Assembly: GCF_000429925.1 (NCBI RefSeq)
Contig: NZ_AUCU01000043.1
Coordinates: forward strand, 1-36,454
DNA: 36,454 nucleotides
Direction of reading: 5' to 3'
Source of the DNA: Desulfatirhabdium butyrativorans DSM 18734
Lineage (GTDB): Bacteria > Desulfobacterota > Desulfobacteria > Desulfobacterales > Desulfatirhabdiaceae
The translations under genes were made by a program, and so were the position numbers. Positions 1-36,454 of this stretch are shown here, piece by piece. The notes beneath the pieces were generated by a model, which was not told the origin of the DNA, did no database searches, and saw nothing but the letters and a program-made list of their open reading frames with translations. How positions within the stretch are numbered: position 1 is the stretch's first letter; each line of letters starts with the position of its first letter.

Positions 1-84
1 AGCATCTCATCCTTGAAGTCCTTCATCTCGTTCTTGAACTCGAGCATCTCATCCTTGAAGTCCTTCATCCCGTTCTTGAAAGTC
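1..84 (-). repeat. 42-bp tandem repeat inside the coiled-coil gene
   Basis: Positions 1-42 and 43-84 are near-identical 42-bp units differing at a few bases (for example ctcg versus cccg near the third quarter). Each unit encodes 14 residues, exactly two heptads, so changes in copy number would keep both frame and coiled-coil register. The array may continue outside the window. Confidence 0.75.
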
Positions 85-215
85 ATCATTTCGCCGGATA
101 ACGAAATGATACTTCGATTCACACGATCAGAGCTCATTCGGCTTTGAACAATGAATTCCCCAAGAATCGTTTCGAGTGTTTCAACGCGATATTCCAATGC
201 CGATTCCGCTGTCAT
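1..215 (-). CDS. Partial coiled-coil hypothetical protein (3' end outside window)
   Basis: The frame opens with ATG at 215 on the minus strand and runs off the window edge, giving about 71 residues. An AAGGAG Shine-Dalgarno site lies about 10 bases upstream, which supports a real start. The visible protein begins MTAESALEYRVETLETILGE and is rich in Glu, Lys, Met and Phe. After residue 44 it becomes a 14-residue repeat (FKNEMKDFKDEMLE type), i.e. two heptads per unit, so a long amphipathic coiled coil is likely. I do not recognise a family; small DUF-type coiled-coil proteins with this heptad style are common and usually of unknown role. The product's full length and C-terminus cannot be judged from this window. 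Confidence 0.6.
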   Translation of the reverse strand, partial: MTAESALEYRVETLETILGEFIVQSRMSSDRVNRSIISLSGEMMTFKNGMKDFKDEMLEFKNEMKDFKDEM

Positions 216-342
216 GATGCACGTCTCCTTTTATAAGAGGACGGAGTTGGAAAATGAGACAGAATTCGCCAAATTTAGATGGCGTTCATATGCCATTTAC
301 TGCCGGGGAACATCCTGGTGAGAGGTCAATCCGCATTTTAAT

Positions 343-371
343 TTGACTTTACATCACACATTTTTTATAGG
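343..371 (+). promoter_or_regulatory. Candidate sigma70-type promoter
   Basis: TTGACT (343-348) and TATAGG (366-371) are separated by 17 bp in an AT-rich stretch. The next gene on this strand starts at 656. A transcript would cross the repeat at 443-572. This rests on consensus matching only. Confidence 0.4.
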
Positions 372-442
372 CAAGAGCGGATTGAAAGTACAAATCCGAG
401 TCAGTTGCAAATGTTCTTCTTCGTCATTTCTCCGAACATCGA

Positions 443-572
443 AAGTCAGAAGAAAAGCGGATGGCTCCTATTCATTCGAAAGTCCATCCTGCCACTTTCA
501 TTCATCGGGGCTTAGGGCGAAGTTTTACACGCAGCCGACTGCATGGGGGATTCCTACGGAAGTCACAGGTAG
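443..572 (-). repeat. Dispersed composite repeat copy (inverted orientation)
   Basis: The stretch reads, on the minus strand, like the repeat at 18637-18822. It shares the 'gggggattcctacg' core, the 'atgca' link to a GC-rich block, and 'agaagaaaagcggatggctcc' (split here across the boundary with the 63-bp unit). A short insertion separates the halves. Apart from this repeat and the candidate promoter I see nothing coding in the 216-655 spacer; an 87-codon frame across it is repeat-derived. Confidence 0.6.
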
Positions 573-655
573 CCGCTCTTGCGCAAACGCCCTTTTGATC
601 TCCTGAACAAATCGGCTTTTCCGATCAGGCGCTATTCGAGCCGCCGGAGTGATGG

Positions 656-1207
656 ATGAACATGTTTTCTGAAGCACAACTTTCGAAAGTACGCGAGGCC
701 GCATCCATCGCTGAAGAACTGGTTCATGAACATCACCGCCTGAGTTCGGCTTCCGGGAAAATGCCGCGTTACGATCTTCGAACGTTGCGCGAGCTTCAGC
801 CCCATGAAATCGTGGATGGTCCCTTCGCCCAGGTAATTCGATATGAAGCAAGGTCTGCAAGCAGCATGCTGGGGTCTGCGAGCTTCGACTTCTACACCAT
901 CTGTCTGCAGGATCACCGTATTCTAAGCAGTCTCGAATCCTATCCTCAGGTGAAGCTCTTCCCTTTTATCGTGTATCTGGTCACCCATGAGCTGATCCAT
1001 ATCGTGCGATTTGCCAAATTTCTGCAATATTATGAAGCCAGCGAGGAGCAACGCCTGATTGAAGAGCGAAAGGTTCATCAAATCACGCGTAATATTCTCG
1101 GAAAAATACGGCTGGAAGGCCTCGGAGAGGTCTTGGCTTTTTCAGATCAATTTTTAATTTCCATCGACCATCTGTCTGTAGCGCTGAAAGCACGTTCAAT
1201 CGATTAA
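656..1207 (+). CDS. Unrecognised conserved-looking protein with HExxH motif
   Basis: The 183-residue frame starts at ATG 656, six bases after a GGAG site at 646-649. I do not recognise the family. The central part carries HELIH (about residues 111-115) inside a hydrophobic stretch (FPFIVYLVTHELIHIVRFAK). HExxH is the zinc-binding signature of many metallopeptidases, so a metal-binding or peptidase-like role is possible. A Glu-rich segment (YYEASEEQRLIEERK) follows and could hold a third ligand. No signal peptide or clear transmembrane anchor is visible, so it is probably cytoplasmic. The neighbour downstream on the same strand is an FmdB-type zinc-ribbon protein with its own likely promoter. 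The function is unknown; the motif alone does not prove peptidase activity. Confidence 0.7.
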   Translation: MNMFSEAQLSKVREAASIAEELVHEHHRLSSASGKMPRYDLRTLRELQPHEIVDGPFAQVIRYEARSASSMLGSASFDFYTICLQDHRILSSLESYPQVKLFPFIVYLVTHELIHIVRFAKFLQYYEASEEQRLIEERKVHQITRNILGKIRLEGLGEVLAFSDQFLISIDHLSVALKARSID

Positions 1208-1225
1208 AAAAAACGACGGGATCGC

Positions 1226-1253
1226 TTGACAACGGGACGTCTTAGATTATGTT
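1226..1253 (+). promoter_or_regulatory. Candidate promoter for the zinc-ribbon gene
   Basis: A perfect TTGACA (1226-1231) is followed after 16 bp by TATGTT (1248-1253). It lies about 100 bp upstream of the start at 1352, in the spacer after the HExxH gene. Confidence 0.5.
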
Positions 1254-1351
1254 TTAGATGATTTGAGCGTCACCGGTCATGCAACCGCTTGCGCTTTCTG
1301 AATGACTTTTTACAAAAATCGGGCGAGTCGCTTTGGTTAGAAGGAGGAATT

Positions 1352-1621
1352 ATGCCGATTTATGAATATGAATGCACGCAGTGTGGGCAGATCGAAGAAG
1401 TACTGCAGAAATTTTCGGATGAACCTCTGACCACATGCAAGAAATGTTCTGGCAAACTTCACAAACTCATTTCTCAAAGCTCTTTCCATCTGAAAGGCAC
1501 CGGCTGGTACGTAACCGATTATGCATCCGGCTCAAAACCATCCGCCTCCAAACCTGCTGCAAAAGATGTGACGGAAACCAAGACAGATACCCCCGCTAAG
1601 GAATCGACATCCAAAGAATGA
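1352..1621 (+). CDS. FmdB-family zinc-ribbon protein
   Basis: The protein has 89 residues. I choose ATG 1352 because AAGGAGG at 1341-1347 directly precedes it and the family signature MPIYEYEC begins there; a frame opening earlier at 1289 lacks such support. The N-terminal half is a typical FmdB/CxxC_CxxC_SSSS zinc ribbon: CTQC at residues 8-11 and CKKC at 29-32, followed by the [17 protein letters not shown] block seen in the family. The C-terminal third is a low-complexity Ser/Ala/Lys/Thr tail, also usual. The family was named from a putative formamidase regulator, but its cellular role is not settled. It precedes groESL on the same strand, with a 212-bp gap, so co-regulation is uncertain. 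Confidence 0.88.
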
Positions 1622-1833
1622 TGTTGCCGGCAGCGTATTGATTGTTTTGTAAGGTACGATGACGGCTTGCGTGAGATCGATGGAACGATCAGAACGGTCT
1701 CCCGCACCGAAAATTTCGGCTAAAGGGGGTGGTAGTCTTTTTGATAAGCAAGGAAAATTGATAAAATTCGGCTTTTGTTTAAGCATGTTATATACATCAA
1801 CCCCTCAGCGGAATCAACAAGGAGAAAGGGAAC

Positions 1834-2124
1834 ATGAAACTGAAACCATTGCAGGATCGTATTCTGGTTCAACGGGTAGAGGAAGAAACCACCACCAAGG
1901 GTGGCATCATCATTCCGGACACAGCCAAGGAAAAACCGGCTGAAGGTAAAGTCATCGCTGTCGGAAACGGCAAGTTGGCCGATGACGGCAAACGGATCGC
2001 CATGGAAGTAAAGGCCGGCGACCGGATTTTGTTTGGCAAATATGCAGGAACCGAAGTCAAAGTCGATGGTCAGGAATATCTCATTTTGCGGGAAGACGAC
2101 GTCTTGGGCGTTATTGAAGCATAA
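1834..2124 (+). CDS. groES: Co-chaperonin GroES (Cpn10)
   Basis: This 96-residue protein has the normal length for the family. It starts [14 protein letters not shown] and includes the mobile-loop region ([20 protein letters not shown], about residues 17-36) that docks on GroEL, the [15 protein letters not shown] strand, and the closing [15 protein letters not shown] lies about ten bases before ATG 1834. It forms the heptameric lid of the cytoplasmic GroEL chamber. groEL follows 24 bp downstream, the usual bicistronic order. In the 212-bp upstream spacer I found no CIRCE inverted repeat and no clear heat-shock sigma32 promoter, so the regulation is not visible. Confidence 0.97.
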
Positions 2125-3813
<1,689 letters not shown>

Positions 3814-3883
3814 ACCGTTTCTTGTTACCGGCAAGCGGGCGTTTACCGGTTTTCAACCGAATGCCCGATTGCTTCTCCATAAC

Positions 3884-3918
3884 AAAAAGCCCCTCCGGAG
3901 ACCCTGGAGGGGCTTTTT
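3884..3918 (+). terminator. Intrinsic terminator after groEL
   Basis: GCCCCTCC (3889-3896) pairs with GGAGGGGC (3906-3913) around a 9-base loop and is followed by TTTTT (3914-3918). Upstream AAAAA makes it potentially bidirectional. It lies 70 bp after the groEL stop and 25 bp before the next gene. Confidence 0.9.
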
Positions 3919-3942
3919 GCTTGGATCACGGCGGAACATCCG

Positions 3943-4893
3943 ATGAAATTTCCAGCTCTTTTGCAAGTATTCTTGCGTCTGCTCCAATGGCTCCCCGTTT
4001 TCGGCGCTGTCCGGGACCGGTATGTGCATGCCGTGGAAGAATACGAAACCGACCGGCTGGGCTACCACATCCCGGATGAAAGCCCGGATGCTTCCGTGGG
4101 CAGGCCCATCCTGCTGCGGGGCTGGCGAAGGGCAGGCGTTCTGCTGCTGCACGGCTACATGGCTGCGCCACTGGAGATGGCCGAGCTTGCCCGCGCAATC
4201 AACCATTGGGGCCACTGGGTCTATGTTCCCCGGATTCGCGGGCATGGCACTTCTCCGGAAGACCTGGCGATTCGAACGGTGGATGATTGGCGCGCTTCTG
4301 TGGATGCCGGGTACGACCTGCTGCAGCAGGCGTGCAGGCGGATCGCACTGTGCGGGTTTTCCGCAGGAGCGATGCTCGCCTTCGATCGGGTGATCCGGAA
4401 ACCGGAAGCCATGCCCGGGGCGCTTGTCGCCATCTCCCCCCCCTTCAAGCTGGTGGGGCATGGGGCAACGCTGGTGATGGCCATCGACAGATGGAACCGC
4501 ATCGCCCATCGCATGCAACTGCAGGACGCCCAGAAACAGTTTGTCGAAAACCATCCCGACAATCCGCACATCAATTACCATCGCAATCCCATTTCCGGCG
4601 TCATCGAGCTGGAAAAACTGGTCAAGGCCGTTTCCCCACATCTTCCCCAAATCCAGCTACCCGCATGGATGATTCAGGGAAGCCACGATCCTCTCGTGGA
4701 TGAATCCGGTTCGAGAAAAGCTTTTTACGCCCTGGGCAGCGAACGAAAATGTTATACGATCGTGCCTTCTGCCAGACATGGCATCGTTACAGGACCTTAC
4801 GCGGAGCTGGTACAGGCCATCATGCTGCCGCTCATCCAATCCGCGCTGTCTCCTGTCACCCTGAGCCTGTCGAAGGGTGGAATCGCCGCATGA
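3943..4893 (+). CDS. Alpha/beta-hydrolase (carboxylesterase/lysophospholipase-like)
   Basis: The 316-residue protein has an alpha/beta-hydrolase core. VLLLHGYMAAP (about 66-76) provides the oxyanion-hole HG. GFSAG carries the nucleophile Ser140, GSHDPLVD the acid Asp249, and SARHG the His279. The start is followed by a hydrophobic stretch (residues 5-21) that could be a membrane-associated helix, but no cleavage site is evident. The substrate is not predictable; monoglyceride lipase/esterase BioH-like enzymes are the nearest style. The Shine-Dalgarno site is weak (GGCGGA). The gene starts just after the groEL terminator, so it probably has its own promoter. The last residues (from about Pro304, reading TLSLSKGGIAA) and the stop codon are encoded by the start of the 4853-5155 repeat, so the native C-terminus seems to have been replaced. 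A C8 tract lies at 4436-4443. Confidence 0.85.
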   Translation: MKFPALLQVFLRLLQWLPVFGAVRDRYVHAVEEYETDRLGYHIPDESPDASVGRPILLRGWRRAGVLLLHGYMAAPLEMAELARAINHWGHWVYVPRIRGHGTSPEDLAIRTVDDWRASVDAGYDLLQQACRRIALCGFSAGAMLAFDRVIRKPEAMPGALVAISPPFKLVGHGATLVMAIDRWNRIAHRMQLQDAQKQFVENHPDNPHINYHRNPISGVIELEKLVKAVSPHLPQIQLPAWMIQGSHDPLVDESGSRKAFYALGSERKCYTIVPSARHGIVTGPYAELVQAIMLPLIQSALSPVTLSLSKGGIAA

Positions 4894-5155
4894 GGGCGGG
4901 AGGATGTGAGGGCGGAAAGGCGGAAAGGCGGAAGCCCCTCGACAGGCTCGGGGTGACAAATCGGGGACCAGTCGCAATCTCTGTCACCCTGAGCCTGTCG
5001 AAGGGTGGAATCGCCGCATGAGGGCGGGAGGGTGTGAGGGCGTAAAGGCGGAAGCCCCTCGACAGGCTCGGGGTGACAAATCGGGGACCAGTCGCAATCT
5101 CTGTCACCCTGAGCTTGTCGAAGGGTGGAAGCGCCGCGTGAGGGCGGGAGGGTGG
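4853..5155. repeat. ~120-bp palindromic tandem repeat, about 2.5 copies
   Basis: Units start at 4853, 4981 and 5101 (periods 128 and 120; the first has an extra 8 bp, cggaaagg). Each unit has CACCCTGAGCCTGTCGAAGG followed about 60 bp later by its inverse, CCCCTCGACAGGCTCGGGG, so each can fold into a large hairpin. The same core is a widespread bacterial repeat that produces spurious peptides such as LSLSKG and HPEPVEG. The first unit overlaps the 3' end of the hydrolase gene. Confidence 0.9.
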
Positions 5156-5160
5156 GATAA

Positions 5161-5221
5161 TCGTGAAACAGCCTGCCCTCCAACTCGGGTTGTACCCAAA
5201 TCCGGGTTTTCGTTCAGGCGC
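5161..5221. repeat. Inverted-repeat element family, right-half copy
   Basis: This stretch matches the right half of the full element at 34318-34444: 'gtgaaacag(c/t)c(t/c)gccctcc', then ggttgta(c/a)cc, and the terminal TTTTCGTTCAGGC. The left terminal repeat is absent. Confidence 0.6.
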
Positions 5222-5259
5222 TCAATATATGTTCATGGCGGTATCGCACGGCCCCGGGA

Positions 5260-5485
<226 letters not shown>

Positions 5486-5540
5486 ACACTGCCGACTACA
5501 GTATTTTCACGATGAAAACAGGAGTGATCCGCTTTCCTTC

Positions 5541-5580
5541 TGACTCCTGACTCCTGACTCCTGGCTTCTGACTACTGACT
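5541..5580. repeat. Heptamer tandem array (TGACTCC)
   Basis: About five to six copies of a 7-bp unit, TGACTCC with variants, abut the stop codon of cobJ at 5581-5583. The upstream ATCCGCTTT..CTTCTGACTCC block is shared with 12240 and 18787. Confidence 0.85.
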
Positions 5581-6504
5581 TTACTGCGAATGACGCATGC
5601 CGTATTTTTCGGCGTAGCCCCTCGGCGTGATCATGTAGCCTTCATAGCAGAACGTGCGGCTGTTTCCAATAAAGACCGTAGTGAGCATGTCCACCTGCGC
5701 CAGATGCAGATCCTTCAGGCAGGTAATCGTCACGCATTCGTTTTCCCGCATGGCGTTTTGAACGATGCCGACGATGGTCTGCGGGCTTCGGTGCTGCAGG
5801 AGAATTTGCTGGGCGCGGACGAGGTGATCCGCCCGCTTGCGGCTCTTGGGGTTATAGATGACCAGCACGAAATCGGCTTTGGCGGCTGCTTCGATCCGCG
5901 CTTCGATCTGCTGCCAGGGCGTCAACAGATCGCTCAGACTGACGCAGGCAAAATCGTGGGTAAGCGGCGCGCCCAGCAGGGATGCGCCGGATGCAAGCGC
6001 AGGAATACCCGGCACGACTTCGATTTGAAGACACGGTTGTCCCGGGCTTCCTTCGGGCTGAGCCTGGTTGCCGCCTCCCGGCCGCCTCTGGGATGGGGGG
6101 GGCAGCAGGCGGATATTCCGGTTGCGGCAGATTTCAAAGGCCAGCCCGGCCATGGCATAAATACCCGGGTCTCCGCTCGAGACAATCGCGACATCTGCGG
6201 CCTCATGGACAGCCGCATCGATTGCCGCCTCCACCCGATCCACTTCCTGTGTCATGCCGGATTGAATGATGCGCTTTCCTTCCAGCAACGGCCGGATCAG
6301 GTCGATGTAGAGCCGGTATCCGCTGACGATTTGGGCCTCCGCAAGCGCCTGTTCGGCGCGGGCGGACAGATGCGCTACATTTCCCGGTCCGATTCCGATG
6401 ATACACAGCTTGCCCGGGCCACCGCGAGGGTGACGTTTCCCCTGCTCCGTTTCGGAATGATCAGCTCGTTTGTCCGGGCTGCCAACAGCGCGGCTGCTTC
6501 GCAT
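5581..6504 (-). CDS. cobJ: Precorrin-3B / cobalt-precorrin-3B C17-methyltransferase
   Basis: This is the last gene of the cobalamin operon. It methylates C17 with ring contraction, using S-adenosylmethionine in the cytoplasm (CbiH/CobJ family). Visible signatures are CIIGIGPGN near the N-terminus, VSSGDPGIYAMAG, EVVPGIPALASGASLLGAPLTHDFACVSLSD, and YNPKSRKR..L. I choose ATG 6504, about ten bases after AGGAG; homology begins about 30 residues later, so the short Arg/Ser/Gly-rich lead may be non-essential. The start overlaps the end of cbiG by 130 bp, implying coupling. An atypical Pro/Gly/Gln-rich insertion of about 25 residues (PPPSQRRPGGGNQAQPEG...) precedes EVVPG. It contains a G8 run at 6095-6102 (plus strand). 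A longer frame from 6591 is less likely. Confidence 0.9.
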   Translation of the reverse strand: MRSSRAVGSPDKRADHSETEQGKRHPRGGPGKLCIIGIGPGNVAHLSARAEQALAEAQIVSGYRLYIDLIRPLLEGKRIIQSGMTQEVDRVEAAIDAAVHEAADVAIVSSGDPGIYAMAGLAFEICRNRNIRLLPPPSQRRPGGGNQAQPEGSPGQPCLQIEVVPGIPALASGASLLGAPLTHDFACVSLSDLLTPWQQIEARIEAAAKADFVLVIYNPKSRKRADHLVRAQQILLQHRSPQTIVGIVQNAMRENECVTITCLKDLHLAQVDMLTTVFIGNSRTFCYEGYMITPRGYAEKYGMRHSQ

Positions 6505-7622
6505 ACGCTTTTTGCTCCTACATGACGTTGTACGGTCTCGGAAGGATGGAGAATCCCCCGGGCCTGATTCAATTGATCCGCGGAAAACCACCGGCAGGGC
6601 ACCCCGAAATGATCGGCGCTCTGCCGGATGGCTGGCTCGTCCTGCTTCAGATCGATGCTGGCCACACAGCCGATACTGGCCGTAGACAGGTGAGACATGG
6701 CCAGGATCGTTTCAATCCACTCCCGCATTTCGGAAAACGGCGTGTTCCGGTTGCAGCCGATCCCCAGCACAAGGCTCGGTGGTCGAATCACAAGGATGTT
6801 TTCGGCGGGAGAACAATCCGTTCGATCGGTGACCAGAACGCACGCCGAGCCATTGCCCGGGACCACCTGCCCTTCTCGAAAGGGGATTCCCGAGCTTTGC
6901 GGAGAAAGCCGGACCCATCCCATGGGATCCTCGAGTATCACCGGGACATCCGTCAGGAAGGCCTTGTTGACGATTCGGATGGCCTGCGGGTTTTCCACCC
7001 GGAGCCCGAGCGTTGCCGCCAGCACATCGATGGCCGGTTTTTCGTGCACATCGGTTGCCGTGGTGATGACGGGCATCGCGCAGGTCATTTGGGCAATCTG
7101 GCGCGCCAGGTCGTTTGCACCGCCAAGATGGCCGGAAACCAGGCTGATGACGAATTTCGCCCGCTCGTCCATCACGACGACGGCCGGATCCTCGGTTTTG
7201 TGAACCAGAAGTCCGCCAATGAGCCGCACGACGATCCCGCATGCCATGATGAAGACATGGCCACCGTAGTTCTGGAAAGAGCGTTTCACCTCAACCGAGA
7301 GTTTGGCGAACCGGATCGTCTGCTGGAACGAATCGCCCGATCGATCCCCTTCGATATCGAGCTGTTCCGGCAAAAATATATCGCATGAATCCACCATGCA
7401 GCCCGGGCTACGCCCGGCTGAATGGAAGTCACCGGGGCGACTTTCCGCACCAATGGGGCGGCATGAGAGCCGCCCTACGCTATCGCCCACTGCCGACTGC
7501 CGACTGCCGACTGCCCGCTGCCCGTAGAGAAGACCTTCCTGAATCGTCCGGGCAATCGACAAGCCTGCATGGCTCAAAACCCAGATAGCGACCCGGCTCC
7601 GATCTTTCTTCCCGTGTTTCAT
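6375..7622 (-). CDS. cbiG: Cobalt-precorrin-5A hydrolase CbiG with repeat insertion
   Basis: CbiG opens the delta-lactone of cobalt-precorrin-5A and releases acetaldehyde in the anaerobic B12 pathway. The 415-residue product shows the family blocks: IMACGIVVRLIGGLLVHKTEDPAVVVMDE, VISLVSGHLGGANDLARQIA, TATDVHEKPAIDVLA, and the C-terminal domain LVLGIGCNRNTP...TASIGCVASIDLKQDE. ATG 7622 overlaps the cobM stop as ATGA, so I prefer it to the ATG four codons earlier. Between IQEGLL and CDIFLPEQ of the N-terminal domain lie 47 residues (33-79) encoded by repeat DNA (7386-7526); family members normally run straight across. The frame stays open, so the protein may still fold with a surface loop, but activity is not certain. 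Confidence 0.93.
   Translation of the reverse strand: MKHGKKDRSRVAIWVLSHAGLSIARTIQEGLLYGQRAVGSRQSAVGDSVGRLSCRPIGAESRPGDFHSAGRSPGCMVDSCDIFLPEQLDIEGDRSGDSFQQTIRFAKLSVEVKRSFQNYGGHVFIMACGIVVRLIGGLLVHKTEDPAVVVMDERAKFVISLVSGHLGGANDLARQIAQMTCAMPVITTATDVHEKPAIDVLAATLGLRVENPQAIRIVNKAFLTDVPVILEDPMGWVRLSPQSSGIPFREGQVVPGNGSACVLVTDRTDCSPAENILVIRPPSLVLGIGCNRNTPFSEMREWIETILAMSHLSTASIGCVASIDLKQDEPAIRQSADHFGVPCRWFSADQLNQARGILHPSETVQRHVGAKSVCEAAALLAARTNELIIPKRSRGNVTLAVARASCVSSESDREM
7386..7526 (-). repeat. In-frame repeat insertion within cbiG
   Basis: Heptamers of the CGACTGC type fill 7486-7524. They are followed on the minus strand by a 63-bp-family repeat half (7390-7480: gccgccc..., gtcgccccggtgacttccattcagccgggc, ...gggctgcatgg) like those at 12112 and 18637. 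The total of 141 bp is a multiple of three and encodes 47 residues. Confidence 0.85.
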
Positions 7623-8437
7623 GGCGGGCCGCAAGCCTTTCGGAACCCGTGGGTGAACGTCTCGTCGTAGAGCCGGGAGGCCGGGATATCGCCATCCGCC
7701 ATGCCATCCACGGCCTTTCCGATCAGAACGAGCGCCTGGCGGTCAATACCTGCCGCGAATGCCGCTTCCTGCAGTTCGGAAACGGTGGTGCGGATGATCC
7801 GCTGATCCGGATGGGATACCCGGTAGGCGATGACGCATGGGGCAGAGGCGCCGTAGGTTTCGGACAGGATACGCTGCATCTCTTGGATGTGCCCCATGCT
7901 GAGGTAGATGACAAGAGATGCCCCGTGCGCCGCCAGCTTCTCCAGGGATTCGTTCTGCGGCACCGGTGTCTTTCCGGCCATGCGGGTCAGGATCAATGTC
8001 TGTGTGATCTCCGGGAGGGTGAACTCGATGCCGAGGGCCGCTGCCGCCGCAAATGCGGCGCTCACCCCTGGAATGACGCCGTATGGCACGCCCGCCTTTC
8101 GCAATCCGGCCATTTGCTCGTGAATGGCCCCATACAGGCTGGGATCACCGGTATGCAGGCGCACCACCCGCTTGCCTGCATCGTGCGCACGGATCATGGC
8201 ATCGAGAATCTGCGGCAGGCTGAGCCCGGCGCTGTTCCGGACCTCGGCCTTCTCCCGTGTCCATTTGAGCAGCGCATCCGGAACGAGCGAGCCTGCATAG
8301 ATGACCAGATCGGCATTGGACAAAGCCCATTGCCCCTTGACAGTGATCAGGTCGGGATCTCCCGGCCCTGCACCGACAAAGAGCACCGGAAATCGAATGG
8401 CGGCTCTTGCACCGGATTCGGTTGTGTTTGTTTTCAT
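7619..8437 (-). CDS. cbiF: Precorrin-4 / cobalt-precorrin-4 C11-methyltransferase
   Basis: The 272-residue CobM/CbiF enzyme methylates C11 of the corrin ring with S-adenosylmethionine. Characteristic segments are FVGAGPGDPDLITVKG near the N-terminus, YAGSLVP, RLHTGDPSLYGAIHEQM, GVIPGVSAAFAAAAALGIEFTLPEITQTLILTR and the final IGKAVDG. I choose ATG 8437 because AAGGAAG stands just before it and the family motif begins about 17 residues later; an upstream frame to 8503 has no site. Its stop overlaps the cbiG start (ATGA). The upstream neighbour cbiET is separated by a 180-bp spacer holding a hexamer array. The family member most similar in sequence, CobA/SUMT, lacks the EITQTLILTR block, so the assignment is firm. 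Confidence 0.95.
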   Translation of the reverse strand: MKTNTTESGARAAIRFPVLFVGAGPGDPDLITVKGQWALSNADLVIYAGSLVPDALLKWTREKAEVRNSAGLSLPQILDAMIRAHDAGKRVVRLHTGDPSLYGAIHEQMAGLRKAGVPYGVIPGVSAAFAAAAALGIEFTLPEITQTLILTRMAGKTPVPQNESLEKLAAHGASLVIYLSMGHIQEMQRILSETYGASAPCVIAYRVSHPDQRIIRTTVSELQEAAFAAGIDRQALVLIGKAVDGMADGDIPASRLYDETFTHGFRKACGPP

Positions 8438-8534
8438 CGGCTTCCTTGTTGATGGACTCGCAAAAATGCCCTTGCTGGAGGTTGCTACCCGGGGGATGAT
8501 CATTCCAACGCTTCTCTTTGTGGTGTCGGAGAGT

Positions 8535-8610
8535 CGATTGCGATTACGATTACGACAACGACAACGATAGCGACAACGACAACGATAGTGATAACGATAG
8601 TGGCAACGAT
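8535..8610. repeat. Hexamer array between cbiET and cbiF
   Basis: Imperfect units of CGACAA, CGATTA and CGATAG run for about 76 bp. The array starts 98 bp after the cbiF start and ends 8 bp from the cbiET stop. It is the same repeat class as 5316, 14058 and 26317. Confidence 0.8.
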
Positions 8611-8617
8611 CTTGTGT

Positions 8618-9880
8618 TCACCCCTTGCGATCCGGCTCTTTCCGCGCCTGAACGAGCCATACCGGATTCCGGGCATCGAAGCGCTCTCCGTTTGCCAGGG
8701 ACTTGGAGACATTGGCCTGGAGTTGGGTAACGCCATACGGCCAGTCCAGTTGCCGGAAAACCGCTGTTGCGGCATGCAGGCTCTGCAACAGCACCGTATT
8801 GACGACCATGATGCCGCCATCGGCAAGGCGCCTGCCAGCCGCATGCAGGATCGCATCGAGATCTTTTCCGCCGCCGCCCACGAATACCCGATCCGGTGCG
8901 GGAAGTCCATCGAGAATCCCGGGCATGGCGCCCTGGATCACGCGGATGTTGCGCATGCAGAACCGGGCCACATTTTCGCGGATATGCCGCACCCGTTCGG
9001 GATGCTGTTCAACGGCAATCACCTGGCCCTTTGCGGCCAGCAGGGCGGCCTCAATCGATACCGAACCGCTTCCGGCCCCAAGGTCCCAAACCACGTGGTG
9101 GGCCATCAACGCCAGTTGGGCAATGGAAACAGCCCTGATTTCGGGTTTGGTAATCATCCCGGCATCATGCAGATAGGCCGTTTCAGGCATTCCAAGCCAG
9201 AGCTGGGGGCTATCGGCAGGCTGTCGCGCCTCGATCACGATGACATTGGGCTGACGAAACACCGCAGCGGATGCTTCTTTCAACGACATCCACCGCATCG
9301 TCTCGTCAGGCTCCCCAAGACGTTCCAGCACGCAGCATCTCCCTTCGATGGCCGGAAATTCCAGCAACCGAGCCGCGATCCAGTCCGGCGTATGGTGCGG
9401 ATCGGTCAGGACGAATACCCGTTCGCTGCCGCAGATGGCTGCAATCAAATCCGTTGTGGCGTCCGTTCCATGAAAATGAACGACCGGAACAGGATGCCAG
9501 GGGAGATTCAGCCGGGAGAATGCCGCCGCAAGGGAGGATACATTCGGAAGCACCCGTACCGTTTCAGAGCCGAATCTCCGGATCAGCGTCGCCCCGATTC
9601 CGAAAAACAACGGATCCCCGGATGCGAGCACAACGGTGCGCCTTCTGCCGATCCGATCGGCAATGGCCGCCATCACGATTTCCAGATCTTTTCCGATGGC
9701 GATTTTTTCGGCAAACAGGTTTTCAAAATGCGCCAGGTGTCTTTTGGCGCCGACCAGCACATCGGCGGCTTCGATGATCCGAAGCTGCCGAAGGCTCAGG
9801 TCTTCAGGAGCCATGCCCATTCCGACGACCGTGATGCGGTCGGGATGGGGGTCATTATCCGTTTTCCGGGTTTGGTTCAT
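8618..9880 (-). CDS. cbiET: Bifunctional CbiE-CbiT (precorrin-6Y C5,15-methyltransferase/decarboxylase)
   Basis: The 420-residue fusion carries both late ring methylations and decarboxylation of the acetate side chain. The N-terminal CbiE half (about residues 14-215) shows ITVVGMGMAPEDLSLRQLRII, VLVGAKRHL, VLASGDPLFFGIG and VLPNVSSLAAAFSRLNLPW. The C-terminal CbiT half (about 240-415) shows GMITKPEIRAVSIAQL, the SAM-binding VWDLGAGSGSVSIEAA, and RVFVGGGGKDLDAIL. In many bacteria the halves are separate genes; the fused form is called CobL or CbiET. The start ATG 9880 has a weak upstream GGAAGAA. It lies 42 bp after the cbiD stop, consistent with the same transcript. The 3' end nearly touches the hexamer array at 8535-8610. 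Confidence 0.95.
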   Translation of the reverse strand: MNQTRKTDNDPHPDRITVVGMGMAPEDLSLRQLRIIEAADVLVGAKRHLAHFENLFAEKIAIGKDLEIVMAAIADRIGRRRTVVLASGDPLFFGIGATLIRRFGSETVRVLPNVSSLAAAFSRLNLPWHPVPVVHFHGTDATTDLIAAICGSERVFVLTDPHHTPDWIAARLLEFPAIEGRCCVLERLGEPDETMRWMSLKEASAAVFRQPNVIVIEARQPADSPQLWLGMPETAYLHDAGMITKPEIRAVSIAQLALMAHHVVWDLGAGSGSVSIEAALLAAKGQVIAVEQHPERVRHIRENVARFCMRNIRVIQGAMPGILDGLPAPDRVFVGGGGKDLDAILHAAGRRLADGGIMVVNTVLLQSLHAATAVFRQLDWPYGVTQLQANVSKSLANGERFDARNPVWLVQARKEPDRKG

Positions 9881-9922
9881 GATGCCATTCTTCCCGAAGG
9901 CTGGTATAAGCCTGAAGCCGGA

Positions 9923-11068
9923 TTACCCCTGAAAAATGGGGCTGCCGTCAAAATTGAAGAGGATGGCCGAAATTTGCGTCCGGCCATCACCGGTAACTGC
10001 CCGTGCGTTTTCAATCATGCGCCTGCCGACTGCCTCGATGACCTGCGGATGATCCGGCCACAGCAGGCCCAGCGCCTCCCTGGCCGTATTTGCCCTTCCC
10101 ACCGCATCGGCAAGGGCGGCATCCCCGCTCCATTCTACGGTCCACCGGGCAAGGGGTGCCAGCGTCATCTCGGCGTTCCGTGCATGGGTATGGGGAATGT
10201 TCAACGCCATTTTCAAGGCTTTCCCGAAAAAGACGGCCAGTGTGATTTCCGCAAACCCTTTCCTTGCGGCAGTTCGCAGGGAATGGTGAAAATAATCGCC
10301 GATCTGGACGAAGCTGACCGGTGAAAGCATTGCCAGCAATGCCTGGGCTGACCGCTCGCTTCTTCTGCCGGTCGAAAGCACCACGCGGGAACAGCCGGAA
10401 GCATGGGCCACGGACAGCGCCGCATCGATGGAAGCCGTGAACGCCTCATGGCTCATGGGACGCACCCAGCCGGTGGTACCCAGAATCGATATGCCGCCCA
10501 CGATGCCAAGCCGGGCATTGAGCGTTTTGCGGGCAAGCCGCTCGCCTTCCGGAACGAAAACCGATACCTGCACGCGACCAGCTTCGCGGTTCCCGAGCGC
10601 ATTCAAAACCGTTTCCCGGATCATCCGCGCCGGACCCGGGTTGATGGCCGGATGACCTGGCGGCGTTTCCAGTCCCGGCAGGGTGACCCTTCCGACCCCT
10701 TCCGCGCCATCGATCACGATTTCCGGCTGCTGAATCCGGCCCGGATCGCCATCCGGTGCTGGCAACCCGGCCATGCGCACCCGCGCCCCGATTTCCGCGC
10801 CATTGGTCACATCGGGATCATCTCCGGCATCCTTGATGACCGTGGCCCATGCCGTATCGCCCAGCAGGCCGGAGCGGTGAATGGCAATCGATATGTCTTC
10901 ACCGCTGAGCATCCGGACGGTTACTGTGGAAGGCGCCTGCCTGTACAGCAGCAGCCGGAGTGCCGCTCCTGCGGAGGCAGCCGCTGCGGCTCCTGTGGTG
11001 AAGCCGGATCGAAGTCTTTTCCGCCGGGAGTTTTCCGCCGGGGAGCCGGTTTCAGCACAGGATGGCAT
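9923..11068 (-). CDS. cbiD: Cobalt-precorrin-5B C1-methyltransferase CbiD
   Basis: CbiD methylates C1 of cobalt-precorrin-5B and is specific to the anaerobic pathway, with no equivalent in the aerobic one. The 381-residue protein shows the family start LRSGFTTGAAAAASAGAAL, KDAGDDPDVTNGAEI, GVGRVTLPGLETPPGHPAINPGPARMI, IVGGISILGTTGWVRPMS and the Cys-free CbiD C-terminal region. Its ATG lies inside the end of the upstream membrane-protein gene (17-bp overlap), which suggests translational coupling. The N-terminal 18 residues (MPSCAETGSPAENSRRKR) precede the conserved core and may be extra. Length and domain content are normal. The presence of CbiD, with CbiG, marks this operon as the cobalt-early route. 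Confidence 0.96.
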   Translation of the reverse strand: MPSCAETGSPAENSRRKRLRSGFTTGAAAAASAGAALRLLLYRQAPSTVTVRMLSGEDISIAIHRSGLLGDTAWATVIKDAGDDPDVTNGAEIGARVRMAGLPAPDGDPGRIQQPEIVIDGAEGVGRVTLPGLETPPGHPAINPGPARMIRETVLNALGNREAGRVQVSVFVPEGERLARKTLNARLGIVGGISILGTTGWVRPMSHEAFTASIDAALSVAHASGCSRVVLSTGRRSERSAQALLAMLSPVSFVQIGDYFHHSLRTAARKGFAEITLAVFFGKALKMALNIPHTHARNAEMTLAPLARWTVEWSGDAALADAVGRANTAREALGLLWPDHPQVIEAVGRRMIENARAVTGDGRTQISAILFNFDGSPIFQG

Positions 11069-12101
11069 ACAGTGCTCCGATCAGAATGATGCTTGCCACG
11101 CGAAACACCTGTCCGGTCACCAGGAGCTGCATGCCCAGTCCGGGCGAAAAAATGCCCATGTAGTTCGGCAACTGATGCCGCAGGGCCCGAATCGGAAAGG
11201 CGATGACATTGCCGAGCAGCAGGGCGAGAACCGTCTGCTTGACGGTGAGCAGTCCGGATCCCATCAATGCGCCCGCTGCGGCAAAACCCGATGTGAATTC
11301 GGCGACAAAGCTGAGCACAACGATCGAAAGTGATTCGACCGGAACGAAATGGTGAACTGTCAGGTGGGCCAGAGCATCCCGGGCCGTATCGAAGAGTTTC
11401 AGGGCCTGCATCATGTCGACCAGTATGTAGATCGGGATGACCAGCACAACGACGGCTGTAAGCCGCCGAAGGGCTTTTGTCCATACGCCCTTCCACTGGG
11501 TTTTCCACTCCCTGCCGGTCTGGCGCTCATCGGCTGCCGTCTGCCAATCGGCATCGAGGGCACTTTTGGCAAACAACCGGTGCCCGATGACCAGAGCCGT
11601 CGTTCGCAGCAGTGCAGCCAGAAAGGTGAGCGCGAAATAGAGCATCCCGGCCCAGCGGGTCAGGGCGGAAACCATGAAAAACGTGGAGGGCAGGTGCAGA
11701 AAGAAAGCGGGAAACTGGTTCATCAGGTTTCCGAGAAACACATCCTTCCTGCCGATCTTGCCTTCTTCATAATAGGTCAGCAGCAGGGAATTCGCCGTAA
11801 CGCCCGAAACGAAGGCGGCCATGAACGATGCGCCCAGATGAGGTCCCAGCCTGCCGAAGCGGAAGAATGGCCGGGTAACGATGGCCAACCGGGAGGTCCA
11901 TCCGCTCGATTCGATCCATTGACCGATGAGAAGCCCTGCAGCGATCATGCCGATCATCCGCAGCAGGGATTTGCCCAGCCGGTGAATCAGATAGGCGCTC
12001 CCGACGGGATGGATCCAGATATGGGTCGCGGTCAACAGCAGGATGGATACGGTAATGGAAACGGCGATGGAACGCCATGAATTTGTCGATCTTTTTTTCA
12101 C
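11052..12101 (-). CDS. Nucleoside-recognition (Gate) domain membrane protein in B12 operon
   Basis: The 349-residue protein starts at GTG 12101 and is strongly hydrophobic, with roughly eight membrane segments. Two similar halves are visible: residues about 40-180 (GMIAAGLLIGQWIESS...LGASFMAAFVSGVTANSLLLTYYEEGKI) and about 225-345 (VLVIPIYILVDMM...VAEFTSGFAAAGALMGSG). This pattern is typical of 'nucleoside recognition'/Gate domain proteins, a family related to SpoIIM/FeoB-gate and nucleoside transporter cores. A charged loop (ADERQTGREWKTQWKG) links the halves. It sits between cbiL and cbiD behind the cobalamin riboswitch, and overlaps cbiD by 17 bp, so a role in moving cobalt, a corrinoid or a precursor across the membrane is plausible. 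That role is inference from context. Confidence 0.8.
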   Translation of the reverse strand: MKKRSTNSWRSIAVSITVSILLLTATHIWIHPVGSAYLIHRLGKSLLRMIGMIAAGLLIGQWIESSGWTSRLAIVTRPFFRFGRLGPHLGASFMAAFVSGVTANSLLLTYYEEGKIGRKDVFLGNLMNQFPAFFLHLPSTFFMVSALTRWAGMLYFALTFLAALLRTTALVIGHRLFAKSALDADWQTAADERQTGREWKTQWKGVWTKALRRLTAVVVLVIPIYILVDMMQALKLFDTARDALAHLTVHHFVPVESLSIVVLSFVAEFTSGFAAAGALMGSGLLTVKQTVLALLLGNVIAFPIRALRHQLPNYMGIFSPGLGMQLLVTGQVFRVASIILIGALYAILC

Positions 12102-12111
12102 GGTAATCCCA

Positions 12112-12290
12112 AATGCAACCGGGGTTTCACCCCGACAAATGAAAGCCGCAGGGGCGACTTCCGCAGGAATCGCCCATAGAACAGGAGTTGCATCCCGGTT
12201 GATGAAAGCCGCAGGAGCAAGCTACAAAAAATGGGAACCATCCGCTTTCTTCTGACTCCTGACTTCTGACTCCTGACTCCTGACCTCCGC
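12112..12290. repeat. Composite repeat: 63-bp-family units plus heptamer array
   Basis: 12112-12230 has two imperfect units of the 63-bp family ('ccgg..cccg.caaatgaaagccgcaggggcgacttccgcaggaat'). They are followed by 'aaaaaatgggaaccatccgctttcttc' split across copies, and then by heptamers TGACTCC (12251-12286). It is the same order as 18637-18822. It fills the 214-bp spacer between cbiL and the membrane-protein gene. Confidence 0.8.
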
Positions 12291-12315
12291 AGGAATGGCC
12301 GGAAGGACATCCCCT

Positions 12316-13041
12316 TTACCATCGCTCCCGATTCCGTTTGGCGATGATCAATGTCCAATAGTCGGGCTTCCGGTCGAGATACTGCCGGATATCGGTTTCG
12401 ATGTGCTGATCGGGCATCCCGCAGTTGCTGATGCCGACACACCGGTCATACGCATGGCTCTCCTCAATGGCTGCATGAATGTCACCCACATTGCGATAGG
12501 CCTTCAAGAACACCACCGTGTCCGGTTTCATCCCGAATTGACGCAGACGATCGCCGCCTTGGGCCCCGGAAACCAGGAGCATGGATTCTTCTCCCTCGAC
12601 AAGCGGTGTATTCATGGCGGCTGCGGCAGCCTGGTAGGAGGTGATGCCGGGAATGGTCACGACATGCGCATCCGGACGCATCGAACCGATCTGCCGCAAC
12701 ACGTACCCATACGTGGAATAGGTCATGGAATCGCCGAGCGTCAGGAAAGCCGCATCCTTTCCCTGATCGAGCTCATTCAGAATGCACTGCGCATTGCAGC
12801 GCCAGGCCCCGTGCGTTTCCTCCGCCCGGGTCGACATGGGGAAACGCAGCATCCGGATCGGAGTTGCTTCCGGAATGTAGGGCCTTGCGATGGAGACGGC
12901 CAGGCTATAATCGTTTTTGGTGGAGGCCGCAGCAAAAACGACGTCCACCGCCTGCAGGATTCGGGTGGATTTGACCGGAATGAGTTCCGGATCGCCCGGC
13001 CCGACACCGATACCATAGAGGGTGCCAGAAGGTTGGTTCAT
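12316..13041 (-). CDS. cbiL: Precorrin-2 / cobalt-precorrin-2 C20-methyltransferase
   Basis: This 241-residue CobI/CbiL enzyme adds the C20 methyl group to (cobalt-)precorrin-2, the first committed methylation. Signatures are LYGIGVGPGDPELIPVKSTRIL near the start, FAAASTKNDYSLA, FLTLGDSMTYSTYGYVL, TIPGITSYQAAAA and LLVSGAQGGD. AAGGGG is about eight bases before ATG 13041. The length is normal. It lies 164 bp after cbiC and 214 bp before the next gene; both spacers are repeat-rich, but no terminator with a U-tract is visible. The operon context and the presence of CbiD/CbiG make the cobalt-bearing substrate more likely. Confidence 0.95.
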   Translation of the reverse strand: MNQPSGTLYGIGVGPGDPELIPVKSTRILQAVDVVFAAASTKNDYSLAVSIARPYIPEATPIRMLRFPMSTRAEETHGAWRCNAQCILNELDQGKDAAFLTLGDSMTYSTYGYVLRQIGSMRPDAHVVTIPGITSYQAAAAAMNTPLVEGEESMLLVSGAQGGDRLRQFGMKPDTVVFLKAYRNVGDIHAAIEESHAYDRCVGISNCGMPDQHIETDIRQYLDRKPDYWTLIIAKRNRERW

Positions 13042-13205
13042 GGGAAAAACCCCTTATTGTTGAGAATTCAGGAGTCGGAATTCAGAAGAAAAGCAATCGC
13101 GATCCATGTCGTGGAAATCCAGGCCCACCGCAGGGGCAAACCCCTGTGTTCGCCCGATCCGTCTGACCGTCGTCGGATGTTCATCCCCGGGGACGGCGAT
13201 CCGTA
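13042..13205. other. Spacer between cbiC and cbiL with repeat fragments
   Basis: It holds a fragment 'caggagtcggaattcagaagaaaagc' (13070-13097, split) of the heptamer composite repeat, and a short palindromic block 'cgcaggggcaaacccctgtg' (13130-13149). A 63-codon minus frame here looks repeat-derived and is not called. Confidence 0.5.
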
Positions 13206-13868
13206 TCATGAAAATGCCTTTGCCGGGTTGTTGCACCCGGCGCAATTGCGCGCGGCGATCGGCTGGGCCAGCAGCGAAAGCGCGTTGACAACACTTGCCG
13301 CCACGGCCGATCCCCCTTTCCTGCCGACATTGCTAATGAACGGCAGATCAAGCTTCAGCAGCTCCGCCTTGCTTTCCGCGGCCTGGACAAAACCGACCGG
13401 AAGCCCGATCACCAGCGCCGGTGCGACGCTTTTGGTCCGGATGTGCCCGATCAGACGAAGCAGGGCAGTCGGTGCGTTTCCGATCACGAAAATCCCTTCC
13501 GGAAACCGCGAAACGGCCTGATCGATGGCCGCCATGCTCCGTGTCGTTCCGGATTCCTTGGCGCGTTCGATCACCTGCGGATCGTCAATGAGACAATGGA
13601 TATCCACGCCGAAATCCGACAGGCGGGAGCGGTTGATGCCCGATGCAGCCATCCGGGTGTCGGTGACGATCGGCTTCCCGGATCGGATTGCCTCTATCCC
13701 CGCCGCGATGGCTTTCGGATGAAACCGGACGGTTTGAATCCATTCGAAATCCGCCGTTGTATGGATCATGCGCCGGACAATTTGCCACTGGTCGTGCACG
13801 AAAGGGTGCGCGCCCGCTTCGGCGTTGATGATTTCAAAGCTCAGGGCTTCGATGTCTTCTGGAGTCAT
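13206..13868 (-). CDS. cbiC: Precorrin-8X / cobalt-precorrin-8 methylmutase
   Basis: CbiC/CobH moves the C11 methyl to C12, giving (cobalt-)hydrogenobyrinate. The 220-residue protein shows the start MTPEDIEALSFEII, then VRRMIHTTADFEW with the catalytic His36, KPIVTDTRMAASGI, FVIGNAPTAL, PALVIGLPVGFVQAAESKAEL and SNVGRKGGSAVAAS; all are classical for the family. AAAGG precedes ATG 13868. The gene is separated from cbiA by a 414-bp repeat-rich gap, beginning with a partial inverted-repeat element just 19 bp upstream of the start. The product otherwise looks intact and normal in length. Confidence 0.96.
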   Translation of the reverse strand: MTPEDIEALSFEIINAEAGAHPFVHDQWQIVRRMIHTTADFEWIQTVRFHPKAIAAGIEAIRSGKPIVTDTRMAASGINRSRLSDFGVDIHCLIDDPQVIERAKESGTTRSMAAIDQAVSRFPEGIFVIGNAPTALLRLIGHIRTKSVAPALVIGLPVGFVQAAESKAELLKLDLPFISNVGRKGGSAVAASVVNALSLLAQPIAARNCAGCNNPAKAFS

Positions 13869-13886
13869 GAGATACCTTTCAAAATA

Positions 13887-13960
13887 GCGTCTGAACGGAA
13901 ACCCCGTTTTGGGTACAATCTGATCCGGCGGGCAGGCAGTTTTGCCGTCCAGCGGGAACT
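13887..13960. repeat. Inverted-repeat element family, left-half copy
   Basis: It begins with CTGAACGGAAACCCC and continues 'gttttgggtacaatctg..cgggcaggcagttttgc', matching the left half of 34318-34444 and part of 22317-22399. No right terminal repeat is present. It sits directly upstream of cbiC. Confidence 0.6.
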
Positions 13961-14005
13961 TGCATGAAGCCGTGGGCGTTCGTTGTGACGATCTTCATAA
14001 ACATT

Positions 14006-14182
14006 TATCGCGAAAATACCGCCCCTCGCAATGCTGAGGATAATCGCTGTGGCTATCGCAATCGTTGTCGTTGTCGTAATCTTTTTCGTTGTCGTTGTCG
14101 TTGTCGTTGTCGTTATCGTTGTCGTTATCGTTGTCGTTATCGTTGTCGTTGTCGTTGTCGTTATCGTAATCGTAATCGTAAT
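14006..14182. repeat. Long hexamer array (GTTGTC) with shared flank
   Basis: About 20 units of GTTGTC, GTTATC and GTAATC fill 14058-14182. The flank 14006-14044 is an inverted match to 5363-5404 (gcattgcgaggggcgg core), so array and flank form one dispersed element. Confidence 0.85.
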
Positions 14183-14239
14183 TCCTTACCCCTGCTTATC
14201 GTATCGTGAAATTACGGCAGTCGGCAGTGTAGCCCGTCA

Positions 14240-14312
14240 CCCCGTCGAAAGTCGGGGTCCAGAACCAGTCCATGTCCCGCTCTCATGGAACTGGATTTTG
14301 GCTTTCGCCGGG
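14240..14312. repeat. Imperfect inverted repeat overlapping the cbiA 3' end
   Basis: The left arm CCGTCGAAAGTCGGGGTCCAG/ACCAGTCCATG and the right arm CATGGAACTGGATT/TTGGCTTTCGCCGG can fold into one long hairpin with a loop near 14275. The right arm encodes the last nine residues and the stop of cbiA. A short heptamer fragment (cggcagt) precedes it at 14214-14228. Confidence 0.75.
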
Positions 14313-15713
14313 CTGTCGCCCTGCCCATCCGGCAGCGCATTCGACAAAATGACGGGCCACATCCGGGTTGCTGGCAAACATCAAATGCATGTAACTTCCC
14401 AGCGTATGGCGGATCTGATAGCCTTCGGTCCGCTGCATCATGCCGCTGCGATCCGCGATCCGGTAAGCCTGCATCGCATCCGGCTCAGACATCAGCTCGG
14501 AATAATGGAATTCATGCCCCCGGATCACGGTCCCCGGTTTTCCAATACAGGTGTTTTCCGCCATGCGGATCTCCCGGTAACCCAGGGCTTTGAGCCGCCC
14601 CAGCATGCGGACCGATGCCGAGAAACATCCGCACATCGGATGGACACGCCCTTCAAGATCGATGATTTCCCGGCACAAATACATGAATCCGCCACATTCG
14701 GCATAAATGGGCATGCCGCCGAGGCTCGCCCGGTAAACGGCATCCCGCAGGCTTTCGTTCCGTGAAAGCCGCTCCCCGAACATCTCCGGATATCCGCCGC
14801 CGAGATAGAGGCCGCCGATTCCTTCCGGAAGCGTCTCCGCCTCCATCGGCGAAAAAAACACGATCGTTGCGCCGAAACGCTCCAGCAGTTCCAGGTTGTC
14901 GGGATAATAGAAACAGAAAGCTTCATCGCGCGCCACGGCGATCCGCACCCGCTCCCCCGACCATTCCGGGATCGGCTCGGGCCTGTCCAGTGGAATTTCA
15001 GGAAGTTTTTCCAGCAGGCCATCGATATCGATTGCGGCTTCAATGGCATCGGCGATCCGATCCATCTGCCCGTTCTGATGACCATACTCCTCTGCCGTGA
15101 GCAGGCCGAGGTGCCGTTCCGGAATGCCGATGGTTTCCGCCCGAAGGATACCACCCAGGCAGGGCAGGACCCCGGCTGCCTCCAGTGCTTCCCGAAGATA
15201 GGCCAGATGGCGCTCGCTTCCCAGATGATTGAATACGACTCCTGCAAAGTTCACCATCGGATCGAAGCGCTGAAACCCCAGCACGAGGGCTGCAGCGCTT
15301 CTGGCCATGTGCCGGGCATCTGCCACCAGGAGCACCGGAATGCCGAGCCATTTGGCGATTTGCGCCGTGGAGCCGGCCTCCGTCCGTCCGTCGTATCCGT
15401 CATAGAGGCCCATGACGCCTTCCACAACGGCGATATCCGCGTTTCGGGCATGGCGGAAAAAACGCTCCCGGTTGGCGCCCCGGTCCAGCATCCAGCCGTC
15501 CAGGTTCAGCGAAGCGGCCCCCAGAATCCGGCCGTGATGCCCCGGATCGATGAAATCCGGGCCGACCTTGAATCCGGCAATGGCAAGCCCTCTTCGCCTG
15601 AGGCAGGCCATCAGCCCCAGGGTCACGGTGGTCTTTCCGACGCCGCTGTGAACGCCAGCGATGCAGATCGCCTTAATGGGGCACCTCCCATGCCGGCAAT
15701 TGGAACGTGGCAT
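14283..15713 (-). CDS. cbiA: Cobyrinate a,c-diamide synthase CbiA
   Basis: This ATP- and glutamine-dependent enzyme amidates the a and c side chains of cobyrinate. The 476-residue product has an N-terminal P-loop GVHSGVGKTT (residues 20-29), the block GFKVGPDFIDPGHH, VVEGVMGLYDGYDG and a C-terminal class-I glutamine amidotransferase domain. In that domain ECGGF holds the nucleophile Cys340, with a catalytic His in GSYMHL near residue 443. I choose ATG 15713; a frame to 15794 adds a Cys/Pro-rich lead that overlaps btuF further. Even so it overlaps btuF by 41 bp, suggesting coupling. The last nine residues (PGESQNPVP) and stop are contributed by the 14240-14312 inverted repeat. Aerobic CobB uses hydrogenobyrinate; context favours CbiA. 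Confidence 0.94.
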   Translation of the reverse strand: MPRSNCRHGRCPIKAICIAGVHSGVGKTTVTLGLMACLRRRGLAIAGFKVGPDFIDPGHHGRILGAASLNLDGWMLDRGANRERFFRHARNADIAVVEGVMGLYDGYDGRTEAGSTAQIAKWLGIPVLLVADARHMARSAAALVLGFQRFDPMVNFAGVVFNHLGSERHLAYLREALEAAGVLPCLGGILRAETIGIPERHLGLLTAEEYGHQNGQMDRIADAIEAAIDIDGLLEKLPEIPLDRPEPIPEWSGERVRIAVARDEAFCFYYPDNLELLERFGATIVFFSPMEAETLPEGIGGLYLGGGYPEMFGERLSRNESLRDAVYRASLGGMPIYAECGGFMYLCREIIDLEGRVHPMCGCFSASVRMLGRLKALGYREIRMAENTCIGKPGTVIRGHEFHYSELMSEPDAMQAYRIADRSGMMQRTEGYQIRHTLGSYMHLMFASNPDVARHFVECAAGWAGRQPGESQNPVP

Positions 15714-16656
15714 ACCGTTCGGGGTACAGCATCCGTCCGATGGTGAGCATGCCGGTGAGCAGCCGGGGTCCGGGTCTGGAGACGAGCATTTCATCGACGA
15801 GGTATATCCGGCCGTTTTTCACGGCATCGATGGCATTGAATCCCGGCTCGTTCCGGATCGTATCGACTGTCGCCGCGTTCATCACGCCGGTTTGAGCCAG
15901 AAACACATCGATCTGATCGGCCTTGGCGAGAATGCGTTCCTTGCCGTAATAGGCGATCTGGCTTTCCTTCACCACTTCGGCATCGGGAGCCACATTGACG
16001 CCGCCGACGGTTTCCAGAACGAAGATCGGCATGGAGTTTGGCGAAAACGTCTTCATCCGGCCGTGGATTGCTTCGAAATACACCCGCTTGCGCTGCCGGA
16101 TCGTTCCTGCCGCCTGTCGGAACCGCTCGACATTGTCGAAAAAATAGGTTGTCAGCGCCCGGGCCTCGCGCACCCTTCCGGTCAGAACACCCAGAAGCGC
16201 CCAGTACTGCCGAAGCTCGTCGGGCGTGGTCGGCTGAAGGGATACGACGACAATTCCTGCTTTTTCAAGTCCGCTGACCAGTCTCCCGTATCCCCGCTCG
16301 ATCATGGGCCGGATCAGCACCAGATCGGGCTTTGCCGCCAGGAATTTTTCCAGATCGTCATGGTAGGAAAACACCGGTTTTTGCGTAGCCTCCGGCGGAT
16401 AGGCTTCGTTCGGGGATACCCCGATGATCTGCCCCGCGCATCCGATGGCGAACAGATTTTCCGTATGTGCGCCATAAAGCGAAATGATCCGCCGAAATGG
16501 GCGGGAAATGGCGATTTGCCTGCCGGAATCGTCGGTCGCAGAAACCGGGTAGACGGCATTCGACTCTTCGGCCACGGCCGATGTCCACAGGAGGCCGCAC
16601 AGCAGCGCACAAGCGATCGCCATCCGGCAGCTCACTCCATCCATCGGAATTTTCAT
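15673..16656 (-). CDS. btuF: ABC transporter periplasmic corrinoid (BtuF-like) binding protein
   Basis: The 327-residue protein begins with a signal peptide: a positively charged start, the hydrophobic core MAIACALLCGLLW and a likely cleavage near TSAVAEES. It then shows the class-III solute-binding (FecB/BtuF) pattern: VYPVSATDDSGRQIAISRPFRRIISL, TENLFAIGCAGQIIGVS, LAAKPDLVLIRP, and a late ALTTYFF helix. I choose ATG 16656 because GAGGGGGGAA lies just before it; an ATG at 16671 overlaps the btuD stop as ATGA. It should deliver ligand to BtuC in the inner membrane. FecB-type proteins also bind Fe-siderophores; the B12 riboswitch and cbi neighbours favour cobalamin or cobinamide. No lipobox is clear. 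Confidence 0.85.
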   Translation of the reverse strand: MKIPMDGVSCRMAIACALLCGLLWTSAVAEESNAVYPVSATDDSGRQIAISRPFRRIISLYGAHTENLFAIGCAGQIIGVSPNEAYPPEATQKPVFSYHDDLEKFLAAKPDLVLIRPMIERGYGRLVSGLEKAGIVVVSLQPTTPDELRQYWALLGVLTGRVREARALTTYFFDNVERFRQAAGTIRQRKRVYFEAIHGRMKTFSPNSMPIFVLETVGGVNVAPDAEVVKESQIAYYGKERILAKADQIDVFLAQTGVMNAATVDTIRNEPGFNAIDAVKNGRIYLVDEMLVSRPGPRLLTGMLTIGRMLYPERYATFQLPAWEVPH

Positions 16657-16667
16657 CGGTTCCCCCC

Positions 16668-17480
16668 TCATGACGGCAACCCCGCCTCTTCCGGCAACCG
16701 CCGATCGAAAGCGATGTGCATACCGTCCCCGGTCTTGTCAATCTTCACCCGGACGTGAAACACGCGCTCCAGCAGATCCGGTGTCAGCACATCCCCGGTT
16801 TTTCCGAAAGCGGCCACTTTCCCCCGCTGCAGCACGATCAGCGCATCGCAGTACATGGCAGCCAGCGAAATGTCCTGCATGGCGGCGATCACGGTCCTTC
16901 CCGCCTCTTCCACCCGGATCCGGACCCGGTTCATCAGGTGGATGCACTGGTGGATGTCGAGATTGCTTGTGGCTTCATCGAGCAGCAGCACCGGGGTATC
17001 CTGCGCGAGCGCCCGGGCGAACACCACCCGTTGCCGCTCGCCTCCGCTCAAATCCGTAACGGATCGCTCCGCAAACGATTCCAAACCGGTTTCCGCAAGG
17101 ATATTGCGAACGAACGACCGATCTTCGGACGCCATACCGCTAAAACGATCCGCATGGGGATGGCGACCCATCGAAACGATTTCGGAAACGGTATAAGGGA
17201 AACGGATATGGAAGCTCTGCGGCACCAGGGCAATGGCCTTGGCCAGGGATTTCCGGGGAATCGCCTGCAAATCCCGATCTTCATACCGGATGGTTCCGGA
17301 CTGGGGCACCCGATGCCGGATGAGCAAATCGAGCAGGGTCGTCTTGCCGCTCCCGTTGGGTCCCAGAATGCCGTAGAATTTTCCGGCCGGAATGTCCAGA
17401 TCGATCCCGTCAATGGCAGGCGTTTTCCCGTGGGCAAAGCGGACATCTGCCAGCTTGAACAGAACGGTCCCGGCCGTCAT
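16668..17480 (-). CDS. btuD: ABC transporter ATPase (BtuD/FecE-like)
   Basis: This 270-residue ATP-binding subunit powers uptake through BtuC. Visible motifs are the Walker A GPNGSGKTT (about residues 37-45), the Q-loop region ALVPQSF, the signature LSGGERQ (about 142-148), Walker B PVLLLDEATSNLD and the switch region AAMQDISLA, where the usual switch His is Gln-Asp preceded by Met (MQD rather than HD; the normal motif is HDLN/L). That variant deserves a check. ATG 17480 overlaps the btuC stop as ATGA, so translation is coupled, and longer frames upstream only read btuC out of frame. FecE-type iron transporters look alike; the substrate is inferred from the riboswitch context. Confidence 0.9.
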   Translation of the reverse strand: MTAGTVLFKLADVRFAHGKTPAIDGIDLDIPAGKFYGILGPNGSGKTTLLDLLIRHRVPQSGTIRYEDRDLQAIPRKSLAKAIALVPQSFHIRFPYTVSEIVSMGRHPHADRFSGMASEDRSFVRNILAETGLESFAERSVTDLSGGERQRVVFARALAQDTPVLLLDEATSNLDIHQCIHLMNRVRIRVEEAGRTVIAAMQDISLAAMYCDALIVLQRGKVAAFGKTGDVLTPDLLERVFHVRVKIDKTGDGMHIAFDRRLPEEAGLPS

Positions 17481-18529
17481 TCCCCGCTCCAGGCCGAGGC
17501 GCCCATGCGCTTTTTCTTGAGCACATAGCAGAAGAACGGGCCGCCGGTGAGGGCAGTCACCACGCCGATCGGAATTTCCTTCGGCAGGATGGCCCTCGTG
17601 ACGGTGTCCGCGCCCAGGAGCGCGATGGCGCCCATCAGAAGCGAGATGGGAATGAGTCTTCGGTGATCCGGACCAAAGAGGCTGCGGACGATGTGGGGCA
17701 CCAGGAGCCCCACAAATCCGATGATTCCGGAAACGGAAACGCACACTGCCGCCACCAGAGAGGCTGTCACCATCGAAACGGCGATTACCCGCTGGGGATG
17801 AACACCGAGAGAGGCTGCCGTGCGCTCGCCGAGAACCAGCAGGTTGATGTCCCGGGAAACAAGCATCAGAACGAGAAACCCGATCAGCACGACAGCCAGC
17901 GTAATCCCGGCATCGTACCACGTCCGGGATGCGAAGCTTCCCATCAGCCAGAAAATGATGAGCGACACCTGCTCGTCAGCGACATACTTGAGAAAGCTGA
18001 TTCCCGCAGACAGGATGGCAGCCGTGATAATGCCGGCCAGGATCAGGTTCGTGGAGGAAAAGCCGCCGGTTGTCGAAGCCAGATACAGCACGAACACCAG
18101 GGTGAGCATCGCGCCCAGAAAGGCGCAGAGCGAAATGCCGACAGCGCCCAGTTTCAGCAGGAAAGCCACCGAAGCACCGAAGGCCGCCCCCGCTGAAACG
18201 CCCAGTGTATAGGGATCGGCCAGCGGATTGAGCAAAATTCCCTGAAACACGGCACCCGATATGGAGAGCCCCCCCCCGACGATGGCCGCGCACAAGATTC
18301 TCGGCAGCCGGACATCGCGGATGACCACGGGCAGAATCCGGTCCAGATGGCCGGTGAGATCGGGCATTCCCGGAATGGCGGAAAGGATGATGCGACCGAC
18401 ATCCGCAAAGGACACGGAGAGAAACCCCATTCCCGTAGCCGCCAGGACCAGCGCGGCGAGCGCCGCGCCCAAAACGATCACCCAGGGCCAGAAAGGCTGT
18501 GTGCTTCGGTTGCTTTCAATCGATGTCAT
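17477..18529 (-). CDS. btuC: ABC transporter permease (BtuC/FecCD family)
   Basis: The 350-residue inner-membrane permease is the first gene after the riboswitch. It has about ten hydrophobic segments and the family landmarks RLPRILCAAIVGGGLSISGAVFQGILLNPLADPYTLGVSAGAAFGA (residues about 75-115), LAGIITAAILSAGI, LGERTAASLGV, SGIIGFVGLLVPHIVRSLFG and the closing IPIGVVTALTGGPFFCYVLKKKR. It dimerises and is driven by BtuD. The start at 18529 has only a weak site. A homopolymer of nine bases (18269-18277; G9 on the coding strand) lies in the VGGGL codons and is a possible slippage site. Related permeases move Fe-siderophores or haem; the B12 leader favours corrinoid. Confidence 0.9.
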   Translation of the reverse strand: MTSIESNRSTQPFWPWVIVLGAALAALVLAATGMGFLSVSFADVGRIILSAIPGMPDLTGHLDRILPVVIRDVRLPRILCAAIVGGGLSISGAVFQGILLNPLADPYTLGVSAGAAFGASVAFLLKLGAVGISLCAFLGAMLTLVFVLYLASTTGGFSSTNLILAGIITAAILSAGISFLKYVADEQVSLIIFWLMGSFASRTWYDAGITLAVVLIGFLVLMLVSRDINLLVLGERTAASLGVHPQRVIAVSMVTASLVAAVCVSVSGIIGFVGLLVPHIVRSLFGPDHRRLIPISLLMGAIALLGADTVTRAILPKEIPIGVVTALTGGPFFCYVLKKKRMGASAWSGE

Positions 18530-18568
18530 CTTGCCTATGCTTGTTTCAGTCCGTCATCTATACGAAAA

Positions 18569-18902
18569 TCAGGAGTCAGAAGTCAGAAGTCAGAATAAAA
18601 GCGGATGACTTCTATTTCTACTCAACTCGCCCCGGCGACTTTCGTAGGAATCCCCCATGCAGCCGGGGCCACACCCCGTTGGATGAAAGCCGCCAGCGCG
18701 ACTTTCGTAGGAATCCCCCATGCAGCCGGGGCTGCGCCCCGGTTAATGGAAGTCGCAGGAGCAAGCACCAAAAAATGGGAGCCATCCGCTTTCTTCTGGC
18801 TCCTGACTCCTGACTCCTGATATTCGACTTTCGAAGGAATATGGCGGTATGACAGCAGCCATACTGCCCACTGCCCACTGCCGACTGTCCACTGCCCACT
18901 CC
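18569..18902. repeat. Composite repeat block in the btuC leader
   Basis: In order on the plus strand: inverted heptamers GGAGTCA/GAAGTCA (18569-18593); two 63-bp units starting at 18637 and 18700, both with gactttcgtaggaatccccc; the shared block 'aaaaaatgggagccatccgc'; heptamers TGACTCC (18796-18820); and heptamers ACTGCCC/ACTGCCG (18863-18902). It fills the transcribed spacer between the terminator and btuC. Confidence 0.85.
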
Positions 18903-18917
18903 ATAGATTTTCCCGAC

Positions 18918-18956
18918 AAAAAAAGCCCTTCACATTCCGATGGAATCTGAAGGGCT
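18918..18956 (-). terminator. Intrinsic terminator of the riboswitch expression platform
   Basis: On the minus strand GCCCTTCA (18955-18948) pairs with TGAAGGGC (18932-18925). An inner ATTCC/GGAAT stem continues the hairpin, and seven T's follow (18924-18918). It lies about 80 bp after the aptamer, so it probably ends transcription when B12 is bound. Confidence 0.9.
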
Positions 18957-19035
18957 GCACCCGGTTTCTGAGGCCCGTCTCTGTTCAAATTGGATGGATA
19001 GCACCCGTTGCCTGGGGTGCTTCTCCTCGGTTGAG

Positions 19036-19202
19036 ATGTCCGGCAGGTCTTCTGGCTCTCAGATCATTCTACTTTCCGCGTCTTCCCACCACGCTTCGGC
19101 GTGGCAGTGACATGATGCGGATTTCGTCCCTGACGACAGCGGCGGGTCCGCTCCCGATTTCGACGGGATTCCCTGTTTGGCTCTTTTCGAGCACCTGGAC
19201 AT
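19036..19202 (-). promoter_or_regulatory. Cobalamin riboswitch
   Basis: Read on the minus strand, the segment has the aptamer hallmarks. P1 is ATGTCC (19202-19197) pairing with GGACAT (19041-19036). Conserved parts include AGGGAATCCCG, GGACCCGCCGCTGT, and a CACTGCCACGC..GCGTGGTGGGAAG stem region. The B12 box AGCCAGAAGACCTGCC at 19057-19042 matches the AGYCAGGAGACCTGCC consensus except for one base. A further hairpin GCACCC..GGGTGC (19020-19001) may form the kissing-loop partner. With the terminator at 18918-18956 it forms a transcriptional off-switch for the 12-gene operon. Confidence 0.93.
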
Positions 19203-19213
19203 TTACAGATTCA

Positions 19214-19243
19214 ACGATAATGGATGATGGTGATCGAAGTCAA
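19214..19243 (-). promoter_or_regulatory. Promoter of the riboswitch-controlled operon
   Basis: On the minus strand TTGACT (19243-19238) and TATCGT (19219-19214) are 18 bp apart (17 to an overlapping TTATCG). The predicted start, near 19207, falls just before the first base of riboswitch P1, which supports the call. Confidence 0.6.
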
Positions 19244-19260
19244 TACGAAAATGTCCGGGA

Positions 19261-21963
19261 TCAAAAACCGGGTAATTTGAATTTGAGTGTGATTTCGCCT
19301 CGTTCCCGATCCACATGAACCATCGGAACTGCGCCGCCTGCAGCGGCGATCGGTTGTCCGGTAGCCATTTCGAGCAAACCGCCGATGAATTGCATCCCGG
19401 CATTCAGGACTGCCTCCACCTTTTCTGGCGGTTGGGACAAAATGGGGTGTGCGCCAGCCGGCGTCGCTTTCGCCTCCTCAGGCTGTTCGGCCACCACCGG
19501 TTCGGCTGCCGTTTCCTCGGCGTCGTAGTTCACCACCGACTCGGTCTGTTGTCGTAGAACCGCATCCTGAACATGGGACATATCGTTCCCAACATCCGGC
19601 TGCATATCGGGTTCAGGCGCAATCATTTCCGGCTTGTCCTCGATCATCTCTCTCAGTTGACCGAGCAGCGCCAGACGTTTCTCCTGAGAAAACTCGACCG
19701 TATCGATACCACCATCAAAAACCCCCGTGAATACATCCGTTTTGAGCTGGATGCCTGCAAGAATACGCTCTTCGATACTGTTCCGGGCAACCAGATTCAC
19801 CACGTGGATATGGCTGCTCTTTTGTCCGATGCGGCTGACCCGGCCGATTCGCTGGTTCAGTTTGGCCGGGTTCCAGGGAATATCGAAATTGATGATGCAA
19901 TCGGCTGCCTGCAGGTTCAGGCCCGTACCTCCGGCGTCTGTGGAAAGAAACGCCCTGCATTCCGGCCGGCTGGTGAATGCATCGATCAGCGCCTGCCGTT
20001 TGGGGACCGGCACTTTGCCGGTCAGCTCGACAAAGTCGATACCCATATCCGAGAGCAGCTTGCCGATCAGAAACGTCATGGTCGTCCATTCGCTGAAAAT
20101 GACGACTTTTCGACCATTGGCAAGCACCAGTTCTTCGAGGATCGACTGCAGCTCCTGAAGCTTCGGCGAAATCTGGGTGGACCGATCGATCAGGTAGGTG
20201 GAATCGCATGCCCTGCGCATGCAAAGCAGCAATTCCTGCATGCGGCGAATGTCCATGGGCGTCAGGAATTTTTTATGGATCAGCGGAACCAGTTTCTGGG
20301 AAAAGCTCGCATGCATCTGGCGCTGTCTGATGTCCAGGTCGACAAAATAGGTATTGACGACTTCCTCGGGCAGATCGTCCAGAACTTCTTCCCGCTTTCT
20401 CCGGATCACGAGCGCTTTCAATTTCTCATTGAGCTTGTCCAGGTTCCGGTATCCGAGGATCTTGCCTTTTTTGGTGCGGCTCAACAGGTAATGGTCCGCC
20501 GCAAACTGCCAGAGCGGAGAAAGCAGCGGCGGGTCGAGGAACTGAACGATGGAGTAAATATCCTCGAGACGATTTTCAAGCGGTGTTCCGGTCAGCACCA
20601 GGCTGTGTCGTCTGGGAAGCATCTTGATGGCTTCTGCTGTCTTTGTGGCGAAGTTCTTGATGCGTTGCGCCTCATCCAGTATGACCAAATCCGGTTCGAA
20701 CCGGCGGATGACATCCAGATCCCGAAGGACACTCTCATAATTGGTGATCTTGAACGGAGCGGCATCTTCCATGTATATCCGCCGGCGATTCGACACCGAA
20801 CCGGCCACCACCACGGCCTTTTCGTTCGTAAACCGCTCGATTTCCCGCTTCCACTGTTCCTTGAGCGAAGCAAGGGTAATGATGAGAATCTTACTGAATC
20901 CGAATATCCGACTTTTCAAAATTGCCGCTGCAATGGCCTGCAGGGTTTTGCCCAGGCCCATCTGGTCCCCGATCAAGGCCGCCGGACGGTAGAGCGCAAA
21001 CCGAACGCCCGCATGCTGGTACGGATACAGACGGGTTTTGAGAAAAGACATATCCAGCGAATCGTCTTTGGACATCCGCTCCAGTTCACGCAACTGAAGA
21101 TGGCGGTCCACCTGCTGCAGCACCGATTCCTGAATCCGGACGATTTTATTGCCCGAAAGCCTTTCAATGAGCGGAACCATCGCACCCAAATCGGTTCCCA
21201 CAAACACGCCGTCGCTGCGGAAACAAGCGCCGAGGATCGGTTGGATTTCGGCAAGCTCGTTCTCCGTCTTTTCGGAAAAAAGCCTCGGTTTATCCGAAAC
21301 GGAATCCCAGTAAATATCGACATAGGGAAACCGCTCTTGCGCCGCCCGATCCGTAACGGCCTTTCCCTTTTTCAGCGCTTCATGAAGATGGATCAGATGC
21401 TTGCACGTTCCCAGGCGGTTGGATATGAAGTCCGGACAGGAACAATGGCCCTTTCCGGAGAGCGGATCATGCATGGCCACCACATATTGTTTGCCTTTGG
21501 CCGTTTCGACAACATGCTCACCTTTCAGCATGTCCCCCCAAATCACCCGGAACTCCTCTTTTTTGGCCCGCTGATGCCGATCCGCAATGGCCTGGTCGCG
21601 AATTTCCGCTTCGCTCAGGCAATCTTCACGAGCGGATGCCGTTGCTGCAACATCCTTCTCCGCCTGGATGTTGCGGCGGGTCTGCATGCGCTTCATGACA
21701 TCCAGCAGGGCGCCAACCGTATGTTTGCAGCCCTTTCCCGGGTAGGGGCAATCACAGGATGTCTGGATGCCGTTCACATTCAACTGGATTCGGGTCGTGT
21801 AGTCTCCATAATTGCCGTCGATTTCATAGACGAAGGTTCCGCTCTGCATATTGGCATCGAAACAGTGGAACAGGCCATTGAGAAACAATTTCTGCCCATT
21901 TTGAAAGATTCTTTCGGAATCGGCGATGCGATGCCGGATCACATCCATTGTCAGTTCGTACAT
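19261..21963 (-). CDS. SNF2-family helicase with two SWIM zinc fingers
   Basis: The 900-residue protein starts at ATG 21963, after AGGAG; a TTG-start frame at 21981 is less likely. It carries two SWIM zinc fingers: CDCPYPGKGCKH (Cys70, Cys72, Cys79, His81) and CSCPDF...CKH (Cys174, Cys176, Cys187, His189). These are followed by a SNF2 ATPase: LYPYQHAGVRFA, DQMGLGKT (333-340), LDEAQ (429-433), VLTGTPLENR, and the helicase C domain with STDAGGTGLNLQ and QRIGRVSRIGQ. A flexible acidic tail rich in Glu, Pro and Ala ends it. Bacterial members (RapA-like and SWIM-SNF2) act on DNA or RNA polymerase; the exact role is unknown. The stop lies 20 bp before the riboswitch promoter region. Upstream is a 179-bp heptamer array. 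Confidence 0.92.
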   Translation of the reverse strand: MYELTMDVIRHRIADSERIFQNGQKLFLNGLFHCFDANMQSGTFVYEIDGNYGDYTTRIQLNVNGIQTSCDCPYPGKGCKHTVGALLDVMKRMQTRRNIQAEKDVAATASAREDCLSEAEIRDQAIADRHQRAKKEEFRVIWGDMLKGEHVVETAKGKQYVVAMHDPLSGKGHCSCPDFISNRLGTCKHLIHLHEALKKGKAVTDRAAQERFPYVDIYWDSVSDKPRLFSEKTENELAEIQPILGACFRSDGVFVGTDLGAMVPLIERLSGNKIVRIQESVLQQVDRHLQLRELERMSKDDSLDMSFLKTRLYPYQHAGVRFALYRPAALIGDQMGLGKTLQAIAAAILKSRIFGFSKILIITLASLKEQWKREIERFTNEKAVVVAGSVSNRRRIYMEDAAPFKITNYESVLRDLDVIRRFEPDLVILDEAQRIKNFATKTAEAIKMLPRRHSLVLTGTPLENRLEDIYSIVQFLDPPLLSPLWQFAADHYLLSRTKKGKILGYRNLDKLNEKLKALVIRRKREEVLDDLPEEVVNTYFVDLDIRQRQMHASFSQKLVPLIHKKFLTPMDIRRMQELLLCMRRACDSTYLIDRSTQISPKLQELQSILEELVLANGRKVVIFSEWTTMTFLIGKLLSDMGIDFVELTGKVPVPKRQALIDAFTSRPECRAFLSTDAGGTGLNLQAADCIINFDIPWNPAKLNQRIGRVSRIGQKSSHIHVVNLVARNSIEERILAGIQLKTDVFTGVFDGGIDTVEFSQEKRLALLGQLREMIEDKPEMIAPEPDMQPDVGNDMSHVQDAVLRQQTESVVNYDAEETAAEPVVAEQPEEAKATPAGAHPILSQPPEKVEAVLNAGMQFIGGLLEMATGQPIAAAGGAVPMVHVDRERGEITLKFKLPGF

Positions 21964-21988
21964 TCCAGTCTCCTGCCTCAATTAAAAA

Positions 21989-22167
21989 GGCTATGGGCTA
22001 TAGGCTATGGGCTATAGGCTATGGGTTATAGGCTATGGGTTATGGGTTATGGGTTATAGGTTATGGGTTATGGGTTATGGGTTATAGGTTATGGGTTATG
22101 GGTTATGGGTTATAGGTTATGGGTTATAGGTTATGGGTTATAGGTTATAGGATATGGGCTATGGGTT
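21989..22167. repeat. Large heptamer array (CTATGGG/TTATAGG)
   Basis: About 25 copies of a 7-bp unit with two variable sites (C/TTAT, GGG/AGG) form the upstream region of the SNF2 gene, beginning 26 bp before its ATG. The plus strand is G-rich with regularly spaced GGG/GG tracts. Confidence 0.95.
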
Positions 22168-22316
22168 CTGAACGATTTTCATGCCCGGAGAAAGGGCAGT
22201 TCTCCATGAACATTTAACCTATCGTTCTTCCATAGGGCAAGGAATTTTGATGATCTCGGCAAAATCAAGACAACCTGTCAGTCCGGGAAAAGACTGCATC
22301 AAGTATAATCAACATA

Positions 22317-22399
22317 GTGCCTGAACGGAAAACCCGTTTTGGGTACAACCTGCCCGCAGGCGGCGCGCTGCTCCAAACAGGGGTTTTTCGTTCAGGCAC
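22317..22399. repeat. Inverted-repeat (MITE-like) element, short complete copy
   Basis: The 83-bp element is bounded by GTGCCTGAACGGAAAACCC and its inverse, GGGTTTTTCGTTCAGGCAC. The inner part has 'gttttgggtacaacctg' and 'cccgcaggc', shared with 13887 and 34318. It has no coding capacity. Confidence 0.8.
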
Positions 22400-22436
22400 A
22401 ACATCGTAAATGATCATAGCGTGGGCGTCGCCCCCG

Positions 22437-22560
22437 GCGATGAAAATTCGGTCGTCATTCCGGCAGGTGCGGTAATACAGACCGAGGCATTCGCAGGGAC
22501 TCGTAGGGGCGACCGGCGGGTCGCCCCTACAGGCCGCCCACTGCAGTATTTTCATGATAA
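22437..22560. repeat. Dispersed motif plus perfect hairpin repeat
   Basis: 22437-22475 matches the motif at 5260-5306 (gatgaaaat(t/c)cggtcgtcattccggca). 22503-22530 is a perfect 12-bp stem, GTAGGGGCGACC/GGTCGCCCCTAC with loop GGCG, repeated in inverse at 27447-27474 with the same flanks (gactcgt...caggc). The rest of 22168-22800 shows nothing I can call; a 208-codon minus frame across it is made of these repeats. Confidence 0.75.
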
Positions 22561-22812
22561 ACCAATAATTGACCCCATCTTCCGCCATTTCTGCAGAAGT
22601 TGTCACCTCACCCTGCCAGCGGGGGAAGAGAATGCCCAGGCCGCACAGCAGGCTTTCACCCAAAGGGGCAAAGCCGCGGATGAATGAAAAATTCATGGAT
22701 CTCCGCTTCCGCTTCTTACCGGTGTAAAATTCCCGGTTGTTCATTTGGTAATACCATTTCATTTTTTTTACCGCGCTCAACCAACAAAATCCCTTGCAAT
22801 ACTTCAAAATTA

Positions 22813-22859
22813 ATGGTAGGCACCATCCAGAGAAAAACGGCATTTTAGTGGTCCTACCA
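22813..22859 (+). promoter_or_regulatory. Candidate FadR-family operators
   Basis: TGGTCCTACCA (22849-22859) is an exact TGGT-N3-ACCA palindrome, the usual FadR/LldR-type operator. A second palindrome, ATGGTAGGCACCAT (22813-22826), has a 4-bp centre. Their centres are about 34 bp apart and both lie 50-100 bp before glcD, whose operon encodes such a regulator. Confidence 0.55.
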
Positions 22860-22910
22860 ATATTGAAAGCCGGCGCAACAACCGTCTTCATCCCATTTTA
22901 AGGAGGGTTC

Positions 22911-24290
22911 ATGACCCCATTGCTCATCCAGGAATTTCAAAACATTTGTGGCAAGGAAAACGTTTGGGAAGACAAGGTCGAGCGTGCGGCCTATTCCTAT
23001 GATGCAGCCGTACTCGATCCCGTGATTCCCGCTCTTGTCCTGCGACCGACAACCCAGGAAGCCCTGGGCCGATCAGTCGCACTCTGCAACCAGAACGGCG
23101 TTCCCCTGACCGTTCGGGGATCGGGGACCAACCTGAGCGGCGGCACCATTCCGTACGCCCATGGCGTTGTCATTGTGACCAACGGACTGAAACGAATTGT
23201 CGAGATCAACGAGGCGGACATGTATGCCGTTGTTGAACCCGGTGTGGTGACGGCAAAATTTGCCGCAGCAGTCGAGCAAAAAAAGTTGTTCTATCCACCG
23301 GATCCGGGAAGCCAGGCCGTATCCACGCTTGGCGGAAACGTGGCGGAAAATGCCGGTGGGCTTCGAGGGCTCAAATACGGGGTGACCAAAGATTATGTAA
23401 TGGGTATCCACTTTTTCGATGTGAACGGTGAGCTGATCAAGACCGGTTCCCGAACCGTGAAATGCGCCACCGGATACAATCTCGGAGCGCTGCTGGTAGG
23501 CTCCGAAGGTACGCTCGGCGTATTTTCCCGGATCATTCTGAAGCTCATTCCCCTTCCGGCGCACCGAAAATCCATGATGGCCACGTTCCCAACGATGCGC
23601 TCGGCATCCGAAACCGTGTCTGCCATCATCGCCGCCCATGTCGTCCCGGCGACACTGGAAATCATGGATCAGTTCACGATCCAGGCAGTGGAGAATTTCA
23701 GCCATGCCGGTTTGCCGACAGAGGCGGCAGCGCTTCTGCTCATCGAGGTGGACGGTCATCCGGCCCAGGTGGAAGACGATGCGGCCCGGGTCGAGACCAT
23801 CTGCAGGGAACATGGAGCCGAAGGGGTTCGGGTGGCCTCAACGGCTGCGGAACGTGATGGGGTGTGGGCTGCCAGGCGAAGCGCCCTTTCCGCACTGGCC
23901 CAGCTCAAGCCCACACTGGTGCTGGAGGACGCCACCGTTCCCCGAAGCCGCATCCCCGAAATGATTGTTGCCCTCGAAGAAATCGCCAAGCAGTACGATC
24001 TGACCATCGGGACCTTCGGCCATGCAGGGGATGGCAACCTGCATCCGACGATTCTGACAGACAAACGAAATTCGAGTGAATGGAAACGGGTTGAGGCGGG
24101 AATCGAGGCCATTTTCGATCGGGCCCTCGCCATGGGCGGCACCCTTTCCGGAGAACACGGCACAGGCATTGCCAAAGCCCGCTTCCTTGCAAAGGAAACC
24201 ACAGCAGGCACCATTCTGTATTCCAGGCGCATCAAGGCCGCGCTTGATCCGAACAACATCCTCAACCCCGGCAAAATCATCGGAGAATGA
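22911..24290 (+). CDS. glcD: FAD-linked 2-hydroxyacid (glycolate/D-lactate) dehydrogenase GlcD
   Basis: The 459-residue flavoprotein belongs to the FAD-binding PCMH/FAD-oxidase C family that includes GlcD and D-lactate dehydrogenase. It shows LRPTTQEALGRSVALCNQNGVPLTVRGSGTNLSGGTIP, ENAGGLRGLKYGVTKDYVMG, CATGYNLGALLVGSEGTLGV and the C-terminal substrate-side GTFGHAGDGNLHP...GEHGTGIAK, ending ALDPNNILNPGKI. AAGGAGG precedes ATG 22911. It should oxidise glycolate or D-lactate and pass electrons to the Fe-S partner encoded next (ATGA overlap). In sulfate reducers such pairs usually feed lactate oxidation. The substrate cannot be told from sequence alone. Confidence 0.92.
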   Translation: MTPLLIQEFQNICGKENVWEDKVERAAYSYDAAVLDPVIPALVLRPTTQEALGRSVALCNQNGVPLTVRGSGTNLSGGTIPYAHGVVIVTNGLKRIVEINEADMYAVVEPGVVTAKFAAAVEQKKLFYPPDPGSQAVSTLGGNVAENAGGLRGLKYGVTKDYVMGIHFFDVNGELIKTGSRTVKCATGYNLGALLVGSEGTLGVFSRIILKLIPLPAHRKSMMATFPTMRSASETVSAIIAAHVVPATLEIMDQFTIQAVENFSHAGLPTEAAALLLIEVDGHPAQVEDDAARVETICREHGAEGVRVASTAAERDGVWAARRSALSALAQLKPTLVLEDATVPRSRIPEMIVALEEIAKQYDLTIGTFGHAGDGNLHPTILTDKRNSSEWKRVEAGIEAIFDRALAMGGTLSGEHGTGIAKARFLAKETTAGTILYSRRIKAALDPNNILNPGKIIGE

Positions 24291-25594
24291 CCATGTCTCG
24301 AATCGACGAATTGATCCGGATGATCCAGACGCTCGAAGACCAGTTGGTGGTCTGCATGCGCTGCGGGATGTGTCAATCGGTCTGCCCGCTCTATGCCCAG
24401 ACGGGCAAGGAAACGGATGTGGCCCGCGGCAAACTGGCCTTGCTCGATGGGCTGATGCACCGGATCATCGAAAACCCCGAGGGGGTCAAGGAAAGACTCG
24501 ACAACTGTCTGCTGTGCGGCTCCTGCGCCGCTGCCTGCCCCAGCGGGGTACATGTCCTCGATATCTTCATCCAGGCAAGGGCCATTCTCTCGGGCTATCT
24601 GGGGCTCAATCCCATCGAGCGCCTGATCCTCCGGGGCATGCTGGCCCAGCCTGCCATTTTCGACAAACTCATGGAATGGGGCGCCCGGCTGCAACCGCTC
24701 TTTGCCCGACCCGAAAACGCGATCATCGGTACATCCTGCGCCCGGTTTTTGTCGCCGCTCATCGAAAACCGGCATTTCGTGCCGCTTGCCCAAAAACCGT
24801 TCCACCAAACGCTCCCCCATCTGTCCACGCCTGCCGGCCGATCCGGCATCCGGGTGGCCGTTTTCACCGGCTGCCTGATCGACAAATTCTTTCCGCAGAT
24901 CGCCTCCGCAACCATCGAAGCGCTTCAGCATCACGGGGTCGGGATTTTTCTGCCGGACGATCAGGGCTGCTGTGGCATTCCAAGCCTTTCTTCAGGCGAC
25001 ACCCAAACGTTTCGCCGTCTGCTCGAACACAATCTGGGCCGGTTTTCAGCAGAACCCTTCGATATGCTGGTCACATCCTGCGCCACCTGCACATCCACCA
25101 TCCGAAAGCTCTGGCCCATGATGGCGGCATCCTATCCGGAAGCGCTCCGGCAGCAGGTCATCGATTTGGCGGAAAAAACGATGGACATCTCGGCGTTTCT
25201 CGTAACGCACTGCCGGCAAGATATGCCTGCGGCTTCCACCGATGCGGCCTCCCCAGTGGTCACTTACCACGATCCATGCCACCTGAAAAAATCGCTGGGT
25301 GTTTTTCGCGAACCGCGCCAGATCATCGAGGTCAGCGGGAATCGTTTCCAGGAGATGACCGAGCCGGATTCCTGCTGTGGGATGGGTGGAAGCTTTAACT
25401 TGAAGCACTACGAACTTTCCGCTAAGATGGGGGATCGCAAGGCGCAATTGATCCAGGACTCGGGAGCGTCAGTCGTGTCCACCGGATGCCCGGCTTGTAT
25501 GATGCAGATATCGGATGCCTTGTCCCGCAACAATGCAAAGATATCTGTCAAACACGTCATCGAACTCTATGCGGAGAAACTGCGTTCCTCATGA
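24287..25594 (+). CDS. glcF: GlcF-like Fe-S oxidoreductase subunit (two 4Fe-4S, CCG domains)
   Basis: The 435-residue partner of GlcD has two ferredoxin-type clusters near the N-terminus: CMRCGMCQSVC (Cys23, 26, 29 and Cys33) and CLLCGSCAAAC (Cys74, 77, 80 and Cys84). Two cysteine-rich CCG domains follow, with QGCCGIPSLSSG, TSCATC, YHDPCHLKKSL, DSCCGMGGSF and STGCPACMMQ. Such subunits carry electrons from the flavin to quinone, menaquinone or a heterodisulfide-reductase-like acceptor. Translation starts at ATG 24287 overlapping the glcD stop (ATGA); an internal ATG two codons later is also possible. The stop overlaps the regulator start in the same way. HdrB/GlpC proteins share the CCG pattern; pairing with GlcD favours GlcF. 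Confidence 0.92.
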   Translation: MTMSRIDELIRMIQTLEDQLVVCMRCGMCQSVCPLYAQTGKETDVARGKLALLDGLMHRIIENPEGVKERLDNCLLCGSCAAACPSGVHVLDIFIQARAILSGYLGLNPIERLILRGMLAQPAIFDKLMEWGARLQPLFARPENAIIGTSCARFLSPLIENRHFVPLAQKPFHQTLPHLSTPAGRSGIRVAVFTGCLIDKFFPQIASATIEALQHHGVGIFLPDDQGCCGIPSLSSGDTQTFRRLLEHNLGRFSAEPFDMLVTSCATCTSTIRKLWPMMAASYPEALRQQVIDLAEKTMDISAFLVTHCRQDMPAASTDAASPVVTYHDPCHLKKSLGVFREPRQIIEVSGNRFQEMTEPDSCCGMGGSFNLKHYELSAKMGDRKAQLIQDSGASVVSTGCPACMMQISDALSRNNAKISVKHVIELYAEKLRSS

Positions 25595-26310
25595 AGGTAT
25601 CGCTCAAGCCCATCAAGCCCAAACGTATTTCCGATCAGGTTTTCGACCAGCTTCGAGAACTCATTTTTCGAGGTGAGCTCAAAGCCGGCGAGCAGATCAT
25701 GCCGGAGCGAGAGCTGGCCGAAGCCCTGAATGTCAGCCGGATTTCGGTTCGGGATGCCATCAAGAAACTCGTGGTCATGGGGCTTTTGGAGCAACGGCAG
25801 GGGCAGGGCACTTTCGTGCGCAGCCCCGATGCCAAATCCCAGAATCCGCTGGCTATCCTGATGGAAACCCAGAACGCCAGCCTGGAAGACCTGCTCGAGG
25901 TACGCATGGGACTCGAATGTTATCCGGCTTCCCTGGCAGCCGAACGCGCATCGGCAAGCGATATTCAGTTTCTGGAAAAAAGCATCGAGGAAATGCGCAG
26001 CGAAGTCCAGTCCGGAAGGCTGGGAACGGAAGCCGACGTTTCGTTTCACATGGCCATCGCCTATGCCACGAAAAATCCGCTTCAGGTCTACATCATGAAA
26101 AACTTTTTCGACTTTCTCTTCGTGGGCATCAAGGAGAACCTCTCCTATCTTTACAAAGTCCCCGGAAACATCGAAACCATCCTCGAACAACATCAGAAGA
26201 TCTTTCAGGCCATTCGAAGCCACGATCCGGCCCAGTCCTTCGATGCCATGAAGGAACACATCCATTTCGTCCTGAATTTTTTCCGGTCATTCAACATCAA
26301 GAAAGTGTAA
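25591..26310 (+). CDS. FadR/GntR-family transcriptional regulator
   Basis: The 239-residue protein has an N-terminal winged helix-turn-helix (about residues 8-75: ISDQVFDQLRELIFRGELKAGEQIMPERELAEALNVSRISVRDAIKKL...RQGQGTFV) and a C-terminal all-helical FCD ligand domain (about 90-235). In that domain the acidic and His metal-binding pattern is partly visible (ADVSFHMAIA, EQHQKIFQAI, MKEHIHFV). ATG 25591 overlaps the glcF stop (ATGA), so the regulator is translated with its likely targets. FadR-group repressors such as LldR and GlcC respond to lactate or glycolate. The TGGT-N3-ACCA site upstream of glcD fits autoregulation of this operon. Downstream lies a hexamer array seven bases after the stop. 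Confidence 0.9.
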   Translation: MKVSLKPIKPKRISDQVFDQLRELIFRGELKAGEQIMPERELAEALNVSRISVRDAIKKLVVMGLLEQRQGQGTFVRSPDAKSQNPLAILMETQNASLEDLLEVRMGLECYPASLAAERASASDIQFLEKSIEEMRSEVQSGRLGTEADVSFHMAIAYATKNPLQVYIMKNFFDFLFVGIKENLSYLYKVPGNIETILEQHQKIFQAIRSHDPAQSFDAMKEHIHFVLNFFRSFNIKKV

Positions 26311-26316
26311 CCCGCC

Positions 26317-26375
26317 GTCATCGTCATCGTTGTCGTTGTCGTTGTCGTTGTCGTAGTCGTAGTCGTAGTCGTAAC
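26317..26375. repeat. Hexamer/trimer array (GTTGTC, GTAGTC)
   Basis: About ten units of TCGTTG and TCGTAG start seven bases after the regulator stop. It belongs to the same class as 5316, 8535 and 14058. Confidence 0.8.
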
Positions 26376-26528
26376 CGCAAATCCCCTTCTCCCCGCTTGC
26401 GGGGCGAGCGAGAGACTCCCATAGAAATCGCCCATGCGAGGGGACACCCCGTTCAAAGAAAGCCGGTTCTGCCGGCCGGGTATCAAACCCGGCCTTACAT
26501 CAACAGGCTCCATCAATGCAGGAATCCG

Positions 26529-26711
26529 ATGAAAGAAGGCCAGAGCGGGACGCTCTGGTTACCACCGGGTTCATCAATACAGCAACCCTATGAGAGAAGG
26601 CCAGAGCGGGACGCTCTGGTTACCACCGGGTTCATCAATACAGCAACCCTATGAGAGAAGGCCAGAGCGGGACGCTCTGGTTACCACTGGATCCATCAAT
26701 GCAGGGGCCCT
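26529..26711. repeat. 61-bp tandem repeat, three copies, each with a hairpin
   Basis: The exact phrase gaaggccagagcgggacgct recurs at 26535, 26596 and 26657. Each unit contains CCAGAGCG-GGA-CGCTCTGG, a perfect 8-bp stem. The first two copies are nearly identical; the third diverges and enters the 3' end of the MaoC gene. The array lies between convergent genes. The 26376-26528 stretch holds weaker 63-bp-family fragments. Confidence 0.9.
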
Positions 26712-27217
26712 ATAGATCGGGCTTTTCTCGATGGACCGGCATCCTCCCGGATGCCATTGGTCGGATCGCCTTCCGCCATCATTTGCTGCAACACACGGCG
26801 ATCAGCCTCCGAAGGCAGCCTTCCCCGAATGTGGGCCGTCAGCACCACTTCCCCGTTCTGGTTGGTCATTACAACGTCTGCATCGGCCCGTTGGCGGTCG
26901 TCGATCGTGTGAATCGTCATGGTGCAGGTGACCGTATCCCCGATATAGACGGGTTTTTTGAAGCGAAAATCGATGCCGGAGGCAAGCCATCCAATCTGGC
27001 CGCCGATCTCGGTCACCATGCCGCCAACCAGCAACCCATGACAGATCCGCTGCTTCAGCCCTTTTGCGGCAACGAAACGATCTTCCAGGTGTATGGGGTT
27101 GTAGTCCCGCGTCAGGGCGGCAAACGCCCGCACGTCCTCCTCGGTAAAAGTGCGAACGATTCGGAATTGATCTCCCGCCGATATGCCATCCACCGTTTTT
27201 TGTCGAATCCAGTTCAC
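26696..27217 (-). CDS. MaoC-like (R)-specific enoyl-CoA hydratase
   Basis: The protein has 173 residues from GTG 27217, which is preceded by AAAGGAGG at eight bases; an ATG at 27238 would place that site inside the gene. It has a hot-dog fold MaoC/PhaJ signature: FTEEDVRAFAALTRDYNPIH with catalytic Asp38 and His43, then GLKQRICHGLLVGGMVTEIGG and KKPVYIGDTVTCTMTI. Such enzymes hydrate trans-2-enoyl-CoA to (R)-3-hydroxyacyl-CoA, or act on other acyl-CoAs. The last residues, about SIGPLH, and the stop lie in the third 61-bp repeat copy. No operon partner is visible; the acyl-CoA synthetase at 32693 may be metabolically related. Confidence 0.87.
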   Translation of the reverse strand: MNWIRQKTVDGISAGDQFRIVRTFTEEDVRAFAALTRDYNPIHLEDRFVAAKGLKQRICHGLLVGGMVTEIGGQIGWLASGIDFRFKKPVYIGDTVTCTMTIHTIDDRQRADADVVMTNQNGEVVLTAHIRGRLPSEADRRVLQQMMAEGDPTNGIREDAGPSRKARSIGPLH

Positions 27218-27419
27218 GAACTGCACCTCCTTTGCCATTTTCCCCTGCATATCGCTCCGGTCTTTCCCCGCTCCAGCCCGGATATGCAAGCCCCTTGGGT
27301 TGAGATCCCGGAAAAAACTTCGGCAATTGGGGTTTGATTCCCTATTGAAAACATGCTAAGAAAACGAGCCAATCTGCCTTTCAAAGGCATTTTGCCATCT
27401 ATTTACCGTGAAAAGGCTG

Positions 27420-27575
27420 TAGTCGGCAGTGGGTCGTCGGTAGCCTGTAGGGGCGACCCGCCGGTCGCCCCTACGAGTCCAGCGTAGGCCAACATTTTGA
27501 ACTCCTCCCGGCACGGGCGGAATTCCGCTGGAATGACGATCCAATGCCTCTGTGGGAATGACGGACCGAATTTTC
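27420..27575. repeat. Repeat cluster in the 27218-27651 spacer
   Basis: It holds a degenerate heptamer stretch (27420-27446), the perfect hairpin GTAGGGGCGACC/GGTCGCCCCTAC (27447-27474) inverse to 22503-22530, and an inverted copy of the dispersed motif (about 27505-27575: ggaatgac..., gaattttcat). No convincing promoter was found for the divergent genes. Confidence 0.7.
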
Positions 27576-27651
27576 ATTTGCAGGGGTGGTGAAACCCACC
27601 ATGGATAGTTATCATACAAACCTTATCGATTGACGTCAAAGGGGGATTTCG

Positions 27652-28137
27652 ATGCGACCTGCAGGAAAGAAACTGTTTGGACTCGTGATGTTCAGCCTCA
27701 TGTGTGTCTTGGTTTTTTCCTCTGTACCCATTGCCAAACAAGCCAAAGATCCCATCTGTATCCCGATGGGCAACATCGAGCTCAAGGCGCCTGGCACCGT
27801 AACGCCCGACCGTCCATCGGTCACCTTTCCGCACAATACGCATTTCGATTATTCCTGCAAGCGATGCCACCACACCTGGAACGGCCAGGATCCCATTCAG
27901 GGATGCATGACATCCGGATGCCACGATCTGGACAGCGCACCCAAGCCGGCAAACAACCCGAAGAAAGGTGCCGAAGGCTCCATGAAATATTTCAAGAATG
28001 CCTTCCATACCCAGTGCATCGGCTGCCACAAAGCCATCAAAATGAAAAACATCGAAATTGAAAAATCGTTTTCTGCAGTCAAAGCCAAACAGATGAAAAC
28101 CGGGCCGACGGGATGCACCGTCTGTCACGCCAAATGA
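27652..28137 (+). CDS. Tetrahaem class III cytochrome c3
   Basis: The 161-residue periplasmic electron carrier has an N-terminal signal peptide (KKLFGLVMFSLMCVLVFSSVP) and four c-type haem sites: CKRCH (69-73), CMTSGCH with the longer CX4CH spacing (85-91), CIGCH (122-126) and CTVCH (155-159). Axial His candidates include His61 and His64 in FPHNTH and the second His of CHH. The mixed CX2CH/CX4CH pattern is typical of cytochrome c3 of sulfate reducers, which links periplasmic hydrogenases or formate dehydrogenases to membrane complexes. AGGGGG precedes ATG 27652. Length and motif order are normal for the family. The gene appears monocistronic, and a hairpin follows the stop. Confidence 0.93.
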   Translation: MRPAGKKLFGLVMFSLMCVLVFSSVPIAKQAKDPICIPMGNIELKAPGTVTPDRPSVTFPHNTHFDYSCKRCHHTWNGQDPIQGCMTSGCHDLDSAPKPANNPKKGAEGSMKYFKNAFHTQCIGCHKAIKMKNIEIEKSFSAVKAKQMKTGPTGCTVCHAK

Positions 28138-28143
28138 GCCGAT

Positions 28144-28180
28144 GTGCTGCGGAGGCGATTGACCATCGCTTCCGCAGCAT
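28144..28180 (+). terminator. Long hairpin after cytochrome c3 (possible terminator)
   Basis: A 16-bp stem (28144-28159 with 28165-28180; core GCTGCGG/CCGCAGC) surrounds a TGACC loop. Only three T's follow, so intrinsic termination is possible but weak. The rest of 28181-28415 shows no other feature. Confidence 0.55.
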
Positions 28181-28415
28181 TTCCGCCCAGGCTGCCTGCC
28201 CAGGCAATGGAACGGCAAACGTTCGAACCACCTCAGACCAAAACGCTTTTTGAGAACCGGAACCTCCGTTTCCATCTCAGAACATCCTCCGATTCACGGA
28301 TTGCCACATGCCTTGATGGCAATCTTTGCCCGAGCTTCCGGTACCTTCAATCCGACAGCCTCCAGCAATTCGATGTGTACCGGAATCCGACTTCAACAGG
28401 CGGCGCAAAAGAGTC

Positions 28416-29687
28416 ATGGCAGAAATGTTTTTCGCTGATATGTTGCTGATGATCGTTCTGCTGGGCCTCTCGGCATTCTTCTCCTCAGCCGAAACCGCTT
28501 TCTTTTCCATCCCGAAAACCAAGGCCATCCACCTGGCCAGGGAAAACGGCGGCGCCTACAGCCTGGTTCTCCGGCTGAAGGAAGACCCGCACACGCTGCT
28601 GACCACCCTGCTGATCGGCAACAACCTGATCAATATCGGCACATCGGCCTACGCCACGGCCATTGCCCTGAAAATCTTTCCCGACTACGCCATCAGCATC
28701 GCCATCGGGGTTGTCACCCTCTTCATCCTCGTCTTCGGGGAAGTTTTTCCCAAATCCATCGCTGCCCAGAACAACATTTTGATCGCAAGGCTGACAGTCT
28801 ATCCGATCTTCTGGCTTTCCATCCTGTTCAGACCCATCGTCTGGTTTTTAAACTTCATTCCCCGCATCACACACAAGCTTCATCCACCCCAGAAAGTTTC
28901 CGAGGAAGAATTGCTGACCTTCGTCGAGATGGTCGAGGAAGAAGGTGAAATCAAGCAGGAAGAGCGGGAACTGATCCACAAGATCTTTCGCTTCGATGAC
29001 ACCAGCGCCAGCGAAATCATGACCCCCAGGGCCGACATGTTCGTCATCGACATCACCGAACCCTTCGACTTGAAGGCCGTCATCGAATCGGGCTTTACCC
29101 GTATTCCCGTGATCGAAAACGATATCGATCACGTCGTGGGCATTCTCAACATCAAGGATGTCTTTTTTCATCAAACCATTCGCAATACACCCATCGATGT
29201 GCGAAAAATCATGCGGGAACCCTATTTCGTGCCGGAAAACAAGAAGCTGGATCGGTTGCTGCATCAGTTCAAAAAGCGCAAGAACCACATCGCCATTGTC
29301 GTGGACGAATATGGAGGGGTGTCAGGCCTGATCTGTCTTGAGGACGTGCTGGAAGAAATCGTCGGGGAAATCAGCGACGAGACCGATGACGAAGAGCCAT
29401 ACATCATCAAGACCAAACCCAACGAGTGGATCGTCCTCGGTAAAACGGACATCGAGGAAGTCAACCGCAAGACTCCCATGCAGATTCCGGACTCGCGAGA
29501 ATACGATACGTTTAGCGGATTTATTTTGTCCCACATCGGCCACATTCCCCGGGAAAAGGAGGAAATCCATCTCGATCCGTTTCTGATCATCGTCAAGGAA
29601 ATGGCTGGTAACCGCATCAACAAACTGCTGGTGCGCCAGGTAGCGGAAACCCCTTCCGCCGGGGAAACCCTCCGATTGACGGCCTGA
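28416..29687 (+). CDS. CorC/HlyC (CNNM) family membrane protein with CBS domains
   Basis: The 423-residue protein has an N-terminal DUF21 membrane domain with about four hydrophobic helices (MFFADMLLMIVLLGLSAFFSSAETAFFSI..., TLLIGNNLINIG, IAIGVVTLFILVFGEVFPKSIA). A pair of CBS domains follows at about residues 195-320 (EIMTPRADMFVID, FTRIPVIENDIDHVVGILNIKD). Then come the HIAIVVDEYGGVSGLICLEDVLEEIVGEI linker and a C-terminal CorC_HlyC transporter-associated domain. Relatives are annotated as hemolysins but are more probably magnesium or divalent-cation transport or efflux proteins. ATG 28416 begins the conserved membrane domain; the upstream frame extension lacks homology. No strong ribosome site is seen. 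priA follows after six bases, so the two may be cotranscribed. Confidence 0.9.
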   Translation: MAEMFFADMLLMIVLLGLSAFFSSAETAFFSIPKTKAIHLARENGGAYSLVLRLKEDPHTLLTTLLIGNNLINIGTSAYATAIALKIFPDYAISIAIGVVTLFILVFGEVFPKSIAAQNNILIARLTVYPIFWLSILFRPIVWFLNFIPRITHKLHPPQKVSEEELLTFVEMVEEEGEIKQEERELIHKIFRFDDTSASEIMTPRADMFVIDITEPFDLKAVIESGFTRIPVIENDIDHVVGILNIKDVFFHQTIRNTPIDVRKIMREPYFVPENKKLDRLLHQFKKRKNHIAIVVDEYGGVSGLICLEDVLEEIVGEISDETDDEEPYIIKTKPNEWIVLGKTDIEEVNRKTPMQIPDSREYDTFSGFILSHIGHIPREKEEIHLDPFLIIVKEMAGNRINKLLVRQVAETPSAGETLRLTA

Positions 29688-29693
29688 TCCGAT

Positions 29694-32147
29694 ATGAACG
29701 ATGCTTCCCGCTATGAAGTCGCCGTTGCCCTTCCTGTCAGGGGAACATTTACCTATTCAGGGCCGCCATCCGCTCCCTGTGCGCCTGAGATCGGCATGCG
29801 GGTGGTGGTCCCTTTCGGCAGACGACCCGCAACCGGCTATATACTCGGTCCCGCCACAGACACTCGTGAAGACATTCTTCCCATTCAGGCTGTCGTCGAT
29901 ACCACCCCCATTTTCCCGCCTTCACTCGTCCCGTTTTTCCGGTGGCTTTCCGTTTATTATCTCTACCCCATAGGCGAAGTCATTCAGGCTGGTCTTCCCG
30001 GATGCATCGATGCAGGAATCGCCTGGTACTACCACATTACGGAGGCGGGTTTGCAGGCACTGGCCGAAGGAGGGCTCAAGGAAAATCATCGAACCGCACT
30101 CCAGGCGCTGGCTTCCGGCAAAACGGAGCGATCAAAACGGACTGCCGGCATGAAGGGGCGGGCAGGCAGCAAGGGGGTGTCAGCAGCCGTCCTGAACGGG
30201 CTCATCCGAAAAGGCTATGCCCTTCGGGAGTACCGCCTCGAAAAAGACCGGGTACGGCATCTGACCGAAACCGTGGTGCGCCTTTCCTCCGATCATGCGC
30301 CAGGCACCGATGGCGCATCTTCACCTGAACTTCATAAGATCATGGAAACGGTGGCGCGCTACGGGGAGATGCCGCTTCGCATGCTGAAAAAAGAGGCGGC
30401 AGGCGCGACGCCCGCCCGGATTCGAAAACTCGTGGATCAGCGCTGGCTGGAGCTTGACAAGCGGATCGTTTACCGCGACCCGTTCGGGGAAATGATCGAT
30501 CCGGAACCGCTTCCCAATTTGACCGAGGAACAGCGTATCGCAACCCGGATGCTTTCCGCTGCCATCGGCAACGGCTACGAGGGTTTCCTGCTCAACGGAG
30601 TCACCGGCAGTGGCAAGACGGAGGTCTATCTTCATGCCTGCCGGATGGCTGTGGCCAAAAATATGGATGTTCTGGTGCTGGTGCCGGAAATCGCCCTCAT
30701 CTCCCAGATCGAGCGGGCATTTCGGGCGCGGTTTGGCAACCGCATTGCCGTCATCCACAGCGGCCTCTCCGAAGGAAAGCGTTTCGATGAATGGCATCGC
30801 ATTCTGCACAAAGAAGTGCATATCGTCATCGGTACGCGATCAGCCATCTTCGCGCCGCTCGAGCGAATCGGCCTCATCATCGTGGATGAAGAGCACGACA
30901 CCTCGTTCAAACAGGAATCCGGTCTTCGATACCATGCGCGGGACATGGCCATGGTCCGCGCGAAACTCTGCAATGCCGTCGTGCTGCTCGGATCGGCTAC
31001 GCCATCCATTCAGTCGTTCTACAACCTTTCGATCGGAAAGCTCCGCCAGATCCGGATGCAGAACCGGGTGGAGGATCGGCCGCTGCCGGCAATCGAAGTG
31101 GTGGATTTGAGCGTGCGAAGAGACACACGCGGAACGGAGCGGTTCATCACCCCGGAGTTGCACCAGGCCATGGTCGAAACACTCGACAGGGGGGAGCAGG
31201 TGCTGCTGTTTCTGAACCGAAGGGGGTTTGCGGCGCTTCCGGTGTGCGCTCACTGCGGGCTTGTCCTGCGCTGCAGAAACTGCGACATCTCCCTGACCTA
31301 CCACCAGCAGGAAGACACCTACCGCTGCCATTACTGCGGCTATGCCATCGACGGATCATCGCCATGCCCGGCATGTGGAAGCCCCAAAATCAAACGACTG
31401 GGTATCGGAACCGAAAAAGTGGAAGCGACCGTGAAAGGGTTGTTTCCGGCTGCCCGCCTCGCCCGAATGGATCGGGACGCCATCCGCGGTAAACACACCC
31501 TGCTCAACCTGTTGAAGGACCTTCGAAACCGGAAAATCGACATCCTGATCGGCACCCAGATGGTCACCAAGGGCCACGACTTTCCCTACATCACCCTGGT
31601 GGGGATTCTGCTGGCCGATCAGTCCCTGCATTTTCCGGATTTTCGGGCTGCGGAGCGCACATTCCAGATCATCTCCCAGGTGGCAGGCCGGGCAGGAAGA
31701 GGGGAGCAGCCCGGACGCGTCATCGTTCAGACGTATACGCCCAGGCACTTCAGCGTGGTATCCGCCATTGCGGGGGATTATGAAGGGTTCTATTGGAAGG
31801 AAATTTCGTACCGGAAACGCCTGAGTTATCCGCCGTTTTCCAGCATGGCGCAGATGCTGGTTCACTCGAAGGACCCGAGACGGGCAAAAGATCATGCCGA
31901 GGCTCTCGGCCAAATCCTCCATCACAACCGCACTTCGGCGGAGATGCGCCAAATTCTGGTGATGGGACCCATTCAGGCCTTCGTGGCGAAGCTCATCAAT
32001 CAGCACCGCTGGCAATTGCTGCTCAAGTCGAAAAACCGCAGAGCGCTCCACGATTTTCTGGAGCGCACGATGTTCGAGAATCCCGGCATGTTTCATCCGA
32101 AGCAAATCGGGGTGGCCATCGATATCGATCCGGTCTTCATGATGTAG
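29694..32147 (+). CDS. priA: Primosomal replication-restart helicase PriA
   Basis: The 817-residue 3'-to-5' DNA helicase reloads the replisome at stalled forks. An N-terminal DNA-binding domain starts VAVALPVRGTFTY and includes GMRVVVPFGRRPATGYIL. The helicase core has Walker A GVTGSGKTEVY (about 302-312), DEEHDTSF, LGSATPSI and GTQMVTKGHDFPYITLVGIL. The zinc-binding insert (about 515-565) has eight cysteines in CxxC pairs: CAHC, CRNC, CHYC and CPAC. The closing QVAGRAGRGEQPGRVIVQTY is typical. ATG 29694 sits six bases after the CorC stop. The 3' end overlaps the convergent gene at 32137 by 11 bp. The protein is somewhat longer than the E. coli form (about 730), mainly through an N-terminal linker rich in Gly/Lys near residues 130-160. 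Confidence 0.96.
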   Translation: MNDASRYEVAVALPVRGTFTYSGPPSAPCAPEIGMRVVVPFGRRPATGYILGPATDTREDILPIQAVVDTTPIFPPSLVPFFRWLSVYYLYPIGEVIQAGLPGCIDAGIAWYYHITEAGLQALAEGGLKENHRTALQALASGKTERSKRTAGMKGRAGSKGVSAAVLNGLIRKGYALREYRLEKDRVRHLTETVVRLSSDHAPGTDGASSPELHKIMETVARYGEMPLRMLKKEAAGATPARIRKLVDQRWLELDKRIVYRDPFGEMIDPEPLPNLTEEQRIATRMLSAAIGNGYEGFLLNGVTGSGKTEVYLHACRMAVAKNMDVLVLVPEIALISQIERAFRARFGNRIAVIHSGLSEGKRFDEWHRILHKEVHIVIGTRSAIFAPLERIGLIIVDEEHDTSFKQESGLRYHARDMAMVRAKLCNAVVLLGSATPSIQSFYNLSIGKLRQIRMQNRVEDRPLPAIEVVDLSVRRDTRGTERFITPELHQAMVETLDRGEQVLLFLNRRGFAALPVCAHCGLVLRCRNCDISLTYHQQEDTYRCHYCGYAIDGSSPCPACGSPKIKRLGIGTEKVEATVKGLFPAARLARMDRDAIRGKHTLLNLLKDLRNRKIDILIGTQMVTKGHDFPYITLVGILLADQSLHFPDFRAAERTFQIISQVAGRAGRGEQPGRVIVQTYTPRHFSVVSAIAGDYEGFYWKEISYRKRLSYPPFSSMAQMLVHSKDPRRAKDHAEALGQILHHNRTSAEMRQILVMGPIQAFVAKLINQHRWQLLLKSKNRRALHDFLERTMFENPGMFHPKQIGVAIDIDPVFMM

Positions 32148-32508
32148 CAGCCTGGAGCCCCAGCTCCTGCTGCAGCCATTGCCGCAATTCGCCATCGACG
32201 GCATAAACCCCTTTGTTGTAACCCACCGACTGCATGAAGCGTTCGGCAATGGGGTGGGGCAATTCGATACGGGCCAGGTCTTGGGCAATTTCGGAATTTC
32301 TTCTGACAAGATAGAGAACGGGCTTTTCTTTCCAGGTGTTGACAACGAAATAATGGGAAACGTCATCCTTGGAGCGGATCACATAGTTGCCCCTCGCCCA
32401 GTTGTTTCCCCATTCGAGATAGAGGCGGACAGCCTCTTCGGGCGTCATGTTCCAATCGATATCGTTGAGCAACTGGCGGTTGTTCCGGATTTCGGAAATC
32501 GTCATCAT
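32137..32508 (-). CDS. Small conserved protein, resembles the DVU0772 family
   Basis: The product has 123 residues from ATG 32508, with AGGAGG a few bases upstream; longer frames to 32631 read an unsupported lead. It starts MMTISEIRNNRQLLNDIDWNMTPEEAVRLYLEWGNNW and continues YVIRSKDDVSHYFVVNTWKEKPVLYLVRRNSEIA, ending in a WLQQEL helix. From memory this resembles a family of small proteins found in Desulfovibrio and related sulfate reducers (named after DVU0772); I am moderately sure. No catalytic motif, membrane segment or signal peptide is visible, and no function is known to me. It is convergent with priA and lies near the upstream region of the acyl-CoA synthetase, which runs the opposite way. 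Confidence 0.8.
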   Translation of the reverse strand: MMTISEIRNNRQLLNDIDWNMTPEEAVRLYLEWGNNWARGNYVIRSKDDVSHYFVVNTWKEKPVLYLVRRNSEIAQDLARIELPHPIAERFMQSVGYNKGVYAVDGELRQWLQQELGLQAATS

Positions 32509-32692
32509 GAGAACCTCCTGGCTGGAAATGATGGATATGCGTCTACGATCAGGAATCTTTCTCAACAAGATAGGTCGCGTACAGCAAACCGTCAAGCATG
32601 GGATACACCTGGCAAGCCCACGGTTATACACCGGGCCAATCGGTGGATGACCCCGTTCCTCAATCAGAACAGCGATACAGAAAGGAGAAACG

Positions 32693-34213
32693 ATGGATTT
32701 GGGAGGATTGGTCGCTCGAAACGCGCGGATGCTGCCGGAAAAAGAGGCCCTTGTCTATGCCGAAAACCGCTATTCGTGGAAGCAGGTGAACGAAATCGTC
32801 AATACGGTGGCAAACGACTTGATGGCCAAGGGCATTGGCAAAGGCGAGAAAGTTGCCATGTGGATGTACAATTCGGACCTGTTTCTCTTCGCCTTTTACG
32901 GCATTGTCAAAGCCGGAGCCGTCGCCGTTCCCGTCAATTTCCGGCTGACCCCGCGGGAAGCCGAATATATCTTCGACAACTGTGATGCCACAGCCCTCGT
33001 TGCCGACGATATCTTCGGCGACGCTGTCGCCGAAATGCGGCCGAGGTTAAACAAAGTCAGGGCCTGGTATACGGCTGGAGAAGGCCGCTTCGATGGCATG
33101 ATCCCCCTGGGCCATGTGTTCGAAGAGGGAAACCGGACAGAGCCGCCGATCGTGGTGGATGAATTCGACGAAAGCGAAATCATCTACACATCGGGTACGA
33201 CCGGCAAACCCAAGGGGGCGCTCTTTGTGCATCACAACCAGATGGTGGTCACAGCCACAATGCTCTCCCTTATCGGTCTGCAACCCGGGGACCGGATTCT
33301 GCATGCAGCGCCGATGTTTCATTCCGCGGAGCTCAACCTCTACATGAACCCCACCACGTATGTCGGGGGCACCCATGTGGTGATGCGTGAATTCCATCCC
33401 CTGCGCGTACTCGAATGCATCCAGAAGGAAAGAATCACCCAATTTTTCGGTGCGCCGATCATGTACGCTCTCATGATGGGCATGCCCAATTTCGACACAT
33501 TCGATCTGTCCTCGGTACGCCACTTCGGATATGGAGCCGCACCCATGGCAGCCGAGTCCGTCAGACAAATGATCACCCGGTTCAAGACGGACCGATTCTT
33601 CTGTCTGTGCGGTCTAACCGAAGGAGGACCCGGCGGCATAGCGCTTTATCCGGAAGATCAGATTCGCAAAGCCGGGGCAGGCGGAAAATACATCGTCAAC
33701 ATGGAATCCCGGCTCGTCGATATCGATGGAAACACCATCACCAAACCGGGTGTTGTCGGCGAACTGGTCCTCAAGGGCGAAACCTGCATGCGCGGATACT
33801 ACAACAATCCAAAGGCCACGGCTGAAACGATCCGGGATGGCTGGGTCCATACCGGCGATTTGGGCAAGATGGACGAGGAAGGCTACATCACGCTGGTGGA
33901 TCGTATCAAGGACATGATCATTACCGGAGGTGAGAACGTTTACAGCAAGGAAGTCGAGGATGCGATTTACGAGCATCCGGCTGTTGCCGAGGCGGTTATC
34001 ATCGGCATCCCGCATCCGCAATGGGGGGAAACGGTCGCTTGTATTGCGGTGCTTCACAAGGACAGAACTCTGGAACTCGAAGAATTGCGGGATTTTCTGA
34101 AAACACGGCTTGCGGAATACAAGATACCGCGAAAGCTTGAAATCGTGCCGGGTCTTCCACGGAATGTTTCCGGGAAAGTATTGAAGTACCAGTTGCGGGA
34201 ACGGTTTCAATAA
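32693..34213 (+). CDS. Acyl-CoA synthetase (AMP-forming, AMP-binding family)
   Basis: The 506-residue enzyme activates a carboxylic acid to its AMP ester and then to acyl-CoA. Family motifs are IIYTSGTTGKPKGALFVHHNQ (about residues 162-180, phosphate-binding), APMFHSAEL, YGAAPMAAE, YYNNPKATAE, DGWVHTGDLGKMDEEGYITLVDRIKDMIITGGENVYSKEVEDAI and the catalytic-lysine end NVSGKVLKYQLRERF. AAAGGAGA precedes ATG 32693. It is closer to medium/long-chain or aromatic acid ligases (FadD/CaiC style) than to acetyl-CoA synthetase, which is much longer. The substrate is unknown. It is isolated by a spacer from the minus-strand gene at 32137, so its own promoter is expected. Confidence 0.92.
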   Translation: MDLGGLVARNARMLPEKEALVYAENRYSWKQVNEIVNTVANDLMAKGIGKGEKVAMWMYNSDLFLFAFYGIVKAGAVAVPVNFRLTPREAEYIFDNCDATALVADDIFGDAVAEMRPRLNKVRAWYTAGEGRFDGMIPLGHVFEEGNRTEPPIVVDEFDESEIIYTSGTTGKPKGALFVHHNQMVVTATMLSLIGLQPGDRILHAAPMFHSAELNLYMNPTTYVGGTHVVMREFHPLRVLECIQKERITQFFGAPIMYALMMGMPNFDTFDLSSVRHFGYGAAPMAAESVRQMITRFKTDRFFCLCGLTEGGPGGIALYPEDQIRKAGAGGKYIVNMESRLVDIDGNTITKPGVVGELVLKGETCMRGYYNNPKATAETIRDGWVHTGDLGKMDEEGYITLVDRIKDMIITGGENVYSKEVEDAIYEHPAVAEAVIIGIPHPQWGETVACIAVLHKDRTLELEELRDFLKTRLAEYKIPRKLEIVPGLPRNVSGKVLKYQLRERFQ

Positions 34214-34239
34214 AGAGGATGTTCTCGTGAAAATAGGAT

Positions 34240-34320
34240 AGTGGGCAGTGGGCAGTGGGCAGTGGGCAGTGGGCAGTGGGCAGTGAGCGGTGAGCGGTGG
34301 GCGGTGGGCGGTAGATAGTG
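34240..34320. repeat. Heptamer array (GGGCAGT and variants)
   Basis: About eleven units run from GGGCAGT (six near-exact) through GAGCGGT and GGGCGGT to a degenerate end that meets the inverted-repeat element at 34318. It starts 27 bp after the acyl-CoA synthetase stop. Confidence 0.92.
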
Positions 34321-34444
34321 GCTGAACGGAAAACCCCTATTCGGAGCAGCGCGTCGCCTGCGGGCAGGCAATTTTGCGATACAGCGTGAAACAGTCCGCC
34401 CTCCGGCTCAGGTTGTAACCAAAACTGGGTTTCCGTTCAGGCAC
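34318..34444. repeat. Inverted-repeat (MITE-like) element, longest copy
   Basis: This 127-bp element is bounded by GTGGCTGAACGGAAAACCCC and the inverse of GTGCCTGAACGGAAACCC. Its interior shows 'gcctgcgggcaggcaattttgcgatacagcgtgaaacag' in two parts, shared with 13887-13960 (left half) and 5161-5221 (right half). There is no coding capacity. No target-site duplication is obvious, because a heptamer array borders it. Confidence 0.8.
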
Positions 34445-34509
34445 TGGATACCTGGCCTATTTTCATCCACGGGGAAGACGCCCTCGCCATGAACATTTTG
34501 CAGAGTCGT

Positions 34510-36078
34510 TCAGGTTCCTTCAGCTGAATTCTTGTGAAAAGCCCCGTCCGGCATCTCCTGCAAGGCATTCTGCAACCGATCCCCGGGACATTCGGAAGGC
34601 TTTTGGAACCGACCCAACACATCCTGCATGCACCGGGATAGATCCTGCAGGCGATAGGGTTTTCCCAGAAAGGCACTGGGCGGATCGATGGGGCCACCCG
34701 CTTCCATCACATGCGCCTCATCGTATCCGCTCGAAAGAATGACAACCACCTGGGGATCGACGGCCCTGAGGCCGGCAAGGGTCTCCCAGCCGTTCATGCC
34801 CGGCATGGTCAAATCGCTGATCACCACATCGATGGATTGGTGATGGCGTTCGAAAAGCTCGATGCCTTCCTTCCCCCCTCGGGCCTTGATCACCTCGTAA
34901 CCAAGCCGCTTCAGCATCATCTCCGCAATATCCCGCACCATGTCCTCGTCATCGATCAGCAACACACCGATGTTTTTCGGATATTGTTGCATCATCGACA
35001 CCGGATGGGGCATGGTATCCGAAGGCTTTCCCTGAAATACAGGCAAATAGACCCGAAAAACACTTCCTTGATTCAGCGCAGTCCCGACGGTAATACATCC
35101 ACCGTAAGCCCGCAGAATGCCGAGAAGTGCCGGCAGGCCCATTCCACGCCCCATCAACTTGGTCGTATAGAACGGCTCGAACAGCTTTTCGATATCCGCC
35201 TCGATCACCCCGCAACCATGATCTTCCACGATCATGCAACCGTAACGGGTATCATCCGGATACCAGTCAACGGGAAACCGGTGCCTTGAATCGATTTGTG
35301 CGGGTTCAACCGTATCGACGGCGATCCGGATGACTCCCGCCCCCTCCCCGGAAGCCTCCCAGGCATTGATCACCAGGTTGGCCAGCATGTTTCGAACCAT
35401 TTCCCCATCGGCAAGCACAACCGGCCCCTCCTGTGGAAAATCGGTTTCGAAGCTTACCGTCTTCGGTGCACTTGCAAGCAGTTGTGGCAGGCTGTTTTTG
35501 CAAACGCCACACAAATCGATTGCGCATCGGGCGCCTGAAATCTGCCCCAAATAGGTCAACATCGTGCGGCTGATATCGGAGGCCTTTCGGGATGCCTCCC
35601 GTATTTTCCGGAGTGTGGCAAAAACCTTCGCGTTTTCAGGAACCTGATTCATCGCAAGTTCCAGACCGCCGACAACGACCTGCAACTGGTTGTTGAAATG
35701 ATGGGCAATGGCTGCAGCCATCCGGGCCAGACTGTCGGATCGCTGCAACTGGCGGTTGATCCGCGCTAGCCTTTCCTTTTCGGCCTCCGCTGCCTTGCGC
35801 TTGCTGATATCCCGGCTGACCCCCAGAACACCGACGGCTTTGCCCCGGGCATCCCGTACAAAGGACAGGGTGCTTTCCACCCAAAAGGCCGTGCCATCCT
35901 TCTTGTATTCTTCGAGTTCGATGGTCCTCGTTCTCATCGGATCGGCAGCACCGGTTTGTTCCAGCGCCATTTCTTCCGCAAAAACCTGGAGCGCCTTCTG
36001 GAACGACTCCGGCGTCATGGAATCCTGGATCGGTCGTTCGACCACCTCATCAACCGTCGCGCCATACATCCGCTCCAC
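34510..36078 (-). CDS. Hybrid sensor histidine kinase (PAS-HisKA-HATPase-REC), 5' end missing
   Basis: The 522-residue frame is shown from GTG 36078. It contains a PAS/PAC domain (about 1-95), a phosphoacceptor helix AIAHHFNNQL with His126, an ATPase domain (about 220-355) with N-box NLVINAWEAS, VEDHGCGV, FEPFYTTK and GRGMGLPALLG, and a C-terminal receiver with DDEDMVRD, Asp422 in ISDLTMPGMNGW, and LGKPY. The GTG has no ribosome site. In the same frame the codons before it read RIFIYASPSVERMYG, typical PAS sequence, so the true gene began further upstream. The frame ends at a TAA (36147-36145) inside a hairpin cluster, so the PAS N-terminus is lost. It may be a remnant, or could be expressed from a fused upstream start. 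No partner regulator is next to it. Confidence 0.8.
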   Translation of the reverse strand: MERMYGATVDEVVERPIQDSMTPESFQKALQVFAEEMALEQTGAADPMRTRTIELEEYKKDGTAFWVESTLSFVRDARGKAVGVLGVSRDISKRKAAEAEKERLARINRQLQRSDSLARMAAAIAHHFNNQLQVVVGGLELAMNQVPENAKVFATLRKIREASRKASDISRTMLTYLGQISGARCAIDLCGVCKNSLPQLLASAPKTVSFETDFPQEGPVVLADGEMVRNMLANLVINAWEASGEGAGVIRIAVDTVEPAQIDSRHRFPVDWYPDDTRYGCMIVEDHGCGVIEADIEKLFEPFYTTKLMGRGMGLPALLGILRAYGGCITVGTALNQGSVFRVYLPVFQGKPSDTMPHPVSMMQQYPKNIGVLLIDDEDMVRDIAEMMLKRLGYEVIKARGGKEGIELFERHHQSIDVVISDLTMPGMNGWETLAGLRAVDPQVVVILSSGYDEAHVMEAGGPIDPPSAFLGKPYRLQDLSRCMQDVLGRFQKPSECPGDRLQNALQEMPDGAFHKNSAEGT

Positions 36079-36102
36079 GGATGGACTCGCATAAATAAAA
36101 AT

Positions 36103-36175
36103 CCGGCCCCGGAGGGGCCGGTATTGAAAACCCCTGGAAGGGGATTACTATGCCTTGACCCTGAAAGGGTCAAGG
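36103..36175. repeat. Three consecutive perfect hairpins
   Basis: CCGGCCCC-GGA-GGGGCCGG (36103-36121), CCCCT-GGA-AGGGG (36131-36143) and CCTTGACCCT-GAA-AGGGTCAAGG (36153-36175) follow one another, all with GNA loops. The block joins the broken kinase gene to AT-rich DNA. Confidence 0.85.
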
Positions 36176-36454
36176 ATGATTTATTCCAGTTTCAAACAAA
36201 AATAGCTGCAACTATTTAATCCTTTTTCTTTAACCTATTGATATTTATTGCTTACCCAAACAGGATTTCATTTTTGTACTGCTAATTTTTTCTTTTGTTG
36301 TTTTGAGAATGCCTTTATATATTTCTCGGTTTCAATGGCAATGGCTCATCCAATATTTTGTATCGCTTTTGGTATTGCCACAGAATGTTTTTGCAGTGCC
36401 ATTATCGGAGTCGATAGTTTTTCTTAACTGACCCAGTAGTGCACCCTTGATTGA
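36176..36454. other. AT-rich segment with no clear gene
   Basis: Base composition drops sharply to AT-rich here compared with the rest of the window. On the minus strand one frame (about 36400-36260) reads like broken protein sequence, with MALQKHSVAIPKAIQ then a TGA, then AIAIETEKYIKAFSKQQKK. This might be a decayed mobile-element gene. I cannot assign it, and no terminal repeats are seen before the window ends. Confidence 0.4.

Follow-up and report, generated by a model that had tools for sequence, protein, structure and literature searches.

A composite hairpin and heptamer repeat lies in frame in the B12-pathway gene cbiG, probably as a tolerated insertion in a surface turn

The cbiG locus and its insert

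The stretch of DNA analysed here, referred to as the window, comprises 36,454 nucleotides and contains on its minus strand a run of B12 and transport genes, which lies downstream of a cobalamin riboswitch and includes cbiG (table 1). The coding sequence of cbiG (6378–7622, 415 amino acids) is open from ATG 7622 to the stop codon at 6375–6377. Its product carries the domains CbiG_N, CbiG_mid and CbiG_C, all three of which score above the Pfam cut-offs, and is also matched by nine NCBIfam CbiG models, each under its own cut-off. The same-strand neighbours belong to the B12 pathway and comprise CbiD along with three genes of the tetrapyrrole methylase type, one of which also carries a fused methyltransferase domain; the labels cbiF, cbiH, cbiET and RAYT used in this text are names which we presume to fit, put on Pfam-level matches. 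The start codon of cbiG overlaps the stop codon of the upstream methyltransferase gene (ATGA, 7622–7619). A search of the same genome found no other cbiG, and its seven further matches correspond to the insert region described below, with one of them spilling over by a few residues on either side.

Table 1. Coordinates of cbiG, its insert and associated features in the window.
Feature	Position	Strand	Basis
cbiG (cobalt-precorrin-5A hydrolase family)	6375–7622	−	Pfam CbiG_N, CbiG_mid, CbiG_C and sequence
N-terminal part of CbiG that is kept, with strand 1 and helix 1 (MKHGKKDRSRVAIWVLSHAGLSIARTIQEGLL)	7527–7622	−	homologue alignments, AlphaFold model
Insert, 141 bp in frame, 47 residues (net approx. 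46 versus close homologues)	7386–7526	−	homologue alignments
Left border TCGCATGAAT, degenerate form of border motif TTCGTAGGAAT	7381–7390		by eye against 20 other copies
Hairpin A (AGCCCGGGCTACGCCCGGCT)	7400–7419		sequence; common to other copies
Hairpin B (GGAAGTC..GACTTTC)	7424–7445		sequence; repeat comparison
Hairpin C, GTAG-tagged REP form, GTAG-GGCGGC-TCTCAT-GCCGCC (cbiG coding strand)	7457–7478	−	pattern search
Heptamer tail, 5.6 copies of ACTGCC[CG]	7485–7523		tandem-array detection; 221 triple matches genome-wide
Right border CCGTAGAGA, degenerate second copy of border motif	7522–7530		by eye
Cobalamin riboswitch, in front of the minus-strand run of B12/transport genes that includes cbiG	19026–19213	−	98.7 bits versus gathering cut-off of 31.5

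Close to its 5' end, cbiG contains a segment whose length is a multiple of three and which keeps the frame open, exactly as a first-pass annotation of this DNA had described it. The encoded peptide (YGQRAVGSRQSAVGDSVGRLSCRPIGAESRPGDFHSAGRSPGCMVDS, residues 33–79) lies between ..IQEGLL and CDIFLPEQ, and repeat homology, as judged by eye, extends slightly beyond the insert itself to approximately 7381–7530. The annotation had read the insert as heptamers combined with a 63-bp-family repeat, and both are indeed present as ACTGCCG/ACTGCCC units at 7485–7523 and as a hairpin repeat (family D6) at 7381–7445. It had also placed the same repeat types near 12112 and 18569, which is right in substance: the insert matches 12105–12165, 18642–18706, 18705–18762 and 18825–18900, and additionally 34240–34314 (blastn, E ≤ 0.01). 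For a further copy proposed at 443, the insert gives no blastn match at this threshold, but 443–499 matches a neighbouring module at 18587–18643 (D20).

By composition, the insert looks foreign to the gene, since its GC content is 67% versus 59% in the rest of cbiG and its in-frame codon score is below that of every overlapping 47-codon stretch (0 of 5271) from 15 further genic stretches in the window, the majority of which had also served for training. A codon-score-based gene caller—a small one, trained on 16 ORFs of the window—picks ATG 7397 as the start of cbiG, which raises the question of whether translation begins inside the insert (residue 76, MVDSCDIFLPEQ..), with the old N-terminus either disappearing or being produced as a short peptide of its own. 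The Pfam CbiG_N match, which begins only at residue 116 and thus past the insert, would agree with such an internal start. However, the 32 codons upstream of the insert are in frame, match strand 1 and helix 1 of the homologues and have a gene-like codon score (0.09 versus −0.07 for the insert), and they include an A at residue 12 that at least 90% of 56 sequences share. By eye, a strong ribosome site is seen before neither ATG 7622 nor ATG 7397; the latter has no purine-rich site in front of it, whereas the former overlaps the upstream stop codon as in coupled genes. An internal start is therefore unlikely.

A composite repeat found mostly between genes

The insert represents one whole copy of a composite repeat that consists of three hairpins and a heptamer tail, with one of the hairpins being of the GTAG-tagged REP form. 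Read by eye on the plus strand, its elements follow each other as border motif, hairpin A, hairpin B, hairpin C, ACTGCC[CG] tail and second border motif. The border motif is TTCGTAGGAAT in most copies and TCGCATGAAT in the copy in cbiG. In the printed copies, the TTCGTAGGAAT-like end motifs appear by eye as direct and not inverted repeats, i.e. they are not the terminal inverted repeats that define a MITE. Hairpin C, with its GTAG, 6-bp stem and 6-nt loop, lies within the range of GTAG-tagged REPs (5–13-bp stem, 2–20-nt loop; PMC3733652).

With a 171-bp query, 54 matches were obtained in the same genome at E ≤ 1, itself counted, and the heptamer triple occurs 221 times as compared with 0 for a reversed control, so the repeat is clearly more than a chance similarity. 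The best other copies are 79% identical over query positions 12–146 and 87% over 85 bases, and the A–B part alone has 50 matches. The pattern of hairpin C was found just six times in this genome (reversed control, 0; relatives, 0 of 56), which suggests that either the tag or the stem is degenerate in most copies. The composite is absent from the 56 relatives searched, a set that contains no second genome of the host genus; two of the 56 have short heptamer-only matches.

Such a repeat-rich draft genome, with its 73 contigs, could in principle contain repeat DNA that wrongly bridges two parts of cbiG. Yet identity to the best other copy is 87% across 85 bp, and the insert shares at most 32 bp of uninterrupted sequence, all of it heptamers, with any other retrieved copy of the genome, which makes a repeat-driven misassembly unlikely. 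Moreover, both flanks belong to the same gene, in frame and with nothing missing, so we consider an assembly artefact extremely improbable.

The positions of the copies relative to genes were assigned with the gene caller, which took the place of a codon profile in 25-codon windows that was too noisy to separate genes from spacers. The caller is itself imperfect: run on the whole window, it put a plus-strand ORF over cbiG and missed a cbiA-like gene. In the retrieved loci, which for the heptamer triples come from the first 100 of the 221 matches, it yielded 91 distinct repeat places—features no more than 60 bp apart, or present in loci that overlap, were merged, and sites less than 100 bases from a locus end were dropped—of which 81 are intergenic, nine lie at a gene edge and one is in a gene interior. 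Broken down by type, the 24 composite places include 21 intergenic and three edge cases (cbiG among the latter), A–B or partial copies occupy 53 places (48 intergenic, five edge), and heptamers alone 14 (12 intergenic, one edge, one interior). The composite thus behaves as GTAG-tagged REP families do, in being multi-copy and mostly intergenic. Since called genes cover 82% of the window and the repeats are nevertheless mostly intergenic, they are strongly excluded from genes.

That cbiG counts as an edge case here is due to the gene start which the caller sets within the insert, at ATG 7397. Of the two remaining composite places at an edge, one touches an ORF that is short and doubtful (L168), and the other touches a gene end (L215). 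Among the 24 composite places examined, cbiG is the sole copy that has the sequence of one gene on both sides. To this extent, the view of the first-pass annotation that the event is uncommon holds: with one composite place of 24 in a gene, it is rare in its own genome. Several apparent further cases were rejected. The long open frames over L030, L020, L015, L007, L021 and L022 were judged to be read-through or wrong-strand frames, with the caller putting the copies between genes, and the candidate gene-internal copy at L017/L168 overlaps only the short doubtful ORF.

The sole interior place is a 27-bp heptamer array (L213 1501–1527; contig 3, 19679–19705; also L248), which in frame codes for GSGQWAVGSR in a 596-aa membrane-protein-like gene, at a position where three homologues differ from one another. 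Two heptamer arrays overlap the 3' end (L246 1442–1475) and the 5' end (L241 1509–1535) of called genes, which may reflect read-through or wrong starts; another (L024 1424–1546) immediately precedes a secretin (GspD-like) gene, whose start is putative, and shares its frame. The longest of 15 arrays compared, an ACTGCCN array of 118 bp (L235 1438–1555; contig 5, 110437–110554), is intergenic according to the caller. The window also contains a heptamer of a different type, TATGGGT, in approximately 25 head-to-tail copies (21992–22167), as well as hexamer arrays of ACGACA/TCGTTG in both orientations (5316–5369, 8546–8610, 14062–14179 and 26327–26372).

The insertion site in CbiG and the integrity of the enzyme

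Alignment with homologues, which had been proposed as a check in the first-pass annotation, clearly sets the insert apart. In relatives of the same family and order, all 25 CbiG homologues covering the site have no residue opposite the insert (26 were aligned, with L049 lacking the N-terminus; the fragmentary L057, L059 and L060 were left out, and a match in G045 had no locus). In a second set of named genomes, which overlaps with the first as some genomes are evidently common to both, 70 of 80 loci could be aligned and 69 cover the site: in all 69, 0–6 residues lie between the point where helix 1 ends and strand 2, as compared with 47 here, and none has a similar 47-residue segment. By eye, the remaining ten loci and the mis-anchored L126 have no insert either, with L096 being cut by a contig end. 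A tblastn match of L099 across the insert turned out to be a chance alignment, the N-terminus of L099 being of normal length. Three Desulfotignum proteins (L078, L080 and L084) have extra residues slightly further on, after strand 2, which indicates that additions to this part of the domain also occur at other positions. These alignments bear out the earlier suggestion that an intergenic repeat has spread into cbiG.

An AlphaFold model of CbiG based on a 56-sequence alignment (mean pLDDT 85, pTM 0.80) has the insert bordered by a helix (residues 18–33) and a strand (residues 79–85). pLDDT is below 50 for residues 43–73, with ten-residue means of 44, 32 and 34 over residues 41–70. The insert is thus predicted to form a disordered loop in the turn between helix 1 and strand 2 of a confidently modelled core, and model and alignments together support the idea, voiced in the earlier annotation, of a tolerated surface loop. 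The top Foldseek match is the CbiG homologue 3eeq, but with an rmsd of 16 Å over the chain, this superposition is secure for the local site only.

That annotation had alternatively seen in the insert a first step to a broken gene, and it is true that the insertion has hit a single-copy enzyme gene and that the codon usage of the insert is not gene-like. An early pseudogene with a damaged enzyme would, however, fit poorly with the absence of any stop codon or frameshift, with the confident core of the model and with the conservation of the sequence: in the 56-row alignment, i.e. this CbiG and 55 of the 70 aligned homologues, 54 columns show at least 90% conservation among the 55 homologues, of which this CbiG retains 49, while five differ (S17, G136, A155, I279 and A331). 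Four neighbouring pathway genes were compared with homologues, and those labelled cbiF, cbiET and cbiD have no insertions of at least six residues specific to this genome (25 homologues each). An apparent second insert in cbiH (window approx. 6040–6115) proved to be an ordinary variable loop, where homologues differ in length and L086 is about as long; as a repeat copy it was ruled out, as its DNA has only 16–18-bp chance matches in the genome. Decay of cbiG is thus distinctly unlikely.

Could the insert have acquired a function, either as an mRNA hairpin tuning the operon or as a partner-binding protein segment? Its DNA is hairpin-rich within a coding region, and in part of PMC3733652 REPs are proposed to act on mRNA. 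On the other hand, RNA folding of the insert is no better than that of shuffled sequences (z −0.86; 48 of 200 shuffles as good), the protein segment is disordered in the model and a counterpart is absent in homologues, so a functional insert appears very unlikely.

That the frame was kept had been regarded as uncommon in the first-pass annotation, a view that we do not share. The 21 copies that extend from hairpin A into the tail offer 126 reading frames, six per copy, of which 47 (37%) are open. When combined with one third of lengths being divisible by three, this gives approximately 12%, i.e. about one in eight random insertions into a gene would keep it open, and frame retention alone is therefore unremarkable. 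In addition, in-frame REP and RPE cases have been published (in parts of PMC3733652 and PMC10969869).

Route of insertion, related elements and biological meaning

Overall, our data are best explained by a composite-repeat insertion that sits in a surface turn and is probably tolerated there, with the single-copy CbiG presumably still functional. A copy of the intergenic composite, which among the genomes searched was found in this genome only, would have inserted into cbiG with a length and frame that were compatible by chance, and would have landed with little harm in the turn between helix 1 and strand 2. Translation would then add approximately 46 disordered residues to an enzyme that presumably still folds and works, and the copy may survive because it is close to neutral.

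The insertion may have been mediated in trans by a RAYT or have arisen through recombination between the border motifs. We find six Y1_Tnp (RAYT-type) matches in the genome, some being fragmentary, and the cbiG-type element is absent from their retrieved flanks of up to 1.5 kb. By eye, two of these matches (L172 and L174) adjoin other palindromes that carry GTAG; two partial matches (L170 and L173) have 235 identical bases in common. A 61-bp unit present three times at 26511–26704 of the window contains a hairpin (CCAGAGCG..CGCTCTGGTTACC), and by eye a similar hairpin flanks the Y1_Tnp match of contig 22 on both sides (L172 1177–1215 and 1891–1981). This hairpin and the contig 22 Y1_Tnp are likely to be a REP/RAYT pair distinct from the element in cbiG.

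The kind of event is already known; here it concerns another host and another gene, which encodes a B12 enzyme. In the parts of the cited papers that we draw on, the closest parallel is provided by GTAG/CGTC-tagged REPs, which are reported to be intragenic in several species, with REP clusters coding for 43–82 residues in Thauera and R. conorii and with flexible linkers or loops suggested as neutral sites (PMC3733652, BMC Genomics 2013). The copy in cbiG resembles these REPs in having a GTAG-tagged stem-loop, in being located within a gene and in belonging to a mostly intergenic family. In contrast to them, it joins the GTAG hairpin to two further hairpins and a heptamer tail and is found in cbiG of a probable Desulfobacterales host; no word beginning with ‘Desulf’ occurs in the text of that paper.

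Rickettsia palindromic elements are also palindromic repeats of approximately 150 bp inserted in frame in genes, where they are thought to be compatible with fold and function (PMC10969869 and PMC1950309, in part). Yet according to these parts, they are often intragenic and encode a conserved peptide, whereas only one of 24 composite places here is in a gene and none of the frames stays open throughout the 21 copies. Tandem arrays of 7-nt units, mainly intergenic and at many loci per genome as in the present case, have been described in Xanthomonas, Nostoc and Beggiatoaceae (PMC4692102 and PMC4679880, in part); going by these descriptions, the repeat studied here is set apart by its unit, ACTGCC[CG], and by being joined to a hairpin element. 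Finally, repeat DNA is translated into disordered protein regions also in Borgs, but these are archaeal extrachromosomal elements with tandem repeats (PMC9879509, in part). A search of the main texts of open-licence papers yielded neither a repeat insertion in cbiG nor the repeat family described here.

A more far-reaching reading would take the composite as an evolving source from which this lineage draws new protein segments: its frequently open frames, together with its GC-rich hairpins and a heptamer tail that has a 7-residue period when translated, would allow entry into surface turns of enzymes, with the segment in CbiG having acquired a role in the B12 pathway, either in binding or in regulation; we regard this as highly improbable. 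As a probably tolerated insertion, the repeat in cbiG provides a clean natural insertion experiment, in which one copy of a known-family repeat has entered an enzyme whose fold is known, in a turn of just 0–6 residues in 69 aligned homologues. It also provides the estimate that approximately one in eight insertions of such a repeat would keep a gene open, and extends the range of genes bearing REP-type repeats to a probable Desulfobacterales host and to an enzyme of B12 biosynthesis.
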